In this document: piece by piece, positions 1 to 64,000 of the stretch
Layout: the number at the start of each line of letters is the position of its first letter
Position numbering within the stretch: position 1 is the stretch's first letter
NCBI RefSeq assembly: GCF_030464365.1
Contig: NZ_VCYI01000007.1
Coordinates: 1 to 64,000, forward strand
DNA length: 64,000 bases
Source: Methanoculleus methanifontis
Lineage (GTDB): Archaea; Halobacteriota; Methanomicrobia; Methanomicrobiales; Methanoculleaceae
Reading direction: 5' to 3'
Made by a program: the position numbers and the translations under genes
The notes under the pieces: model-generated
What the model was told of the DNA's origin: nothing
The model's input: the letters and a program-made list of their open reading frames with translations, nothing else
The model's database searches: none

Positions 1-330
1 GAAGCGTTTACGATTCCAGAGATGCAGGTTCATCCCTCAATCATCTCGGCGGATGCAGCCTACGATGCCCAGATGATCCGCCAGTACAACCGGAAACGAA
101 GGATCAAGAGCAACATCCCGACCAACCCGAGATCCCGGATACACCCGAAGCGGGGAAGACCGCGCTGGTTCGATCCGACACTGTATAAAGAAAGAGGGGC
201 TATTGAACGGTTCTTCAGCTGGATCGAGGCATTCAAGAAGATTGTTCCTCGATATGAACGCTATGAACACTCATTCCTCGGGCTGATCCACCTGGCATGT
301 GCCATCATGATCTGGAGGGTTATGGGATGA
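1..330 (+). mobile_element. IS5-like transposase, C-terminal part, cut by the window edge
   Basis: The frame is open from base 1, so only the C-terminal part of a DDE transposase is seen. It ends at the TGA at 328-330. The basic stretch with RGRPRW, then the E-R-F-F-S-W block ending in an aromatic and basic helix, is the usual C-terminal part of IS5/IS4-type transposases; the E of ERFFSW is the expected third catalytic acid. The right end of the element probably lies at about 335-345, because the lipoprotein gene on the other strand loses its own reading there. The terminal repeat cannot be defined without the left end. Whether the element is active is unknown. Confidence 0.85.
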
Positions 331-334
331 CCTC

Positions 335-747
335 TCCTTTTTCTTACCGTAGTCACTCGTGGTGTGCTTCTCCCGCGTGACCATCTTCGGCTCCACATCG
401 AACTCAATGATGAGCGGGGGCGCGGTCAGGTCGAAGGAGTAGGCGTCTCTCGGGTGAGCGGGACTGAACTCTATTGTCTTGTCGTAGAGCGTCACGTAGG
501 GGTCCTGCGTCGGCGGAACCTCTGAGGGCCTGCTGAGCGTGGGGCCGGCAATACCACTCGTTGCGGTTGGATACGGGGTTGCCGGGGTCAGGTAGCCGAG
601 GTCGTCATCCTCTTCGCCCTGCTCTTCCGGTGAAAGGCTGCCGGACCAGCCCGGATCGCTGCCGGTCGGCATCTCCGCGCAACCGGCGGATGCAAGAACC
701 AGGATCATCACCGCAGTTACAAAGAGTGGCTTATACACCTTGCTCAT
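335..747 (-). pseudogene. Lipoprotein gene interrupted by the IS element
   Basis: The start at 747 (MSKVYKPLF) is followed by a hydrophobic stretch and a lipobox LASAGC, so the product should be exported and lipid-anchored. The mature part is acidic and proline/threonine-rich, then a short beta-rich segment begins (PPLIIEFDVEP). Reading continues to 271 only because the frame is open through the end of the IS; the last 25 or so residues are IS-encoded. The native gene therefore seems to have lost its C-terminal part to the insertion. About 135 native codons remain. The function of the intact protein is unknown. Confidence 0.7.
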
Positions 748-998
748 CGCAGAGGGGTTATGCAAGGGGATATTTATGTTTTTACTCTTGATCCTTTAAA
801 GAAACATTTTATTCAATAGATATTAATCGGCAGAAAAAATCGTTGGAAACCGGTCTGTTTTCGCGGCATAATTCCCGAAGATGTATTGCCGGGGCGGAAA
901 AAGTGAGGCGCCAGGAGACATTCCCGGGAGAAGCCGATCATGCACCGGCATGCAGGAGAACCTTTTTATCGGACACTCGTATCTCTATCGCTCGGCCG
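748..998. other. AT-rich divergent promoter region
   Basis: This gap separates the lipoprotein remnant (minus strand) from the glycosyltransferase (plus strand). It contains AT-rich stretches around 778-840 and a TATA-like CTTTTTATC at about 962-970. The latter lies about 30 bases before the ATG at 999 and supports that start over the in-frame ATG at 843. No small gene is apparent. Confidence 0.5.
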
Positions 999-2498
999 AT
1001 GATAGTACCGAAGAGACCTGAGCCACAGCACAGAGAGATCGACACGGTTATTCCGGGCAGCGCGAGCGACCTTTGCGAGAGCGTAAACGCTTCGTCTGCC
1101 CCTCCGGAAAACGGCGCGGCGCTCTGGTACCTCCTGGGCCTGACCGTCATCGGTGCCCTGCTGCGGTTCTACAACCTCGCCGGCAACTCCCTCTGGCTCG
1201 ACGAGGCCACGACCCTCTCGTTTGCCGGGCAGTCACTCCTTGGCATCTGGGAGACCACCGCCGGCGGAGAGTTCAACCCGCCGCTCTTCTACTGGCTGGA
1301 GCACGGGATGCTCGTCTTCGGGGAGAGCGAGTTCGTGCTCCGGTTCCTCCCCGCGCTCCTCGGCGTTCTGACGATCCCGGTCGTATATTACATCGGCTCT
1401 GAGTTCCGGGACAGGAACGTCGGGCTCATCGCCGCCGCCCTCCTCGCGTTCTCGCCCTTCCATATCTTCTACTCCCAGGAGGCCCGGGCATACGCCCCCA
1501 TGCTCTTCTTCTTCTCACTCGCACTGCTCTTCTACGTGCGGGCGAGCAGATCGAACGAGACCCGTTCCTGGGCTCTCTTCGGTGTCTTCTCTGCGATTGC
1601 CTTCTGGATGCACTTCTACGCCATCGTGCCGGTCGCCGTCCTCGTCCTCCACGCCCTGGTCACCCGCGCCGGGAAGATCCGAAAGGACGTCAGGAACGCG
1701 AGGAGCCCCGTCCTCGCGCTCGCTGTCTTCATCGTTGCCACCCTTCCCCTGCTCATCGTCACGGTTACCCTCTTCATGATGAGGACATCATCCGCCCCGA
1801 CCTTCGGCATACAGGGGCTCGATGTCATCCACATGACCCTCTCGCAGGTGTCGGGGGAGAGCGACCTCATCATGGTTCTCTTCCTCCTCCTCTTCCTGCT
1901 CGGCGTCGCCTACACCTGGCGCGAGGACAGGAACGCAGCGCTCCTCCTCGTCTTCATGATGATCCTCCCGCTCGTCGCAAGCCTCATCCTCTCCTCACGG
2001 ATGCCGATGATCCCGCGTTACCTCATCTACCTCCTCCCGGTCTACTTCATCGGGATCGCGTCGGCGTATCCTGGACTCCATGCCCTCGTCAAGGACCGGA
2101 GAGCGGTCTACCTTGCTATTGCAGCGGCATTTCTCGTCAGCGCACCCTTCCTTGCAGCCTACTACACGACACCGCAGAAGAACGACTGGCGGGGTTTCTC
2201 CGCGGAACTCGGCGGGATGACCGGGGAAGGAGATCTCGTCGTCGTGCTGCCGCCCTACATGGCGCAGCCGCTCGACTATTACTACAGCAACGCGACCGAC
2301 GGAACCCTCGAACTCGGGGCGAATACCGGAGAAGATCTTGAGACGATCCGGGAGCAATATCCAGACCGTCGTGCGTTCTACATTGTGACCACCGACATCC
2401 TTGCCGTGGACACCACCGGGGATGCGCTGGGCTGGCTTGATAAGAATGCAGAGTTCGCCGGACAGCGCATGGGGATCTACCTCTTTGTGTCGGGCTAG
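999..2498 (+). CDS. GT39-like integral membrane glycosyltransferase (ArnT/PMT type)
   Basis: About 499 residues. A soluble N-terminal segment of roughly 40 residues is followed by about ten to eleven hydrophobic helices. The first luminal loop carries the N-S-L-W-L-D-E-A motif with the D-E pair that family members use to bind the polyprenyl-phosphate-sugar and metal; the next loop has NPPLFYW, also typical. The protein should transfer a sugar from a lipid-phosphate donor to a lipid or protein outside the membrane. It lies 11 bases before a dolichol-phosphate sugar synthase-like gene, which could supply its donor. The start at 999 fits the TATA-like sequence at about 965; an in-frame ATG at 843 would add 52 residues without membrane or family features. 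Confidence 0.85.
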   Translation: MIVPKRPEPQHREIDTVIPGSASDLCESVNASSAPPENGAALWYLLGLTVIGALLRFYNLAGNSLWLDEATTLSFAGQSLLGIWETTAGGEFNPPLFYWLEHGMLVFGESEFVLRFLPALLGVLTIPVVYYIGSEFRDRNVGLIAAALLAFSPFHIFYSQEARAYAPMLFFFSLALLFYVRASRSNETRSWALFGVFSAIAFWMHFYAIVPVAVLVLHALVTRAGKIRKDVRNARSPVLALAVFIVATLPLLIVTVTLFMMRTSSAPTFGIQGLDVIHMTLSQVSGESDLIMVLFLLLFLLGVAYTWREDRNAALLLVFMMILPLVASLILSSRMPMIPRYLIYLLPVYFIGIASAYPGLHALVKDRRAVYLAIAAAFLVSAPFLAAYYTTPQKNDWRGFSAELGGMTGEGDLVVVLPPYMAQPLDYYYSNATDGTLELGANTGEDLETIREQYPDRRAFYIVTTDILAVDTTGDALGWLDKNAEFAGQRMGIYLFVSG

Positions 2499-2509
2499 AG
2501 GGAAGATCG

Positions 2510-3628
2510 ATGGCTGAACCCTACGATCTCTCGGTCATCATCCCGACCTTCAACGAGGAGAAGAACATCGCCGCGATCATCGATGCGGTCAATGACATCT
2601 TCAGAGAAAACAGCATCCGCGGCGAAGTCCTGGTGGTGGACGACGACTCGAAGGACCAGACGATCCCGATCGTCCGGGAGATCGCCGGCCGGCAGGAGAA
2701 CGTGCGCCTGATCGTGCGGAGAGACGATCACGGCCTCTCGCAGTCGGTCGTCGAAGGATTCCGGTCGGCGTGCTCGGATATCCTCCAGGTCATCGACGCC
2801 GACTTCTCGCACCCGCCCGAGCTCATCCCCCGGTTTTATGAAGCGATACGGGGCGGCGCGGATATCGCCATCGGGAGCAGGTACATGAAGGGCGGGGATA
2901 TCGAGGCGTGGCCGCTTGCGCGGAGGGTTATATCGCTTTCGGCCACCGCGTTCGGGCGCGTGCTCTTCCCGGAGGTCACCGACCCCGTGAGTGGATTCTT
3001 TGCCGTGCGGCGCGATGTCGTCGACGGCGCCCCGCTTGCCCCCCGGGGCTACAAGATCCTGATGGAGGTCCTCGGCAGGGGCAGATGGGAGTCATTCGTG
3101 GAGATCCCGTTCGTCTTTAAGAACCGTGAGGAGGGGAAGAGCAAACTCCGGGCCGGCACCGTGATCGACTACCTCCGGCAGTGCGGCGGCATCGCCTGGT
3201 TCGCGGTCGCGCACCGGACAGGACCGGTATGGGCGGAGTGGACGAAGGTCATCCGGTTCGGGCTCGTCGGGATCTCCGGCATCCTCGTCAACATGGGACT
3301 CCTCTACGCCCTGACCGAGGTTGCCGGCCTCTACTACCTCGTATCTGCCGCAATCGCGATCGAACTCTCCATCGTGAACAACTTCGCCTTAAACGACGTC
3401 TGGACGTTTCGGTCGATAGAATTCCTGAAGTTCGGGCGGAGGTTTTCGCGGTTCGGATCGTTTCAGGCGGTCTCGATGGGCGGTCTCGCCCTCAATATGG
3501 CCGTCCTCTACCTCCTTGCGGAAGTTGCCGGGGTCTACTACCTCCTTGCGAACCTTGCAGGGATATCCGTTGCGTTTGCCTGGAACTATATGGTGAACAG
3601 GCACTACACGTGGACAAAAGCGTACTGA
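2510..3628 (+). CDS. GT2 dolichol-phosphate sugar synthase fused to a GtrA domain
   Basis: 372 residues. Positions 1-215 form a GT-A fold of the DPM1 type: VIIPTFNEEKN at the nucleotide site, VVDDDSKD, the IDADFSHPPE metal-binding region, and GSRYMKGG. Positions about 240-370 contain four hydrophobic helices of a GtrA-like domain (FGLVGISGILVNMGLLYAL, NNFALNDVWTF), with a second GtrA-like turn near the end (NMAVLYLLAEVAGVYYLLANL). Such fusions make polyprenyl-phosphate-sugar and help it cross the membrane. With the GT39-like gene 11 bases upstream this forms a two-gene donor/transferase operon, probably for cell-envelope or glycoprotein decoration. The sugar is unknown. Confidence 0.9.
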   Translation: MAEPYDLSVIIPTFNEEKNIAAIIDAVNDIFRENSIRGEVLVVDDDSKDQTIPIVREIAGRQENVRLIVRRDDHGLSQSVVEGFRSACSDILQVIDADFSHPPELIPRFYEAIRGGADIAIGSRYMKGGDIEAWPLARRVISLSATAFGRVLFPEVTDPVSGFFAVRRDVVDGAPLAPRGYKILMEVLGRGRWESFVEIPFVFKNREEGKSKLRAGTVIDYLRQCGGIAWFAVAHRTGPVWAEWTKVIRFGLVGISGILVNMGLLYALTEVAGLYYLVSAAIAIELSIVNNFALNDVWTFRSIEFLKFGRRFSRFGSFQAVSMGGLALNMAVLYLLAEVAGVYYLLANLAGISVAFAWNYMVNRHYTWTKAY

Positions 3629-3677
3629 GGCTGGTCTCTCTCTTAAAAAAGCGGGTTAGGGTCGACGGCGGCATCGG

Positions 3678-4844
3678 CTACCCGGAGTACGCCCGGATAA
3701 CCCCCCGGTAGACATCCGCTGCTCGCTCGAGCTGCTCCACGCTGACCCGCTCGTCCACCGCGTGCAGTGTCGGGATCTCCCCCGGCCCGTACTCCAGAAC
3801 GTCGAAACCCCTATCGCGGAGGTACTTCGCGTCGCTTGCCGCCCACTGGAGGAAGGGGGCCGCCGTCCCGTAGACCCGCTCCACCTCCTGACAGACTGTC
3901 CGGACAATCCGGGCATCCGGGGGCGTCAGGGTCGGTTCGGCCACGTCCGTCTCGCGTATCACGGCGTCCGGCGCATGTTCCGCGATGCCTTTCCGGAGTT
4001 CGTCGAGGGAGCAGCCCCACGGCACCCGGATGTCGAGCTCCATCCGGCACTGCTCCGCCACGATGTTCGCCTTCTCGCCGCCCTCGATGCGACCGGGGTT
4101 GAACATCACCCGGGTCAGGACGTCTTCTCCTCCCTCGATCCCGAAGATCTCGGAAAAGACCCGGGCACCCTCCTTGATCAGCGGCTGCAGGTCTTCGTCG
4201 ACGGGGAACGGGCGGGTATGAACCTCCCGCAGGTAGCCGAGGAGATCGAACGCCGCCATGACGGCGCTCTTCCCGACCAGGGGATAGAGGGAACTGTGGC
4301 CCGGCCTGCCGCTAAAGGAGAGGTCGACCCGGTAGAGGCCTTTCTGGCCGATCGCCGGGCTGGTCGCCGGCGTCGGTTCGGCGATCAGACACTCCCGGGG
4401 TTCAAGGAGATCCTGGGCGAGCAGTGACCGGATCCCGTACTCCCCGCCGGTCTCCTCGTCGCAGACGAAGGCGAACTGGGCCTTCGGTTCCACCCCGCTC
4501 TCGATGAGGTCGCGGTAGGCGATAAGGAGGGCGGCACATCCCCCCTTCATATCGGTGGCGCCTCTCCCCCAGACGTAACCGTCGGTAACCTCTCCGCTGT
4601 TGGGGTCGTGCGTCCAGTCGTCGGGGATGGCGGGGACGACGTCGACGTGGCCGCAGAGGAGGAGCCGGGAGTCCGGTTCGGTTGTGACGAGGTTGTCCCG
4701 GCCGCCGGGATGCGAGATGATGCGGTTCTTCACCCCGAGGGAATCGAGGAACTCCCCGATGAACGCGACGACATCTGCCGTGCTCCCCGGCGGGTTCTCG
4801 CTCCTGATCCGGACGAGCGACGACGTAAGTCGGGCGACATCCAT
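3678..4844 (-). CDS. M20 family metallopeptidase (ArgE/DapE-like deacylase)
   Basis: 388 residues. The di-zinc site is visible: CGHVDVVP (His, Asp), GRGATDMKGG (second Asp), DEETGGE (Glu pair) and a C-terminal WAASDAKYLRDRG with a histidine near the end (EIPTLHAVDE). The lid or dimerisation domain lies at about 175-290. Family members remove acyl groups from amino acids, such as N-succinyl-diaminopimelate or N-acetylornithine. DapA and DapB genes occur 6-8 kb away, but methanogens usually use the aminotransferase (DapL) route that bypasses DapE, so the substrate is left open. The stop lies 49 bases from the end of the convergent GT2-GtrA gene. Confidence 0.85.
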   Translation of the reverse strand: MDVARLTSSLVRIRSENPPGSTADVVAFIGEFLDSLGVKNRIISHPGGRDNLVTTEPDSRLLLCGHVDVVPAIPDDWTHDPNSGEVTDGYVWGRGATDMKGGCAALLIAYRDLIESGVEPKAQFAFVCDEETGGEYGIRSLLAQDLLEPRECLIAEPTPATSPAIGQKGLYRVDLSFSGRPGHSSLYPLVGKSAVMAAFDLLGYLREVHTRPFPVDEDLQPLIKEGARVFSEIFGIEGGEDVLTRVMFNPGRIEGGEKANIVAEQCRMELDIRVPWGCSLDELRKGIAEHAPDAVIRETDVAEPTLTPPDARIVRTVCQEVERVYGTAAPFLQWAASDAKYLRDRGFDVLEYGPGEIPTLHAVDERVSVEQLERAADVYRGVIRAYSG

Positions 4845-4856
4845 AGAGTGCTCCCC

Positions 4857-5366
4857 TTATGCCGACCTGCTCTGGACGTACTCGTCAAAGAGCCGGGCAA
4901 GCGACGAGGTGTTATAGAGCAGTTTGATGAACTTCGGGTCGAAGAACTCGTCGATGAACGTCGAGAGATGCTCGGCCGGGATCGCTTTTTTGTCGTCGGG
5001 GTTGAGCACGATCCGGAAGCTCCGGTACTGGGCGGGGTCGTCGTTGTCGTAGACGCCAGTCCAGAGCATCGGGAGCGCCTCGTACTTCTCCGGCTGCTTC
5101 TCTTTGAGCCAGTTGATGAACCCGGGGAAGTGCACCCGGTCGCCGACCTTCTCCTCGTCCAGACGCCACCGCATGTATTCCATGGTCATGATATTCCGGG
5201 GCGACATGTAGTTGTAGGCGAGCGTGCTGAGCGTGTAGTCGATGTGAGCGATTGCATCGGTAAAGTAGAAGCGCAGAACCGGGTGAAAATCGGTTGGGCT
5301 TTCCAGGATCAGCGATTTGCTGTACAACTTCTGCAGGACGCGGACATACTCGTTCATTTCCAGCAT
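4857..5366 (-). CDS. Conserved-looking protein of unknown function
   Basis: 169 residues from the ATG at 5366, which is preceded by an AGGAGAGA ribosome binding site; an upstream in-frame start at 5411 lacks one. The protein looks soluble and mostly helical, with many aromatic residues (FHPVLRFYFTDAIAHIDYTL, then YMRWRLDEEK). No catalytic or metal motif stands out. Its stop lies 12 bases before the start of the M20 peptidase gene, so the two are probably co-transcribed, this one first. I do not recognise a family. Confidence 0.7.
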   Translation of the reverse strand: MLEMNEYVRVLQKLYSKSLILESPTDFHPVLRFYFTDAIAHIDYTLSTLAYNYMSPRNIMTMEYMRWRLDEEKVGDRVHFPGFINWLKEKQPEKYEALPMLWTGVYDNDDPAQYRSFRIVLNPDDKKAIPAEHLSTFIDEFFDPKFIKLLYNTSSLARLFDEYVQSRSA

Positions 5367-5472
5367 ACTCTCTCCTATTGGGGAGAGAGGTACAAAAAGT
5401 ATTGCTTCCATACAGCAGTGCCGGTGATACGGGGCGGTGAGGGGCTTTGGTTCTGCTGAATTGGAGTGTGGC

Positions 5473-5616
5473 AGGGCCTGAGTTTGAGAATGCCGGAGGT
5501 CTTCGAGCGGGGAGGGGCCGGAGGGCCTGAGTTCGAGAATGCCGGAGGTCTTCGAGCGGGGAGGGGCCGGAGGGCCTGAGTTCGAGAATGCCGGAGGTCT
5601 TCGAGCGGGGAGGGGC
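5473..5616. repeat. 49-bp tandem repeat, about 2.9 copies
   Basis: Three nearly identical copies start at 5473, 5522 and 5571. Each contains GAGTTCGAGAATGCCGGAGG followed by TCTTCGAGCGGGGAGGGG. The first copy has one T in place of C. The layout (GAGTTYGAG, a short palindrome, then a G-rich link) resembles the units of the palindromic mosaic elsewhere in the window. The repeat fills the gap between the unknown gene at 4857-5366 and the 3' end of moaA. No spacers are present, so it is not a CRISPR array. Confidence 0.9.
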
Positions 5617-5744
5617 GAACATCGCCTTCGAAGCCTGGTGGGTTCTCGAACTCCGTTCAGCGTTGCGGGCAGAACATCGCCATCGAAAATTGCTGCGCAA
5701 TTTTCTCAAGCTCCGTTCGGCCGCAATAGCGGCCGAACATCGCT
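5617..5744. repeat. Palindromic mosaic repeat downstream of moaA
   Basis: Two perfect palindromes are visible: GAAAATTGC-tgc-GCAATTTTC at about 5674-5694, and GTTCGGCCGC-aata-GCGGCCGAAC at about 5714-5737. They are joined by the linker TCAAGCTCC and flanked by AACATCGC. The same linker and palindrome layout recurs near 9.6, 28.3, 32.9, 46.4, 47.7, 55.5 and 60.9 kb with different arm sequences. The array runs up to the moaA stop codon. Confidence 0.8.
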
Positions 5745-6623
5745 TCAATCAAAGAACGGCTTGCGCCTGTTGACGGCTTCGCGGAAGGCGTCTTCGAGTT
5801 CCTTGCCGTGCTTGCCCCGGATATCGACCAGGTTGTCGCTCCGCAGAAGACAGGGCTTGAGTTTCCCGTCCGAGGTCACGCGGAGGCGGTTGCAGAATGC
5901 GCAGAACTCCGTGTTGTGGAGCGGGCGCACCACCTCGACCTCGGCGCCGTCGAGGCAGTACTTCCTGCGGTGGTGCATCCGGCGGGTGACGACCCGTTTC
6001 GCCCGCTCGTTTAAGTCCTGCTCGACGCCATCCACGTCCCCGTGGAACTTGCACTCGTTGAATTCCATCAGCTCGATGACCTGAAGGATGACGTCGCGTT
6101 TGTTCCGGACGAACGCCATGAAGTCGTCCAGCTCGTCCTCGTTGATGCCGTCGAGGAGCACCATGTTGAGCTTGACCGGGGTCAGCCCTACCTCGATCGC
6201 CGCGTCGATCCCCTTAAGAACGTCCGCGAGGCAGTCTTTGCCCGTGATCTCGCGGTAGCGCTCGGGGCGGAGGCTGTCGAGGCTGACGTTCACCCGGGCA
6301 AGCCCGGCCTCTTTGAGGTCCGCGGCCATCTCTGCAAGCAGCGTCCCGTTCGTTGTCAGGGACGACTCCACTCCCGGCGGCACCGAGCGGATGATATCGA
6401 CGAGGTCGCGGCGGAGCAACGGCTCCCCGCCGGTAAACTTGATACTCCTGATCCCGAACTGCACGCCCACCTGCATCAGCTCGGCGATATCCTCGGCGCT
6501 CATCTGCTCTTCCGGGTTCACTTCGCCTTCGGCGTGGCAGTAGATGCACCGCAGGTTGCACCGGTGGGTCAAGCTGATCCGGAGGTTGGTTACGGTTCGG
6601 TTATAGGGGTCCTTCAGCACCAT
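5745..6623 (-). CDS. moaA: GTP 3',8-cyclase MoaA (molybdenum cofactor biosynthesis)
   Basis: 292 residues. The N-terminal radical SAM cluster motif is CNLRCIYC, followed by GGEPLLR for SAM binding. The C-terminal second iron-sulfur site is CAFCNRLRVTSDGKLKPC, which is diagnostic for MoaA. The enzyme converts GTP to 3',8-cyclo-GTP, the first step to molybdopterin; methanogens need this for formylmethanofuran and formate dehydrogenases. The start at 6623 (MVLKDPYNR) gives the standard N terminus and overlaps the 3' end of rlmE by 23 bases, so the two are probably co-transcribed. The 3' end abuts a palindromic repeat array. Confidence 0.93.
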   Translation of the reverse strand: MVLKDPYNRTVTNLRISLTHRCNLRCIYCHAEGEVNPEEQMSAEDIAELMQVGVQFGIRSIKFTGGEPLLRRDLVDIIRSVPPGVESSLTTNGTLLAEMAADLKEAGLARVNVSLDSLRPERYREITGKDCLADVLKGIDAAIEVGLTPVKLNMVLLDGINEDELDDFMAFVRNKRDVILQVIELMEFNECKFHGDVDGVEQDLNERAKRVVTRRMHHRRKYCLDGAEVEVVRPLHNTEFCAFCNRLRVTSDGKLKPCLLRSDNLVDIRGKHGKELEDAFREAVNRRKPFFD

Positions 6624-7212
6624 CGCATGTTCCCTTGAAATTTTTTGCAATAATGTAGGTCTCGGCACTCCCTTTCCGCGACGCCTTCGTCCTGTAGCCC
6701 CGGACGGAATAGAAATGCTTTCTCACTTCGGCAATCAGTTCACCAAAGAGCTCACCCTGGAACGACTTTATCAGCATATTGCCGCCGGGTTTCAGGACCG
6801 TGCAGGCAAACGCCAGTGCGTCCTCGCCGAGCCCGATCGCACGGGCCTGGTCGTAGCTCTTCTGGCCGGAGAGTTTCGGCGAGGCGTCGGAGACCACGAC
6901 GCTGACAACGCCGCCGGCCTCCTCGCGGATACGCTCCTGGACGAGGGGGTCAGTGAAGTCCCCGACGATGGTGGTGACGCCTTCCATGGGCGCGATGGGA
7001 TTGAGATCCACGCCGATGACCTTGCCGTTGGTCAGGTCGCGGAGCACCTGCAGCCAGCTGCCTGGCGCCGCCCCGAGGTCGACGATGTTGTCGCCGGGCC
7101 TGATGATACCGTTTCGCTGCTGAATCTCCAGCAGTTTGTAGGCGGCACGTGCCCGATAGCCCGCTTTCATCGCCTTTCGATAGACACTGTCTTTAGTCCA
7201 TTGAGAACCCAT
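6601..7212 (-). CDS. rlmE: 23S rRNA 2'-O-ribose methyltransferase RlmE/FtsJ
   Basis: 203 residues, the usual length. The N-terminal KAGYRARAAYKLLE segment carries the first catalytic lysine of the K-D-K-E tetrad. The SAM motif is IVDLGAAPGSWLQ, the aspartate is in VVSDASPKLSG, the second lysine in GGNMLIKSFQG, and the glutamate near the end in KGSAETYIIAKNF. Family members methylate a uridine in the ribosomal A-loop or, in eukaryotes, tRNA. The start at 7212 has GGTGGAGGGTAT-like purine-rich sequence upstream. It is first in the pair with moaA. Confidence 0.93.
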   Translation of the reverse strand: MGSQWTKDSVYRKAMKAGYRARAAYKLLEIQQRNGIIRPGDNIVDLGAAPGSWLQVLRDLTNGKVIGVDLNPIAPMEGVTTIVGDFTDPLVQERIREEAGGVVSVVVSDASPKLSGQKSYDQARAIGLGEDALAFACTVLKPGGNMLIKSFQGELFGELIAEVRKHFYSVRGYRTKASRKGSAETYIIAKNFKGTCDGAEGPL

Positions 7213-7304
7213 TGGGAGATACCCTCCACCTGAGGTCGACGGATGGCTGCCTGCACCGCCGGCACAATCAAGAAGATTATGTATAGTATTCGATGTTGTT
7301 AAAC

Positions 7305-7415
7305 ATGAATGATACGGTTCCGGAGTACGGGCGATCGGCGCCTGCCGCGACCGCTTCTGCGACCGGCGTCATGAGCCTTTTGCCGATTTTGATCGTAAAG
7401 CACTATAATGAATAG
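7305..7415 (+). CDS. Possible 36-codon small ORF upstream of pcn
   Basis: An ATG at 7305 follows an AT-rich TATGTATAG box by about 25 bases and opens 36 codons (MNDTVPEYG... ending HYNE). The TAG stop lies just before the TATA box of pcn. Composition is ordinary and there is no recognisable domain. It could be chance, or a short leader peptide gene. Support is the promoter spacing only. Confidence 0.2.
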   Translation: MNDTVPEYGRSAPAATASATGVMSLLPILIVKHYNE

Positions 7416-7420
7416 GGTGA

Positions 7421-7428
7421 TTATATAC
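7421..7428 (+). promoter_or_regulatory. TATA box of the pcn-priL operon
   Basis: TTATATAC lies 30-37 bases before the pcn ATG, the expected archaeal spacing for a short leader. A ribosome binding site AGGGGT at about 7448-7453 lies just ahead of the start. Confidence 0.6.
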
Positions 7429-7457
7429 TTTCAACGAGAGTTTAATAAGGGGTCAGA

Positions 7458-8201
7458 ATGTTAAAGGCAACGATTAACGCAGAAATATTTCGGGAATCCA
7501 TCGATGCGATCGCCGCACTGGTGACGGAGTGCCGCCTGCACACGGCCGAGGACCTGATCCGGACACGCTCCGTCGATACCGCAAACGTGGCCATGGTCTC
7601 CCTGGAACTCCAGAGCACGGCGTTCAACTCTTTCTCGGCGACGGCCGGGGAGCTGGGTCTGGATATCGCAAAGCTGAAGAACATCATCGGGATGATGGGG
7701 AAGGGCGACGCGCTGACCTTGAACCTGCTCGACGAAGAGCGGAAACTTGAACTGAGTTTTGGCGGCTACCGCTACTCCATCTCGCTCCTTGATGTCAACA
7801 CCATCCGGAAAGACCCGAACCCGCCGGGAATCGACCTCCCCGGCAAGGTGGTCGTCCCGGGCGACGCGCTGAACAACGCCATCAAAGCCGCCGCCGTCAT
7901 CTCCGATAAGATCGCGCTCGGGATCGACCCCGATGCTATGACCTTCTACATGGAGGCGGAAGGAGACACGGATCAGATCAAACTCGCGCTCGGCGAGGAC
8001 GAACTCGTCGCCTTAAACCCGGTGCAGGCCCGCTCCCTCTTCTCGATCGACTACTTGAAGGACATGGGCCGGGTCATGGCGCGCGCGGACGAGGTGGAGG
8101 TCTACCTCGGTATCGATCACCCGGTAAGGTTTGTCTTTGACATTGCGGACGGCAACGGCCGCGTCGAGTACCTCCTTGCTCCTCGGATCGAGGCCGATTG
8201 A
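7458..8201 (+). CDS. pcn: DNA polymerase sliding clamp (PCNA)
   Basis: 247 residues, the standard length of an archaeal PCNA. Two clamp domains are joined by the interdomain loop around residues 115-130 (the IRKDPNPPGIDLP region). Basic residues on the inner helices and the C-terminal YLLAPRIE strand are typical; the C-terminal tail and the loop form the PIP-box pocket. PCNA is a trimeric ring that tethers the replicative polymerase, ligase, FEN1 and others. Its TGA overlaps the ATG of priL, so clamp and primase subunit are made from one message. Confidence 0.97.
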   Translation: MLKATINAEIFRESIDAIAALVTECRLHTAEDLIRTRSVDTANVAMVSLELQSTAFNSFSATAGELGLDIAKLKNIIGMMGKGDALTLNLLDEERKLELSFGGYRYSISLLDVNTIRKDPNPPGIDLPGKVVVPGDALNNAIKAAAVISDKIALGIDPDAMTFYMEAEGDTDQIKLALGEDELVALNPVQARSLFSIDYLKDMGRVMARADEVEVYLGIDHPVRFVFDIADGNGRVEYLLAPRIEAD

Positions 8202-9205
8202 TGGATGTAGTACTCGATCGCAAAGAACTCATTAAATATCCCTTTTTGAAAGAATCGCAGGAGCTGGCACGCCGGCACGTCGAGTCGCTCGAAGAGTTCC
8301 TCGGGAGCAGCCCGGGCTTCGCGGCGCTCGAACGGGCGGAGGAACGGGTCAATGCCGCGCTCACGTTCAAAAAGGAGTTTGGGGACGAAGACACCCGGAA
8401 CCTCAAGCCCGAGCTTGAGATCGCAAGCTACGCCCTTGCCCGGATGCTCGTCTCCTGCATCAATGACCGGTCGCTCATCGACCGCCTTGCCCGCTACGAG
8501 GCCGAACGCGCATCGTTCTTCCTTGCGGCCGAAGAGCCGGAGATACGGCGGTTCGTTGCCTGGAGCGTCGGCATCGATACCGGAGCGGTTGCAATGCCGG
8601 TCACCCGGTATGTCGAACTGGTTCCTCACCTGCGCGATAAGCGGTGGCGGCTTGTCAACAGGGATGTTCGGCGGGGGGGCGTGAACCTTGAAGCGGGCGA
8701 GATCGACGAACTTCTCCGGGAACGGATCCGGGCGATCATCGCCGACCAGCTGCCGCTTCGGGTTCCAGCGGGGATCTGCGAGCGCCTCGCACCGGTGACG
8801 GGCGAGATTGCCGCGTTGCGGCAGCAGCAGATCCTTGAAGAGTTCGGCGAGATCAAAGAGGACGCGTTCCCACCCTGCATCAATGCGCTCATCCAGGCGA
8901 TCACCGCGGGGACGAACCTGACGCACATGGGCCGGTTCGCCATCACGTCGTTCCTCCATACCATCGGGATGAACGTCGCGCAGATAGCGGACGTGTTCGC
9001 GCGGGCTCCGGACTTCGACCCGGAGATGACGATGTACCAGGTGGAGCACATCTCCGGGCGGGGCGGCACCGAGTATACCCCGCCATCGTGCGCCACCATG
9101 CGCACGTTCGGGCTCTGCGCCAACCGGGACAAGGACTGCGAACGGGTCAACCACCCGCTGAGTTACTACCGGTTCAAGAAAAATATAAAGAAAAAACGGA
9201 GTTAA
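8201..9205 (+). CDS. priL: DNA primase large subunit PriL
   Basis: 334 residues. Four cysteines that ligate the primase 4Fe-4S cluster can be assigned: PPC at about residue 225, then PSCATMRTFGLC and DKDCERVNHPLSYY near the C terminus. The cluster domain helps initiate RNA primers with the catalytic subunit PriS, which is not in this window. The ATG at 8201 overlaps the pcn stop (TGATG). An upstream TTG is possible but unnecessary. The stop overlaps the end of a small convergent membrane-protein gene by three bases. Confidence 0.95.
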   Translation: MDVVLDRKELIKYPFLKESQELARRHVESLEEFLGSSPGFAALERAEERVNAALTFKKEFGDEDTRNLKPELEIASYALARMLVSCINDRSLIDRLARYEAERASFFLAAEEPEIRRFVAWSVGIDTGAVAMPVTRYVELVPHLRDKRWRLVNRDVRRGGVNLEAGEIDELLRERIRAIIADQLPLRVPAGICERLAPVTGEIAALRQQQILEEFGEIKEDAFPPCINALIQAITAGTNLTHMGRFAITSFLHTIGMNVAQIADVFARAPDFDPEMTMYQVEHISGRGGTEYTPPSCATMRTFGLCANRDKDCERVNHPLSYYRFKKNIKKKRS

Positions 9206-9387
9206 GCGACCTTTTTATCAATCAGGTAGCCAGCGATACTGAGCGCAGCGATGAAGGCTACCAGTGCGACGACGTATGCAAGCCCTTCCATCACCTCTCC
9301 CATAAGTTTGGGCAGCGTCACCAGCAGCGCGATAAACAGTGCAAGGCACCCGAACGCGGCCAGCACCTCAAGAACCCGTAGATTCAT
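9202..9387 (-). CDS. Small two-helix membrane protein, unknown function
   Basis: 61 residues from the ATG at 9387 (MNLRVLEVL). Two hydrophobic helices (LAAFGCLALFIALLVTLP and AYVVALVAFIAALSIAGYL) are separated by a short loop, with a basic C-terminal tail (DKKVA). A longer reading to 9468 adds a proline/arginine-rich stretch unlike a membrane-protein N terminus. The gene ends inside the stop of priL. No family is recognised. Confidence 0.6.
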   Translation of the reverse strand: MNLRVLEVLAAFGCLALFIALLVTLPKLMGEVMEGLAYVVALVAFIAALSIAGYLIDKKVA

Positions 9388-9478
9388 GTAAACAGGTGGG
9401 GTACGTGCAGGTATATCTCTATCCCCGGGGCGGGGGCGACCCACACGCTTATCCGGGCCGACCGACAATCCCGCACGC

Positions 9479-10105
9479 GTGGAAAGGGACGAGGCACTGG
9501 CCCTGCTCCGGCGTTACGTGACGTCCCCGTCCCACATCATTCAAGTCGCACCTGCGGTGCTGCTGCTACGGCCCTTCACACCTAACGGTGCTCACGTTCC
9601 CGCCCTTCGGCCGGTCGCGTTCGGCCCGACGCACAGCCATGCCACGGCCGCCGTCATGAGGAAGGCCGCGGAGCATCTCGGCGAGGATGCCGCGACGTGG
9701 GAGGTGATCGGCCTTCTGCACGACATCGTCGGCGGAGATAAGGAGCGGCACGGTGTCGAGGGTTACCGGATTCTGATCGAGAACGGTGTATCCGAAGAGA
9801 TCGCGGATATCGTCAGGCGCCACAACCACATGCTCTTTGGGGATTACGTCCGGCCGGTCGAGGTTGTGCTCCAGGCGGCGGACAGCGCGTCAGGCCTGAT
9901 CATCGCCTGCGCCCTGGTGAAGGGCGGTGCGATCGACGAGGTCACCCCCCGGACGGTGAAGAAGAAGTTCAAGGAGAAGTCGTTTGCCGCCGGCTGCGAG
10001 CGCGAGAGGATCCGGATGATCGAACCGCTCATGGATCTCGAGACGTTCTACCGCATCGCGATCGAGGGGCTCACGGAAGGCCGCGGCGATCTCGATCTCG
10101 GCTGA
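9479..10105 (+). CDS. HD-domain phosphohydrolase with an in-frame repeat-derived insert
   Basis: 208 residues from a GTG at 9479. HD-superfamily ligands are visible: HSHATA (first His), GLLHDIVGG (His-Asp), RRHNHM, and QAADSAS (last Asp). Family members hydrolyse nucleotides or other phosphoesters with bound metal. Codons 22-51 (9542-9631) do not look like protein; they match the palindromic mosaic found in the intergenic gaps. Removing these 90 bases restores SHII-HSHATAAVMR, a normal-looking HD N terminus. The insert lies immediately before the first metal ligand, at a helix-loop junction, and keeps the frame. A TATA-like CTTATCC about 30 bases upstream suggests a leaderless message. Confidence 0.85.
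   Translation: MERDEALALLRRYVTSPSHIIQVAPAVLLLRPFTPNGAHVPALRPVAFGPTHSHATAAVMRKAAEHLGEDAATWEVIGLLHDIVGGDKERHGVEGYRILIENGVSEEIADIVRRHNHMLFGDYVRPVEVVLQAADSASGLIIACALVKGGAIDEVTPRTVKKKFKEKSFAAGCERERIRMIEPLMDLETFYRIAIEGLTEGRGDLDLG
9542..9631 (+). repeat. Palindromic mosaic repeat inserted inside a coding sequence
   Basis: 90 bases, exactly 30 codons. It contains GTCGCACCTGCGGTGCT, then CACACCTAACGGTGCTCACG, then CGCCCTTCGGCCGGTCGCG and TTCGGCCCGACGCA. These are the same modules as the intergenic array at about 46365-46490 (TTCGCACCTGCGGTGCTCC, GTCGCACCTAATGGTGCTCC). The flanks read ATCATT on the left and CACAGCCATGCC on the right. The precise ends are ambiguous by a base or two because CA occurs at both junctions. 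Confidence 0.8.
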
Positions 10106-10145
10106 GCGCAACCCATATATGGCTCCCTGACCGAGGATAGAAGGC

Positions 10146-10694
10146 ATGATGCAAGAGCGCGGCAAGGTTATCGATCGCGTGGAAGAGGCCGTAGCGCTGC
10201 TCGTCGAGCGGATGGACGCCCGGCTCATCCCGGAGGTCGGGATGAACATCGTCTACGCCCTCCCCGATGCGCGGAGCAAAGAGGACGTGGCGGGAGTCCT
10301 CGGCCGGATCGTCAGGCTCGGCGAGGCGGTGCACCCCGTCGGGGAGATCGCGTTCGGGGCAAGCGACCACGTGGCCCGGATCGTCATCACGGCCATGCGT
10401 TTCGACCCGCGCATCCGGAGCGCCGCAAACATCCGCTTCTCGGAAGCAATCCTCCCTGAGCTCGATAACCTCCTCTTCGAGGTCTGCTCGTTCGACCGGG
10501 AAAACGAACCCGTGGGCGTGCAGACGATGGACTGGGGCGTCGCTTCCTGTTGCAAGGAGGGTGTACCCGACGTCATCTACGACCGTGGGGCCGTGGGGAA
10601 AGAGCCGATGATCCGGGTTCTTGGGGAAGATCCCGTCACGGTCGCACAAAATATTCTTAAACTGTCAAATCGCATAATCTATGCACAATTGTAA
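10146..10694 (+). CDS. Stand-alone ThiN-type thiamine-phosphate synthase domain protein
   Basis: 182 residues. After a short helix, the ThiN fold is recognised from VGMNIVYALPDARSKEDVAGVLGRI, the GASDHVARIVITAMRFDP segment, the DWGVASCCKEGVPDVIYDRG stretch and GEDPVTVAQNI near the end. ThiN domains couple hydroxymethylpyrimidine diphosphate and thiazole phosphate to thiamine phosphate, and others act as ligand sensors in regulators (ThiR). Here there is no kinase (ThiD) or DNA-binding domain, so either a synthase or a sensor role is possible. A TATA-like CCATATATGG at about 10113-10121 precedes it. It starts a tight cluster with rps17e and dapA. Confidence 0.8.
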   Translation: MMQERGKVIDRVEEAVALLVERMDARLIPEVGMNIVYALPDARSKEDVAGVLGRIVRLGEAVHPVGEIAFGASDHVARIVITAMRFDPRIRSAANIRFSEAILPELDNLLFEVCSFDRENEPVGVQTMDWGVASCCKEGVPDVIYDRGAVGKEPMIRVLGEDPVTVAQNILKLSNRIIYAQL

Positions 10695-10706
10695 GGGTAG
10701 GTCCAC

Positions 10707-10895
10707 ATGGGAATAAAACCGTCATATATCAAGAATCTCGGCGAAGAACTCATCGTCAAGCATCGCGACAGATTCAGTGGAGACTTTGAAGAGAACAAGC
10801 ACGCTGTCGCTGAGGTTGCCATGATCGACAGCAAGACCGTCCGGAACCGGGTTGCCGGGTACATCTCAAGAAAGATAAATACAAGGAAGCGATAA
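10707..10895 (+). CDS. rps17e: 30S ribosomal protein S17e
   Basis: 62 residues, the usual archaeal length. The sequence MGIKPSYIKNLGEELI, then FENNK-like FEENKHAVAEVA and the basic tail RNRVAGYISRKIN are typical of S17e, a small subunit protein shared with eukaryotes. It lies 12 bases after the thiN-like gene and 9 bases before dapA, so it seems to be transcribed together with lysine biosynthesis genes. Confidence 0.95.
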   Translation: MGIKPSYIKNLGEELIVKHRDRFSGDFEENKHAVAEVAMIDSKTVRNRVAGYISRKINTRKR

Positions 10896-10904
10896 ACTTC
10901 CACT

Positions 10905-11780
10905 ATGTTTGAGGGAATCCTTCCGGCAATCATTACCCCTTTTTACCGGGACTCCAGGATGGGTCTCGATATTGAAGGATTACAGTCCAACATCGAATCA
11001 CTCCTGCAGCGTGGAGTTCACGGTGTCGTGCCCTGTGGGTCGACCGGCGAATCCGCGACGCTTACGTTCGAGGAGCACGAGCAGGTGATCGGCAAGGCCA
11101 TCGAGGTCGTCAACGGACGGGTGCCGGTGCTTGCCGGGACGGGATCGAACAACACGGAGGAGGCCGTTCGCCTGACCCGGTCGGCGAAGGACGCGGGTGC
11201 GGACGGCGCGCTCATCATCAGTCCGTACTACAACAAACCGAACCGTTCCGGGCTCATCAAGCACTTCACGAAGCTTGCCGACCTCGATATCCCGATCGTC
11301 CTCTACAACGTCCCCGGCCGGACGGGGCAGAACCTCCAGCCTGACCTTGTGGCGGAACTGGCCCGTCACCCGAGCATCGTCGGGATCAAGGAGGCAAGCG
11401 GCGACATCACCCAGGTCTCCCGCATCATCGAGGAGACGCGGGACGAGGACTTCAGCGTGATCTCCGGGGACGATGCAATGACGCTTCCCCTCCTCGCTGT
11501 AGGGGGCGCAGGCGTGATATCAGTGACGGCAAACGTCGACCCCGGCCGGATGGTGGGGATGTACGAGGCCTTCCGGGCCGGTGACCTTGCCCGCGCACAG
11601 ACCCTGCACTACGAACTCGGCCCGCTCATGCGCGCGATGTTCATCGACACAAACCCCATCCCCGTGAAGAAAGCGGTGGAACTCCTCGGGATGGCCGCGG
11701 GGCCGGTCAGGCTGCCGCTCGACGAGCTCGACGAAGCAAAGACGGAACAACTGAGAAAGGTGCTGGTAAATCATGGTTAA
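10905..11780 (+). CDS. dapA: 4-hydroxy-tetrahydrodipicolinate synthase
   Basis: 291 residues. A TIM-barrel of the DHDPS family: PCGSTGESATL (Thr pair of the catalytic triad), YNVPGRTGQNL with the tyrosine, and GIKEASGD with the Schiff-base lysine. It condenses pyruvate with aspartate semialdehyde at the branch point to diaminopimelate and lysine. The 3' end overlaps dapB by 8 bases. Its substrate producer asd is two genes downstream. Confidence 0.96.
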   Translation: MFEGILPAIITPFYRDSRMGLDIEGLQSNIESLLQRGVHGVVPCGSTGESATLTFEEHEQVIGKAIEVVNGRVPVLAGTGSNNTEEAVRLTRSAKDAGADGALIISPYYNKPNRSGLIKHFTKLADLDIPIVLYNVPGRTGQNLQPDLVAELARHPSIVGIKEASGDITQVSRIIEETRDEDFSVISGDDAMTLPLLAVGGAGVISVTANVDPGRMVGMYEAFRAGDLARAQTLHYELGPLMRAMFIDTNPIPVKKAVELLGMAAGPVRLPLDELDEAKTEQLRKVLVNHG

Positions 11781-12531
11781 GGTAGTCGTATCCGGTGCCC
11801 TGGGACGCATGGGGACCAACATCGGCCGGATCGTCGATGAAGCCGCCGACATGGAACTGGTCGGAGGCATCGATATACAGGAAGGAACGCTGTTCGGGAC
11901 CGAGGTCGTCCTCGCCGAGAGGATGGACGCGTTCCTGAAAGAAAAGAAGCCCGACGTCCTGATCGACTTCACTGTTGCGGCTGCTGCGGTCGAGAACATC
12001 AAAGTAGCCGCTGAAAACAACGTGGCGCTCATCGTCGGGACGACGGGATTCTCCCCTGAGCAGCGGGCGACGATCGCGAGCGCCGTCGAAGGAACCGTCC
12101 CGGCGGTGATATCGAGCAACTTCTCCGTCGGTGTCAACATCTTCTGGAAACTCGTGCGGGAAGCGGCACGCGAGCTCGGCGATTACGACGTCGAGGTCAC
12201 CGAAGCCCATCACCGCTACAAGAAGGATGCCCCGAGCGGCACGGCAAAGACCATCCTTGATATCCTCGACCAGGAACTTGGTGGCCGCGAGAAGGTCTAC
12301 GGCCGCGTCGGCGAGACCGAGCGGAAGGGCGAGATCGGCGTCCATGCCATCCGCGGCGGTGATATCGTCGGTGATCACTCCGTTCTCTTCGCAGGGAACT
12401 TCGAGTGCATCGAGGTATCTCACCGGGCCTACGACCGGGCAGTCTTTGCCCAGGGCGCCGTCCGGGCCGCACGCTGGGTCGTCGGCAGGGAACCGCGCAT
12501 CTACGGCATGCAGGATGTCCTCGGGCTGTGA
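11773..12531 (+). CDS. dapB: 4-hydroxy-tetrahydrodipicolinate reductase
   Basis: 252 residues. The nucleotide motif is VVSGALGRMGTN, slightly different from the usual G-x-x-G-R-M-G. VDFTVA-like LIDFTVAAAAVEN, the VGTTGFS loop, and the signature EAHHRYKKDAPSGTA with catalytic histidine and lysine identify DapB. It reduces the DapA product with NAD(P)H. It overlaps dapA and precedes a ferredoxin gene by about 60 bases that contain an own TATA-like element. Confidence 0.96.
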   Translation: MVKVVVSGALGRMGTNIGRIVDEAADMELVGGIDIQEGTLFGTEVVLAERMDAFLKEKKPDVLIDFTVAAAAVENIKVAAENNVALIVGTTGFSPEQRATIASAVEGTVPAVISSNFSVGVNIFWKLVREAARELGDYDVEVTEAHHRYKKDAPSGTAKTILDILDQELGGREKVYGRVGETERKGEIGVHAIRGGDIVGDHSVLFAGNFECIEVSHRAYDRAVFAQGAVRAARWVVGREPRIYGMQDVLGL

Positions 12532-12593
12532 TAGGAAAAGCGAAATTTATTTTTGGTGCGGCTATAATACTATGTACATTCGGAGGAACAAAA

Positions 12594-12767
12594 TTGGTAG
12601 CAGTTGTTGATATTGAGAAGTGTACCGGCTGTGAAACCTGCGTGGACGTCTGCCCGGCTTCCGCCATCACCATGGAAGACGACAAGGCAAAAGTCGACGC
12701 CGATCTCTGCGTTGATTGCGAGACCTGCGTTGACGAGTGCCCTTCAGAAGCGATCTCAATGGAATAA
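12594..12767 (+). CDS. Small 2x[4Fe-4S] ferredoxin (TTG start)
   Basis: 57 residues from a TTG at 12594, seven bases after a GGAGG at 12582-12586. Two complete cluster motifs are seen, CTGCETCVDVCP and CVDCETCVDECP, in a classic clostridial-type fold. The start codon is decided by the ribosome binding site and by the family N terminus (VAVVDIEKC). A TATA-like TTTATTTTT at about 12546-12554 may give it its own transcript. It sits between dapB and asd and could serve any of the methanogen's many ferredoxin-linked enzymes. Confidence 0.92.
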   Translation: MVAVVDIEKCTGCETCVDVCPASAITMEDDKAKVDADLCVDCETCVDECPSEAISME

Positions 12768-12814
12768 AGAAACCAACTCTTTTAATATCACCTGCACTAC
12801 AGATACTTCTATCT

Positions 12815-13831
12815 ATGATAAATGTAGGAGTGCTTGGTGCCACGGGAGCGGTGGGACAGCGCTTCGTTCAGTTGCTGGCGGATCATCCCTGGTTTAACCT
12901 CCAGACCTTGACCGCATCTGAGCGGAGTGCGGGGAAACCGTACGGCAAGGTGGTCAACTGGCGCCTCGATGCGCCGTACCCGGACAACGTCAGTGATATC
13001 GTCGTCACTCCCACAACCGTCGAGAGTCTGAAGGACTGCGACCTGGTCTTCTCGGCGCTCCCTCCTGAAGTGGCGACGTCTCTTGAGACGGAGATCGCCG
13101 ATGCAGGTATCGGTGTCTGCAGCAACGCCCGCTCGCACCGCATGGAGGCAGACGTCCCGCTGGTGATCCCGGAAGTCAACCCGGATCACCTCGGCCTGAT
13201 CGATGTCCAGCGGGATCGCGGACGTGAGGGTTTCATCGTGACGAACCCGAACTGCTCGACGATCGTCCTTGCGCTGGCCCTTGCACCCCTGAGAGCGTTC
13301 GAGTTCCACGACGTGCGTGTGGCGACCATGCAGGCCATCTCGGGTGGCGGGTTTGCCGGTGTCTCCGCCATGGAGATCTACGATAACGTCGTTCCCTATA
13401 TCGGCTCCGAAGAGGAGAAGATGGAGATCGAGACGCTGAAGATTATGGGGTCGTTCGATGGTTCCGAGGTGACTCCGGCTTCGTTCGGCGTGAGTGCGAG
13501 CTGCCACCGGGTTCCCGTCATCGACGGGCACACCATTGCGGTCTGGGTCGACGTGAAGGAACCGGTTGCCGAGGTGAAAAAAGTTTACGCAAACTTTAAG
13601 TCCCCCTTCAGCAATCTACCCTTACAGCCGGAGAAGGCCGTTGAGCTCCTTGACCCGTCTGACCGTCCGCAGCCGCGGCTCGACCGTAACCGTGGACGGG
13701 GCATGACGGTGTCCGTCGGGAGAATCCGCGAAGGGTTACGGTTTGTTGCGCTCGGCCACAACACCATCCGTGGGGCCGCGGGCGCATCCGTTCTCAACGC
13801 AGAACTGATATGCTCAAGGAAGTACCTTTAG
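12815..13831 (+). CDS. asd: Aspartate-semialdehyde dehydrogenase
   Basis: 338 residues from the ATG at 12815; longer readings add part of the ferredoxin 3' end. The nucleotide site [14 protein letters not shown] and the catalytic cysteine in [11 protein letters not shown] are clear; [11 protein letters not shown] contains the substrate-site residues of the archaeal/fungal-type enzyme. It makes aspartate semialdehyde for lysine, threonine and methionine. TTTAATATC about 30 bases upstream may be a promoter. It follows the ferredoxin by 47 bases and precedes albA by 13. Confidence 0.95.
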
Positions 13832-13844
13832 ACGAGGTGGGCTA

Positions 13845-14120
13845 ATGATAAAGGATAACACAGTATTCGTGGGAAACAAACCGGTCATGAACTACGTGCT
13901 TGCGGTGGTCACCCAGTTCAATAACGGAGCGGAGGAAGTCGCGATTAAGGCCCGGGGGAAGGCAATTTCACGTGCGGTCGATACGGCGGAGATCGCGCTC
14001 AACCGGTTCCTTGCAAACGTGGACAAGAAAGAGATCTTCACGTCGACTGAGATGATCGACACCGATACCGGCAAGACGAACGTATCAAGCATCGAGATTG
14101 TCCTCACTCATGGGAAGTGA
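13845..14120 (+). CDS. albA: Alba chromatin protein
   Basis: 91 residues, the standard size. [21 protein letters not shown] carries the Alba N-terminal strand and first helix, [22 protein letters not shown] the second helix with the DNA/RNA-binding lysine region, and the last strand is VSSIEIVL. Alba coats DNA and also binds RNA. It is preceded by a GAGGTGGGC ribosome binding site and forms the last gene of the lysine cluster. Confidence 0.96.
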
Positions 14121-14149
14121 GATCCCGAAGCATTTTTTGATACCATCAA

Positions 14150-14271
14150 TGGAGCGTAGCGGCCGGGTTTCGACGAGGCCTCTCCGCTTGAGGTTTTCTT
14201 GTGACGGCGCTCCTGTACAGCGCGCCGGTGGTCTTCGGCGCTCCGGAATAATCCCCTCTTGCGCGCTCCAT
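14150..14271. other. Possible structured RNA or diverged mosaic repeat after albA
   Basis: ATGGAGCG at about 14150 is exactly complementary to CGCTCCAT at about 14264-14271. Between them lie further pairing stretches (GGCGCTCC...AGCGCGCC and GCCGGTGG...CGGCGCTCCGG). The region follows the albA stop by 30 bases. It could be a transcribed RNA, a 3' UTR structure, or a decayed copy of the palindromic mosaic, whose CTCCGG link it shares. No open reading frame fits. Confidence 0.3.
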
Positions 14272-14352
14272 CCGTCAGACGGTCGAATATATGGCCGATT
14301 TGATACGGGTCGACCATAAAGGCTTTATGAGCCTCGCCATATATGCTATACT

Positions 14353-14796
14353 ATGAAACGGTTGGCGGTCGGCATGGCACTGATGCTGGTAGCTGTTCTC
14401 GTTCTTCCCGCAATGGCGGCGGGCGATGAGCGGCACAGTTATATCACCGTCAAAGATGTCACCGTCCGGTTGGAGAAGGCAGACGCCGTCGTTACCATGA
14501 ACTATACGATAGACGACGGCATCGGGTTCCTCGTTCTTCTCCTTGGGAAATCCGACCTGAGGGAGAAGGCACTCGAGGTATTGAACTTCGACAACGCCGA
14601 CGTTCAGCATCTTGATCTTGAGCGTGTCGAGGTGCGCGTGAAGAACGCGTCGAACGACTACGGGCAGGGGTCGTACTGGTTCCCCGCGCACGGTTTCGGC
14701 GTGGTCGTCCCCTCGCTCACGGTCATCTCTCCCCAGGACGTCAAACACTACGAGAACGTTAACGAGTTCCCCGACGGACTCGGCTATTTTGCCTGA
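14353..14796 (+). CDS. Secreted protein of unknown function
   Basis: 147 residues. An N-terminal signal peptide (MKRLAVG, hydrophobic core ending in AMAAGDE) is followed by a soluble beta-rich domain with SYITVKDVTVRLEKADAVVTMNY and YGQGSYWFPAHGFGVVVPSLTV. No cysteines or second membrane helix, so it is probably released or surface-bound. TATA-like ATATATGC is about 20 bases upstream of the start. The family is not recognised. Confidence 0.75.
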   Translation: MKRLAVGMALMLVAVLVLPAMAAGDERHSYITVKDVTVRLEKADAVVTMNYTIDDGIGFLVLLLGKSDLREKALEVLNFDNADVQHLDLERVEVRVKNASNDYGQGSYWFPAHGFGVVVPSLTVISPQDVKHYENVNEFPDGLGYFA

Positions 14797-14851
14797 CTGT
14801 CGGTAAGCCGGATGCAGTGCCATCTTTTGATTACGGTATTCTGGCCGCCGC

Positions 14852-15529
14852 TCATGCTTGCGGCGGCAGTCCGATCCCCGCCAGGGCGCGGCGGGTGTGG
14901 CGGGCGAAGTTAACGTCTTTTGAGGATGCCGCTACCTCGAGGTAGAGACGGTTCAGGTCGGCCGCCGTGTCGACGTCGTACCAGGGTTCGAGCAGGGAGA
15001 CCGAGAGGTCCAGGCGTTCGGCGGTGTCAATCGTCCGTTGTGTCACACAGGCCGAACTCCAGGGGATGCCCGAGAAGAGCCGGGGGGTATGCTTCCGCGT
15101 CCCGATCAGGTAGTAGCCGCCGTCGTCGCACGGCCCAATGACAACATCGGCGTCATTGAGCCTGAGAAATGCTTCCGCGATGCACCGGCCGGGAAGGGTC
15201 GGGCTGTCGCTGTCGCAGAGCACGACCGCCGTTGCCCCCCACGAGAAGAGTGTTGCTGCAACGCTGTCAAGGCGTTCGCCCAGGTCTTCACCGACCTGGG
15301 GGAGCGTGGAAAATCCCGGGGGAACGATCCCGGCAAAGAAGCCGTCTGCAGCAGGGGGTGTGTAGGCCACGAACGGCTGGATTCCGTCGAGGGAGGCGAG
15401 TCGCTCGATCGCATCCCGAAGGAATCCAGCATACAACCGTGCCGCCTGTTGAGGCGTGAGCGGCGGAACGAGCCTTGTTTTCACTTTTCCGGGAACCGGT
15501 ATCCGGGCCATAATGGCAGCCGCCCGCAT
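14852..15529 (-). CDS. DUF2064 / TIGR04282-type 'transferase 1' (GT-A fold)
   Basis: 225 residues from the ATG at 15529, which overlaps the upstream methyltransferase stop (TGATG). ARIPVPGKVKTRL at the nucleotide site, VLCDSDSPTLPG for the metal-binding aspartates, and GPCDDGGYYLIG are the hallmarks of the DUF2064 nucleotidyl- or glycosyltransferase-like family, named in TIGRFAMs 'rSAM/selenodomain-associated transferase 1'. Its reaction is not established. It ends a three-gene operon (radical SAM, methyltransferase, this gene) divergent from a 'transferase 2' gene. Confidence 0.85.
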   Translation of the reverse strand: MRAAAIMARIPVPGKVKTRLVPPLTPQQAARLYAGFLRDAIERLASLDGIQPFVAYTPPAADGFFAGIVPPGFSTLPQVGEDLGERLDSVAATLFSWGATAVVLCDSDSPTLPGRCIAEAFLRLNDADVVIGPCDDGGYYLIGTRKHTPRLFSGIPWSSACVTQRTIDTAERLDLSVSLLEPWYDVDTAADLNRLYLEVAASSKDVNFARHTRRALAGIGLPPQA

Positions 15530-16314
15530 CACAACTTCCGGCCCAGGCATCGCCCCCTCCCTACCTTCCCCTCGTCGGCGGCATCCACCCAGAGGCCGAT
15601 GCCGCGTTCCATGTCCCGGAACGTCTCTGTCCCGAAGAGTTCGACGATCCGGCCCTTCAGGCCGCCGGCAAGGGCATCCCGGTAGCGGTGCATCTGCACC
15701 GTAAAATCCTCGCTGAGATCTTCGCACACCCCCACGGCAAACCCGTGCCGGCGGAGCAGTCTCCGGTAACCGTCCAGGGTCCCCATGTATGGGAAAAGCA
15801 TGAATGCATTGAGATTGCGGCGTTCTTTCGCGCTCATGGGCCCGGTCTCTATCCAGTCGGTGAAGGCGATCGTGCCGCCGGGCGCCGCCACGCGGCGGCA
15901 TTCGCGTATCAGCCGGTCCTTATCAGTGACGTAACACCAGGAGTCCTGTCCCCAGACAATGTTGAAGGTTCCCGACTTGAAGGGCATATCGAGAGCGTTG
16001 CCGGATCGAAAGGTGACACGGTCGTCGAGACCGGCACGTTCCGTGCGTAACACCGCCTCGTTCACCATCCGCCCCGTTGCATCGAGACCCGTCACCGTCG
16101 CGCCGTAAATCCGTGCCAGGTGCCGCGCCGGCCCTCCGAGACCGGAGAGGACGTCCAGCACCCGTGTGCCTGCGTTCACACCCGCTAACTCCGCGAGGAT
16201 ATCGGTCTCCTGCTCGCCGCCGACGTGGATCTGCTCCCCCATCAGCATCTCCCAGATGACGCCGACCGCCCCTTCGTAGGCGGCAGTGACGTCGCCGATG
16301 TTGATATCGAGCAT
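15529..16314 (-). CDS. Class I SAM-dependent methyltransferase (glycine/sarcosine methyltransferase-like)
   Basis: 261 residues from the ATG at 16314 behind GGGGAGGTGAGA. The SAM motif is VLDVLSGLGGPARHLA, with D in TGLDATG and the GNALDMPFKSGTFNIVWGQD region typical of sarcosine or phosphoethanolamine methyltransferase relatives. An N-terminal helical cap includes GEQIHVGG. The substrate is unknown. It lies 7 bases after the radical SAM gene and overlaps the DUF2064 gene, so the three are surely one unit. Confidence 0.85.
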   Translation of the reverse strand: MLDINIGDVTAAYEGAVGVIWEMLMGEQIHVGGEQETDILAELAGVNAGTRVLDVLSGLGGPARHLARIYGATVTGLDATGRMVNEAVLRTERAGLDDRVTFRSGNALDMPFKSGTFNIVWGQDSWCYVTDKDRLIRECRRVAAPGGTIAFTDWIETGPMSAKERRNLNAFMLFPYMGTLDGYRRLLRRHGFAVGVCEDLSEDFTVQMHRYRDALAGGLKGRIVELFGTETFRDMERGIGLWVDAADEGKVGRGRCLGRKL

Positions 16315-16321
16315 ATCCCTC

Positions 16322-17392
16322 TCACCTCCCCGGCGCCGCCCGCCAGCACTTCGGGTCGGGCCCACAGAGGTCGCCGGTCTCGTAGTATGCCGTCGCCCGG
16401 CATCCCCAGCAGACGACGTTCTGCTCGCACCGGGTGCAGAGGGACGAGTTCGGACCCTGCTGCCGCATCCCCGAAAAGAGCAGTTCGCTTCGATGCTCTT
16501 CGACGATCCGGGAGAGCGATTGCTCCCTGATGTTTCCGAATCCCTTCCTGATGACCGAGCAGGGCGTGACGTCGCCGTCCACCGTCACGCAGATCACGCT
16601 GCCGCAGTAAAATTTGTTGACGTCCATCGTCTCGAACGAGAAGGGAGAACCGGGGTAGCAGATCGCGTCCCGTGCCCGGCAGGCGTCCTGGACTTCCCCG
16701 GCTGTCGGCACCCATTCCGGGTGGCGGCATGCCCTGCCGACCGTGCAGATCTGCGTCAGACAGATCGCCGTCCCGACCTCCTCACAGAAGTGCCGTATCG
16801 TCTTCATAACGTCTTCCCCTGCGAGCGGCCGTGTGAACGTGATGCAGTTGACGAGCTCGGCTGTGGGTTTGCCGAAGGCGACAAGATTCTCGATGCCGCG
16901 GCGGATAGCCCGGATCTTCTCCCCGGCATCCCCGTCATGGAGTTGGGCATAGATAACCGGGTCGAGGGTGTCCAGGTGCACGGAGATGAAACCTCCTTCT
17001 GTTACGGCGACAGCGTGCTCTGCGACCTCTGGATCGGCGAGCGGGATGCCGCTCGACCAGATGTTGTTGACAAAACCGAGGTCACGGGCGCGTTCTGCGA
17101 GATCGTACCAGTCCTTGCGAACCAGCGGATCGCCTCCCAGCCAGTCGACGGCTTTCACGCCCATCTTCGCCGCCGAAGAGAGCGTGGCGGCGATATCGTC
17201 GGCGGGGAGTTCCCCGGCCCGGGCGGCATCGGCCGGAGCGTAGCAGTAGCGGCATCCCTGCGGGCACGCAAGGGTCGACTCAATCTGCAGCGAATAGACC
17301 CGCCCCCCCTCGAAATACCGCACCACCTCATCTGTTGCAGGATGAAGGCAGCCGGTGATGACCGTATTGAGATTTCGTCCTCCCGCATCCAT
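16322..17392 (-). CDS. Radical SAM protein with SPASM-type C-terminal cysteine clusters
   Basis: 356 residues from 17392. The radical SAM motif is CPQGCRYCY; WLGGDPLVRKDW corresponds to the GGEP region with D in place of E. The C-terminal half has the SPASM pattern: C-x(5)-C in CGSVIC, VDGDVTPC, and CTRCEQNVVCWGC with final cysteines at DLCGPDPKC, enough for two auxiliary 4Fe-4S clusters. Such enzymes modify peptides or small molecules. A TATA-like ATATAA at 17428-17435 sits about 40 bases before the start. No precursor-peptide gene is visible nearby, which favours a small-molecule substrate. Confidence 0.88.
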   Translation of the reverse strand: MDAGGRNLNTVITGCLHPATDEVVRYFEGGRVYSLQIESTLACPQGCRYCYAPADAARAGELPADDIAATLSSAAKMGVKAVDWLGGDPLVRKDWYDLAERARDLGFVNNIWSSGIPLADPEVAEHAVAVTEGGFISVHLDTLDPVIYAQLHDGDAGEKIRAIRRGIENLVAFGKPTAELVNCITFTRPLAGEDVMKTIRHFCEEVGTAICLTQICTVGRACRHPEWVPTAGEVQDACRARDAICYPGSPFSFETMDVNKFYCGSVICVTVDGDVTPCSVIRKGFGNIREQSLSRIVEEHRSELLFSGMRQQGPNSSLCTRCEQNVVCWGCRATAYYETGDLCGPDPKCWRAAPGR

Positions 17393-17427
17393 GGCAGCAG
17401 CCCCTACACAGCCTACCATAAACATCA

Positions 17428-17435
17428 TCATATAA
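17428..17435 (-). promoter_or_regulatory. TATA box of the radical SAM operon
   Basis: Read on the minus strand this is ACTTATATG. It lies 36-43 bases from the chosen start and supports beginning at MDAGGRN rather than at the upstream methionines, which would fall at or before the transcription start. Confidence 0.45.
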
Positions 17436-17478
17436 GTGGGTGACGGAGATGCAGCCTTTGCGGGAGGGGTTTTCGCGT

Positions 17479-18171
17479 ATGCTCTCGATCATCACGCCGG
17501 TGCTCAACGAAGAAGAGAACATCCCTGGATTTCTGGCCCACATCAACGATCTCGAGGGCCCGTTCGAGGTAATCGTCGTCGACGGCGGGAGCACGGACGG
17601 TACGTGCAGAGCGCTCGAAGCGGCAGCGGAGTCGTTCGCCCATAGGGTCGCGGTGCTCTCCTCCCCGGCGGGAAGGGCCGTCCAGATGAACGCCGGGGCC
17701 CGGCATGCCGCGGGAACCGCTCTGCTCTTCCTGCACGTCGACTGCAGGATACCTCCGGATGCCCCGGGCGCCATCGGCCGGGCACTGGAGCGTGAGGGCG
17801 TCATCGGCGGAGGATTCCGGCACACGTTCGCGAGCCGCGACCCCCTGCTCCGCCTGACAAGCAGGTTCGGGAACCTGCTGGCGGCGAGGACGCAGACGTT
17901 CTTCGGGGACTTTGGTATATTCATAGAAAAAGAGGCCTTCTTTAAGCTCGGCGGATACGAGCCGCTTCCCTACCTGGAGGACGTGGAATTCGCGCGAGCA
18001 GCACGCCGGCACGGGAGGCTTGTCCAGCTCGACCTCCCCATCGTTGTATCGCCGCGGCGATACCTCCTGGTGGGAAAGTACCGCCTGAGCGCCGTCTATG
18101 TCCTGGTTATGCTCCTCAATACGGTCGGCATCCGGCCGAAGCGCTTCATCCGCTATGTCGTCGAGAAGTAG
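17479..18171 (+). CDS. GT2 glycosyltransferase, TIGR04283-type 'transferase 2'
   Basis: 230 residues from the ATG at 17479 behind GGGAGGGG. The GT-A fold is shown by IITPVLNEEENI, VVDGGSTDGT, the RAVQMNAGA segment and FLHVDCRIPP; GDFGIFIEKEAFFKLGGY and PYLEDVEFARA complete the acceptor side. These traits match the 'rSAM/selenodomain-associated transferase 2' family. It is divergent from the radical SAM-methyltransferase-DUF2064 operon with about 85 bases between starts, and probably acts in the same pathway. Confidence 0.88.
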   Translation: MLSIITPVLNEEENIPGFLAHINDLEGPFEVIVVDGGSTDGTCRALEAAAESFAHRVAVLSSPAGRAVQMNAGARHAAGTALLFLHVDCRIPPDAPGAIGRALEREGVIGGGFRHTFASRDPLLRLTSRFGNLLAARTQTFFGDFGIFIEKEAFFKLGGYEPLPYLEDVEFARAARRHGRLVQLDLPIVVSPRRYLLVGKYRLSAVYVLVMLLNTVGIRPKRFIRYVVEK

Positions 18172-18185
18172 GGGGTTGGGCGTCT

Positions 18186-19313
18186 CTACGCCTCTCTCTG
18201 CAGTGCGACCGGTTCGCGCTCGTCAGCCCACCTGCCAAGGAACGACTGGAGGTAAACGCCGAAAAAGGCGCAGAATAGGCCTCCGATTATCGCGAAGACA
18301 ATATACAGTGCACCGTTCGTACTTGTTATGGGGAACCCGGAGATCTCGCTGCTGATCGAGAGGATGTAGATGCTCGCCCCGTAGGCGATGGCCCCGATCG
18401 CCAGGACAAAGAACGGCAGGGCGACCACCCGCTGGATCGCCTCGCGCTCGTTCAAGAAGACGTCAATAATCTTTCCCACCGATGCCACGAGACCTGCGGC
18501 GATGAACCAGATGACGGCACCGTAGATGAACGCCAGGAGCTGGATAACGATGCCGAACGGGGAGTAGTACTCAAGGAGGCTTATGAGCCCGAGAATAACC
18601 CCGACGATTCCGAGCAGTATCGCTGCGATGTAGGATACGAAGGTGAACCTCCCGCCGTGGAGCGATGCTTTCAGCGAGGTGATCAGGTAGCCGAAGACCT
18701 CGTCTATCCCGACGCCTTTGAAGAGCAGGTAGGTGCCGATGACGCCGACGACGACGATGGTCGCACCTTCGGGGTATCCGAGCAGGTATCCTACCGCGTA
18801 GAGGAGCATGGCGAGACCGAGCGGGACGAGCACGATCTTCGAGACCTTCGGGTCGTCGAGAAGGCGCCTTAAGATATAGTATGTCCCTTCAAGGTTCGGC
18901 ATCTGGTTGACAACGACCCGCCGCACGCTGCTGACCGGCACCCGCGACTGGATGATGGGGAGAACATACTCGTCCTCGGCGCCGTCCGTCACGATGATGC
19001 AGGAGGTCGAGCCCGTTGTGGAGAGGATTGCATCGAGACTGGACGCTACGCGTCGATCGCCTTCGAGCAGGTTCATGTGGTTGCCGCAGATGACGGCGAC
19101 GGCGACCTCTTCCTCTTTTTTTGCGAGTTCGTCGTGGAGTTTGATCGTCTCGAAGATGGCGTTGACATCGGAGTCCTCGGGATCGATCAGGGCCAGTGAA
19201 GTCGCTGCATGGAGGCATGCCTCTCTGCCCACGATGGGACCATCGATCCCGGCCTTAAACCCGAGATCGTCATCGCGATCAACACAGAGGACAAGCGTCC
19301 GCTCTTTCGCCAT
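18186..19313 (-). CDS. DUF373 family membrane protein
   Basis: 375 residues. A soluble N-terminal domain (about 1-155) begins LVLCVDRDDDLGFKAGIDGPIVGRE, the hallmark of archaeal DUF373. Seven to eight hydrophobic helices follow from about 160 to 355. Function is unknown; the family is widespread in euryarchaea and has been noted beside conserved housekeeping genes. It is convergent with the GT2 gene and followed at 55 bases by another minus-strand gene upstream. Confidence 0.88.
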   Translation of the reverse strand: MAKERTLVLCVDRDDDLGFKAGIDGPIVGREACLHAATSLALIDPEDSDVNAIFETIKLHDELAKKEEEVAVAVICGNHMNLLEGDRRVASSLDAILSTTGSTSCIIVTDGAEDEYVLPIIQSRVPVSSVRRVVVNQMPNLEGTYYILRRLLDDPKVSKIVLVPLGLAMLLYAVGYLLGYPEGATIVVVGVIGTYLLFKGVGIDEVFGYLITSLKASLHGGRFTFVSYIAAILLGIVGVILGLISLLEYYSPFGIVIQLLAFIYGAVIWFIAAGLVASVGKIIDVFLNEREAIQRVVALPFFVLAIGAIAYGASIYILSISSEISGFPITSTNGALYIVFAIIGGLFCAFFGVYLQSFLGRWADEREPVALQREA

Positions 19314-19368
19314 TCAATAGAACATCGCCTCAGATCTATTAAATGATTTGCGGCGCGGTAAAAAAGTA

Positions 19369-20229
19369 TTAGATAAGTTTTGCGCGCTGAAGCAGGAGCA
19401 GGTCGTCGGTCGTGATCTTCTCACCGTCACGGAACTGCTGGAAGACACGTTCCGCTTCTTTCCGGACGGCCTTCTGCTCTTTGGTGACTTTGGTCTTTCT
19501 GGTCTTCTTCCGAAGACCCGAGATCACCTTGTCGTAGTCACGGAGTTCCTTCTGGCAGGCGATGAACTGCTTGTGCTCCTCGTCCGCAGCCTCCTGGGCT
19601 TCGACGAACTGCTGGTGGGCCCGATCGGCCTCTTCGCGGGACTTGTCGGCCTTCCTGTAGGACTCCACCATCAGGTCGTGGTGCTGCTGTGCGGCCTCGG
19701 CTTTCTCGGTTACTTCCTTGTGGATCTCGGAAGCCTGCCTGCGAAACTCACGGGCGTCGGTAAGTTTCGTCCGCATCTCCTTGTTCTGTTCGAGCTCAGC
19801 CTCCTGGTCCTTTGCCGCCGCCTTGAGCTGCTTGATCTTCTCGATCAGTTCGCGCTCCTTATCGGTGCTGTAGACCTCGGTCTGCTGCTTGAACTCCAGG
19901 TGCTCGATCTGCTTCTGCAGCTCTTTGATGCCCCGGTTCTGGAGGTTGCCGTGCTCTCTCTTGAAAGACTCGATCTCTTCGAAGAGCGCGTTTGCCTTAT
20001 CGTTGTATTCGTTCCTCTGGTCTTTCAGCACCTGGACTTCTTCGTTGATCTTATCCCGCTGCTCCTTGTGCTGCTGCGCCTCCTCGACGAACTCGCGGGT
20101 CTGGGCGTTCAACGCGTTGCGTTCCCGGGCGTTTTTACTGGCAAGCGCGTTCAACTCGTTGCGCCGGTCTTTGTGCTGTTCAGACTCCGCAAGGACTTTT
20201 TTTCTTTTTTCAATCAGATCGTTCAGCAT
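19369..20229 (-). CDS. Long coiled-coil protein (COG1340-like)
   Basis: 286 residues, almost entirely heptad-type coiled coil from about residue 5 to 240, rich in Q, E, K and R (repeated EQRDKINEE and KDQRNEYNDKANA patterns). A lysine-rich stretch KKTRKTKVTKEQK precedes a short C-terminal helix. Euryarchaeal COG1340 proteins look the same; none has a settled function. It sits between a DUF373 protein and ftsZ. A structural or scaffolding role is a guess. Confidence 0.75.
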   Translation of the reverse strand: MLNDLIEKRKKVLAESEQHKDRRNELNALASKNARERNALNAQTREFVEEAQQHKEQRDKINEEVQVLKDQRNEYNDKANALFEEIESFKREHGNLQNRGIKELQKQIEHLEFKQQTEVYSTDKERELIEKIKQLKAAAKDQEAELEQNKEMRTKLTDAREFRRQASEIHKEVTEKAEAAQQHHDLMVESYRKADKSREEADRAHQQFVEAQEAADEEHKQFIACQKELRDYDKVISGLRKKTRKTKVTKEQKAVRKEAERVFQQFRDGEKITTDDLLLLQRAKLI

Positions 20230-20588
20230 TCTTTACCAATCCTCGACATTCGGTACCTGTCTCATATCCCCGCCAGCAAAAGACCGCTCCCGTATGCTGC
20301 AGGATGCCGGAGGCTCGTGTAGCGGCTACACCACAAGAAAAGACGTTTCCGGACTCGGCAATCGAGACCGTCGTTCATCTGTCTGCTCATGTGTTCAACC
20401 CCGGTACTTTGGCAATCGCAGACCCGGTGGATCTGTGCCCTGCACAATACACCCCGTGCTGGAGGGATTATACAAGAACGTCTATAATTCAAACGTCATC
20501 TGTACTCTTAAGTATTTCGCAGGAGCGCAGAGCACGCTTCTGAGGAACGCTTCCGATTTAAAAATGGTATGAAAGAGGGTAGAGGGTT
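20230..20588. other. 359-base gap with no convincing feature
   Basis: The gap lies between the ftsZ stop and the start of the coiled-coil gene, both on the minus strand. A 79-codon plus-strand frame (20304-20543) has no promoter or family traits. AT-rich stretches at about 20480-20520 could be promoter-like. I see no palindromic mosaic, tRNA or clear RNA structure. Confidence 0.4.
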
Positions 20589-21716
20589 TTAGAGGAAGTC
20601 GATGACGGGGCCGCCGCTCGGGGCGTCCCTTGCCATGCGCCTGCCGGACTGCGCGCTGGACCGCTGCGAGACCTGTTCGTAGGCGTGGTGGCTTCCGAGG
20701 ATCTGTGCACTTTTTACTCCGGTCATGACTGCCATGACGCGAACTCTTCCTTCGTAGTCGCTGTTCACCCGCGCTCCCCAGATGACGTCCGCGTGGGGGT
20801 CGAGTTCGTAGGTCAGGGAACTTGCGATCTCTTCGGCGTCCTGGAGGGTCAGGTCGTTCCCACCCGTGATGTGGATGAGGCTCCCCGTGGCTCCACGGTA
20901 GTCGATGTCCAGTAGGGGATGGTTGAGGCACTCGTGAACAACGTTCTCGGCCTTGTTCTGCTGCTTGCTCTCGCCGACGAGCATCACGGCGACGCCTCCC
21001 TTGCTCATGATGGCACGCACGTCGGCGTAGTCGATATTGATGAGCGAAGGCTCCGTGATCGTCTCGCTGATGCCCTTGACTGTCTCCGCGATGAGCTGAT
21101 CCATGACCGAGAACGCCTGACCGAGCGGGAGGTTCGGCACGTATTTGATGAGGCGGTTGTTGTCGAGCACGATCACCGAGTCGGCAGCGGACGAGAGTTG
21201 TTCAAGCCCTTCTTCCGCACGAAGAAGCCGGGCCTTTTCGACCTGGAAGGGATAACTGACCATGCCGACGACGATGGCGCCCTGCTCCTTTGCGATCTGC
21301 GCGACGACCGGGGCGGTGCCGGTGCCGGTCCCTCCGCCCATGCCGGCGGTGATGAAGACGAGGTCGGCGTCGCAGAGGAGGGTCTCCAGGGTCGGCCGGG
21401 CCATCTCGGCCGCACGCCTGCCAACGTCCGGGAAACCGCCGGCTCCAAGGCCTTTAGTGAGCGACTTGCCGACAAGCACCCTCTTATCGGCCTGGATCAT
21501 GTCCAGGTGCTGCTTATCTGTATTGACTGCGATCGTTTCGGCACCACTGACCTGCATGTGGTACAGACGGTTGACGGTGTTGTTGCCCGCACCGCCGCAT
21601 CCTACGATGACAATACGTGGCTGGCCGATGATGTCGTCTTCACCATCCGCCATGTCTGTCTTGCGGTACTTTTCTTGTTCTGCGTGTTTTAACGCCTCGT
21701 TGATGATCGTCTGCAT
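20589..21716 (-). CDS. ftsZ: Cell division GTPase FtsZ (FtsZ2-like)
   Basis: 375 residues from the ATG at 21716, seven bases after AGGAGG; a TTG one codon earlier is possible. The GTPase signature is [10 protein letters not shown], the T7 loop [11 protein letters not shown] and the nucleotide site [15 protein letters not shown]. The N terminus ([19 protein letters not shown]) and the overall sequence resemble haloarchaeal FtsZ2 more than FtsZ1, judged by eye. FtsZ polymerises into the division ring. It is downstream of a ribbon-helix-helix gene with an 11-base gap, the cdrS-ftsZ2 arrangement known from haloarchaea. Confidence 0.95.
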
Positions 21717-21727
21717 CAATAATCCTC

Positions 21728-21907
21728 CTAAACTTTGAATGAAATCTGGTCGGCCTCACGCAGAACACGGTTTCCATGCCGTTCAAGAAGCGCCCGGACT
21801 GAATACCTCACAGCCTCCGATACCGTGGGGAATTCGCCGGCCTCCACCAGCTTCTCGAGCATCTCAACCTGTTGCCGTGGCAATCTGATTGTAATCCGAT
21901 CCATCAT
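21728..21907 (-). CDS. cdrS: Ribbon-helix-helix regulator, CdrS-like
   Basis: 59 residues. [22 protein letters not shown] is the beta-strand and first helix of a CopG/MetJ-type DNA-binding domain, and [16 protein letters not shown] the second helix. In haloarchaea the short RHH protein CdrS is co-transcribed with ftsZ2 and regulates division genes. Here too the gene directly precedes ftsZ. The start may be at 21907 or 21904. Several TGTC-GACA palindromes just upstream (21920-22051) are plausible binding sites for autoregulation, an inference from symmetry and position. Confidence 0.85.
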
Positions 21908-21919
21908 TTCAATCACTCA

Positions 21920-22051
21920 TATCTGACATGTGGCTGCCCCTTGTCGGTCATTTGTCAGACAAACGTAACCTTTTCGTCTGACTGTATCAGATAAGGCATA
22001 ATAATATTCGGATGATATATATGTCTATCGATATGCAATCATGTCTGACAT
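21920..22051. promoter_or_regulatory. Cluster of TGTCNGACA palindromes between cdrS-ftsZ and cobD
   Basis: TTTGTCAGACAAA at 21951-21963 and ATGTCTGACAT at 22041-22051 are near-perfect palindromes with the same core TGTC-W-GACA. Weaker relatives are ATATCTGACATG at about 21919-21930, GTCTGACTG at about 21976-21984 and TATCAGATA at 21985-21993. RHH regulators bind short symmetrical sites in tandem, so these are candidate operators for the CdrS-like protein. The region also holds TATA-like boxes (22013-22021) and the divergent promoter of cobD. Confidence 0.6.
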
Positions 22052-22104
22052 AATGGTTTTATGGATAGCAGCCGACAACGTATCTTCAAAGAGTTGCCAC
22101 GAAT

Positions 22105-23103
22105 ATGAGAGATAATCTCCCTGAAAGGGCGGAACATGGCGGCCGGGTGCGGTGGCACCGCACCCGGGAGAGGGGTGACCTGCTTGATTTCAGTGCCAAC
22201 GTGAATCCGTATCCTCCAGAGTTTCCCTGGATTCCGGACGCTTCGGCGCTGAAAGATTACCCCGACGACCGGTATGAGACGCTTAAAGAGGAAATCGGCA
22301 AAACACTCGGCCGCGATGCCGCAGAGATCGCCGTTGGCAACGGTTCCGTCGAGTTGATCCGCGCGTTCTGTTCTGCCGTGCTCAGGGCTGGTGATACCGC
22401 CCGTATTGAGCCGCCGACGTTTGCCGAGTATGAAATGGCGGTGAGGCTTGCCGGTGCCCGGTCTACGGCGGATGACGACGGAGCTGCTGTCTGGTTCGTC
22501 TGCAACCCGAACAACCCCACCGGGAAACTCCTGACCCGGACGGAAGTCCTCAGGCTGCTTGATGATGCCGCCGGTCAGGGAACGTGCCTCTTTCTTGACG
22601 AAGCCTTCATCGAACTCTCCGACCCGGCCCAGAGCGTTGTCGACGTTTCGGACGAGAACCTCTTTCTGCTGCGCTCCCTGACAAAGAGTTTCGCCGTGCC
22701 GGGCATCCGGTTCGGTTACGCCTTCGGCGCGCCCGAGCTCATCGAGAAGGTCGAGACAGTCCGCCTTCCCTGGACGGTGAACACGTTCGCCGAATCCTTC
22801 GCGATCGAGGCTTTCCGGCACTACGACCTCCTCGAAGAATCGCGGAAGCGGATTGCCCGGGAGCGGGCCTGGCTCTGCAGCCACCTTGACGCTCTCGATC
22901 TCGGCTATGCGCCGCCGTCTGCGAACTATATTCTAATTGAAGTCCCGCTGGAGACGGAGGTGCTCGTTGAGCGGCTCCTCTCCCGCGGCATTCTGGTGCG
23001 GGACTGCCGGTCGTTCGGGCTTCCCCGTCACATCCGCGTGGCCGTGCGGACGCATGAAGAGAACCGGCAACTCATCGAGGCGCTCGAAGCATGCTTGCCC
23101 TGA
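22105..23103 (+). CDS. cobD: L-threonine-O-3-phosphate decarboxylase CobD
   Basis: 332 residues. A PLP aminotransferase-fold protein beginning EHGGRV and LDFSANVNPYPP, the CobD-type entry. Substrate and cofactor residues include VGNGSVELI, NPNNPTGKLL, FLDEAFIEL and the PLP lysine in LRSLTKSFAVPGIRFGYAFG. CobD gives (R)-1-amino-2-propanol phosphate for the nucleotide loop of cobamides; histidinol-phosphate aminotransferase is the alternative but the neighbour cobY favours CobD. It overlaps cobY by 13 bases. Confidence 0.88.
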   Translation: MRDNLPERAEHGGRVRWHRTRERGDLLDFSANVNPYPPEFPWIPDASALKDYPDDRYETLKEEIGKTLGRDAAEIAVGNGSVELIRAFCSAVLRAGDTARIEPPTFAEYEMAVRLAGARSTADDDGAAVWFVCNPNNPTGKLLTRTEVLRLLDDAAGQGTCLFLDEAFIELSDPAQSVVDVSDENLFLLRSLTKSFAVPGIRFGYAFGAPELIEKVETVRLPWTVNTFAESFAIEAFRHYDLLEESRKRIARERAWLCSHLDALDLGYAPPSANYILIEVPLETEVLVERLLSRGILVRDCRSFGLPRHIRVAVRTHEENRQLIEALEACLP

Positions 23104-23696
23104 TCATGGCCGGAGGGCAGGGCACCCGTCTCCGCCTGGGTGAGAAGCCTCTGGTCACCATCTGTGGGCGGCCGATGCTCTCCTACGTCATCGACGCCTT
23201 CATGGCCGCAGGCCACGAGGTGGTCGTGGTCGCCTCATACCGGACGCCGTTCACCAAGAACTGGTGCCGGGCGCAGGGGGTCGCCCTGTACGAAGCGGAA
23301 GGGCTCGGTTACATCGAGGACATCAACGCCGCTGCGGCGGACCTGGAGGAAGAAGGAACACCCTTCTTCACCTGCGTCTCCGACCTCCCCTGCCTTGCGC
23401 CCGAGATCGTCGCCGGCGTCGAGGAGACCTGGCGCCGGGCGGGAACGCCGGCATGCTCGACGTGGGTGCCCCGCGACCTCTGCGAGGAGCACGGCTGCCG
23501 CACGCAGTACACCGAATCGGTCGACGGTATCCCGGCCTGCCCCGCCGGAATCAACATCCTGATGGCGGGTGGTTCCGGTGCGGCCCAGGACGAACTGCAA
23601 CTTCTCCTGCATGACAGGCGGCTTGCCTTCAACGTCAACACGCGCGAGGAACTGGCGCTGGTGCAGGAGTACCTCTGCCGGAAGCGGGACGCGTAG
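23091..23696 (+). CDS. cobY: Adenosylcobinamide-phosphate guanylyltransferase CobY
   Basis: 201 residues. The nucleotidyltransferase signature is LIMAGGQGTRLRLGEKPLV, with the metal aspartate in CVSDLPCLAPE and the C-terminal AFNVNTREELA stretch. CobY is the archaeal replacement for bacterial CobU guanylyltransferase and makes adenosyl-GDP-cobinamide. It overlaps the end of cobD, so the two late cobamide steps are coupled. Confidence 0.92.
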   Translation: MLALIMAGGQGTRLRLGEKPLVTICGRPMLSYVIDAFMAAGHEVVVVASYRTPFTKNWCRAQGVALYEAEGLGYIEDINAAAADLEEEGTPFFTCVSDLPCLAPEIVAGVEETWRRAGTPACSTWVPRDLCEEHGCRTQYTESVDGIPACPAGINILMAGGSGAAQDELQLLLHDRRLAFNVNTREELALVQEYLCRKRDA

Positions 23697-23848
23697 GGCT
23701 CCCGTGGATGGTCTCGTCGCCGGGCGGAACCAGTGCACGGCGGCACTCGATCGGAAGAATACCGCCTCTGGCTGGCCACAGGGGTGACGTGCCGGGTGGA
23801 CCGGCAGACGGGGAAACTGTATTATTGGACTATTGCCAATCTTTATAT

Positions 23849-25069
23849 ATGGAATCCTGCCGGGAAATCGAACTAGAAGGCCATATCATTGATTCAGGCG
23901 TCATGACCCTGGTGTTTGACAGGATCATGGATATGGGGGGAGAATTCGAGATCCTCACATTCAACGTCGGAAGACTGAAGACGGACACGAGTTACGCACG
24001 GCTGCGCGTGACGGCGCCCGGCGATCACCAGCTTGACGCCATCCTCTCCGAGCTGCACCGGCTCGGCGCACGTGCCCCCGAGATCGACGACGTCACCCTC
24101 GTACCGGCAGAGGGCGACCGGATCCTGCCGAAGGGGTTCTACTCGACCACCAATCACCCGACCTTCGTAAAATACCAGGGCGAATGGTTGCCCGTCGAAC
24201 AGATTGAGATGGACTGCCACATCGTGGTCGAGGAGAAGGAGAAACGGGCGATCTGCACACCGATCTCGAAGATCAAGACTGGAGATGCCGTCGTCGTCAC
24301 CGAGGCCGGGGTTCGCGTGGTCTACCCCGAGCGACCGAGGAAGGTCAGCACGTTCGAGTTCATGCACGGAACCGTCTCGTCCGAGCGGCCGAGCGAGGCG
24401 ATCATCGCAAAGATCGCCCGCGAGATCCTGAAACTGAAGAAGGAGGGGGGGAAGATCGCGCTCGTCGGCGGCCCCGCCATCGTCCATACCGGAGCGGCCG
24501 ATGCTCTTGCGAAGATGATCCGTGCGGGCTGCATCGACGTACTCTTTGCAGGGAACGCGCTTGCTACCCACGATATCGAGTCCAACCTCTACGGCACGTC
24601 GCTTGGAATGAACGTCAAGACGGGCACGCTCGTCACCGGCGGGCACAAGCACCACATCCGTGCCATCAGCGAGATCATGCGGGCGGGCTCCATCAAGAAC
24701 GCGGTCGACCAGGGAATCGTCACCGGTGGGATCATGTACGAGTGCGTGAAGAAGGGCATCCCGTTCGTGCTCGCCGGCTCCATCCGGGACGATGGGCCGC
24801 TCCCCGACACGATCACGGACGTCGTAGAGGCGCAGGAAGTCATGCGCCGCCATATCCACGATCTCGGGATGGTGGTGATGGTGGGGACGCTCCTGCACTC
24901 GGTCGCCGTCGGAAACTGCCTGCCGTCGTACGTCAAGACCGTCTGCGTCGACATCAACCCCGCATCGGTGACGAAACTGATGGACCGGGGCACGACGCAG
25001 GCGATCGGCGTCGTGAGCGATGCCGGAACGTTCCTCCCGCTGCTCTGCAAGCAACTGGAGAAGTGCTAG
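23849..25069 (+). CDS. Archaeal ornithine cyclodeaminase (TIGR00300 family)
   Basis: 406 residues. REIELEGHIIDSG, GGEFEILTFNVGRLKTDTSYARL, and the C-terminal Rossmann domain with IALVGGPAIVHTG, LFAGNALATHDIESNLYGTSLG and GGHKHHIRAI match TIGR00300 (LOR/SDH conserved region), whose methanogen members convert ornithine to proline plus ammonia with bound NAD. The start at 23849 is required to keep the conserved N-terminal strand. TTTATATA overlaps the start codon itself; if that is the TATA box, translation would have to start later, so the real promoter is probably further upstream. Confidence 0.85.
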   Translation: MESCREIELEGHIIDSGVMTLVFDRIMDMGGEFEILTFNVGRLKTDTSYARLRVTAPGDHQLDAILSELHRLGARAPEIDDVTLVPAEGDRILPKGFYSTTNHPTFVKYQGEWLPVEQIEMDCHIVVEEKEKRAICTPISKIKTGDAVVVTEAGVRVVYPERPRKVSTFEFMHGTVSSERPSEAIIAKIAREILKLKKEGGKIALVGGPAIVHTGAADALAKMIRAGCIDVLFAGNALATHDIESNLYGTSLGMNVKTGTLVTGGHKHHIRAISEIMRAGSIKNAVDQGIVTGGIMYECVKKGIPFVLAGSIRDDGPLPDTITDVVEAQEVMRRHIHDLGMVVMVGTLLHSVAVGNCLPSYVKTVCVDINPASVTKLMDRGTTQAIGVVSDAGTFLPLLCKQLEKC

Positions 25070-26052
25070 CGGGTGAGCGGCATACAGAACGGCTCTTCCT
25101 GATCCAGCACGAACTCCCACTCTTCTTTGCACCCGCACTCCGTTTCCATAAGGGCGCGCAGGAGCCCGACATCTTCAGAGAGCGAGTAGTCGATGATCCC
25201 CTTCACGATCGGGCCGTCGCATCTGCCGCAGTTGTGCGGCCCCCGCATCTTCCCGCCGCCGACGGGGTCGCAGAGGATATGCACCGGGGACGCGATCAGC
25301 ACGTCGAGGACGCTCCAGAGGTACGGCGGCCGGTATGCGTGCTGTTTCCAGAGGTGTTCGACCTCGGTCCTGCTCTGGACGGTGCAGAGGTTCATGGAGA
25401 TGCTGTCCGCAACAGGAGCGACGTCCTTGATCGAGCGTACCATGTCGTCGCGTGCCTCGCGTTCGGTCAGGAACGGCGGTTTCATCAGCAGGTAGACCTT
25501 CATGCCCGCACCGGCAGCGTGGGCGGCCTCTGTGGCGCGGAGGAAGTCGGCGTATGAGAACCCCTTGTCGATGCTCCTCTCCCTGATGAGATCGTTCGTG
25601 GTCTCGAGGCCCACGGCGACGTGGAGCGGCTTATCCCAGTCGCCGGTATCGATCCCTTCACGGAACTCGCTGACTGCGTCGGCATCGACGTACTCGGGCC
25701 GGGTCTCGGCGATCACGGCCTTGCCCCGGAATGCCTCCGCGACTGCGCGCCTGACCGCGGGGGGAACCTCGTCGGGGTCGAAGAAGCTCCCCGACGTGAA
25801 GATCTTGAGCACCTGGTAATCCTCGTCGCGGAAGTTCTCTTTCACCCAACGGACCTGGCGCATCATCCGTTCGGTGAGTTCGTCCCGGGCGAGGTCGGGA
25901 TAACGCTCGTGCCGGTAGCCGCACATCCGGCACCGGTTCCAGGAGCACCCGCCGCTTCGAAAGATTACCGTCAGCGTATCGAGGATCCGCCCTTCATAGC
26001 GGTCTTTCCCCCGCCAGGACGCCAGCGGTTTCTCGGTTAATTTGGATACCAT
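25066..26052 (-). CDS. Archaeosine synthesis radical SAM protein RaSEA
   Basis: 328 residues. The radical SAM motif is CSWNRCRMCGY, the family-specific C-x(3)-N-R-C-x(2)-C form. TSGSFFDPDEVP, ETRPEYV and VGLETTNDLIRE are typical of the Elp3/RaSEA group, and a C-terminal CGRCDGP plus a CGCKEEW site suggests a zinc or cluster site. With ArcS it converts lysine-preQ0 to archaeosine at tRNA position 15. Its stop overlaps the end of the ornithine cyclodeaminase gene by four bases. The ArcS partner is not in the window. Confidence 0.9.
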   Translation of the reverse strand: MVSKLTEKPLASWRGKDRYEGRILDTLTVIFRSGGCSWNRCRMCGYRHERYPDLARDELTERMMRQVRWVKENFRDEDYQVLKIFTSGSFFDPDEVPPAVRRAVAEAFRGKAVIAETRPEYVDADAVSEFREGIDTGDWDKPLHVAVGLETTNDLIRERSIDKGFSYADFLRATEAAHAAGAGMKVYLLMKPPFLTEREARDDMVRSIKDVAPVADSISMNLCTVQSRTEVEHLWKQHAYRPPYLWSVLDVLIASPVHILCDPVGGGKMRGPHNCGRCDGPIVKGIIDYSLSEDVGLLRALMETECGCKEEWEFVLDQEEPFCMPLTR

Positions 26053-26080
26053 TATACCTCATATTCGAGGATGTTATGAT

Positions 26081-27166
26081 ATGAAAAGGATCGCATGGCT
26101 GACGATCATCGCCGCGATGATGCTTGTCGGTACGGCATCGGCCGCATACATCTCATTCAATGCCCCGCAGACGGTGTACGTCGGTGACACACTCGATATT
26201 ACCGGTACCACGATTGTGGGAGGTCTTCCCAAGCCGACGGTCAACCCCGGATTCAGCACGGAGATTGTACTGTACCGTGCCCAGTACATGAAGCATGAGA
26301 TTGCCCGGAACACAATCGTCGTCCAGGAGGACGGGTCGTTCTCCACGACGTTCGAGACCGACGGTCTTGAGCCGGGGCAGTATTCGATCGAGATCATCGA
26401 TCCCACGCTCTCCACCTTCGGAAGCAGTTCGAAGGTCAGGCAGATCATCTCCCTGGAAAACCGGTCAGAGAATCTCAAGATCGACGCGCCGCTCAACCAG
26501 GACTTCGACGGCATGCTCGATATCCAGGGTTCGATCGCGGATCTCGGTGACGCGGGCGTGCAGGTCAGGGTCGAACGCGATGGCTTTATCGTATACGGGC
26601 CGGAGTATGTGGCGACCGACAAGAACGGAGCGTTCTTCGTTGCTGTGCCCATCTCCGAAGGCGGTTCGTACGAGGTCGCCTTCTCCGACGGCAAAGGCTA
26701 CATCGGCGACGCCGTATTCGTGGTGGCCGGGACGCCTGATCCTGTGCCGACGGAGGCGATGATATCCGCGAGTTCCCCCGCCAGCCGGTCCTCCCCGGCG
26801 TACTTCGAGGTCGACACCAGGAGCGGCACGGTGAATATCGTAACTTCGGCCGGGATCGACTGGGTGGTCGAGTACATCGATGAGGATGACAAGCACCACA
26901 AGGTCAACGAGAAAGGCATGCTCGAGCCTGAGAGCGTGGAGGTTGCCTCACGGGGTGGCCCGGTCTACGTCAAGGTTTACCCCATGAGTTACAACGACAG
27001 CGAAACGGTGCAGGTCTCGGCCTCGAACGCCGACTCGGTCAGGGTGAGCCAGACTGCGCCTGGTCTCTTCGGAGACGCGACCCCCACCCCTGCACAGGCT
27101 GCACCGCTCCCGGCTGCTCTTGCACTCATCGCGCTTCTTGTCGTTGTCTTCGCGCGCAGGGGATGA
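26081..27166 (+). CDS. Secreted or surface protein with C-terminal membrane anchor
   Basis: 361 residues. A signal peptide (MKRIAWLTIIAAMMLVGTASAA) is followed by two to three beta-sandwich-like repeats resembling S-layer or Ig-type domains (DTLDITGTTIVGG, GMLDIQGSIADLG; each with a D-G-x-F-x-x-x-F element). A Thr/Pro stretch (ATPTPAQAAP) leads to a final hydrophobic helix ending ARRG. This layout is like archaeal surface proteins with PGF-type sorting tails, though the P-G-F triplet itself is absent. The start at 26081 is divergent from the RaSEA gene with 28 bases between start codons. Confidence 0.75.
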   Translation: MKRIAWLTIIAAMMLVGTASAAYISFNAPQTVYVGDTLDITGTTIVGGLPKPTVNPGFSTEIVLYRAQYMKHEIARNTIVVQEDGSFSTTFETDGLEPGQYSIEIIDPTLSTFGSSSKVRQIISLENRSENLKIDAPLNQDFDGMLDIQGSIADLGDAGVQVRVERDGFIVYGPEYVATDKNGAFFVAVPISEGGSYEVAFSDGKGYIGDAVFVVAGTPDPVPTEAMISASSPASRSSPAYFEVDTRSGTVNIVTSAGIDWVVEYIDEDDKHHKVNEKGMLEPESVEVASRGGPVYVKVYPMSYNDSETVQVSASNADSVRVSQTAPGLFGDATPTPAQAAPLPAALALIALLVVVFARRG

Positions 27167-27205
27167 ATAACCTTTTTTTGTCCGGTGACCAATAGGTTAA
27201 GGCGA

Positions 27206-27290
27206 GCCGGGATAGTCTAGTCCGGGAAGGCGGTGGCCTTGAAAGCCACTGGTGCCTGGCACCTCGGGAGTTCAAATCTCCCTCCCGGCG
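27206..27290 (+). tRNA. tRNA-Ser (anticodon TGA)
   Basis: 85 bases with no intron. The acceptor stem GCCGGGA (27206-27212) pairs with TCCCGGC (27283-27289), G is the discriminator. The anticodon arm is GTGGC-CTTGAAA-GCCAC with TGA as anticodon. A long variable arm (GTGCC-TG-GGCAC) marks a class II tRNA, and the T arm is GGGAG-TTCAAAT-CTCCC. CCA is not encoded. It reads UCA and other UCN codons. Confidence 0.97.
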
Positions 27291-27313
27291 TATCTGATTA
27301 AAAAGTAGTTCTG

Positions 27314-27324
27314 TTTTTTTTTAT
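27314..27324 (+). terminator. T-run after tRNA-Ser
   Basis: A run of nine T residues lies about 25 bases after the tRNA, preceded by AAAAAGTAG. Oligo-T stretches are the usual archaeal terminators. No hairpin is required. Confidence 0.55.
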
Positions 27325-27345
27325 GGCGAAGCCTCGCCGGTCACT

Positions 27346-28020
27346 TCATTCCTCCCCGATCCAGCCCTCCCGCACCCACCGCTCGTACTCGTCCGGCCGC
27401 CAATCCCTGTTTTCCCGCACGATCCCGGCGAAATACTTCCGGTTTTCCGCCATCCGGGCCTCCTGGTCGGGATAGCGCGGCCGGTCCCTGACGGCAAGGA
27501 CGAGCCGCCGCCCGAGATCGCGTGCCGCCGGTTCGGCCCGGTCGAGCGCCTCCGGGTCGTCATCGAGTGCGACGCTCATCCCCCCGACCGTCGTCACCCC
27601 GAGGTAGTTGAGCACGTGGTTCAGGTAGCCGACGACCGCGTCGCCTCCCGAGATCGCGGTGGTCGCGACGCTGCAGCCGTATTTCCCGGCGAACTTCTGG
27701 TAACGCATAGCGTCCGCCAGCCGGTCGATGAAGACCTTCATCTGCCCGCTGACGTTGTCGACGTAGACCGGCGAGGCGAACACCAGCCCGTCGGCATCCA
27801 GCATCCGGTCGTACGCGGCGGGGAAATCGTCGCCAAAGACGCACGTCCCGTCCAGGCTGCAACTCTCGCAGCCGGTGCAGGCGACGATCTGCAGGTCGGC
27901 GCGGTCGATGAGATCGATCTCGGCACCGGCCTCTTTTGCCCCGGCAAGCACGAAGGTTACAAGTTTTCTCGTCTTGCTCTGCATTCCTCGCGGACTTCCC
28001 GCAACTGCGGTTATCTTCAC
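27346..28020 (-). CDS. Iron-sulfur flavoprotein (NADPH-dependent FMN reductase family)
   Basis: 224 residues from a GTG at 28020. AVAGSPRGMQSKTRKL is the flavodoxin-like FMN phosphate loop; CTGCESCSLDGTC is the compact C-x(2)-C-x(2)-C-x(5-7)-C cluster motif of methanogen iron-sulfur flavoproteins; SPVYVDNVSGQMKVFIDRL is the family core. A C-terminal helix-rich extension (about 175-224) is longer than in many relatives. Such proteins transfer electrons, often for oxygen or peroxide detoxification. Confidence 0.88.
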   Translation of the reverse strand: MKITAVAGSPRGMQSKTRKLVTFVLAGAKEAGAEIDLIDRADLQIVACTGCESCSLDGTCVFGDDFPAAYDRMLDADGLVFASPVYVDNVSGQMKVFIDRLADAMRYQKFAGKYGCSVATTAISGGDAVVGYLNHVLNYLGVTTVGGMSVALDDDPEALDRAEPAARDLGRRLVLAVRDRPRYPDQEARMAENRKYFAGIVRENRDWRPDEYERWVREGWIGEE

Positions 28021-28146
28021 TTTTTCATCAAATCCTGAGGATGCGTTGGCTCCGGTGCGGGAAAAATGTGCGGAACCGGGGAGGCGGGCCGCTGTGGGGC
28101 GGTGCGCGAACGTATGGGAGACGGTTGGTGATTAGCATATCCACAC

Positions 28147-28369
28147 ACGGATTTCCGTTGGCTATCGCCACTGGGGAGGGGCTGACGGGGAGGGGGATGC
28201 CCCCCCCTCCCCTGTCTCAACTCCTAAGCTGATGTCTACAACCCCCACCCCACCCGGCCTTCGGCCTCCTCGAACGCACCTTCGGTGCTCATGCTCCGGC
28301 CCCGTGGCCCGTCGCACCCCTCCCCAGGGGGCGGGGGCAGTGCATGGCGATATCCCCCACGGTCCACTG
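28147..28369 (+). repeat. Inverted-end intergenic element, copy A
   Basis: The left end ACGGATTTCCGTTGGCTATCGCCA (ending 28170) and the right end TGGCGATATCCCCCACGGTCCACTG (28345-28369) flank a G-tract hairpin (GGGGAGGGGCTGACGGGGAG, then CCCCCCCTCCCC) and a palindromic mosaic with CACCTTCGGTGCTC and GGCCCCGTGGCCCGTCGCA. Copies B, C and D share the ends and the hairpin but differ inside. The remaining parts of this 480-base gap (28021-28146 and 28370-28500) show nothing else. Confidence 0.8.
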
Positions 28370-28500
28370 TACGGGACTTTTCACGAACCCGAACGGTTCT
28401 GTCGATCGCCTACATAGGCGCTACCTGCGCCACAAGAGAACCCGGGAGACGGCCGTGGATATTGCCCGTAAGCAGATCCCGCTAGGACTTCCAAAAAAAG

Positions 28501-28905
28501 TTAAAGAATCTTCTCCCCGGCCTTCGGCCCGGGGGAGCACTCGTAGATCTCGCGAACCTTCATGACGAAGAGGGTCTTTGCCGGTGCCTTCGCCATCTTC
28601 GACCGAACGGTGAACTGCATCTTCTCGAACTCCGGACCGCTGGTCTTGATCTCGATGTCGCCCTTGACCTGGAAACAGCCCTTCGTCTCGGGCCCCCAGA
28701 CATAGATGGAGACCTTCGGGTTCTCCTGGACGTTTGCGAGCGTCTTCTTCATGAAGTTGTCCGCGATCCAGATCGTCTCGTCGTCGACGAGTTCCACGAA
28801 CCCGATCGGCACCACGTTCGGCCAGCCGTCCTTCGAGGCCGTGGCGACCGGGAACGCCTTCATCGTACGAAATGCTGCCTTCATCTCTTCAGTAAGTGCA
28901 ACCAT
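28501..28905 (-). CDS. Pyridoxamine-phosphate-oxidase-like FMN-binding protein
   Basis: 134 residues. A split beta-barrel protein of the PNPOx family: FPVATASKDGWPNVVPIGFVELVDDETIWIADN, then NPKVSIYVWG, fits the FMN-binding pattern. Many archaeal relatives bind FMN, F420 or heme and their substrate is not known. A ribosome binding site-like GTGAAGACTG precedes the start. It is isolated between the repeat gap and the convergent-side nuclease gene. Confidence 0.85.
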   Translation of the reverse strand: MVALTEEMKAAFRTMKAFPVATASKDGWPNVVPIGFVELVDDETIWIADNFMKKTLANVQENPKVSIYVWGPETKGCFQVKGDIEIKTSGPEFEKMQFTVRSKMAKAPAKTLFVMKVREIYECSPGPKAGEKIL

Positions 28906-29046
28906 CAGTCTTCACCGGTATACTCTCTCGATTGCAGGTTTAAAAACGATCCTGTTGATGCTAAACGGCGATTGCGGTGAAACCAGCCGGGGACGCGCCC
29001 AGGTGGGGAGCGGGCCGTGCCTGTGCCGTGAACGGCAGCACCCCGG

Positions 29047-30015
29047 TCACGGCTCGAAGTCCATCACAACGGCGGAGTGGTCGCTCAACCCCTGGCCCCG
29101 CAGGTCATGGAGGTACCAGCACGCCGTCGGGTTGAGGCGCACGGACGCGAAGATGTGGTCGTAGCGTTTGCACTTCGGCACATCCTCGGGCCCGCGGTCG
29201 GGACACCAGCTGTACTCCCGCGCCTGGTAGCCGTGGAGTCTGCGGAAGACGTCGGGGAGGTCGTACTCCGCAAGACCGGGGAGGACATTCATCTCGGCGT
29301 TGTACCACCACTTTCTCGGGCGGCCGAGATACTCGTCGCTCTCGGAGATCGTGGTGTTGTAGGTTTTGTCCGGGATGATGTCACGGTAGAAGGGAACGAT
29401 CGTCCCGTCGGGGAGCTCCGCCTCCGGGATATGAAGATCGCCGCAGAAGATCCGTGGTCTTGCCGATTGGGTGGCGAGGTGGTGGTAGATCCCGACCAGC
29501 GTCTCGGCCTTGACGATCTCGTTCCTCCTGCTCCCTATGGCCGTCGGCACGTGAGCGTTGTGAATCTCGAACTCGCCCGCCGGTGCGCTGACGACGGCAG
29601 AGACCACTCGCTGTTTCCACGGGATATCGAAGTCGAGCGGGTTTAGTGGCGTGAGGGGATACCTGCTCGCGATCAGGCACCCACAGTTCTTTGCTTCGCC
29701 GGGAGGCGAGTACTGTTCCGAGAGCCGGGAGACGCTGTACGCGAACTGAAACGGATCGTTCGCGCCCCGTGCGCGGAGTTCGTTCAGGCGCTCGGCCATG
29801 TAGGCCACCCGCGCGATCTCCACCAGCGCGAGGCTGTCGACGGAGTAAAGGAACCCGTAATTCTCCAGTTCTTCCCGGAAGAGCGGCAGAGCCCGGTCCG
29901 TCACCTCCTGGAAGGCGACGATATCAGGCGAGTACTGGGAGACTGCTTCAACTTTCTTCTCCACGCTCTTAAGACCGGAGCGGAAGAGATCCACGTTCCA
30001 TGAAATGAGCCGCAT
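29047..30015 (-). CDS. Endonuclease/exonuclease/phosphatase family protein
   Basis: 322 residues from the ATG at 30015. ISWNVDLFRSG and VAFQEVTD supply the first asparagine and the catalytic glutamate; NAHVPTAIGSRRNEIVKAE, KRYDHIFAS and a final LSDHSAVVM give the central His and the terminal S-D-H. The usual G-D-F-N motif reads CGDLHIPE, so the asparagine is replaced by histidine. The fold is of DNase I/AP endonuclease type; the substrate may be DNA or a phosphoester. It has no obvious partner genes. Confidence 0.82.
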   Translation of the reverse strand: MRLISWNVDLFRSGLKSVEKKVEAVSQYSPDIVAFQEVTDRALPLFREELENYGFLYSVDSLALVEIARVAYMAERLNELRARGANDPFQFAYSVSRLSEQYSPPGEAKNCGCLIASRYPLTPLNPLDFDIPWKQRVVSAVVSAPAGEFEIHNAHVPTAIGSRRNEIVKAETLVGIYHHLATQSARPRIFCGDLHIPEAELPDGTIVPFYRDIIPDKTYNTTISESDEYLGRPRKWWYNAEMNVLPGLAEYDLPDVFRRLHGYQAREYSWCPDRGPEDVPKCKRYDHIFASVRLNPTACWYLHDLRGQGLSDHSAVVMDFEP

Positions 30016-30100
30016 ATGCCCTGTACATGGCATGTTGGCATTCCTTATTCATTAATTCATCGAGTTGAGGCTAATTTCAAGGTGTTTATGCGGGACGGGG

Positions 30101-31915
30101 TCACCCGCTCCGCTGCTCCGGCCCGATCCCGTGTTCGGCGCAGTGCTTGTCGATGGCGTCGAGGAACCTCCTGCCGTAACGCTTCAACTTCGCCTCGCTG
30201 ACGCCGTAGATCCCGAGGAGGGCAACGCCGGTGGTTGGGTAGAGTTTCGCCATCTCCTTGAGGCTTTTGTCGTGGAAGACGACGAACGGCGGCACGTGGT
30301 CGAGGTCGGCAACGATTTTCCGGAGCCGCCGGAGCCGGAGGAAGAGGGCCTCATCATAATCGTTCTCGACACGGGGCGCGACAACGCCCTCAGGATGGGG
30401 CTCTGCGAGCGGCACCGGGATCTTTCCCGCGAGCACCTCCCGGCTCCGGCCGTTCGAGACGAGGACGGGGTACCGGCCGCCGGTCGACGTGATGAACCCC
30501 TTCCCGACCATCTCCTGGATGAAGAGGAGCCACTGGTCACGGGTGTAGCCTCCGCCGGAGCCGTGGGCAGCAAGCCGGTCGTGCCCGTTCTCGCGGATCC
30601 TCGCGCTCTTCGAACCGGTGAGGACGTCGGCGATGTAGGATGCGCCGAACCGTTCCCCGGTCTCCTGGATACAGGTGATGACCGCCGACGCGACCTCCGT
30701 GCCGTCAAAGACCCGGATCTCCGTCTCACAACGATCGCATGTGCCGCACCGCTCCTCCGGGTAGGACTCGCCGAAGTAGGCGAGCAGGAACTTTCTCCGG
30801 CACCCGGTGGTTTCGCAGTAGTCGAGCATCGCCCCGGCTTTGCGGTAAGCGACGTCCTTCTGCGCCGCATCGCTGCTCTCCTTCTCGATGATGTATTTGA
30901 TCGTGCCGTAGTCGCCCCGGGAATAGAAGAGGATGCAGTCGCTTTGCTCGCCGTCCCTACCCGCTCTGCCGGTCTCCTGGTAGTAGGACTCGATGTCCTT
31001 TGGGAGGTCGGTGTGGATGACGAACCGCACGTCCGGTTTGTCGATGCCCATGCCGAAGGCGACGGTGGCGCAGATGATCGCGACGTCGCCGCGCGAGAAA
31101 GCCTCCTGGTGTTCCGCGCGGACGCTGTCGGGGAGGCCCGCGTGGTAGGGAAGTGCCGAGAACCCCTTGTCCTGCAGTTTCTTTGCGAGTTCTTCCGTCG
31201 CCTTCTGGGAGAAGCAGTAGATGATCCCGGCGTCGTTTGAGTGCTCGCGTAAGTAGGCGACCAGGCGCGGGAAGTAGCGGGCCTTCGGCACCACCCGGTA
31301 GGTGAGATTTTTGCGGTTGAAACTTCCGACGAACCTGGCCGGGTTCTTGAGGGCAAGTTGCACCGCGATGTCGTTCTGGACGGCGGGGATGGCGGTCGCG
31401 GTCAGGGCGATGATGGGGACTGTGGGAAACCGCTCTTTGAGCACCCGGAGCCGGCGGTATTCGGGGCGGAAGTTGTGGCCCCACATGGAGATGCAGTGCG
31501 CCTCGTCGATGGCGATGAGCCGGACATCGGCTTTTGCGATGAGCGAGAGGAAGAACGGCTGCACCGCCCGTTCCGGCGAGACGTAGAGGATCCGGATGCG
31601 GCCTTCGAGGATCACCCGCTCGACGATCTTCTGCTCCCCACGCCCGAGCGAACTGTTGATCGTCGCCGCCGGGATGCCGTTTGCCCGCAGACCGTCGACC
31701 TGATCCTTCATCAGGGCGATGAGCGGCGAGACGACGACCGTAAGCCCGCCGAAGACGAGGGCGGGGAGCTGGTAACAGAGGGACTTGCCGCCCCCGGTCG
31801 CCATGACGGTGAGGACGTCGCGCCCGGCGAGGACGGCGTCGACGATCTCTTCCTGGTGAGGGAGGAACGACGTGTAGCCGAAGTATTTCTCAAGAGCAGT
31901 GTGTTTTGCGTCCAT
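30101..31915 (-). CDS. recQ: RecQ-type ATP-dependent DNA helicase
   Basis: 604 residues from 31915. Helicase motifs: FLPHQEEIV (motif 0), MATGGGKSLCYQ (I), SPLIALMKDQV (Ia), IDEAHCISMWGHNFRPEY (II plus the RecQ aromatic loop), ALTATA (III), and QETGRAGRDG (VI). Zinc cysteines are in TTGCRRKFLL, and ERCGTCDRCE. A winged-helix region and a C-terminal HRDC domain (about 525-600) follow. It unwinds DNA in recombination and repair. RecQ is bacterial in origin in archaea. Divergent from a small gene at 32023. Confidence 0.94.
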   Translation of the reverse strand: MDAKHTALEKYFGYTSFLPHQEEIVDAVLAGRDVLTVMATGGGKSLCYQLPALVFGGLTVVVSPLIALMKDQVDGLRANGIPAATINSSLGRGEQKIVERVILEGRIRILYVSPERAVQPFFLSLIAKADVRLIAIDEAHCISMWGHNFRPEYRRLRVLKERFPTVPIIALTATAIPAVQNDIAVQLALKNPARFVGSFNRKNLTYRVVPKARYFPRLVAYLREHSNDAGIIYCFSQKATEELAKKLQDKGFSALPYHAGLPDSVRAEHQEAFSRGDVAIICATVAFGMGIDKPDVRFVIHTDLPKDIESYYQETGRAGRDGEQSDCILFYSRGDYGTIKYIIEKESSDAAQKDVAYRKAGAMLDYCETTGCRRKFLLAYFGESYPEERCGTCDRCETEIRVFDGTEVASAVITCIQETGERFGASYIADVLTGSKSARIRENGHDRLAAHGSGGGYTRDQWLLFIQEMVGKGFITSTGGRYPVLVSNGRSREVLAGKIPVPLAEPHPEGVVAPRVENDYDEALFLRLRRLRKIVADLDHVPPFVVFHDKSLKEMAKLYPTTGVALLGIYGVSEAKLKRYGRRFLDAIDKHCAEHGIGPEQRSG

Positions 31916-32022
31916 TGCGTCACAGAACCTGATGTGCTGATACGGTTGAACCGGGGGCGGGATAGCGTTTATTGTTCCCGCACCGATGCGCATATCCGCG
32001 GGGAACGCACGTACTGAAAGCG

Positions 32023-32202
32023 ATGAAGAACGTTGACATGACGGTTGAGAAGAACGTCCTCACCATACGCGTGGATCTCGAAAAAGAGTTCGGCGCATCG
32101 AAGAGCGGGAAGTCGATCACGATCGCCTCGACCGAGGGCAACGTCTCGGTGCCGGGGCACGAGGACATCAAGATCGGGTTGAACATCTACCGGAAGAAGT
32201 GA
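32023..32202 (+). CDS. Small protein of unknown function
   Basis: 59 residues from the ATG at 32023. A mixed beta/alpha composition with acidic and lysine-rich segments; KNVLTIRVDLEKEFGASKSGKSITIASTEG reads like a short beta-hairpin protein. No cysteines. Divergent from recQ. A longer start at 31972 would add 17 residues with a high cysteine/proline content and is unlikely. No family is recognised. Confidence 0.6.
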   Translation: MKNVDMTVEKNVLTIRVDLEKEFGASKSGKSITIASTEGNVSVPGHEDIKIGLNIYRKK

Positions 32203-32303
32203 GCGGGCATTGATCTTCTCCCGGCGCTGGCGGTCAGGGAGAGCCATCGCTCATTTTGCGTGAGCGGTATCATCATCCATGCTCTGCAAGTTCACGCGAA
32301 GGC

Positions 32304-32491
32304 GCGAAGTGCGACGTTCCGCTAGGACCGGAGTTTGAGCACCGTCAGGTGCGAAGTGCGACGTTCCGCTAGGACCGGAGTTTGAGCACCGTCAGGTGCG
32401 AAGTGCGACGTTCCGCTAGGACCGGAGTTTGAGCACCGTCAGGTGCGAAGTGCGACGTACCGAAGGACCGGAGCGTGGGAACCGTCAGGTT
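32304..32491. repeat. 47-bp tandem repeat, about 3.9 copies
   Basis: Copies start at 32304, 32351, 32398 and 32445. Each is GCGAAGTGCGACGTTCCGCT, AGGACCGGAGTTTGAGCACC, GTCAGGT. The last copy diverges (GTACCGAAGGACCGGAGCGT). It is the palindromic mosaic read on the opposite strand: GCACC-gtca-GGTGC palindromes alternating with a second module and the linkers TGCGACG and CCGGAG. No spacers, so not CRISPR. Confidence 0.92.
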
Positions 32492-32536
32492 TGAGTGCTG
32501 GCAACAACACGACCGAAATAAGGAGAGATCCCCATG

Positions 32537-32733
32537 CAGTGGACCGTGGGACTATCGCCGTGGGGGGTGGGGACAGGGGAGGGGGTTTCCCCCTCCCCAC
32601 CTGACGGTGGTCGAGCTCCGGGCGTTCCGCCCATCGCACTCCCCGTCAGCCCCACCTCGCACCTTCGGTGCTCGAACTCCGCTCCTGCGGAGCGTCGTTC
32701 CTCCAATGGCGATATCCCCTTGAAATCCGTGCC
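32537..32733 (-). repeat. Inverted-end intergenic element, copy B (reverse orientation)
   Basis: Read on the minus strand: left end GGCACGGATTTCAAGGGGATATCGCCA (from 32733) and right end GGCGATAGTCCCACGGTCCACTG (to 32537), matching copy A in both ends. The interior has the CCCCCTCCCCTGTCCCCACCCC arm and mosaic palindromes (GCACC-ttcg-GGTGC, CGCTCC-tgc-GGAGCG). Inverted relative to A, C and D, so copies are not a simple tandem duplication. Confidence 0.8.
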
Positions 32734-32789
32734 AGTATGACTGCAGAAATTTCCAGATACGAAGAATGTGAGCACTGTGAGGTTCGATT

Positions 32790-33055
32790 CGGGACGGACC
32801 GAAGGTCTTCGAGAACGCGAAGTTCGTGTGATTGTTGACGAGTTCCCGTCGCGCTTTGCTCCCTCAGTGCTCCTACACCCGTCGTTCCGCTGTGTGTACC
32901 CCGCACCTGACGGTGCTCGCGCTCCGGACTCGAAGCCCTTCGGGCTTCTCATGCTCCGGTTCTAGTGAACCGTCGCACCCTTCGGCCCGTCGCAACTCGA
33001 AAACGCTTTGCGTTTTCTCGAGCTCCGGACGTTCCGTCCGTCGCACCCGGAAAAC
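32790..33055. repeat. Palindromic mosaic array upstream of the nth-like gene
   Basis: Consecutive palindromes are GCACC-tgac-GGTGC (about 32906-32919), GAAGCCC-ttcg-GGGCTTC (about 32931-32948), CGGTTC-tagt-GAACCG, GAAAACGC-ttt-GCGTTTTC (32999-33017) and GGACG-ttc-CGTCC. They are joined by CTCCGG and CGTCGCA links. The whole 860-base gap from 32203 to 33065 is filled by this array, copy B and the 47-bp repeat; no protein-coding gene is visible. Confidence 0.85.
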
Positions 33056-33065
33056 CTAACACCCT

Positions 33066-33746
33066 TCACCCCCGCCCCACGGCGCACCAGAGCGCCCCGT
33101 GGATCTCCCGGATCGGACAGCGGTCGCAGAGCGGCGACTTTTTGCAGATGGTCTTTCCCAGGTGCACGATCTGGGCGTGGTAGTCGTTGAAGAGCTCCGC
33201 GTCCTCTTCGAGGTTGTCGGCAAAGAGGCGTTGCGTCCGGTCGTAGGATGCCCCTTCGGGGAGGAGGCCGTAGCGCGAGAATATCCGCCGGGTGTAGGCA
33301 TCGACGACGAAGACCGGTTTTTCGCAGGCATACAGCAGGATGGTGTCCGCCGTCTCCTCCCCGAAACCCCGGAGGGCAAGCAGTCGCTCGCGGAGTTCGC
33401 CGGTCTCAACGGCCGCCATCGCCGCCGGATCGGCCCCGAACTCCCTGACGTAGACCCCGGCGAACTCCCGGATCCGCTCTGCCTTCTGGTTGTAATACCG
33501 GGAAGGAACGATCAGGCGGGCGATATCGGCGGTATCTGCCGCGGTGAGGAGATGGGGGTCGAACATCCCGGCGTCTTCGAGGTTGCGGACAGCCTGCGCC
33601 GCGTTCGTCCAGGAGACGTTCTGGGTGAGGATCGCGCCGACCATCGTCTCGAAGGGTGTCTTTGCAGGCCACCAGTGCTGGTGGCCGAATGACGTGAAGA
33701 GGGCATCGTAGATCTGAAGGAGGTCGCCGGTGAGGGTCACCGCCAT
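33066..33746 (-). CDS. Endonuclease III-like DNA glycosylase (HhH-GPD)
   Basis: 226 residues from the ATG at 33746, which overlaps the nadE stop (TGATG). The HhH motif is LLALRGFGEETADTIL with the GPD-aspartate in VVDAYTRRI; the 4Fe-4S loop is C-x(6)-C-x(2)-C-x(8)-C near the C terminus (CKKSPLCDRC ... WC). The position of the catalytic lysine of Nth, expected in the HhH region (L-x-x-V/A-x-K), is a glutamate (GFGEETAD), as in some archaeal Nth relatives that act on other damaged bases. The substrate is therefore uncertain. Confidence 0.85.
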   Translation of the reverse strand: MAVTLTGDLLQIYDALFTSFGHQHWWPAKTPFETMVGAILTQNVSWTNAAQAVRNLEDAGMFDPHLLTAADTADIARLIVPSRYYNQKAERIREFAGVYVREFGADPAAMAAVETGELRERLLALRGFGEETADTILLYACEKPVFVVDAYTRRIFSRYGLLPEGASYDRTQRLFADNLEEDAELFNDYHAQIVHLGKTICKKSPLCDRCPIREIHGALWCAVGRG

Positions 33747-35335
33747 CACTGCCACCAGGATTTCGCGGCGATCGGCATATGCCAGTCGGTACCGAACGCT
33801 CTGCCGGTCACTCTTATCCCGGGCGGGGCCTGCCTGCGCTTGAACTCCGCCCGCTCGACCATTCTCGCGACCTTTCGGACGGCATCTTCGGGATACCCGG
33901 CGGCGATGATCTCGTCAGGTGACTCGAAACAGTCGATAAGACGGTGGAGGATCGCGTCGAGAAGATCGTAGGGGGGGAGGGTCTCCTGGTCGGTCTGGCC
34001 GGGCCGGAGTTCTGCGGAAGGAGGTTTTTCGAGCACCCTCTCAGGGATGACGGAGCGGCTCACGTTCAGCCACCGGCAGATCTGGTAGACCATCCCCTTC
34101 GGGACGTCGGCGATCACGGATAACCCCCCCGCCCCGTCCCCATAAAGGGTGGAGTAACCGACCGCGACCTCCGATTTGTTCCCGGTCGAGAGGAGCATGG
34201 AGCCGAACTTGTTCGAGAGGGCCATCAAGACTGTCGCCCGGATTCTGGCCTGCAGGTTCTCCTCGGTGATGTCGCAGGGGAGTCCGGCAAAGACTTCAGC
34301 GAGGCCGCCGTCGAACGCCTCCATCATTGGAGCGATCGGGATGCACTGCACCCGGATGCCGAGGTTCTCCACAAGTTCCCGGGCGTCCTCGACGCTCTCC
34401 GCGGAGGTGTGGGGGGAGGGGAGGAGCACCCCGAGAACATTCTCCGGCCCGAGCGCCCGGGCGGCGACGGCGGCCACGAGCGACGAATCAATCCCGCCGG
34501 AGAGGCCGAGATGGACGGATCTAAACCCGCACTTACGAACGTAGTCGCGGGTGCCGAGCACCAGCGCCCGCCAGATATCGGATTCAGGCTCCTGATCGTC
34601 GAGTGCGGCCGCCTGCGGGGCGAGGCGGGCGAGATCGACGGTTACGATGTCCTCGGCAAAGGCTGCACCGCGGGCGATGAGGGTTCCGTCAGCGGAGAAA
34701 GCAACGCTCCGGCCGTCGAAGACCAGGTCGTCGTTCCCGCCGACGAGGTTTGCCGAGACGATTGCGACCCCGTGTTCCTTTGCGGCCCGGGAGAGCACCT
34801 CCTCGCGCAGGCGCTGTCTGCCGGCGGCAAACGGCGATGCTGAGAGGTTCACGATCACGTCCGGCACCTGCCCGCCGCACAGGACCTCCTCGCCGATAGA
34901 GACCCCGACCGTTCTCTCACCGAGTTCAAAAACCCGGGGGATCCCGGCTGCCGGCTCGAAGTAACGGTCTTCGTTGAAGATGCCGGAGGTTGAGGTTTTC
35001 CGGAACGTCTCCCGCACCTCCCCGTCCTGGAGGAGAGCGGCGGCGTTGAAGAGCGGCCGGCCGGTTTCGGCAGGGTTCGGCTCGGCGAAACCGACGAGAA
35101 CCGACGGGGCATCGGCGAGCCCGGCGGCCAGGTCTTCCAGGACGGCGAGGGTCCGGGTTATGAACCCCGCCTGCAGGAGCAGATCCCGGGGAGGGCAGCC
35201 GGTCAGGGAGAGTTCCGGGGCGACGATCAGGTCTGGCCGGTGGCGGGACGCCTCGCGTACTGCCGCCGCAATCCGGCCGGCGTTGCCGGCGAGATCGCCG
35301 ACGACCGGGTTCACCTGGAGGAGTGAGATCTTCAT
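33746..35335 (-). CDS. nadE: NAD+ synthetase with a nucleophile-less glutaminase domain
   Basis: 529 residues from 35335. Residues 1-245 form a nitrilase-like domain with the Glu (PELSLTG) and Lys (FRKTSTSG) of the triad. The region that normally holds the catalytic cysteine (I-C-E-D) reads VSIGEEV, so a glycine replaces it. The synthetase domain has LGLSGGIDSSLVAA, FGSMLLSTGNKSE, and the C-terminal RRQAPPG, all intact. The enzyme adenylates and amidates nicotinic acid adenine dinucleotide. Ammonia may be used directly, or supplied by a separate glutaminase. It overlaps the nth-like gene. Confidence 0.9.
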   Translation of the reverse strand: MKISLLQVNPVVGDLAGNAGRIAAAVREASRHRPDLIVAPELSLTGCPPRDLLLQAGFITRTLAVLEDLAAGLADAPSVLVGFAEPNPAETGRPLFNAAALLQDGEVRETFRKTSTSGIFNEDRYFEPAAGIPRVFELGERTVGVSIGEEVLCGGQVPDVIVNLSASPFAAGRQRLREEVLSRAAKEHGVAIVSANLVGGNDDLVFDGRSVAFSADGTLIARGAAFAEDIVTVDLARLAPQAAALDDQEPESDIWRALVLGTRDYVRKCGFRSVHLGLSGGIDSSLVAAVAARALGPENVLGVLLPSPHTSAESVEDARELVENLGIRVQCIPIAPMMEAFDGGLAEVFAGLPCDITEENLQARIRATVLMALSNKFGSMLLSTGNKSEVAVGYSTLYGDGAGGLSVIADVPKGMVYQICRWLNVSRSVIPERVLEKPPSAELRPGQTDQETLPPYDLLDAILHRLIDCFESPDEIIAAGYPEDAVRKVARMVERAEFKRRQAPPGIRVTGRAFGTDWHMPIAAKSWWQ

Positions 35336-35440
35336 GGTCATTCCCCGATTATGATCAGTAATGGCGGAACGGGTAGCATATGTCTTTGCATACTCTTGTT
35401 CGCGTGAACAGACCATATTCCTTTTAAAGGCCAAAAGTCA

Positions 35441-36835
35441 ATGCGCCTTATAGGGAACTATGCAGAGAGCATACCGTGGAGGTATCCGGGGGCGAGCAAC
35501 CTGACCTCGCGCCGCCGACATTCAAAGGGGGATACCCGTGTCCTCCTGCTTGCTGCATCGGTTCTCGTTGCCTTCATCGCAAACGCCGCCGGCCTCCTTG
35601 CCGGCGTTACCATCGTCCTTCCGCACCTGTTCTACCTGCCGATCATCCTTGCCGCCTACTGGTACCCCCGCCGCGGAACCATCTTCTCACTTGCCCTGTC
35701 TCTGGGGTACCTGGCGCTGACCCTGCCCTTCACCGGGAGCGATGTCGGAACGACCGTCTCGGTAATTTCGCGGGCGGTAGTCTTCGCCGCTGTCGGCGCT
35801 GCCGTGTCGCTCCTCTCTCTCCGGTTGCGGGAGCAGGAAGAGCGGTACCGGGGGATCTTCGACAACTCGGAGGCGGGAACGTTCATCGTTGCCCCCGGCG
35901 AGTCCGGGCCGCGCATCGAGGAGACAAATTATGTGGGCGCCGCGCTCCTCGGCTTCACGACGAAGAACCTGGCCGGGAAGCACGTTGCCGGGATCTTCGA
36001 AGACCCCGCTGCCTGGGAGGCACTAAAGGAAGATGTCGACCGGAACGGAACCGTCTACGAGTACGAGACGACGCTTCTCCGAATCGATGGAGCAGCCGTC
36101 CAGGTGCTCGTGTCGGCCGGCCGGCTCCCGGGTGAGCGAGTTGTCCTCACGCTCGTCGATATCACCGCCCGGAAGAACGCCGAAGACGCACTCCGCCAGA
36201 CGAACGCCAAACTGAACATGCTGGGACACCTCACCCGGAACGATCTCGCCGCGGCGGTATCGGCCCTCCTCGAACGAATCGGCGGGGGGATGCAGGAGTT
36301 CGATGACCCCGATGTCCGTCGGTATCTCAAGAACCTGGAAGAGGACGCCCGGATGGTGCAGCGGCGCGCGGAGATCACCCGGGACTACCAGGATCTCGGC
36401 CTCCGACCCGCCGGGTGGCAGCCGGTTCAGAAGGTAGTCCGGGACGTGACGTCGTGCCTGCTGCTCCCCGGGATATCGGTTCGTTCCTGGGTTGAGCGGC
36501 TCGAGGTCTTCGCCGATCCGATGCTCGACCGGGTTTTTTCGAACCTGATCGAGAACGCCGCCCGTCACGGAGAGACAGCTTCAAAGGTTGTCATCACCTA
36601 CCGGATCCTGGATGACGGGCTCTCGATCTCCATCGAGGACGACGGCGTGGGAATCGCTGAACCGGAGAAAGAGCGGATCTTCGATTACGGTGTCGGCATC
36701 GAAGGCGGGCTCGGGCTCTTCCTCGTCCGGGAGATCCTGGCCATCACGAACATGACGATCAGGGAGACCGGAACGCCCGGCAGGGGGGCGAGGTTCGAGA
36801 TACATGTGCCCCCGGGCGGGTACCGGATAGTCTGA
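35441..36835 (+). CDS. Membrane-bound PAS sensor histidine kinase
   Basis: 464 residues. Four hydrophobic helices at about 33-125 are followed by a PAS domain (about 130-240, ITARKNAEDALR at its end), then a dimerisation helix with the candidate phospho-acceptor LNMLGHLTRNDLAAAV, and an HATPase domain (NLIENAARHG, DDGVGIAEPEKERIFDYGVG, GGLGLFLVREI). Methanogen kinases of this class often lack a fused receiver; no response regulator is adjacent. The start at 35441 is ATG 11 bases after CTTTTAAAGG. The stimulus is unknown. Confidence 0.85.
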   Translation: MRLIGNYAESIPWRYPGASNLTSRRRHSKGDTRVLLLAASVLVAFIANAAGLLAGVTIVLPHLFYLPIILAAYWYPRRGTIFSLALSLGYLALTLPFTGSDVGTTVSVISRAVVFAAVGAAVSLLSLRLREQEERYRGIFDNSEAGTFIVAPGESGPRIEETNYVGAALLGFTTKNLAGKHVAGIFEDPAAWEALKEDVDRNGTVYEYETTLLRIDGAAVQVLVSAGRLPGERVVLTLVDITARKNAEDALRQTNAKLNMLGHLTRNDLAAAVSALLERIGGGMQEFDDPDVRRYLKNLEEDARMVQRRAEITRDYQDLGLRPAGWQPVQKVVRDVTSCLLLPGISVRSWVERLEVFADPMLDRVFSNLIENAARHGETASKVVITYRILDDGLSISIEDDGVGIAEPEKERIFDYGVGIEGGLGLFLVREILAITNMTIRETGTPGRGARFEIHVPPGGYRIV

Positions 36836-36844
36836 GGCAGAAGA

Positions 36845-38080
36845 ATGTTTGCAAAGGTGCTTATTCCGACGGACCTCTCCGAGGCCTCCTTCACCATGGC
36901 GGAGCGGGTCGGCGAGATTCCAGGTGTCCGCGAGGTCGTTCTCCTCCACGCCCCAAGATCGGCAGGCTCCTCGCCCACCGATGAGGATGCGCTCCGCCGG
37001 ATGCAGGAACTGGTGCAGCGGCAGGGATTCCCCGTCGAGGTGGTGGTTACGGAGGGTGACGGGACCGGTGTCCCGGAGAGGATACTCCGGACCGCTCTAG
37101 AGGCGGGGGCTGATATGATCGCGATTGGAGTCAGAGACCAGGGGCTTCTCCGGAACCTCTTCTCCGGAAACGTTGCGGCCACCGTGCTCCGGGATGCCCG
37201 GGTGCACGTCCTGATCGTGCCGCAGTCGGCAGGAGACGGGTCGGCGCTCTTTTCACGGCTGCTGGTGCCGACCGACCTCGCAGACCCGGCCCCCGAAGTC
37301 CGTTCGCTCCTCAAGGGCGCTGCCGGGGACGGGCCGGCGGTGCTCCTGCACGTCGTCGAGCCCGGACGTGCGAAGGCCGAGCAGGAGGCCGGCGACCAAC
37401 TCGCCGCCCTGAAGAACGTTCTTTCGGGCGTCGGGCGAGATATCGAGCCGCTGGCACGGGTCGGGGATCCGGCACGCACCATCTGCACCGTGGCGGACGA
37501 GATCGGTGTATCCCTTGTTGTCATTCCGCGCATAGGAAAACGTGATGCTGCGGGAGCCGCCCCGCTCGGGAGCGTCACGAGCGCCGTTATAGGGTGTGTA
37601 AAACAGCCGGTGCTGGTGCTGGCGATCTCGATCCGCCTGGATATCGAGACCCGGGAGCTGCGGAGCGAGGAGTTCGGGCTCGCAGAAGAGATATGGCTCG
37701 ATTACCACGAGTTAAAGGCAGATCCCGGAACAGATCGGATATTTGGAGTCTTTGCGGACGGTACTCTCGTTTCCGTCGCCCGGTGCCGCCGGCACCCGGA
37801 CGGTTACGAGGTGGACGGCGTCTTCACCCCGGCCAGGTTCCGGGGCCGAGGGTATGCCCGGCGGGCGATGGACGCACTCGTCGAGGCGTGTCAGCACGAC
37901 ACCCTGTACATGCACTCGGTCAGGAACCTCGTCGACTTCTACGGAGAGTATGGATTCATATCGATACCGGAGAGCGATCTCCCGCCGACGATCCGGGCAA
38001 GATTCGCATTTGCTCTCGGCGAGATGGAGGGGGCGAACGTCCAGCCGATGCGCCGGGCCGCAGGCTGGTTCCGGCGATAG
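36845..38080 (+). CDS. Tandem universal stress protein domains fused to a GNAT acetyltransferase
   Basis: 411 residues. Residues 1-130 and about 135-260 are two UspA-like domains (KVLIPTDLSEASF; LLVPTDLADPAPEV; second ends with LGSVTSAVIGCVKQPVLVLA). Residues about 265-405 are a GNAT domain with the acetyl-CoA site FRGRGYARRAMDALVE and FYGEYGF. USP domains usually bind ATP; in the first, the terminal G-S is a G-N. The fusion suggests stress- or nucleotide-gated acetylation. It lies 9 bases after the sensor kinase gene and may be co-transcribed. Confidence 0.8.
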   Translation: MFAKVLIPTDLSEASFTMAERVGEIPGVREVVLLHAPRSAGSSPTDEDALRRMQELVQRQGFPVEVVVTEGDGTGVPERILRTALEAGADMIAIGVRDQGLLRNLFSGNVAATVLRDARVHVLIVPQSAGDGSALFSRLLVPTDLADPAPEVRSLLKGAAGDGPAVLLHVVEPGRAKAEQEAGDQLAALKNVLSGVGRDIEPLARVGDPARTICTVADEIGVSLVVIPRIGKRDAAGAAPLGSVTSAVIGCVKQPVLVLAISIRLDIETRELRSEEFGLAEEIWLDYHELKADPGTDRIFGVFADGTLVSVARCRRHPDGYEVDGVFTPARFRGRGYARRAMDALVEACQHDTLYMHSVRNLVDFYGEYGFISIPESDLPPTIRARFAFALGEMEGANVQPMRRAAGWFRR

Positions 38081-38107
38081 TGGCCCCGTGCGTTGTGCTC
38101 GCCTGTT

Positions 38108-38299
38108 TCAGCCGTCGTAGAAGTCCGGGAATTCTGCATCATCTTCGATATCGTCGGGATACGGGACATCGATGACGACCGCTCCATCTTCGAGGACATC
38201 ACCGATCTCGATGTATACCCCTGCAGGAAACTCCCGTTCCTCTGTTCTGCCGTCAGAATGCTTGATATACGCCCACATACCGTACCTCTGCAGATTCAT
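38108..38299 (-). CDS. Small acidic protein of unknown function
   Basis: 63 residues from the ATG at 38299 (MNLQRYGMWAYIKHSDGR). A short beta-strand region is followed by a strongly acidic tail (PYPDDIEDDAEFPDFYDG). A start a few codons further on (MWAYI) is also possible. The TATA-like CTATATATATG lies about 50 bases upstream. It is not recognised. Confidence 0.55.
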   Translation of the reverse strand: MNLQRYGMWAYIKHSDGRTEEREFPAGVYIEIGDVLEDGAVVIDVPYPDDIEDDAEFPDFYDG

Positions 38300-38501
38300 T
38301 GTTTCAGTGCTCCCGGCATACTCCCGGGAGCGTGCTCCCATTGCAGTGTCAGATGGTAGCTATATATATGTCTTTCCTGCCCGGAAAGTCTAAGAATATG
38401 TGAGTATTCCGGATTTCCGGGGGACGATATACCTCAAAGCGCGTGCCGGTTGATCGTGCGAGGGAGGCGCGACTCCCGGACACTCGCGACGATGGACACC
38501 C

Positions 38502-38509
38502 ATATATAT
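38502..38509 (+). promoter_or_regulatory. TATA box of the YfcE-like phosphoesterase gene
   Basis: ATATATAT lies 26-33 bases before the ATG at 38535, giving a leaderless or very short-leader message. This favours 38535 over the in-frame start at 38511. Confidence 0.5.
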
Positions 38510-38534
38510 CGTGACAGTGCCCAAGGATGCACAC

Positions 38535-39032
38535 ATGCGCATCGGGATTCTCTCCGACACACATGACTGCCTCGAGATGGTGGACGCGGCCGTAAAACAG
38601 CTGAACGGGGAACGGGTAGATCTGGTGCTTCACGCCGGGGACTACGTCTCGCCGTTTGTCATTCCCCGGCTCGCAAACCTGCAGCCACCCATGATCGGCG
38701 TCCTCGGAAACAACGACGGTGATCATCACCTCCTTTCGGCACGGTTCGCCGAGCACGACCGGCTCAGCCTGCGGGGCACGTTTGCCGCCGTCACCGCGGG
38801 CGGCATGACAATTGGGCTACTTCACGGCGATGACCGCGAACTCCTGCAGGCGCTCATCGGACGGAAAGCCTTCGACGTCGTGGTTCACGGTCATACTCAT
38901 CAGGCGCAGGTCCGCACGCTCTGCGGGACGCTGGTTGTCAACCCCGGGGAGACCTGCGGTTACCTGACCGGGCGGCCGACCGTTGCGGTGCTGGATACGG
39001 GAACCCGGAACGTGGAACTACTCTCCATATGA
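38535..39032 (+). CDS. YfcE/MJ0936-type metallophosphoesterase
   Basis: 165 residues. The calcineurin-like metal ligands are seen in order: ILSDTHD, LHAGDYVSP, LGNNDGDH, VVHGHTHQAQV, and the final VNPGE. MJ0936-type enzymes cleave phosphodiesters with Mn or Ni. The physiological substrate is unknown. Convergent with the secreted protein gene 27 bases away. Confidence 0.9.
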   Translation: MRIGILSDTHDCLEMVDAAVKQLNGERVDLVLHAGDYVSPFVIPRLANLQPPMIGVLGNNDGDHHLLSARFAEHDRLSLRGTFAAVTAGGMTIGLLHGDDRELLQALIGRKAFDVVVHGHTHQAQVRTLCGTLVVNPGETCGYLTGRPTVAVLDTGTRNVELLSI

Positions 39033-39059
39033 GGGAGTGGGAAAAAGAGGCGGTGCGGG

Positions 39060-40379
39060 TTATACCGTTCCCGCGTCGTCGGATCCTTCGTCGAGTCTCC
39101 AGGCAGGAGTGCCGGCATACCCGAGATCTGCCCTGAGCGTCGCCCCGGAGACCTCGAACGTATCCGGGACGTTGAAGTAGAGGTAACCCTTCAGCGATTC
39201 GTACCGTTCAAGCGACGTTCTGTCGAACGACTCCCCGAGCGTGGTGAAAGGCGGGACATCCAGGGGCGCAAACGTGGTTCCCCCGTATTCGAGGACGAAC
39301 GCGTCCCTCGCAGGTGTCTCGATAGTGTAGAGGTCGGAGTCGCCCTTGTGCCCGAGGTTGGTCGACTTGACGGCTACGAGGAGGAACGTACGTCCTTCGC
39401 CTGCTTCGACGGTCGGCGTCGACTCATTGCCGGGAACCTCCCGGTATGCCGTTGCGGTTCGGGTGGATTCGGCAAGCAGCGAGACCATGTTCTCGGCGTC
39501 TGGATCATCGTAGGTGTGGCGGTCCATGAGCGGGAGAACCTTCTCCGGCGGTGCGACCACGACCGGTTCGGTGCTGACCGGGATGTCGGGTGTCCGCGCT
39601 GCGAGAGAGACGGCGGTGCTCATCGTGGATGCACGGCCCCTCTCCGAGTGTATCTCGCCGGCCTCGCGGCTGACCGTCTCGAGGTTCTCCGACGCCGTTG
39701 CCATGTCACTGAAGGCCGCCGGAACGGCATCCTCGTCGGCATCGGTCGAACTGAGAAGTTTCGAGCTTGCTGCGGAGTATGCCTCAAGCGACCTGACGAA
39801 CTCGTCCTTGAAGGGCTGCCGTTCCGGGGAGACCTGGAGCGGCTGCACCTCGCGTAGCAGCCTGACGGAGAACGCATGCAGGTCGTCCGCCGCTACGGCG
39901 GCTGCCTCTGTGTCCTGCAGATAGAGGGCGTGGGCATGCTCCATCGAGAGCCTCATCAGGCGGATGCTGGCGGTGTCGACCAGTCCGGCCAGCCGTTCGT
40001 CGTCGTAGGTGTCGGGCCCGGCAACAGGCGCTTCCGGCTCGGTCTCGACGTCGGCACCCGTCGGGGTGGAGGCTGCACCGGTGGTGTTCCCCTCGTCGGG
40101 GGCTACCCTGGGCTCGTCAGGGTCCGCCTCATCTTCAGGGAGCACCGGAACCGCATCGTGGGTCTCGTTCTCGTCCGGGAATGCAGGGTCACCGGATGGC
40201 TCCGAACCGTTCTTTGCCGCCGGAAGTTCCTTGAGCGAGAACGGCAACATCTCTCCCGTCTCCAGGACCGTGAGCCCCTGGCCGGAACCGGCAGCGGCCG
40301 GTACGGTGAGGAGGAATCCCGCGCAGACGGCAATTCCAAGGAAAATCAGAGCGCTCTGGTGGTGCTTGCTCATGCGCAT
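39060..40379 (-). CDS. Large secreted acidic protein, unknown function
   Basis: 439 residues. A signal peptide with a cleavage-like AAAGS site (ALIFLGIAVCAGFLLTVPAAA) is followed by an acidic, Pro/Thr/Glu-rich region to about 120, a helical segment (about 125-265), and a C-terminal beta-rich domain (about 315-420) with AGEGRTFLLVAVKSTNLGHKG and LYFNVPDTFEVSG, reminiscent of DUF4352-type extracellular domains. No anchor is present, so it is probably secreted. A start at 40373 is equally possible. Confidence 0.7.
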   Translation of the reverse strand: MRMSKHHQSALIFLGIAVCAGFLLTVPAAAGSGQGLTVLETGEMLPFSLKELPAAKNGSEPSGDPAFPDENETHDAVPVLPEDEADPDEPRVAPDEGNTTGAASTPTGADVETEPEAPVAGPDTYDDERLAGLVDTASIRLMRLSMEHAHALYLQDTEAAAVAADDLHAFSVRLLREVQPLQVSPERQPFKDEFVRSLEAYSAASSKLLSSTDADEDAVPAAFSDMATASENLETVSREAGEIHSERGRASTMSTAVSLAARTPDIPVSTEPVVVAPPEKVLPLMDRHTYDDPDAENMVSLLAESTRTATAYREVPGNESTPTVEAGEGRTFLLVAVKSTNLGHKGDSDLYTIETPARDAFVLEYGGTTFAPLDVPPFTTLGESFDRTSLERYESLKGYLYFNVPDTFEVSGATLRADLGYAGTPAWRLDEGSDDAGTV

Positions 40380-40746
40380 TTTTCTTTCAGTTAATGAATA
40401 TAAATATTATTATATTTCCATATTGAAAAAAAGGGTTCTCTGGCAAAACCGTTTTCGATACCGCCGCATCTGCGGCATCCGCCAGCCTGCACACCTGGTA
40501 GTACGGACCCGCTCGCCGGAGGCCGTGATCCGGAACAGTCGGCAGAAGACCCGCAAACTGCTCATGGTGCAGCGGAATCCTGCAGGAAACGGGGGCATTA
40601 TCCCGGTTACGGGAGAGGCATTCCAGGGGTTTTCGGCCGTTAAGACGGACATTCCGGGTATCGGTCTGATGTTCGCTGGAGATGTTGCGCCGTCTTGTGG
40701 AAACTTATATGAACTCTCGCGGGTTACCGGGTTAAGAGGAAGCCTG
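40380..40746. other. 367-base divergent promoter region
   Basis: AT-rich stretches at 40391-40436 (TATAAATATTATTATATTTC) serve the secreted-protein gene on the minus strand. ACTTATAT at 40703-40710 and AAGAGGA at 40734-40740 serve the plus-strand gene starting at 40747. The middle part shows GC-rich sequence with a short palindrome (CGCCGCATCTGCGG, about 40462-40475) and no convincing gene. Confidence 0.45.
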
Positions 40747-41223
40747 ATGGAGATCGTGAAGATACCGAATATGGATAAAGCGGAGTACGATAAGCTCATT
40801 GAGGAGGGGTTTCTCAGCCGTATCGCATTCCAGGGCGGTAAATATCCGTATATCGCCCCGTTCCTGTACGTCTTCGACGGAAAGTTTCTCTACTTCCTGG
40901 CAACCAAGTACGGCAGGAAGAACGACCTCTTCCGGCAGCACCCGTATGTCTCCGTCGAGATCGAGAAGTATTCCGGCGACCTCTCCTGCTACACCTTCGT
41001 GACGATGCAGGGGTACCTGGTGCAGCTTGAGGACGCAATCGAGAAGAAGATCATCAGGGAGAAGTTCGTGAACATGATCAAAGTGCACAACCTCTCCAGG
41101 AACATCTTTGCGGCGCTCGGCCATAAGCCGGAGGAGCCGATCGAGGCGATCGCCTCCGAAGAGCGTTCGAATATCTGGAAACTTACCGGCGTGACCGATA
41201 TCGTTGCTCTCAAGAATCTCTAA
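40747..41223 (+). CDS. Pyridoxamine-phosphate-oxidase-like FMN-binding protein
   Basis: 158 residues from the ATG at 40747, after a ribosome binding site AAGAGGA and a TATA box. IEEGFLSRIAFQGGKYPYIAPFLYVFDGKFLYFLATKYGRK and the VSVEIEKYSGDL strand match the nitroimidazole-resistance/NimA-type split-barrel group, which bind FMN or F420. An extended C-terminal region (about 110-158) is helix-rich. The substrate is unknown. Confidence 0.82.
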   Translation: MEIVKIPNMDKAEYDKLIEEGFLSRIAFQGGKYPYIAPFLYVFDGKFLYFLATKYGRKNDLFRQHPYVSVEIEKYSGDLSCYTFVTMQGYLVQLEDAIEKKIIREKFVNMIKVHNLSRNIFAALGHKPEEPIEAIASEERSNIWKLTGVTDIVALKNL

Positions 41224-41292
41224 TTTTTTTAACGAAACCCGTGCAGGAGCCCGCGGCGTGGAACCCTTAGGGCCGGGAAGGCACGGGACGGT

Positions 41293-41612
41293 ATGGCTCC
41301 GAAATGCCGTTTGATGCTCTCCGTTCTTTTTATTGCGGTGCTGGTCACGATGCCCGCCTTTGCTCACGTTCCGCTCTTCGCCCGGGGCGGGTCGTCACCC
41401 GACCCGGCGCTCGTCGTTGAAGACCCTGCAAAGCCGTGGGTGATCTACGACACCCCGCCGCGCGGCACTACTGGTTCCGGATGGAGGAGGGGGAGCGTAT
41501 CACCATGACAATGCTCGGGCCCCTCGCCCTCGTCATCTGGGCGCGGCGCGTGATCGGCCCCGTGCTTGCTTTCGTTGCCGCTATCCTGCCTGCCCGCCGT
41601 CCCCCGCCGTGA
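41293..41612 (+). pseudogene. Decayed secreted-protein gene (frameshift and internal loss)
   Basis: The first frame gives MAPKCRLMLSVLFIAVLVTMPAFA, a signal peptide, then a domain starting DPALVVEDPAKPWVIYDTPP. At about 41449-41462 the frame shifts; HYWFRMEEGERITMTMLGP continues in the +1 frame as expected for an extracellular beta-sandwich. The reading then runs at once into a hydrophobic stretch (VIGPVLAFVAAILPARR) that looks like a C-terminal anchor, and stops at 41612. The middle of the gene therefore seems deleted. The remnant is probably not functional. Confidence 0.6.
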
Positions 41613-41613
41613 G

Positions 41614-42135
41614 TCACGCGAGAAGCGGTTCGAGCATTGCCCCGGCGGTATCGAGCAGAGCGGCGAGGCCTTCCGGCGTTGCGTTTCCTTTCTCCATCCA
41701 GCGGATGATGCCACGCCCATCCAGGAGGTAGATGTAGGCGAGCGACGGGTCTTCTATTCCGTAGGCCCGCCGGCACCGCTCGATATCCTCTGGAATGGTC
41801 AGCACCTGGTCATGCTTCGCGGGAGGGGTGCCGCCCGCGAGCCCCTGCCGGATGCTATCGGCAAGAGATCTCCCGATGAGGCTGTCGCCGACGACTAGAG
41901 CGAGGTAGGTCGCCACCCGGGGATTCTCGGTGAACGCTCCGATGAAGGGGCCGCTCCAGGACTCCGCCATCGGCCCGGCGGACTCGAGGAAGACGAGGAC
42001 GACGAGTGAGACGTCGCCTCCTGCATCGTCGGGGAGGGTGACGACTCTGCCGGAGAGGGACGTTGCCATAAGGGTGGGAAACGTCCTGCCGAGGGCTGCG
42101 GGCACCGGTTCGGGGGTTGCTGCCGTTCGGTTCAT
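41614..42135 (-). CDS. Thioredoxin-fold protein of unknown function (cysteine-poor)
   Basis: 173 residues from 42135. LGRTFPTLMATSLSGRVVTLPDDA resembles the entry of AhpC/redoxin-fold proteins, and SLVVLVFLESAGPMAESWSGPFIGAF is like the ATP10/thioredoxin-like group. Only one cysteine (ERCRRAY) is present and no C-x-x-C, so it is not a normal peroxiredoxin. The last part, YIYLLDGRGIIRWMEKGNAT, fits a thioredoxin-fold C-terminal strand. Convergent with the pseudogene above. Confidence 0.55.
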   Translation of the reverse strand: MNRTAATPEPVPAALGRTFPTLMATSLSGRVVTLPDDAGGDVSLVVLVFLESAGPMAESWSGPFIGAFTENPRVATYLALVVGDSLIGRSLADSIRQGLAGGTPPAKHDQVLTIPEDIERCRRAYGIEDPSLAYIYLLDGRGIIRWMEKGNATPEGLAALLDTAGAMLEPLLA

Positions 42136-42260
42136 GGCCTGCAGGTAAGGGTACCCATTAGATAAAGCTCTCCCCGGGGTGTGCGGTATCCGGGTGGGGA
42201 GCGTTGCGCCAAGCACTATAACTTTCAAGCGCAACAGTTCCTCCAGGGAGGCGTATCGGT

Positions 42261-43130
42261 TTGATCAGCATCGGGGAAGGATGGGAAGACCTTGCCGCGG
42301 CGCTCCGTGATTCGGATGCCGGGGAGCGCGTCTACGCCGTCGGATCGACGGACAGCGGGAAGACGACACTCTGCCGGTATCTTGTCGATACGGCGGCGAC
42401 AAAGGCGAGGACGGCGTATGTCGACTGCGATACCGGGCAGTCCCGGATCGGCCCGCCGACGACCGAGGGGATGATCCTCTGTTCCGGTCCCACTTTCCTC
42501 CGGTTCGTCGGTTCGACGTCCCCGGGCGGCCACTTCGTCCAGACCATCACGGGAGCAAAGCGCCTCGTTGAGAAGGCCGAAGAACTCTCCGCCCGCGTCA
42601 TTGTCATCGACTCGCCCGGGCTCGTCTCCGGCGGGGTGGGCATCGAGTTCCAGTTGCAGATGATCGACCTTCTCCGCCCCACCCGGATCGTCGCCCTCCA
42701 GCGCGGCCGGGAGCTCGAACGGCTGCTCACGAACTTTTCTCGCCGCCCGGGGACTGTGATCCACCGGATCGCTGTCTCCCCTGCCATGGTTGCCCGGCCT
42801 GCCGCCGGTCGGCGGCGTTACCGCGAGGAACGTTTCAGGGCCTATTTTACCGATGCAGAATTGCAGAATGTCCCGTTCCGTGGGCTCGGTCTCCAGGGCA
42901 GGGTGCCCGACATGAGGAACCTCCGCGGGATCGGTGGCCAGCTGGTTTCCCTCAACGACCCCGAGAACTTCGTCATCGCTCTCGGCATCGTCGAGGACCT
43001 TCATCCCGGAAGGCGGCTCGAGGTCGTCGCCCCGCCCTTCGACCCGGCCGCCGTCGCGTCGGTCAGGTTCGGCTCGATCTCCCTGGATCTCGGGGCGGTC
43101 CCGGGGTCGATGGAATCGTTCCGGTGCTGA
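42261..43130 (+). CDS. Clp1/Grc3-type polynucleotide 5'-kinase-like P-loop protein
   Basis: 289 residues from a TTG at 42261, supported by GGGAGGCG eight bases upstream. The P-loop is AVGSTDSGKTTLCRYL; YVDCDTGQSRIGPP is the Walker B-like and D-x-D-x-G-Q segment typical of Clp1/Grc3 kinases; VIVIDSPGLVSGG and FVGSTSPGGHF complete the pattern. Relatives phosphorylate 5' ends of RNA. The C-terminal domain (about 215-285) is a beta-rich region of the same family. Confidence 0.82.
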   Translation: MISIGEGWEDLAAALRDSDAGERVYAVGSTDSGKTTLCRYLVDTAATKARTAYVDCDTGQSRIGPPTTEGMILCSGPTFLRFVGSTSPGGHFVQTITGAKRLVEKAEELSARVIVIDSPGLVSGGVGIEFQLQMIDLLRPTRIVALQRGRELERLLTNFSRRPGTVIHRIAVSPAMVARPAAGRRRYREERFRAYFTDAELQNVPFRGLGLQGRVPDMRNLRGIGGQLVSLNDPENFVIALGIVEDLHPGRRLEVVAPPFDPAAVASVRFGSISLDLGAVPGSMESFRC

Positions 43131-43137
43131 GTCCTTC

Positions 43138-43707
43138 TCACGCCGGGATGAGCGAGAGCCAGAGTATGTAGACCACCGCCTGGGCGAGGGTGAGCGGGAT
43201 ACCGACCCGCGCAAACTCGGCGAATGTCAGTGTCTCGCCTTCCTTCTCCGCACCCTGGATGACGATGACGTTGCTGGCGGCGCCGAGGATCAGCATGTTC
43301 CCGGCGATGGTGCTGCCGGCCGCAAGCGCCATCAACCCGACGGTGGACGTCCCGAGACGGGAGATGGCCGGGAGGAAGAGGGCGACGAAGGGGACGTTCG
43401 AGATGAACTGGGAGACGACGACGCCGGTTGCGACGATGACCGGGACGGCGCCGAGATCGAGTAAACTCCCTTCTATGAGCGGCTGGAAGAGCCCCGACTG
43501 CCAGACGCTCGCCATGAGGATGAAGAGCATCACGTCGAGGTTGATCGACGCGAGCGCGTCGAGCGGTGCGATCGATCCCGTCACGAGGACGGCCACGGCG
43601 CCGAGGAGCACCACCTGCCAGATACGGAAGTCGACGTTCCCTACCTCTCTGACCGCGATCAGGAGGAAGACGATGACGAGAACGACGAGCGGGATGAGTG
43701 TGCCCAT
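43138..43707 (-). CDS. Half-size SLC13/ArsB-type membrane transporter (internal deletion?)
   Basis: 189 residues; complete relatives have about 400. The N-terminal helices with NVDFRIWQVVLLGAVAVLVTG and ALASINLDVMLF are those of a first half; the chain then goes directly to SVWQSGLFQPLI and NVPFVALFLPAI, GSTIAGNMLILGAASNVIV, which belong to the second half. The join is at a pair of similar motifs (D-V-M-L-F in both halves), as would follow recombination. The frame is kept. It is probably non-functional, or a half-transporter. Confidence 0.6.
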   Translation of the reverse strand: MGTLIPLVVLVIVFLLIAVREVGNVDFRIWQVVLLGAVAVLVTGSIAPLDALASINLDVMLFILMASVWQSGLFQPLIEGSLLDLGAVPVIVATGVVVSQFISNVPFVALFLPAISRLGTSTVGLMALAAGSTIAGNMLILGAASNVIVIQGAEKEGETLTFAEFARVGIPLTLAQAVVYILWLSLIPA

Positions 43708-43787
43708 GGTATCGCCGGTGAAGAACTTGCGCGCTATCGTTGGTTTCTCTCTACCCGAAAAAAGGCTCTGCCGGGGCCGAGTGGCCT

Positions 43788-44795
43788 TCAGGCCTCTCGT
43801 CCGACGGTATAGTTGATGACGCTCTCACAGATGTCGCCGGAGTATTCCCCGATCCGCCGGATACTGTCTGCAATCTGCCCCGTCGGGATCGCCGTCACCG
43901 CCTCGAACCGGAGCGCCCGGGTATTGATATCGCGGGTCATCTCCTCAAGGTCGCGCACCCTCTGAAGCGTCATGTTCGCCTTCTCGATGTCTCCGGTGTG
44001 AAACGCCTCCATGCTCCACGAGAATATCTGCAGGGCAAGCGCGCTTGCCTCGTCCATGGGGTCGAGCGTTGCCGCCTCGATATCCCGGTCGATCAGGAGG
44101 AGAGCGTTGTGCGCGACCCGGGTGGCGTGGTCGGCAATCCGCTCGATGATCCTGCTCACCTGAAAGCAGTATGCCGCCTGGGCTACCGGGATGTCCATCC
44201 GGCGCGCGAGTGTGGCGTCGCTCACGATGAGATTGTCTTGCCGTGCGACGAGCCAGTGCAGCCGGTCGACCTCAGTATCCCGCGCGATGATGTCGCTCGC
44301 AAGCGCCGCGTCGTGGTCCCGTATTGCGGTCATCGCATCTTGCTGCATGCCCCGCGCGAGAAGGTGCATCCGTTTGATGGTGTTTTCAAACGGCATCTCT
44401 GCGGGGTTGAGGAGATCTTTGATCGTTATCGAGGTGTCGGTCTCGCCGACCACCTCCTGCCCGATCGCCATCTGCGTGAACTCCCTGACGAGCTGCAGGA
44501 TGAACGGCGGCAGCCTTCCCTTCGACTCAAGGCGGATGGTCGTGAACCCGGCGATGTACGCCCCTACGAGGAGGCGGAGCAGGTAGGTGCGGTTGGTCGC
44601 GGCCCCGACCTCGAAGACCCTGGTCCGGTGGGCCGACTCGCCGCTGATCTTGGGGGTGATCAGGAGCGATCCGTCGGGCTGCACGACCAGTCCCACCGGA
44701 TCGTTCTTCTGGATGTTCGCGGCCCTGATCCACTGTTTCGGCAGGGATACGATGTATGACGAACCGCCGGTGATCTGGACTTTTCTGATCTCCAT
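43788..44795 (-). CDS. PhoU-domain regulator with N-terminal AbrB-type DNA-binding domain
   Basis: 335 residues. The first about 45 (RKVQITGGSSYIVSLPKQWIRA) are a SpoVT/AbrB DNA-binding fold; about 120-330 are two PhoU-like three-helix bundles with typical D-x-E-V-D-x-x and E-R-I-A-D-H-A motifs. Archaeal proteins of this build regulate phosphate uptake. The adjacent transporter remnant is not of the Pst type, so the link to phosphate is from the domain alone. Confidence 0.88.
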   Translation of the reverse strand: MEIRKVQITGGSSYIVSLPKQWIRAANIQKNDPVGLVVQPDGSLLITPKISGESAHRTRVFEVGAATNRTYLLRLLVGAYIAGFTTIRLESKGRLPPFILQLVREFTQMAIGQEVVGETDTSITIKDLLNPAEMPFENTIKRMHLLARGMQQDAMTAIRDHDAALASDIIARDTEVDRLHWLVARQDNLIVSDATLARRMDIPVAQAAYCFQVSRIIERIADHATRVAHNALLLIDRDIEAATLDPMDEASALALQIFSWSMEAFHTGDIEKANMTLQRVRDLEEMTRDINTRALRFEAVTAIPTGQIADSIRRIGEYSGDICESVINYTVGREA

Positions 44796-44946
44796 GGGCT
44801 GGTAGGCGTTGGCGCCCGGAGGATATATGCATTCTCTGGGCTATATATGTCACCGGCATTTCCGGGGGACAACTATACCGGTATGGTCTTTTTCGGAACC
44901 TTCGGAACCACCCGGCCGCGCGGTTGTCGGCGGGGGAATTCCGCCG

Positions 44947-45921
44947 CTACACCCACATGAGCGCCGTGATCCAGAGGAGCAGGGCGAAAAGGATCGCGGT
45001 CGTTACGATAGACCCGATCCGGTATCGCCGTGCGACGGCCTTGTCCTGGGGGGCCCGGGGTTCTATCTTCATCAGAACCACGGCGACGAGTGCGCCCGCT
45101 ATCAGCCCGACGATCTGTCCGGCAACCAGCAGCCCGGAAGTGATGATACTCATCGGTTGGAGCACCAGGACAAGGCCGGCCACCACCGTCGGCGGTATGA
45201 TGGCGGCGGCGATGGCGACGCCGGCGATGACCTCCGCCGTACCCTTGCTGAACGCCACCGCCGCCGCGAAACCAAGGAAGACCGCCATCAGGCTGTAGAT
45301 GGGGTTCAACACGAGGCGCGTGGCGATCGCTTCGGTCATCGTGAGCGGTATGGCGATGTTGATCAAGAAGCTGGCGACGGCGGAGAGGATGAAGACGCCC
45401 AGGAGCAGCGTCGCGAGCACGCCAAGGCATCGCGTGGCGTTCTGGATATCCCCGAGGCCGGCATAGACGGAGAACCCGTAGATCGGGCCCATGATCGGGG
45501 AGAGGAGCATCGCCCCGATGATGATCGTCGGGTTGTCGAGCAGGAGGCCGGAGAGGGCCACCAGTCCGGCGATGGACGTCAACGCGAGTTTTTCGAGATC
45601 GAGTTCGCCGTAACCCTTGACCTGATCGACCAGCTTCTCGACCGGCGTCTTCTCTTCCTTCTCCTCGACCTTTTTTTCGGCACGCTTCAGGAGCGACGAG
45701 ATGACGAACTCGGGTTGTGAGACCTCGATCATGTTCTCGTTGTACCGGAGATCGAGTACGTCCTGTATCTTCTCGATCAGTTCGTCGAGGTTTTCGGCCG
45801 GCGTGTATAGGGTGATCTCGTAGATGTCCTGAACGAGCGATACCGTGTAGTGAAGCCCCTCGAGAACCTCTTCTATCCTCTCGTGCCCGTCCTCCCGCAC
45901 GTGAACGACGATCTTCTTCAT
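44947..45921 (-). CDS. DUF389/TIGR00341 membrane protein
   Basis: 324 residues from the ATG at 45921 after GGGTGGAGAC; longer starts (46069 or 46095) run into non-coding-like sequence. A soluble N-terminal domain of about 95 residues (VHVREDGHERIEEVLEGLHYTV) is followed by a linker with KKVEEKEEK and six to seven hydrophobic helices containing GAMLLSPIMGPIYGFS and AAIIPPTVVAGL, the DUF389 signature. Function is unknown. Next gene on the minus strand is the PhoU-like regulator, about 150 bases away. Confidence 0.87.
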   Translation of the reverse strand: MKKIVVHVREDGHERIEEVLEGLHYTVSLVQDIYEITLYTPAENLDELIEKIQDVLDLRYNENMIEVSQPEFVISSLLKRAEKKVEEKEEKTPVEKLVDQVKGYGELDLEKLALTSIAGLVALSGLLLDNPTIIIGAMLLSPIMGPIYGFSVYAGLGDIQNATRCLGVLATLLLGVFILSAVASFLINIAIPLTMTEAIATRLVLNPIYSLMAVFLGFAAAVAFSKGTAEVIAGVAIAAAIIPPTVVAGLVLVLQPMSIITSGLLVAGQIVGLIAGALVAVVLMKIEPRAPQDKAVARRYRIGSIVTTAILFALLLWITALMWV

Positions 45922-46646
45922 GTCTCCACCCGGCCGCCGGTAGTTCCACCGTGGGGCGTGAGTATCTGTGCCTCCCGGTCTGTTCCCTGCCGCGTGCCCG
46001 GCCGGAGGCTCTCTCCGGGAGCCGATCCTGCAAAAGCGGGTGCTGCACCATAACAGCCGGCAGGCGCACGGAGGCAGTGCTCCGCTACGCAGCAATACGG
46101 GTATTCTAGGGTGAGAAATGTCGACAAGGCGTCCCCCATCGTGTGATCGCCGGGCTCGTCATCGTCCACGGGAGCGATCCCGGCGACAGTACTATCCACG
46201 AAGAGTCTAATAGCGGCGAACGAGATTAACTTTTCCTGGACGTGCAGTGGAGAAGAGGCGAACCGACACCGGTCGTCCTGATGACATGTTACCCCGGCAG
46301 AACGCGGTGGTGCGTCGCGGAGACCTGCCTCCCGGTGGACGATGATCCCTGAAGAAATGCGGTTTCGCACCTGCGGTGCTCCGGCCCGTCGCACCTAATG
46401 GTGCTCCTGCTCGGTTCCTGCGGAACCTCGCAACTCGAAAACACTTCGTGTTTTCTCGAGCTCCGGCCCTGCGGCCCGTCGCATTTAGAGAGAAGAGGAT
46501 ACACGAAAAGACGACGTCAAGGGGGGAAGTGTCTTGTGTGGATCCAAATCTCTCTAGGTCTATCTAGTGCAGTCTAATATTTAATAATTTCTGTTTGGGA
46601 AATGTAGAAAATAAAGGTTTTGGCCGGTTGCCCGGGCATTTAAGGA
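45922..46646. other. 725-base gap with a palindromic mosaic in its middle
   Basis: The gap separates the DUF389 gene from a rhodanese gene. The first 400 bases hold GC-rich sequence with some inverted repeats (GGAGGCTCTCTCCGGGAGCC at about 46002-46021) and no protein gene that I can support. The part from 46365 to 46490 is a palindromic mosaic. The last 100 bases are AT-rich (CTAGGTCTATCTAGTGCAG) and may be the end of a transcript. No riboswitch is recognised. Confidence 0.45.
46365..46490. repeat. Palindromic mosaic array
   Basis: In order: GCACC-tgc-GGTGC, the link TCCGGCCCGTCGCACC, then TAATGGTGCTCC, CGGTTCC-tgc-GGAACC, GAAAACAC-ttc-GTGTTTTC (46437-46455), and GGCCC-tgc-GGGCC like pairs with TCGAGCTCCGG and CCGTCGCA links. 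The modules at 46370-46400 nearly equal those inserted in the HD gene at 9542-9631, which is the clearest evidence that the coding insert is the same family. Confidence 0.85.
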
Positions 46647-47609
46647 TTACCGTGCGGGAGCCGTCTCGACTCTCGCTCCTCGGGGCTCCGGCCCTTCTAC
46701 GACCGGGTTGTCCGGATAGGTAACCCACTCGGTGAATGATCCCTCGTAGATCCGAACGTTCGGGTAGAGGTAGAGCCACTTTAAGAGGACAAACTCGTTC
46801 GTGGCTTCCCTCCCGGTTCCGCACGAGCAGATGACCGTCTTGCTCCGGTCGACACCATGTTCTTCCAGGATCATGTCGAGTTCGTCATTGGACTTGAGCC
46901 GCGCCGGGTTCGCCTCGTGCATCAGACTCTTCCAGGGCAGGTTGACGGCTCCGGGGATATGCCCGGCCTTCCGCCAGGGCCCCTTCCCTTCATAGACCTT
47001 TGCCGGGCGTGCGTCGAGCACGACCACGTCGTCGTTGTCTTTGATCCGCACGAACTCCTCGTACCCGATGGGGTAGTCGTCCCGGACCTCGACGGTGAAA
47101 CTGGACGGCTCGACCGCGGGGTAGTCCTGCGAGAGTTCCCGCCCTTCGCTTTTCCACGCGTCAATCCCGCCGTCGAGGATGTACACGGTGTTGTGACCGT
47201 ATTTCGCCAGGGTGTAGGCCATCATCGTCTGCCCGAGCCCGTCGCCCGCGCCGGAGAACGCGCCTTTCCCGGTGTAGACGACGACCGGGGAGTCGGCCTC
47301 GATACCCGCGCGCCGGAACGACTCCTGCAGGCAGGCGTTCGGGCTGTACGATCCCGGGAATCCGCGGTTGGATACCCGCAGGACGCCTTCGGTCAGGTAG
47401 ACGGCACCGGGGACGTGCTCCTGGATGTAGTCGTGTATGTTCGGTTGAACGTCGACGATCACCAGGTTTTCATCGTTCAGGTGGCGATCCACCCACTCCG
47501 AGTTCACCAGTTTGACCTTCCCGTCTCCACGGGGATACGGGATATTCTCCCGGTCGCTCGTGGCCTGCAGGCGCTCCATGCCGCCGGGAGTAAACATCTT
47601 CTCTTCCAT
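46647..47609 (-). CDS. Two-domain thiosulfate sulfurtransferase (rhodanese)
   Basis: 320 residues. Two rhodanese domains: the first (about 35-150) lacks the cysteine (VVVYTGKGAFSG), the second has the active loop CSCGTGREATNEF. EHVPGAVYL and GHIPGAVNLPWKSL are the CH2A/CH2B-type elements in each domain. This arrangement is typical of bovine-like TST and archaeal sulfurtransferases, which move sulfane sulfur. Upstream lies a gap made of repeats. Confidence 0.9.
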   Translation of the reverse strand: MEEKMFTPGGMERLQATSDRENIPYPRGDGKVKLVNSEWVDRHLNDENLVIVDVQPNIHDYIQEHVPGAVYLTEGVLRVSNRGFPGSYSPNACLQESFRRAGIEADSPVVVYTGKGAFSGAGDGLGQTMMAYTLAKYGHNTVYILDGGIDAWKSEGRELSQDYPAVEPSSFTVEVRDDYPIGYEEFVRIKDNDDVVVLDARPAKVYEGKGPWRKAGHIPGAVNLPWKSLMHEANPARLKSNDELDMILEEHGVDRSKTVICSCGTGREATNEFVLLKWLYLYPNVRIYEGSFTEWVTYPDNPVVEGPEPRGARVETAPAR

Positions 47610-47699
47610 TTTCCCTCACCTCATGCTGGATACTCTCACCGGGGGCCGGTGAGCCCGCGTCACTCCAGGTTTGAGAGCACATATATCTTTGTGCGGGGT

Positions 47700-47820
47700 T
47701 GGGTGTGCGACTGGCCGAAGGTGCGACGTTCCTCCGGAACGGAGTTGGAGCACCGTTAGGAACGACGTTCCATGGGAACGGAGTTCGAGCACCGAAGGTG
47801 TGAGGTGCGGGGGCAGGAGG
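47700..47820. repeat. Palindromic mosaic array, reverse reading
   Basis: Units GTGCGACGTTCC-tcc-GGAACGGAGTTGGAGCACC and GACGTTCC-atg-GGAACGGAGTTCGAGCACC alternate with GTTAGG and GAAGGTG. The arms GTTCC/GGAAC pair perfectly in both. This is the same layout as the 47-bp tandem at 32304 (TGCGACG, palindrome, GGAGTTYGAGCACC). Confidence 0.82.
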
Positions 47821-48030
47821 ACGAGAAGAACGAAGTTCTTCGAGGGGACGGGGTCTGGTGAGGAGAAGTATTGCGCTCCGGCGAGCACATTTGCTAGAGC
47901 GGTGAGTCCTGGAGGCTGGTGCGCTGGTTCAACAGGCGCCGAAGGGTGGGGGTTTGGGTGTGCGAAGGTTTCCTTTATGGCTGATTCTGTTCCCCTTACG
48001 GCTGATTCTTCCTCACGATGTCGCAAAGCC

Positions 48031-48310
48031 TGTACACGGCTTTCCACTGGATATCGCCATTGGGGGAGGGGCTGACGGGGAGGGGGGCATGCCCCCCTCC
48101 CCTGTATCTGCCCAGTACGCCGACATCTGTAACCCCACTCGAAGACTTTCGGTTTTCTCAAACTCCTAGAGTTGTCCGTCGCCCTTCCTGAGTTATCGAA
48201 CACCTCCCTATATTGGCACTCGCAAACCTCTCCTCAAAAACCCCCACCTCCCGCGCTTCGCGCTCCTCCCGCCCCCAAGGGGGCGGGCAGTGCGTGGCGA
48301 TAGGTGACTG
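48031..48310 (+). repeat. Inverted-end intergenic element, copy C
   Basis: Left end TACACGGCTTTCCACTGGATATCGCCA (to about 48059), G-tract hairpin GGGGAGGGGCTGACGGGGAG with CCCCCCTCCCC, right end TGGCGATAGGTGACTGACC from 48295. The interior of about 180 bases contains a mosaic with CGAAGACTTTCGGTTTTCTC and CGCGCTTCGCGC. The rest of the 844-base gap (47610-48453) has the array at 47700 and no gene. Confidence 0.78.
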
Positions 48311-48453
48311 ACCGAAGGGCCGGAGCATGAACATCGAAAGTGTACAGTCCCTAGAAAACCGTGCACGGGACTTGAAACGCCCAGAACGTGGCTGGAGGAG
48401 TCAAGCATCGAAGATGTGCGTTAACCTTCCATAAAAATTGGGTATGGGCCCCC

Positions 48454-49128
48454 TCACTCCTCGGCCCCTTCCGGGCCGATCTCGATGCTCTCCCCCGGCG
48501 AGAGCAGCGCGACCCGGATCGACATCGTCCGCTCGATGGTCCGCTTGAAGTCCTCCAGGCTCTGCCGGATGACAGGGAACGTATCGTAGTGCATGGGGAT
48601 CACGAGCGGCGCGCCGATATACCGGGCCGCGATCATCGCCTCTTCTGGCCCCATCGTGTAGCAGCCGCCTACGGGGAGAAGCGCTACGTCCGGCCGGTAG
48701 AGGTCGCGGATGAGTTGCATGTCGGAGAAGAGCGCCGTGTCGCCGGCGTGGTAGACGCTGACGCCGTCCATCGCGATGACGAATCCGGCGGCAACACCGC
48801 CGTAGAACCCCGCCCCCTCGTCTTCCAGCCACGACGAGTGAAGTGCGGGCGTCATCGTGAACCGGACACCGTCGACGGTGATCGTGCCGCCGAGGTTCAT
48901 CGGTTCGGTGGGAACGCCCTTCGTTTTCAGATACTTCGCCACCTCGTTGATGGCGACCGTCTTCTTCCGGAGTTCTGCGGCAATGCCCAGGTGGTCGGCG
49001 TGGGCGTGCGTCACGGCAACGATATCGGGCTCCGCCTCAAGGGATCCCTCCGGGATGAAGGGGTCGATGAGGATCGTCCGCGAACCCTCAAGCGAGAAAC
49101 ACGCGTGGCCAAGCCAGGTCAATCTCAT
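48454..49128 (-). CDS. UPF0173-type metallo-beta-lactamase-fold hydrolase
   Basis: 224 residues. The metal motif is THAHADHLGIA (H-x-H-x-D-H), with later ligands in VYHAGDTALF, and MHYDTFP. The start WLGHACFSLEG is the standard first strand of UPF0173. The family is widespread and its natural substrate is unknown. Convergent or alone; next gene on the same strand is 63 bases upstream. Confidence 0.9.
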   Translation of the reverse strand: MRLTWLGHACFSLEGSRTILIDPFIPEGSLEAEPDIVAVTHAHADHLGIAAELRKKTVAINEVAKYLKTKGVPTEPMNLGGTITVDGVRFTMTPALHSSWLEDEGAGFYGGVAAGFVIAMDGVSVYHAGDTALFSDMQLIRDLYRPDVALLPVGGCYTMGPEEAMIAARYIGAPLVIPMHYDTFPVIRQSLEDFKRTIERTMSIRVALLSPGESIEIGPEGAEE

Positions 49129-49191
49129 GGAGAAGAGATCAATTCGTAATACTAAAAAAGTGTTCAGTGGGTTATGGGGATGGATAGGGGT

Positions 49192-49800
49192 TCAGAACTC
49201 CCCCATGTCGATCGCTTCGGTGATGTCGATCGCTTCGCTAAGACCGTCGTTCACGACGCCGCGCGTCATCAGTTCGGAGAGATCGCGGTCCTCCATGACA
49301 TCCCTGATCCGTTCCAGGAACGGATCGAGAGTGGTGTCTCTCTGCTGCTCGAGCACGTGGCGGTACTCACGAAGCGTCGAGGGGCTTATATCGAGTTCCT
49401 CACTGATCTCCTTCATGGTCTTCCCCGAATCAAGAAGTTCCCCCATCGCCGCCTGGTCGAACGGCATCTTGAAATCGAGCTCCCTGAAGAGTTTGAGGCG
49501 GACCCGGGCACGTGCCACGGTTTTGCTCAGCTTCTCATCGCCGAGCGCCCTCGCGATTTCGGTGTCGTTCTTGCCATCGTAGTACGCAGCCACGAGTTTC
49601 GCGAGTTGCCGCGGGACGAGTTTGGTCTTGAAATACCCCCGATCGAGGATCTCCCGCATGATCAGGGCAATCTCGCGCTCCACAGCGTCGCGATCCCGGA
49701 GCGTACCATGAACCTTTCTCATCGGTTCGACGATTGTCTTCTTGTTCGTGATGGTCGTGAACAGCTCGAGGAGCTGCTGCTTGCGGGTATCTTCTGCCAT
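49192..49800 (-). CDS. Helix-turn-helix-like conserved archaeal protein
   Basis: 202 residues from 49800; an upstream ATG at 49848 lies too near the TATA box at 49861-49870 to be used. The chain is helical with two HTH-like segments: YDGKNDTEIARALGDEKLSKTVARARVRLKLF and TMKEISEELDISPSTLREYRHVLEQQ. It resembles a euryarchaeal family sometimes called 'conditioned medium-induced protein 4', recalled with low certainty. A transcriptional role is an inference from the HTH-like segments. Confidence 0.65.
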   Translation of the reverse strand: MAEDTRKQQLLELFTTITNKKTIVEPMRKVHGTLRDRDAVEREIALIMREILDRGYFKTKLVPRQLAKLVAAYYDGKNDTEIARALGDEKLSKTVARARVRLKLFRELDFKMPFDQAAMGELLDSGKTMKEISEELDISPSTLREYRHVLEQQRDTTLDPFLERIRDVMEDRDLSELMTRGVVNDGLSEAIDITEAIDMGEF

Positions 49801-50108
49801 GTCCGTCTCACTCAGTTCTGTATTCCACCGTCTGGTTCTGAGGGTCACCCATGACGACCCTATATATATACATTTTCCCCGGGTCGGGGCGTAACGTTCC
49901 CTACATTACAACTGCTATCATTTAAACTTTACCATATACGCTCTCAAAACAGAAGGATCGTTTCAGTGGATGTAACTGTATCTTCCGGGGTATCGCACGC
50001 CGTGAAAAGAACCTTTCCCATACTTGTCCATTTCTCGAAGGATCGTGATCCCGCGCGAGATGAGGACTATTCTTTATTAGCACCGGCGCTCAACTGTATT
50101 GCAAGACT
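49801..50108. other. 308-base divergent promoter region
   Basis: TATATATATA at 49861-49870 is the TATA box of the minus-strand gene. TCTTTATTAG at about 50069-50078 serves glyS about 30 bases downstream. The middle has AT-rich sequence (49921-49945) with no convincing gene; a 61-codon frame from 49966 has no supporting traits. Confidence 0.5.
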
Positions 50109-51839
50109 ATGGCCGAGACGAGCGATATTTACGAGAAAATCATGGAAGTAGCCAGAAGACGAGGTTTCGTCTGGCCCTCATCCGAGTTATACGGGTCGAT
50201 TGCCGGATTCATCGATTACGGCCCTCTCGGAGCGATGCTAAAGCGGAACGTTGAGAATCTATGGCGGTCGTTCTACGTCTTCCAGGAAGGTTACTACGAG
50301 ATCGAATGCCCCACCGTCGGAAACGAAGCGATCTTCGTCGCATCCGGTCATGTGAAAGAGTTCGCCGACAAGATGGTGCAGTGCCCGCACTGCGGCGAGT
50401 ACCTCCGCGCCGATCATATCGCAGAGGAGAACGGCATCGAGAACGCAGGCACGCTCTCGGCGGAAGCGCTCCAGACGGCGCTCTATGAACTCCCCTGCCC
50501 GTCGTGCAAGGAACCCCTGGGCGAAACGGCCGTCTTTGCGTTCAACTTGATGTTTGAGACGACCATCGGTCCGGGCTCACAGCGGAAGGGCTACCTGCGC
50601 CCCGAGACCGCCCAGGGCATCTTCACCGACTTCTCCCGGCTCCTGCGCTTTTACCGGGACAAACTCCCCTTCGGCGCTGTTCAGATCGGGAAGTCCTACC
50701 GAAACGAGATCTCCCCCCGCCAGGGCATGATCCGGCTACGGGAGTTCTCTCAGGCGGAAGCCGAGATCTTCGTCCACCCTGAGCAGAAAGACCATCCTGC
50801 CTTCCACCGCTACGCGGACTACACGGCCCCCCTCCTCACCATTGCGCGGCAGCTCGACGGCCAGAAGCCGGCCGCAATGACGATGCGCGCAGCCGTGGAC
50901 GAGGGGGTGATTGCGAACGAGTACGTCGCCTACTACATCGCGCTGACGCACCGGATCCTGACCGCTATCGGTGTCGACCCGGCAAAACTCCGGTTCCGTC
51001 AGCACCTGACCGACGAGCGGGCGCATTACGCGGCCGACTGCTGGGACGCCGAGGTCTACTCCGGCCGGTTCGGGTGGGTGGAGATCGTCGGCATCGCCGA
51101 CCGCACCAACTACGATCTGCGCTCGCACGCGGAGCACTCCGGCACCTCGATGACGGTCTTCATACCCTACGACGAGCCGAAACAGGTCGTGAAACGACGG
51201 ATTGTGGCCGATATGGGTGTGCTCGGACCGCGGTACCGCGGCAAGGCGAAGGCGATCGCGGATGCTCTCGCCGCATCCGAGCCGGGGGAGGACGGTGCGC
51301 TGGTCACCGTCGACGGCGAAGAGTTCTTCATCCCCGCCGATCTCTACCAGGTCCGCGAGGAGGAGATCGAAGTCCGCGGCGAAGAGGTGATGCCCCACGT
51401 CATCGAGCCATCGTACGGCATTGACCGGATGATCTACGTCGCTCTCGAGCACAGCTACGCCGAGGAAGAGGTCGAAGGCGAGATCCGGAGAGTGCTCCGG
51501 CTCCCGGCGGCGGTCGCGCCGATTCAGGTCGCCGTCTTCCCGCTGATGAACCGCGACGGTCTCGACAGGATCGCGCGGACGATCACGGAGAGGCTCACGC
51601 AGTGCCGCATCCTCGCCCAGTACGACGACTCAGGCGCCATCGGCAGGCGTTACCGGAGACAGGACGAGGTCGGGACGCCCTTTGCCGTCACCGTCGACTA
51701 CGACACGCTCGAGGACAACACCGTGACCGTGAGAGACCGCGACAGCATGGAACAGGTTCGCGTACCGATCGAGCGCCTGCCCGAGCTTCTCTCCGCACTC
51801 ATCTCCGGAGCCACCACGCTGCGTGAAATCAGGGTATGA
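50109..51839 (+). CDS. glyS: Glycyl-tRNA synthetase (archaeal/eukaryotic alpha2 type)
   Basis: 576 residues. Class II motifs: FIDYGPLGAMLKRNVENLW (motif 1 region), FRNEISPR-like YRNEISPRQGMIRLREF (motif 2) and EPSYGIDRMIYVAL (motif 3). RPETAQGIFTDF is the hallmark of GlyRS. A zinc-ribbon-like insertion has CPHCGEYL and CPSCKEPL. The C-terminal anticodon-binding domain begins at about 460 (IQVAVFPLMNRDGL). It charges tRNA-Gly. The stop overlaps the hef start (ATGA), so the two are translated from one message. Confidence 0.96.
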   Translation: MAETSDIYEKIMEVARRRGFVWPSSELYGSIAGFIDYGPLGAMLKRNVENLWRSFYVFQEGYYEIECPTVGNEAIFVASGHVKEFADKMVQCPHCGEYLRADHIAEENGIENAGTLSAEALQTALYELPCPSCKEPLGETAVFAFNLMFETTIGPGSQRKGYLRPETAQGIFTDFSRLLRFYRDKLPFGAVQIGKSYRNEISPRQGMIRLREFSQAEAEIFVHPEQKDHPAFHRYADYTAPLLTIARQLDGQKPAAMTMRAAVDEGVIANEYVAYYIALTHRILTAIGVDPAKLRFRQHLTDERAHYAADCWDAEVYSGRFGWVEIVGIADRTNYDLRSHAEHSGTSMTVFIPYDEPKQVVKRRIVADMGVLGPRYRGKAKAIADALAASEPGEDGALVTVDGEEFFIPADLYQVREEEIEVRGEEVMPHVIEPSYGIDRMIYVALEHSYAEEEVEGEIRRVLRLPAAVAPIQVAVFPLMNRDGLDRIARTITERLTQCRILAQYDDSGAIGRRYRRQDEVGTPFAVTVDYDTLEDNTVTVRDRDSMEQVRVPIERLPELLSALISGATTLREIRV

Positions 51840-54097
51840 ACTACGTCTCCCACCCGCTGATCCGGCCAGAAAGCATCGAAGAACGGCGGTATCAACTCTC
51901 CATCGCGCTCAGGGCGCTTGATGGGAACACGATGGTCGTCCTCCCGACGGGGCTCGGGAAGACGGCCGTCGCGCTCATCGTCGCGGCGTCCCGCCTCTAT
52001 TCTCACCGGGGGAGAGTGCTCGTGCTTGCGCCCACAAAGCCCCTGGTCGAGCAGCACCTCCGTTTCTTCAAACAGTTCCTGCTCATCCAGAACGGTTCCG
52101 AGCCGGATGAGCCCGATTTTGCCATGTTCACCGGCGACACCTCCCCGGCGGAGCGGACGCGGGCCTGGGAGGCGTGCCGGGTCTGTTTCGCCACCCCGCA
52201 GGTGATCAAGAACGACTGTCTTGCAGGGAGGTACAGCCTCGCCGATGTCGTACTGCTGGTCGTGGACGAGTGCCACCGGGCGGTGGGGAACTACGCCTAC
52301 GTCTTCCTCGCCGGGCACTACTGCACCGCGGCTAAAGACCCCCTGCTGCTCGCGATGACCGCCTCGCCCGGCGGGGATCCGGCGAAGGTGCAGGAGGTCT
52401 GCGACAACCTGCATATCGAGGCGGTCGAGACCCGGGTGGAGACCGACGAAGATGTCCGGCCCTACATCCACGAACGCGACATCCAGTACGTCGACGTCTA
52501 CCTGCCCGAAGAGCTGCAGGCGGCGCTCGTCGTCCTTCGGGGGCTCGTGGAGTCGCGTCTTGGCCGGCTCGCGAAACTCAACTTCCGCGTCCCGAAACCG
52601 GACAAACTCTCGATGAAGGCGCTCAACGCCTTGAACGCCCAGATCCAGCAGCGTATACGGACACGCGATCCATCGGCGTTCATCGCGGCGTCCCTGCACG
52701 CCGAGTGCATGAAGCTCCGGCATGCCATATCGCTTGCCGAGACGCAAGGGAGCGAGGCGCTCAAGCACTACCTCGCCCGGCTCGGTGCGGAAGGAGTCTC
52801 GAGCGCAGGGAGCAAGGCGAGCAAGCGCCTCGTCGCCGACCCCGCCTACAAAAACCTCATCGAGGCCGCCGGCGGCTGGAAGGAGGAACTGCACCCCAAG
52901 GCTTCAATCGTCCGCGAACTGGTGCGGGCGCAGCTTGCAGCGCACCCCGAGAGCCGGATCATCGTCTTCGCCACGTACCGCGACACCGTCCAGACGCTCG
53001 TGGATACGCTCACCGCTGCCGGCATCGCCTGCGAGCGGTTCGTCGGCCAGGCGTCCCGGGACGCAGAGCGGGGGCTCTCGCAGAAGGAGCAGATCGCGAG
53101 CCTCGCCCGGTTCCGGGAGGGCGAGTTCAGGTGCCTGGTCGCGACCTCTGTGGGCGAGGAAGGGCTCGACGTCCCCTCGACGGACATGGTGATCTTTTAT
53201 GAGGCCGTCCCCTCAGAGATCCGGAGCATCCAGCGGAAAGGTCGAACCGGGAGAAGCGGCAGCGGCACGATCGTCGTGCTGGTGACGAAAGGCACGTCCG
53301 ATGAAGCGTTCCGGTACGTGAGCCAGAGCCGGGAGCGGGCGATGGTGACGGAGATCAAGGGGATGAGCACCGCACCCGCTCCCCCACCCGCTCCCGCACC
53401 TGCCCCGGCCGTCTCGTCCGCAACCAGGCAGGCGGACATCCTCTCGTTTGCTCCGGCTGGGCCGGCAATCACCATCGACGACCGAGAGACGTCGTCGCGG
53501 GTCGTCGGACGCCTGCACGAACTCGGGGCATCGATCGCGCTGGAGCGTCTCGAGGTCGGCGACTACGCCATCGGCGACCGCATCCTCGTGGAGCGCAAGA
53601 CCGTGCAGGACTTCATGAACACCCTCGTCGAGCGCGACCTCTTCGGGCAGATCAAGGCGATGGCCGACGCGGTGCCGCGTCCCGTCCTGATCATCGAAGG
53701 AGAGGGCGACCTCTATACGGTGCGAAACATCCACCCGAACGCTATCCGGGGCACGCTTGCGGCCATCACGGTCGATATGGGTGTCGCGCTGATACGCACA
53801 CGGGATGCGGACGACACCGCCGAGACACTTTATGTGCTTGCACAGCGGGAGGGGAGCGAGCGGGGAGAGCGGAAGGTGCACCCGAAGAAGTCTTACCGCT
53901 CGGTTCGTGAAGAGCAGGAGTACGCGCTTGCTGCGTTCCCGAACGTCGGTCTAAAGAGCGCCCGTCTCCTCCTCGAACACTTCGGCTCGCTCAAGGCGAT
54001 CATCGATGCCGAACCGGAGGAACTGGCGGCGGTGCACGGGATCGGGGAAAAAACCGCCCGTGCGATATGGGATCTCGCCCGCAGGCCTTACCGCTGA
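51836..54097 (+). CDS. hef: Hef: XPF/ERCC4-type helicase-nuclease
   Basis: 753 residues. The SF2 helicase (about 1-500) has VLPTGLGKTAVALIV, VVDECHRAVGNYAY (DECH box), AMTASPGG, and the last motif QRKGRTGRSGSG. A low-complexity Ala-Pro linker (about 505-540) joins it to an XPF nuclease with IDDRET, GDYAIGDRILVERKTVQDF (G-D-Y-x(4)-D, E-R-K), all catalytic residues present. Tandem helix-hairpin-helix at the end (NVGLKSARLLLEHFG, VHGIGEKTARAIWDLA). Hef handles stalled forks and branched DNA. It follows glyS with an overlap. Confidence 0.96.
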   Translation: MNYVSHPLIRPESIEERRYQLSIALRALDGNTMVVLPTGLGKTAVALIVAASRLYSHRGRVLVLAPTKPLVEQHLRFFKQFLLIQNGSEPDEPDFAMFTGDTSPAERTRAWEACRVCFATPQVIKNDCLAGRYSLADVVLLVVDECHRAVGNYAYVFLAGHYCTAAKDPLLLAMTASPGGDPAKVQEVCDNLHIEAVETRVETDEDVRPYIHERDIQYVDVYLPEELQAALVVLRGLVESRLGRLAKLNFRVPKPDKLSMKALNALNAQIQQRIRTRDPSAFIAASLHAECMKLRHAISLAETQGSEALKHYLARLGAEGVSSAGSKASKRLVADPAYKNLIEAAGGWKEELHPKASIVRELVRAQLAAHPESRIIVFATYRDTVQTLVDTLTAAGIACERFVGQASRDAERGLSQKEQIASLARFREGEFRCLVATSVGEEGLDVPSTDMVIFYEAVPSEIRSIQRKGRTGRSGSGTIVVLVTKGTSDEAFRYVSQSRERAMVTEIKGMSTAPAPPPAPAPAPAVSSATRQADILSFAPAGPAITIDDRETSSRVVGRLHELGASIALERLEVGDYAIGDRILVERKTVQDFMNTLVERDLFGQIKAMADAVPRPVLIIEGEGDLYTVRNIHPNAIRGTLAAITVDMGVALIRTRDADDTAETLYVLAQREGSERGERKVHPKKSYRSVREEQEYALAAFPNVGLKSARLLLEHFGSLKAIIDAEPEELAAVHGIGEKTARAIWDLARRPYR

Positions 54098-54462
54098 CCC
54101 AGTCTCGCGAGGGCTCTGGCGCCCCGCTCGACCGCCTTCATCAGGGTCAGGCACTCGTCGGGCCTCTGTTCTCCCCTGATCCGTTCGCAGAGGTGGACGA
54201 TCGTCCGCTCGATCTCCACGGCAGCCTCGCCCTGCGGCTCCCGTGCGGCCGGTGCCGGTGGCTGTCCGGTTTCCGGGGCCGGTGCAGGCGGCTCCGGTTC
54301 GGGAAGAGGTTCTTCTGAAGCAGCAAGCGGGCAGACGACGCACTGTGTCTCCCCCTTATACTCAAAGAGGGGGTAACCGCAGACCTTACAGGATTTAGCG
54401 AGCATTTTTCCTCCCTTAAGGAGATACTCGGCCATGACTTCGTCAGCCTGATCAGCCGTCAT
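54088..54462 (-). CDS. UPF0148 zinc-ribbon protein
   Basis: 124 residues. EVMAEYLLKGGKMLAKSCKVCGYPLF, then C-x(2)-C in CVVC, forms a four-cysteine zinc ribbon like Sjogren's syndrome/scleroderma autoantigen 1. A Pro/Glu-rich linker (about 50-85) leads to a C-terminal helix. Function is unknown. It overlaps the 3' end of hef by ten bases. Confidence 0.88.
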   Translation of the reverse strand: MTADQADEVMAEYLLKGGKMLAKSCKVCGYPLFEYKGETQCVVCPLAASEEPLPEPEPPAPAPETGQPPAPAAREPQGEAAVEIERTIVHLCERIRGEQRPDECLTLMKAVERGARALARLGQR

Positions 54463-54484
54463 TTTGTTGAACTCCCTTAATGAA

Positions 54485-54493
54485 CTTATATAT
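54485..54493 (+). promoter_or_regulatory. TATA box of the UPF0147 gene
   Basis: CTTATATAT lies 36-44 bases before the ATG at 54529, and GAGGGGT at about 54515-54521 is a good ribosome binding site. Confidence 0.5.
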
Positions 54494-54528
54494 GTCTGGA
54501 TGCCATTAATAATAGAGGGGTAATTCTA

Positions 54529-54792
54529 ATGGCAAGTCCAGACGAAACAATACGGATCTGCATCCAGATGCTGCAGAATATCAGTGAGGATTCCACCATT
54601 CCAAGAAATATCCGGCGCGTCGCAGACTCGACCAAATCGATTCTCCAGGATGACTCCAGGAGCATTGGTCTTCGCGCCGCAACCGCAATCTCTATGATCG
54701 ACGAGATCAGCAACGATCCGAACATGCCGGTCCACGCGCGGACTCGCATCTGGGAACTGGTATCTCAACTCGAAACGGTACCTCTTGACTAA
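54529..54792 (+). CDS. UPF0147 family small protein
   Basis: 87 residues, all helical. [31 protein letters not shown] and [34 protein letters not shown] fit UPF0147, an archaeal-only family of unknown function. A TATA box and ribosome binding site precede the start. Confidence 0.9.
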
Positions 54793-54907
54793 ATCACTCA
54801 TTCTTCCCGAGCGATTCCGGTGAAGGCCGGAAGCAGGGCGATACTATCCGGGTTGCCGGCAACACTGTACCCCTTTTGCCCGTCTTGCGGTAATCGGGCC
54901 GTGTACC

Positions 54908-55321
54908 TCAGCCCGTGACAGTGACGTAGACCGTCCGCTCGCGTCTCGACCGCACGTCGAGTTCCAGGAGGACGATCTGTTGCCAGGTGCCGCACGCGAG
55001 CGCACCGCCGATGACCGGGACGGTGAGCGACGGGCCGACGATCGCTGCCCTGACGTGGGAGCGGCCGTTGCCGTCGCCCCACGCCGCATCGTGGGCGTAG
55101 GGGATATCGGCCGGGGCGATGACCGAGAGCGCCCGGGAGAGATCGGAGAGCACGCCCGGCTCGTACTCAATGGTGGTGACGGCGGCGGTCGAGCCCGCGA
55201 CGAAGACGTTTGCGAGCCCTTCCCGAACACCGCTCTCGGTGACTGCCTGCGCCACCCTGGGCGTGAGGTCGACAATCTCCCCCTCGCCGTGCGTATCTAC
55301 TTTTATCGTCGTACGAAACAT
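54908..55321 (-). CDS. YjbQ/UPF0047 secondary thiamine-phosphate synthase-like protein
   Basis: 137 residues from the ATG at 55321. IVDLTPRVAQAVTESGVREGLANVFVAGSTAAVTTIEYEPG and the C-terminal PVIGGALACGTWQQIVLLELD are the UPF0047 core. The usual H-x(3)-H-N-D region reads AHDAAWGDGNGRSHV, with asp and his that may bind metal. The family can make thiamine phosphate in place of ThiE. It appears to extend much further upstream only because a repeat is open in the same frame. Confidence 0.88.
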   Translation of the reverse strand: MFRTTIKVDTHGEGEIVDLTPRVAQAVTESGVREGLANVFVAGSTAAVTTIEYEPGVLSDLSRALSVIAPADIPYAHDAAWGDGNGRSHVRAAIVGPSLTVPVIGGALACGTWQQIVLLELDVRSRRERTVYVTVTG

Positions 55322-55424
55322 CACAGACACCTCATCCGAACGTCCTGTTGTCCTCCGGCCGGATAAAACCCGCGGAAAAGATGGTGGTACGGCGTGCCAG
55401 ATCCGGCACGTTACGGGGACGGTT

Positions 55425-55610
55425 CCCGGTGCGGAGTGCGACGGGTCATGGGGCCGGAGCATGAGCACCGCAGGTGCGGGGAACGACTGCCGGGAGCGTA
55501 GCGGACGGCGGGAGTTTGAGCACCGCAGGTGCGGGGGAGGAGGCCGGAGGCCAGGAGGAGTGCGACGGGCCATGGGGCCGGAGCACGAGAAAAAAGGTCG
55601 TCCCGGGGAC
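55425..55610. repeat. Palindromic mosaic array upstream of yjbQ
   Basis: Two copies of GAGTGCGACGGGYCATGGGG, CCGGAGCAYGAG appear at about 55434 and 55555, with GCACCGCAGGTGCGGGG and GGAGTTTGAGCACCGCAGGTGC between. GCACC-gca-GGTGC and GGCCC-atg-GGGCC arms pair. Outside this array, the 488-base gap from 55322 to 55809 shows AT-rich sequence downstream of gyrA and no gene. Confidence 0.82.
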
Positions 55611-55809
55611 AGGCCAGGTCTGGCACCAGCCTCATCAGGGAAAGGATGAAGATCGGAACAGGGTTTCAACAGAGCCGAATTCTAACCTTTTTGGGAGGGT
55701 CTCGGCTCGAGACCGTGCCCTTCAGTCCGTTGCATCCTCTGTTTACCGGTCTCACCGGGCCGAGAAAAAGAAGTTTTTGTGGTATTTTCAGGCTGGGGAT
55801 GAAGAGGCA

Positions 55810-60244
<4,435 letters not shown>

Positions 60245-60396
60245 TCACAGTATATATTGGTTTTATAAGCACTTATATTGTATGGCTCTGAGAAATCCTC
60301 TGATTTGAGGATATCCTGCAACTTTACGATTAGATGGGGCTCCGATGCAGGTGTGCCCGGGAAGCCCCGGTTATGGACGGAGAGCATACGCTCCCG

Positions 60397-60711
60397 TTAA
60401 TCGTATTTTCCCGTATCCGGATCGGGTATCCCGAGTTCTTTGTCGACCGCGATCGCGAGCCGGTTGAGAACCCGTTTCACGTCGGCCGCATCTTCCTTGT
60501 CCAGTGTGCCGGGCTGGTGCCAGATCACCTGTTTGCGGAGCCGCTCGACGAGTTCCTCGATCTCGGTTCCCCGGAACTGCTCCGGCACCATGAAGTCGTT
60601 GAGATGATCTGCGGCGCCGTAGAACGCTCGCTCGGGAGGCAGACCGAAGTGCCGTGAAAGCAGCATCAGGTTGACGACGAACCCTCTGCCGAATTCGCTC
60701 TTTGGGGGCAT
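60397..60711 (-). CDS. Small helical protein of unknown function
   Basis: 104 residues from 60711 (MPPKSEFGRGF); starts at 60726 or 60855 would add a variable N-terminal tail. Sequence FVVNLMLLSRHFGLPPERAFYGAADHLNDFMVP is helical with aromatic residues, followed by EIEELVERLRKQVIWHQPGTLDKEDAADVKRVLNRLAIAVDKELG, possibly a helical bundle. No family is recognised. It lies upstream of gyrB on the same strand with a 200-base gap. Confidence 0.6.
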   Translation of the reverse strand: MPPKSEFGRGFVVNLMLLSRHFGLPPERAFYGAADHLNDFMVPEQFRGTEIEELVERLRKQVIWHQPGTLDKEDAADVKRVLNRLAIAVDKELGIPDPDTGKYD

Positions 60712-60865
60712 ACTATCCCTATACATCGCCGGGGAATATGAACGATCTGGTTTTTCTCGTATGTCGAAGGTGTCCCGGGAAACGGTTCCGGGTCTGCGAT
60801 GTTGCTCATGCTTCTGCATTTGCATTCGGTTGTCTCTTTTAATTGCACCTGGCACGGATTTCGAG

Positions 60866-60980
60866 GGGGCTGCGCACTTCGCACCTGGCGGTGCTCACGC
60901 TCACTGTGTTCGCGCCTCTAAGCCTCACGGCCTCTCGTGCTCCCGCCCCCGCACCTGACGGTGCTCAAGCTCCTATCCTA
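60866..60980. repeat. Palindromic mosaic array adjoining element D
   Basis: TTCGCACCTGGCGGTGCTCACGCTC, then CCTCTAAGCCTCACGGCC, and CCGCACCTGACGGTGCTCAAGCTCC. The GCACC-GGTGC arms, with loops tggc and tgac, repeat twice. The array ends close to the left end of element D, as the mosaic does in copies A, B and C where it lies inside the element. Confidence 0.75.
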
Positions 60981-60994
60981 CGCGCAGTCTACAT

Positions 60995-61124
60995 CCCGTG
61001 CACGGCTTCCCAGTGACTATCGCCATTTGGGGAGGGGCTGACGGGGAGGGGGGAATATTCCCCCCTCCCCTGTCCCCACCCCCCTGCGTGGCGATAGCCA
61101 CCACGGTCCACTGGATCGGGCTTT
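60995..61124 (+). repeat. Inverted-end intergenic element, copy D (shortest)
   Basis: Left end CCCGTGCACGGCTTCCCAGTGACTATCGCCA (to 61025), right end TGGCGATAGCCACCACGGTCCACTGG (from 61089). The interior is only the G-tract hairpin: GGGGAGGGGCTGACGGGGAG and CCCCCCTCCCCTGTCCCC. With no mosaic inside, this copy defines the minimal element of about 130 bases with 12-bp inverted ends TGGCTATCGCCA. Confidence 0.82.
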
Positions 61125-61272
61125 TCCTCGCTATAGTTGCATTGTTGTCGTTGGTATCCCGGAATCGCTTTGACGAGAAGAGGTAATGCCTGCAACACGC
61201 AAGTAAGCCATTTCAGGCTCTGGACGCTTCAACAGGGACCGAATTTGATTGGCAAGGTAACATCGCACTCAC

Positions 61273-62088
61273 CTACGGCTGCCCATAGATCAGCACCGTC
61301 GAAAGCACGATGAAACCCAGCGTCGCGGCGAAGAAGACGGTCTCTCCGGTGCGGAGGGGTTTTTTCCTGATATACAGACTGGCGTTTGCCCCGTATCCCC
61401 GGCAGAGCATGCTCGTGTAGGTGCGCTCGCCCTGCTCGTAGGACCGGATGAAGATCGTCCCGACCGTGTAGCCTACCTGGTGCAGCCGGTATTGATAGGG
61501 GAGGGTGCGGTCGAGGGGATCGAAACACCGGGTCGCCATTGCGGTCCGTATCCTCGTAAACATCTCGGCAAAGACGAAGATGTAGCGGACCGTCATCACG
61601 AGCGTGAGGGTGAACTCCCGGGGCAGGCCGAGCCTCCCCGCCGCCTCGATCATGTCCTGCATCTTTGTCGTCGACGAGAGCAGGATGATGAACGATACGC
61701 TGACGACGAACTTCACGAGGAGGATCGACGCGAACTCCACCGACTCCGCGTAGACCTCGATCCCGAAGGGAAGGGTCGCAACTGTATGGAAAACATCGTA
61801 ATATGGATTTTTTACGAATACTTGGAACGCGACCAGGAAGATGCCGAACAGCAGGATGAGCGCGAGCCTTTTCAAATAGATAACCGGTGAGAGGCGCGAT
61901 GCGGCCCAGAGTACGGCGACGAGAGCGAAGAGGACGGCACCGACCGCGTAGACCCTCGTCGAGTACGGCACGGCTACGATGGCCACGATGGCGGCGAGGG
62001 CTATGAGGAGTTTTATCCGTGCATCCAGCCGGTGGATGATGCTTGTTCGGTAAGCATACCTCTCGATGAAGTAGAGGTCGTCGATCAT
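61273..62088 (-). CDS. cbiQ: ECF cobalt/nickel transporter T component
   Basis: 271 residues. Five to six hydrophobic helices, the N-terminal FIERYAYRTSIIHRLDARIKLL and the T-component coupling motifs in AAGRLGLPREFTLTLVMTVRY and RCFDPLDRTLPYQYRLH, followed by AMLCRGYGANASL (A-R-G-type helix near the end). It forms the coupling unit with CbiO for cobalt or nickel uptake. The ATG overlaps the cbiO stop. Confidence 0.92.
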   Translation of the reverse strand: MIDDLYFIERYAYRTSIIHRLDARIKLLIALAAIVAIVAVPYSTRVYAVGAVLFALVAVLWAASRLSPVIYLKRLALILLFGIFLVAFQVFVKNPYYDVFHTVATLPFGIEVYAESVEFASILLVKFVVSVSFIILLSSTTKMQDMIEAAGRLGLPREFTLTLVMTVRYIFVFAEMFTRIRTAMATRCFDPLDRTLPYQYRLHQVGYTVGTIFIRSYEQGERTYTSMLCRGYGANASLYIRKKPLRTGETVFFAATLGFIVLSTVLIYGQP

Positions 62089-62918
62089 GCTCTTCTCACG
62101 TAGGCGTCGAGGAACGACTTCTTCGCGTCCTCGTAGGTGTAGGCCATCTCGATGGCGACGCCGTTCTCCCGGAGCGACCGGATCAGTTTCGGTATGGGCG
62201 GCACGTCGAGCCTTGTCCGGGTGAGGAGTTCCGGCCGGGTGAAGACCTCTTCGACCGTCCCGGAGCCCACGATCGTTCCCCTATCCATTACGTAGATGTA
62301 GTCCGCCATCTCCGCAACGAGGCCGAGATGATGGGTCGAGAAGACCACCGTCATACCGTACTCCTCGGGCAGCCGGTTGACGAACGCCACGAGATCGGCG
62401 ACACCCTGCGGATCGAGCCCCGCGGTCGGTTCGTCGAGCACCAGCACCTGCGGCTCCATCGCGAGGATGCCGGCAATGGCAACCCGTTTCTTCTCGCCGC
62501 CCGAGAGGTGGTGCGGCACGCGCTCGCGCAGGTCCTCGATCCCGAGGAGGTGCAGGGCCTCCTCGATGCGGTGGGTGACCGTCTCGTCGTCGAGACCGAG
62601 GTTCGTCGGGCCGAACGCAACGTCCTGCTCCACGGTGGGGGAGAAGATCTGGTCGTCGGGGTTCTGGAAGACAAGCCCGACAAGTTTGCGCACCTCGCGG
62701 ACGTTCTCCCTCGTGATAGGCTCGCCCCTGACCAGCACCTCGCCGGACGTGGGTTTGAGGATGCCGTTGAAGTGCTTGAAAAGCGTGCTCTTCCCTGCAC
62801 CGTTCGGCCCGATGACGGCGATGCGGGACTTTCGCTCCGCAACGAAGTTCACGCCCTCGAGGGCGCGGACGTCGCCGCGGTAGATATGGGTGAGGTCGCG
62901 AGTCTCGAGCAGGTGCAT
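62085..62918 (-). CDS. cbiO: ECF cobalt/nickel transporter ATPase
   Basis: 277 residues. ABC ATPase motifs: IGPNGAGKSTLFKHF (Walker A), VFQNPDDQIFSPTVEQDVAFG (Q loop with ECF signature), HHLSGGEKKRVAIAG (ABC signature), VLVLDEPTAGLDPQG (Walker B) and STHHLGLVAEM (H loop). It is first in the cbiO-cbiQ pair, not preceded by an intact cbiM. Methanogens need cobalt and nickel for corrinoids and F430. Confidence 0.94.
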   Translation of the reverse strand: MHLLETRDLTHIYRGDVRALEGVNFVAERKSRIAVIGPNGAGKSTLFKHFNGILKPTSGEVLVRGEPITRENVREVRKLVGLVFQNPDDQIFSPTVEQDVAFGPTNLGLDDETVTHRIEEALHLLGIEDLRERVPHHLSGGEKKRVAIAGILAMEPQVLVLDEPTAGLDPQGVADLVAFVNRLPEEYGMTVVFSTHHLGLVAEMADYIYVMDRGTIVGSGTVEEVFTRPELLTRTRLDVPPIPKLIRSLRENGVAIEMAYTYEDAKKSFLDAYVRRA

Positions 62919-62945
62919 GATGGCAAAATGTGGGTTTTCAGGTAT

Positions 62946-63240
62946 CTAGTTATCGGGCCGTGCGGAGACCCTGGCAACGGTGAATACCAGCACCAGCGCC
63001 AGAATCGTGCCGATCACGGCCGCAAGCATTTATCCGGGCTTATCCATGCCGGGGATGTTGTAGTCTGGTATGAACGCTTCGTACGAGAAGTCGTTCTCGG
63101 TCGCGGCGATTGCCTGCTCCTCTGCGGTGCCGGCGGCGACCACGGCGACCACGGCGACCACCGGTATCTTCTCCTCTCCCACCGAACGCCGTGGCCACCG
63201 CCGGGCGAGAGCGATGAAGATGAGGGCGATGACCCATTGG
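62946..63240 (-). pseudogene. Broken PDGLE/CbiN-like gene of the cobalt transporter
   Basis: On the minus strand a stretch ending SYEAFIPDYNIPGMDKPG stops with TAA at about 63030. The same frame resumes at once with MLAAVIGTILALVLVFTVARVSARP to the TAG at 62946-62948, a membrane helix of the right size for the C terminus of the PDGLE family. The upstream part includes AAGTAEEQAIAATEN where P-D-G-L-E should stand, and a 9-bp repeat expansion (VVAVVAVVAAG). An in-frame stop and a missing family motif suggest decay. cbiM is also absent here. Confidence 0.6.
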
Positions 63241-63319
63241 TATAAATGCGTCAGGATATGCTCAGTGCACCTGATTGTATTGCTTCTTTGTGCAAATACT
63301 GTCAGGCAATACGCCAGCA

Positions 63320-64000
63320 TCAATCAGTGAGAATCCGGCGTACCCCTGATGCGAAAAGTATGCCCATTGCCCTGGCCAATGCGGGTTTCAGGGCGAGTTT
63401 GCGGAGCAGGGTGCCCGGCCGATCCATGTCGCCGTGCTCCACGATCGTCCTGATGAGGTCCGGGTTGTCGAGGGCCCGGCAGAGGCGGTCGATATCCTCC
63501 GGGGTCATCTTCTGCCGCATGCGAAGCGCCTTCATCCCGATATCGAGTTCTTTCCCGAAATCATCCTTCCAACGCCGCTCGTAGTCGCGGAGGCTCCCGT
63601 CGTCGAACGCCCCGCGCGCTACGCACTCCGCCGCGACGGCGGCGGCGTGTTTCGCCGACCGGATGCCGGTGTAGACCCCTCCGCCCGACGTGGGCTTCGC
63701 GAACCCCGCCGCGTCGCCGACGAAGAGTGCCCGGCGGCCATAGGTCTGCGGCATGACTCCGAGCGGGATGACTCCGCTCGCGAGGTGGAGCGAATTTTGC
63801 CCGTACCGGGAGATGAACCGGTCGAAGTGGTCTTTCGCGTGCTCCCGGGCACAGAGGCCGATACGTGCCCGGGTCGCCGAGACCGGGATCACCCACCCGA
63901 AGAAATCGGGCGAGGCGTTGGGGTGGAGTTCCACGTAGCGCGGGTCCATCTCGTGGGGAACCTCCGCCTGCACCCCGGCGAGGTAGAGCACAGGGCGCTG
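63320..64000 (-). CDS. Geranylgeranyl reductase family protein, N terminus beyond the window
   Basis: The frame is open to base 64000, so only the C-terminal part of about 227 residues is seen. FFGWVIPVSATRARIGLCA and ALFVGDAAGFAKPTSGGGVYTGIRSAKHAAAVA, with the GDAAG-type FAD motif, are hallmarks of the archaeal digeranylgeranylglycerophospholipid reductase group, which saturates lipid chains with FAD. The final part (about 150-220) is helix-rich. Whether this copy acts on lipids is not shown. Confidence 0.85.
   Translation of the reverse strand, partial: QRPVLYLAGVQAEVPHEMDPRYVELHPNASPDFFGWVIPVSATRARIGLCAREHAKDHFDRFISRYGQNSLHLASGVIPLGVMPQTYGRRALFVGDAAGFAKPTSGGGVYTGIRSAKHAAAVAAECVARGAFDDGSLRDYERRWKDDFGKELDIGMKALRMRQKMTPEDIDRLCRALDNPDLIRTIVEHGDMDRPGTLLRKLALKPALARAMGILFASGVRRILTD

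Follow-up and report, generated by a model that had tools for sequence, protein, structure and literature searches.

A gene for an HD-domain hydrolase in Methanoculleus methanifontis carries a 90-nt in-frame insertion that derives from a hairpin repeat found between genes in the same genome, immediately upstream of the codon for the histidine presumed to be the first metal ligand. At the same nucleotide position other members of the genus have no insert, one 45-nt unit or two such units. The insertion is probably a unit tolerated in a dispensable gene, which entered in frame, gained a second unit and was spread between species by recombination. The window analysed here is a 64,000-nt stretch, part of contig C28 of a 2.61-Mb assembly in 30 contigs (G000 below).

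The HD gene and its insert

The features of the locus on which the argument depends are the following:

9479 to 10105, + strand: HD-domain hydrolase gene (Pfam HD PF01966, HDIG TIGR00277, orthologs)
9542 to 9631, + strand: 90-nt in-frame insertion of 30 codons that originates from the hairpin repeat found between genes (ortholog alignment, 63 genome matches)
9542 to 9574, + strand: first part of the ancestral single unit, with hairpin A, linker and left part of hairpin B (45-nt alleles of G031 and G017)
9548 to 9560, + strand: hairpin A, GCACCTGCGGTGC (alleles of G031 and G017)
9575 to 9619, + strand: second 45-nt unit, within hairpin B of the first (alignment of 45-nt with 90-nt alleles)
9620 to 9631, + strand: right end of the single unit, TTCGGCCCGACG (allele alignment)
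9632 to 9634, + strand: codon adjoining the right end of the insert, for the presumed first metal-ligand His (H52, aligned with H22 of orthologs that lack the insert)

The gene is flanked by priL, encoding a primase subunit, and a gene for a ThiN-domain protein. Its product matches Pfam HD (E 2.6e-11; 44.3 bits against a cut-off of 22 bits) as well as HDIG TIGR00277, and the residues of the H...HD...D pattern, H52, H81-D82 and D135, are present and conserved in the ortholog comparison; by Pfam and residue pattern it is an HD-domain hydrolase, with an activity that is predicted only. A sequence search of solved structures found no close relative, and Foldseek against the PDB returned weak matches only, several of them HD hydrolases. 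PADLOC gave no match, and no Rfam family matches at the locus. The protein has 208 aa with the insert, compared with 182 aa in most orthologs, and starts with GTG in G000 and with ATG in nearly all others. The first metal ligand, which by analogy with the HD family we take to be H22, is invariant in the insert-free orthologs of the genus and is replaced by Arg (H22R) in G017.

An earlier note on this DNA had described the insert as built of the modules of intergenic arrays, and this is borne out by the 63 matches of 9535-9640 in the genome, a similarity far beyond chance, the best of them other than itself having E values of 6.4e-15 and 4e-11. Its coordinates are correct to about 3 nt: the insert comprises codons 22-51, and the next codon is that of the His aligned with H22, directly after the insert, as the note had placed it. 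The closest copy, by contrast, is not the array at 46365-46490 named there (46365-46406 reaches only E 1.9e-5); the closest are at C27:542-615 and C23:13478-13550. Taking out 9542-9631 restores an ordinary HD protein with the frame kept, and 24 orthologs read straight through the site (ATC-GTG-CAC-AGC and similar). The palindromic character claimed for the repeat is strong in the array at 46365-46490 (DNA fold z -3.8), while in the copy in the gene complementarity is largely eroded (z +0.57). At the borders, no clear target-site duplication is definable and no terminal inverted repeats are seen; a duplication would be of 2-3 nt (GCA) at most, in an apparent short form in which host GTGCACAG becomes GTGCA/AGTCGCACC...CCGAC/GCACAG.

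The intergenic hairpin repeat family

Clustering places the repeat at 95 positions in G000, about 15 kb in total, and two further arrays used as queries recovered 58 and 63 genome places. The unit consists of two alternating hairpins with fixed linkers, TCG-[CACC..GGTG]-CTCNNGCTCC-[stem-loop]-GTCG. Stem sequences are highly variable, yet their complementarity exceeds that of shuffles, with a mean perfect stem of 4.1 versus 2.7 for hairpin A and 3.9 versus 2.4 for hairpin B. Head-to-tail arrays of 45-49-nt units occur at several genomic places, as in a tandem satellite. Outside genes, unit lengths of 45, 46 and 47 nt occur equally often, and there is thus no clear bias toward multiples of three. 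A strict threshold recovers the family from 22 of 35 Methanoculleus genomes and from none of five genomes outside the genus, a distribution by which this hairpin satellite is described, from sequence matches, as Methanoculleus-specific and genus-wide. Within the window, in addition to the HD gene, it is represented by:

32300 to 32702, unstranded: intergenic arrays of hairpin units with a 47-nt period and others
46360 to 46490, unstranded: intergenic array named in the earlier note, with strong hairpins (z -3.8)
55425 to 55593, unstranded: intergenic array of the hairpin family
60873 to 60990, unstranded: intergenic array of the hairpin family

The window also holds, at 5473-5616, a tandem array of 49-nt units, whose orthologous intergenic region differs in content or length in all six relatives examined, from about 100 to 510 bp; such arrays turn over fast between species. 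Empty and filled intergenic sites compared between species were too rearranged for insertion borders to be read, and no shared target site is definable among the arrays elsewhere. Y1_Tnp (PF01797), the IS200/RAYT-type transposase domain, is absent from G000 (5 of 14 control genomes respond), and no transposase partner of the hairpin unit was identified.

The copy in the HD gene is exceptional. By codon-usage scores trained on the window, it is the only one of the 95 repeat places in G000 that lies inside a gene, and the same scores class about 76% of the window as coding; thus, the repeats either avoid genes or are purged from them. The genome search for other coding genes with the same modules, which the earlier note had proposed, accordingly yielded none besides the HD gene, and six relatives, over about 366 kb of homologous sequence with 28 repeat places, again have intragenic copies in the HD gene only. 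Two sets of candidates in the wider material were set aside: open frames with repeat peptides in other genomes (L110-L120) have no coding signal on both sides, and in the one apparent second case (L095), a 641-aa frame that spans a repeat belongs to a radical-SAM-like gene further down, overrun on its upstream side, and is not an insertion.

Alleles and their history

Among 30 Methanoculleus orthologs, six carry the insert at exactly the same nucleotide position and 24 are empty in the alignment. The insertion is therefore clean, as the earlier note had expected, but not confined to this genome. The 90-nt form is found in G000, M. sediminis S3Fa (G011), UBA208 (G014) and G006, the last with 89 nt after a 1-nt deletion, and the 45-nt form with one unit in DJKA123_ANT-F21_bin.24 (G031) and UBA430 (G017); further named relatives are M. 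chikugoensis L21-II-0 (G004) and Methanoculleus sp. MH98A (G012). The form closest to canonical is that of G031, a complete unit that reads GTC-GCACCTGCGGTGC-TCCAGCTCC-GGCCCTTCGGCCC-GAC, and the intact 90-nt allele of M. sediminis encodes the peptide region QVAPAVLLLRPFAPNGAHVPALRPVAFGPT. The second unit is identical in G006, G011 and G014 apart from the deletion in G006, and differs by one base in G000. Since the site is insert-free in other genera of the family, in other Methanomicrobiales and in Archaeoglobi, the empty state is ancestral.

In trees of the flanking genes, the carriers stand on three separated branches (G000/G006/G011, G014/G031 and G017), an arrangement that needs 4-5 changes and was unaffected by adding two more genomes. 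One movement of the allele can be seen directly:

9527 to 10480, unstranded: recombination tract common to G000 and G006 (near-identity block against G006:C13)

This tract of about 950 bp starts at the insert and contains few substitutions and two indels, whereas the two genomes diverge by about 8-9% around it; the allele was thus exchanged recently and spreads by recombination. Between clades, the second-unit region is near-identical while the flanks differ by 12-15%: the insert of G014 matches that of G011 and G006 at 95% identity, compared with 85-88% for the flanks, and at most 3 differences in 90 positions at 13% divergence have P = 0.002. The 45-nt core, in comparison, has diverged among G031, G017 and G000 about as much as the gene itself and its flanks, and G014, G031 and G017 have flanks typical of their own clade all the way to the insert. 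To us, these patterns suggest that a single unit inserted long ago, that the two-unit allele is younger and that recombination has moved the insert; the single origin and the direction from 45 to 90 nt would follow from sequence comparison, and the evidence for a single origin with recombination is direct for the G000-G006 pair only. The earlier note had called the repeat mobile. Polymorphism at one site, the 45-nt and 90-nt states, the turnover of arrays and the recombination of the allele agree with this, but no transposase has been identified and Y1_Tnp is missing.

State of the host gene and predicted structure

The HD gene has been damaged or lost repeatedly in the genus. A second in-frame change, which the earlier note did not have, lies just after the HD motif in G000:

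9725 to 9730, + strand: position at which G000 alone has lost 12 nt in frame (DYDI), between ACATCG direct repeats

The DYDI residues are kept in G006 and other orthologs. In G006 the 1-nt deletion inside the insert causes a frameshift. At the right insert border of this allele (L034), a single base change has produced an ATG in frame, immediately ahead of the ligand His and downstream of the frameshift, a possible restart for a shortened HD protein. G007 and G005 have lost the gene independently and near-completely, leaving relics of about 84 bp (L195) and about 109 bp (L196), respectively, between priL and the ThiN gene. In G029 (L060, about 1907-2338) it is cut near the 3' end by a GC-rich mobile element of about 420 bp, which has GTAGTGC/GCACTAC ends and appears to have duplicated 8 nt of its target, ATGATCGA; intergenic elements of G000 (L072, L024, L091) match it in part. 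Taken together, the relics, the frameshift, the DYDI deletion, the H22R replacement in G017 and the G029 element indicate that the HD gene is dispensable in Methanoculleus.

Lesions are in excess among carriers (3/6 versus 1/24, p = 0.018), an excess that is not significant when the two relics are counted (3/26 instead of 1/24, about 0.06 by hand calculation). The dN/dS of the HD body in carriers, 0.04-0.29, overlaps the insert-free range (median 0.16), with no clear difference that would indicate relaxed selection. G011, G014 and G031 have no change at columns that are invariant in insert-free orthologs, and given this and dN/dS values in the range of non-carriers, their insert-bearing protein may still work.

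In the AlphaFold2 model of an insert-free ortholog (mean pLDDT 89), the site falls near the beginning of helix 2 (residues 17-37), within its first turns and a single residue ahead of H22; the earlier note's suggestion of an extra surface loop does not fit, the site being the start of a helix and not a loop. The insert in effect lengthens the connection between helices 1 and 2. When it is included (mean pLDDT 84), scores drop under 50 for residues 17-47, helix 2 begins again at residue 50 and the core remains mostly above 90. In these models, the HD fold is compatible with the insert, and the insert is predicted to be disordered.

Origin and meaning of the insert

Several explanations have to be weighed. 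That the insert is an assembly artefact has a practically negligible chance of being right: repeats are prone to misassembly, but it is present in independent assemblies and on long contigs, namely M. sediminis S3Fa (L145) and the MAGs UBA208, UBA430 and DJKA123 bin.24. It is improbable that the true start lies inside or after the insert and the repeat is a 5' leader instead of protein. An in-frame GTG occurs within the insert at 9557-9559, G006 has its new ATG directly before the ligand His, and such misannotation is common for N-terminal REPs (PMC3733652), but with or without the insert, the 21 codons that precede the site encode conserved helix 1, and nearly all orthologs share an aligned CTTAT box, about 28 nt ahead of the annotated start. 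The insert is presumably translated. A mobile hairpin unit with no recognised transposase, inserted site-specifically and independently in at least three lineages in 15-codon steps, is a doubtful alternative. It would suit the one nucleotide position on three separated branches, the clade-specific flanks of G014, G031 and G017 and the apparent border duplication around GTGCACAG. The 45-nt core, however, has diverged like its flanks and fits one old insertion, recombination has been demonstrated at this very locus, and neither a shared target site in arrays elsewhere nor a transposase was found.

The earlier note had gone further and held that the repeat can be exapted as protein sequence, in other words that the 15 or 30 residues are a functional, length-variable loop selected in carriers. 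The in-frame state of five of the six carriers, the two different in-frame lengths and an HD body under purifying selection in G014 and G031 are in keeping with this, but the gene is dispensable or decaying in these lineages, with loss or damage in several relatives, the frameshift of G006 lies within the insert itself, residues 17-47 are predicted to be disordered, and this is the only intragenic copy in the genome. Moreover, the encoded residues vary (VLLL/VLQL/VQPL), and changes are mostly non-synonymous, at least as many as synonymous ones in small numbers. Exaptation thus appears very improbable, and the insert itself probably has no function.

The reading that we prefer is that of a tolerated unit in a dispensable gene. 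A single 45-nt unit, composed of hairpin A, linker and hairpin B, would have inserted in frame directly before the first ligand-His codon; a second unit of 45 nt would later have inserted or expanded inside the first, and the allele would have been carried between species by homologous recombination. Survival would have been permitted by a unit length that happens to be a multiple of three and lacks a stop codon, by the disorder of the 30 residues, which extend the link from helix 1 to helix 2 and leave the HD core foldable, and, above all, by the dispensability of the gene.

Empty, one-unit and two-unit alleles all occur within one genus. They provide a natural series of 0, 15 and 30 extra residues beside an active-site His, suited to studying how proteins cope with such inserts. 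They also allow an allele with its repeat to be traced as it moves between species via recombination. Because the host gene has been repeatedly lost or broken in the same clade, the case also cautions against exaptation as the default reading of in-frame repeats.

Comparison with known systems

Literature text searches, with subscription papers mostly outside their reach, returned no report of an archaeal in-frame palindromic repeat; as far as these searches reached, this is the first archaeal intergenic palindromic repeat in frame as protein. Another repeat in the window has a likely counterpart in the literature: the recurring GGGGAGGGGCTGACGGGGAGGGG elements at 28140-28213, 48029-48102 and 60995-61068, flanked by TATCGCCA/TGGCGATA, resemble repeated G-quadruplex sequences of Methanoculleus that are reported to have a CTGAC loop (PMC8044849).

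For the hairpin family, the satellites Fam_48_45_4 (45-nt) and Fam_102_51_3 (51-nt) of M. marisnigri (PMC6749651) are probably in part the same intergenic family, being likened to it by unit length and genus and not by sequence. That survey regarded multiples of three as likely coding, and neither insertion polymorphism nor gene insertion was seen in it for the M. marisnigri family. Archaeal MITEs, such as SMN1 and SM3A of Sulfolobus, are also short non-coding mobile repeats (PMC3718332), but they are marked by terminal inverted repeats, by target duplications and by a transposase partner; for the hairpin unit no such feature is established.

The closest parallels are bacterial. Intragenic GTAG/CGTC REPs are palindromes that are mostly intergenic, with rare copies inside genes, often dimers that encode 20-30 residues, and in recB of two Xanthomonas species REPs are reported at nearly the same place (PMC3733652). 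GTAG REPs, however, come with RAYT transposases, whereas Y1_Tnp is absent from G000, and the units here differ in that two hairpins alternate in tandem arrays of 45-47 nt. CGTC REPs have a stem of 8-9 bp, a loop of 4-5 nt and an unpaired CGTC tag at one end; in Methanoculleus, CGTC often follows hairpin B, but perfect stems are mostly 3-6 bp and a second hairpin alternates with the first. Rickettsia palindromic elements (RPEs), short palindromic repeats found in frame within protein genes (PMC10969869, PMC3733652), share with the HD gene in-frame insertion into a protein gene. They differ in having entered dozens of unrelated genes, compared with one gene and one of 95 places here, and the present repeat, archaeal and built of 45-nt two-hairpin tandem units, is set apart from them by description and not by sequence. 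We file the in-frame insertion of a palindromic repeat as a known kind of event, in a repeat family that is assigned here to neither the RPEs nor the REPs.

Follow-up and report, generated by a model that had tools for sequence, protein, structure and literature searches.

The 64-kb window, the whole stretch of Methanoculleus DNA that we analysed, carries a small RHH gene directly upstream of ftsZ on the reverse strand, with 11 nt between the cdrS stop codon and the ftsZ ATG at 21716. The sequence-only reading was thus right to compare this arrangement with the cdrS-ftsZ2 synteny of haloarchaea. Between the cdrS start codon and its probable promoter lies a series of short boxes at 11-bp steps, which we call the comb. 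The features of the locus are as follows.

20589-21716, reverse strand: ftsZ, co-oriented with cdrS (Pfam Tubulin and FtsZ_C; TIGR00065 at 422.6 bits, over the cut-off)
21728-21904, reverse strand: cdrS homologue, a 58-residue RHH protein from the ATG at 21904, or 59 residues from the preceding in-frame ATG at 21907
21912-21918, reverse strand: probable ribosome-binding site GAGTGAT, from the sequence, directly after the last box
21920-21928, reverse strand: comb box TGTCAGATA, the last before the ribosome-binding site, 8 of 9 to consensus, same position in 33 of 38 Methanoculleus-family loci
21931-21939, reverse strand: comb box GGGCAGCCA, degenerate, in the 11-bp register
21942-21950, reverse strand: comb box TGACCGACA, in the 11-bp register
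21953-21961, reverse strand: central comb box TGTCTGACA, the first palindrome, exact and at the same position in 32 of the 38 loci
21964-21972, reverse strand: empty comb position AAGGTTACG, register kept, no box match
21975-21983, reverse strand: comb box AGTCAGACG, 7-8 of 9 in 36 of the 38 loci
21985-21993, reverse strand: TSS-proximal box TATCTGATA, 10 bp from the next box, placed from aligned upstream sequences
22013-22022, reverse strand: probable TATA box of cdrS-ftsZ, TATA centre at -115; the transcription start would lie at about 21990-21994
22042-22050, no strand: isolated TGTCTGACA, the second palindrome, upstream of the TATA box and out of register, exact in 7 of the 38 loci
22105-23103, forward strand: divergent cobD-like gene (TIGR01140, E 2.5e-80, 270 bits, below its 290.6 cut-off)

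The product of the small gene is an RHH protein by its match to Pfam RHH_1 (PF01402; E 2.8e-7, 30.7 bits against a cut-off of 20.5), one of three such matches in the whole genome. It also matches NCBIfam NF058555, haloarchaeal CdrS (E 3.6e-16), but its 58.9 bits fall below the 100-bit cut-off of that model, and we therefore treat it as a CdrS homologue and not as the haloarchaeal equivalog. The predicted structure (strand 3-7, helices 10-21 and 28-43, strand 53-57; pLDDT 84) has the strand-helix-helix fold. Among named isolates, its closest relatives are in M. sediminis (100% identity) and M. chikugoensis (98%).

Of 199 Methanomicrobiales genomes, 190 had a CdrS relative, as did 130 of the 132 with completeness of 90% or more and contamination of 5% or less. 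Our comparison set comprised 90 Methanomicrobiales loci from six families. RHH gene and ftsZ stood together in all 90, with gaps reaching 178 nt in family f2. Some f2 genomes (L051-L053, L055 and L056) had a cdrS-ftsZ gap of about 171-175 nt, into which L052 and L056 fit an additional small ORF some 50 codons long. Conservation of cdrS-ftsZ2 in Methanomicrobia is already stated in PMC7439475.

The same reading had picked out two TGTC-W-GACA palindromes and some weaker sites upstream of cdrS. Both palindromes are present as exact 9-mers. The first, TGTCAGACA at 21953-21961, has symmetrical flanks that extend it to TTTGTCAGACAAA (21951-21963), and the weaker sites turn out to be members of the 11-bp comb (21920-21983), together with the box at 21985-21993 at a 10-bp step. 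The proposal that the palindromes are RHH operators may well hold for the first, which sits within the comb. It does not extend to the site at 22041-22051, which is off the comb (89 bp from the box at 21953, where the in-register distance is 88) and rarely exact within the family. The palindromes are real, but they are one part of a larger element, whose 11-bp phasing, position downstream of the promoter and deep conservation the earlier reading had missed.

Conservation of TGTCWGACA in relatives, set beforehand as the refuting test, proved strong. At least one exact copy lay within 350 bp upstream in 64 of the 90 Methanomicrobiales loci. Across 48 nonredundant 130-bp leaders we counted 216 boxes with 7 or more of the 9 positions matched, compared with 29.2±5.4 in dinucleotide shuffles. 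The distances between these boxes were 11, 22, 33, 44 and 55 bp in 77, 91, 71, 30 and 31 cases, respectively, where about 0.1 would be expected for each, and no other distance up to 60 bp occurred more than seven times. A typical comb has six boxes with a two-base spacer, and some lineages have nine (as in L130). We scored the comb with the box centre left free, against a background of 1,884 random 170-bp stretches (99.5th percentile 3.6, maximum 9). The score was at least 7, a clear comb, in 85 of the 90 loci and at least 5 in all of them. Other non-haloarchaeal families (f7, f8, f18, f19, f27, f28 and f31) contributed 14 loci, 11 of which also scored 7 or more. The family f9, which we guess to be Archaeoglobus-like, reached this score in only 3 of 12 loci because its leaders hold between one and three boxes, in some cases at a 10-bp step.

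A perfect TTWWATA was present in 49 of 101 loci, and from these we took the position of the comb relative to the promoter. Their TATA centre was a median of 114 nt ahead of the start codon, and the first comb box started a median of 35 nt after that centre (interquartile range 31-37). The usual distance from TATA to transcription start is 25-27 nt, which would place the comb in the transcribed leader, beginning near +1 and reaching the ribosome-binding site. In the window that site, GAGTGAT, is presumably a match to the methanogen Shine-Dalgarno sequence.

Single boxes are not enriched in the DNA as a whole. The exact 9-mer TGTCWGACA occurs four times in the 2.61-Mb genome, twice at this locus, with five copies of the backward control pattern, and the 64-kb window holds seven one-mismatch matches against 8.7 expected. 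The evidence is thus position and conservation, not frequency. We dropped the other two exact genomic copies (C26:152103 and C30:12523), which lie in or beside unrelated ORFs; no second box was noticed by eye in the 600 bases around each.

A two-box pattern with up to three mismatches matched the cdrS leader in all 17 Methanoculleus genomes searched. There were 20 further matches in these genomes, compared with five for the control, and none was a recurrent site outside coding sequence. The sole two-box sequence repeated between genomes (G040, G072 and G108) was inside an ORF, and L191 and L198, with three boxes each, were single cases. As the further matches do not recur, in a search that would miss sites with one weak box, the comb in Methanoculleus looks dedicated to cdrS-ftsZ, unlike the haloarchaeal CdrS regulon with its 18 ChIP sites (PMC8406309). 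Extra two-box sites were sporadic in 30 diverse genomes (up to two mismatches), a non-exhaustive search in which nine genomes gave no match at all, their cdrS leaders included.

Several sites seen in passing deserve mention. Possible extra CdrS sites, as judged by their boxes, lay beside an aminotransferase gene in two f4 genomes (L399 and L400), and three boxes beside a GTPase gene in one f5 genome (L409) may mark another target. A two-box-like sequence, CGRCTGACAATTGTCTGACA, was present in three copies about 421 bp apart (G163:C14:70341, 70763 and 71184). Viral contigs (L149:1-170, L147, L154, L157, L160 and L164) carried arrays of TGTCWGACA/TGTCCGTCA at 11-bp steps; in L149, close to the end of the contig, at least 13 boxes are arranged in a higher-order repeat of 33 bp. 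In the parts of these contigs that were retrieved, no homologue of CdrS or FtsZ turned up.

The sequence-only reading had suggested that corrinoid synthesis might also be affected, through an overlapping cobD promoter. The analysis gives this no support. The site at 22042-22050 is exact in only 7 of the 38 Methanoculleus-family loci, and although a divergent cobD-like gene is present at 89 of the 90 Methanomicrobiales loci, it was found at none of 20 loci elsewhere and, among lineages that still carry the comb, at none of 12 non-haloarchaeal loci outside the order. Combs persist where cobD is not adjacent, which indicates that the comb belongs to cdrS-ftsZ and not to cobD. For this reason, and for the poor conservation of the 22042-22050 site, we rejected the involvement of cobD, and we do not consider the cobD-like gene part of the comb element.

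Four lines of sequence comparison point to CdrS as the probable binder of the comb. PMC8406309 describes ChIP-seq in H. volcanii with 18 CdrS sites, including ftsZ1 (-50), dacZ (-47) and psmB (-72), and a symmetric motif from whose 10th base the distances are counted. The likeness that we draw is at the ChIP target genes and not against the letters of the ChIP motif, which is given as a figure, and our sample was 24 haloarchaeal genomes of the same phylum, none known to be H. volcanii. In 20 of the 24 genomes the region upstream of ftsZ1 had a pair of GTCWGAC boxes (12 or more of 14 letters matching) at a spacing of 11, compared with 0-3 genomes for each other spacing between 8 and 25; with 13 of 14 letters required, the counts were 16 and 0. 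These boxes stand just before BRE/TATA. The two-box element was found at dacZ in 10 genomes at 12 of 14 letters and in four at 13 of 14, counts from a 200-bp sub-region picked after an earlier result had been seen. The third target, psmB, had the element in none of the 24, which counts against a simple general rule.

The boxes also vary with the protein. Where CdrS has R3-T5-R7, within residues 3-7 that form a beta-strand in the predicted model, the centre was A/T in 194 of 211 GTCNGAC boxes. Among the 111 loci of this type, which include nine haloarchaeal loci without a comb, the majority centre was A/T in 95 and G/C in three, with 13 tied or lacking boxes. Where CdrS has K3-S5-R7, it was G/C in 20 of 21 boxes and at 12 of 12 loci. 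Single loci with K3-T5-R7 and K3-A5-R7 had the centres C,C and C,T. This covariation of residue 3 and box centre reflects few independent changes.

The comb is also lost with its gene. Nine of 11 ftsZ2-type loci without an intact cdrS had no comb, with scores of 2-6 (99th percentile of random sequence, 6), while the remaining two, from congeners (f8 g61), scored 10-11 with what looks like a relic comb. Two genomes without cdrS (G002 and G089) were set aside from this comparison, as they also lack the window-type ftsZ. The one clear case of joint decay is G208, where cdrS is a remnant with three single-base frameshifting gaps and a lost start codon, while its congeners keep both cdrS and comb. 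Compared with the congener G261, all eight comb boxes of G208 have lost matches (total 54 to 38), and 11 of 44 shared consensus letters are lost with none gained. Changed positions in the leader were broadly similar within boxes (14 of 54) and outside them (17 of 46), as under relaxed selection.

We think it probable, from these comparisons, that the cdrS-ftsZ leader is an autoregulatory operator comb through which CdrS would exert negative autoregulation of cdrS-ftsZ. In this reading the boxes, 9-bp palindromes with the consensus TGTCWGACA, would form an operator that repeats every 11 bp and extends from near the transcription start as far as the ribosome-binding site. We infer that CdrS binds it in methanogens, each box holding one dimer whose beta-ribbon (Arg3, Thr5 and Arg7) would lie in the major groove. 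Adjacent dimers would be one helical turn apart on the same face of the DNA and could bind cooperatively. The filled comb would stop initiation or early elongation of cdrS-ftsZ and so keep CdrS and FtsZ near a set point, with levels rising again once growth had diluted CdrS.

The sign of this control comes from position. CdrS might instead bind the comb and activate, or bend or organise the DNA, and we regard this as unlikely. The haloarchaeal ftsZ1 boxes lie upstream of BRE/TATA, as they would for an activator, whereas the methanogen comb runs downstream of TATA through the leader, where archaeal regulators usually repress. The argument for activation comes from the haloarchaea themselves, where CdrS is reported to activate ftsZ2 (PMC7439475) and probably ftsZ1 (PMC8406309).

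As the whole comb is probably transcribed, the repeats could act in the RNA, with complementary boxes forming hairpins in the 5' leader that control the translation or stability of the cdrS-ftsZ mRNA. Six leaders fold better on average than their shuffles (z -1.7 to -5.7), boxes 2 and 3 pair slightly better within than across sequences (6.36 against 5.85 of 9, p=0.001, 33 nonredundant segments), a signal not predicted by the DNA model, and L060 has a perfect inverted repeat despite changed inner boxes. However, palindromic boxes fold by construction, the predicted folds differ among species, and covariation is absent between boxes 1 and 4 (p 0.85). Several leaders, that of L130 for one, line up nine boxes, most of them A-centred, and have no symmetric hairpin. 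A DNA element fits the strict 11-bp spacing over six families, and it also fits box orientations that are almost balanced (T 53, A 43) and the recurrence of the two-box element upstream of the ftsZ1 promoter in haloarchaea. Rfam gave three weak matches, the best 16.9 bits against a gathering score of 59.5, and none of the three overlapped the comb on the coding strand. Control through the RNA in place of the DNA thus seems improbable to us; a contribution of the RNA over and above the DNA comb is possible but need not be invoked.

That the comb is the operator of another protein, with CdrS merely sharing the operon, is very unlikely given the four lines that point to CdrS. The haloarchaeal cdrS-ftsZ2 promoter is bound by CdrL in ChIP (PMC7439475) and the CdrS operon is absent from the 18 CdrS ChIP sites (PMC8406309), but the haloarchaeal CdrS targets share box and pitch with the comb, the box centre covaries with CdrS residue 3, comb and cdrS are lost together, the genome has just three RHH_1 matches and CdrL is reported to be restricted to Halobacteria (PMC7439475).

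The comb that we attribute to CdrS has parallels in known systems. None of the open literature searched, outside which most subscription papers and preprints lie, was seen to describe the comb, the letters of the box or autoregulation by CdrS in methanogens, and searches there on the control of FtsZ level in methanogens returned nothing. RHH dimers of MetJ and Arc bind short palindromic or half-site boxes in cooperative arrays, with the Arc half-sites about 11 bp apart. These tandem operators are bacterial or phage, have other sequences and no link to cell division, and comprise 2-5 units, compared with 6-9 in the comb. The nearest PDB folds to CdrS are ParD-type RHH antitoxins. ParD and RelB antitoxins autoregulate their own operon, whereas CdrS has no toxin gene, its partner is ftsZ and the comb in its leader is longer.

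The closest parallel is haloarchaeal CdrS-FtsZ2, with its small RHH gene directly upstream of ftsZ and the same R3-T5-R7 beta-strand. In haloarchaea the need for CdrS in normal cell division is an experimental finding. Upstream of ftsZ1 and, less regularly, of dacZ, the haloarchaea also carry the GTCWGAC box, as a pair with 11-bp spacing. Their cdrS leaders (L137-L144 and L375), in contrast, have no comb (0 of 9) and instead carry GTAAGAC/GTCTTAC boxes, the first pair of which is 11 bp apart in five of the nine. Most of these leaders have another GTAAGAC/GTCTTAC box shortly before the start codon, and these are candidate CdrL sites.

It is conceivable, though we put the chance at somewhat below even, that the comb is the ancestral archaeal control of FtsZ in Halobacteriota, with a ladder of CdrS over its own leader metering FtsZ, and that haloarchaea rewired it. 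GTAAGAC boxes would have replaced the comb in the haloarchaeal cdrS leader, at similar positions and presumably with the new paralogue CdrL as their reader. CdrS would have become free to act in trans, through the old box, upstream of ftsZ1 and dacZ. In the Archaeoglobus-like genomes the box centre would have changed together with CdrS residue 3.

Little is known of how archaea set the level of FtsZ, and the comb offers a simple circuit whose cis element is defined and whose binder is probably CdrS. The sequence comparisons suggest a self-limited ftsZ operon circuit conserved across methanogens and their relatives, and a recognition code that may be readable, Arg3 with an A/T centre and Lys3 with a G/C centre. 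The comb also predicts the letters of the haloarchaeal CdrS site. The move of the box from cis control of its own operon to trans control of ftsZ1 would be a marked case of regulatory rewiring. In the methanogens themselves, the leader suggests that a small protein may control its own production and that of FtsZ, forming a self-limiting division switch.
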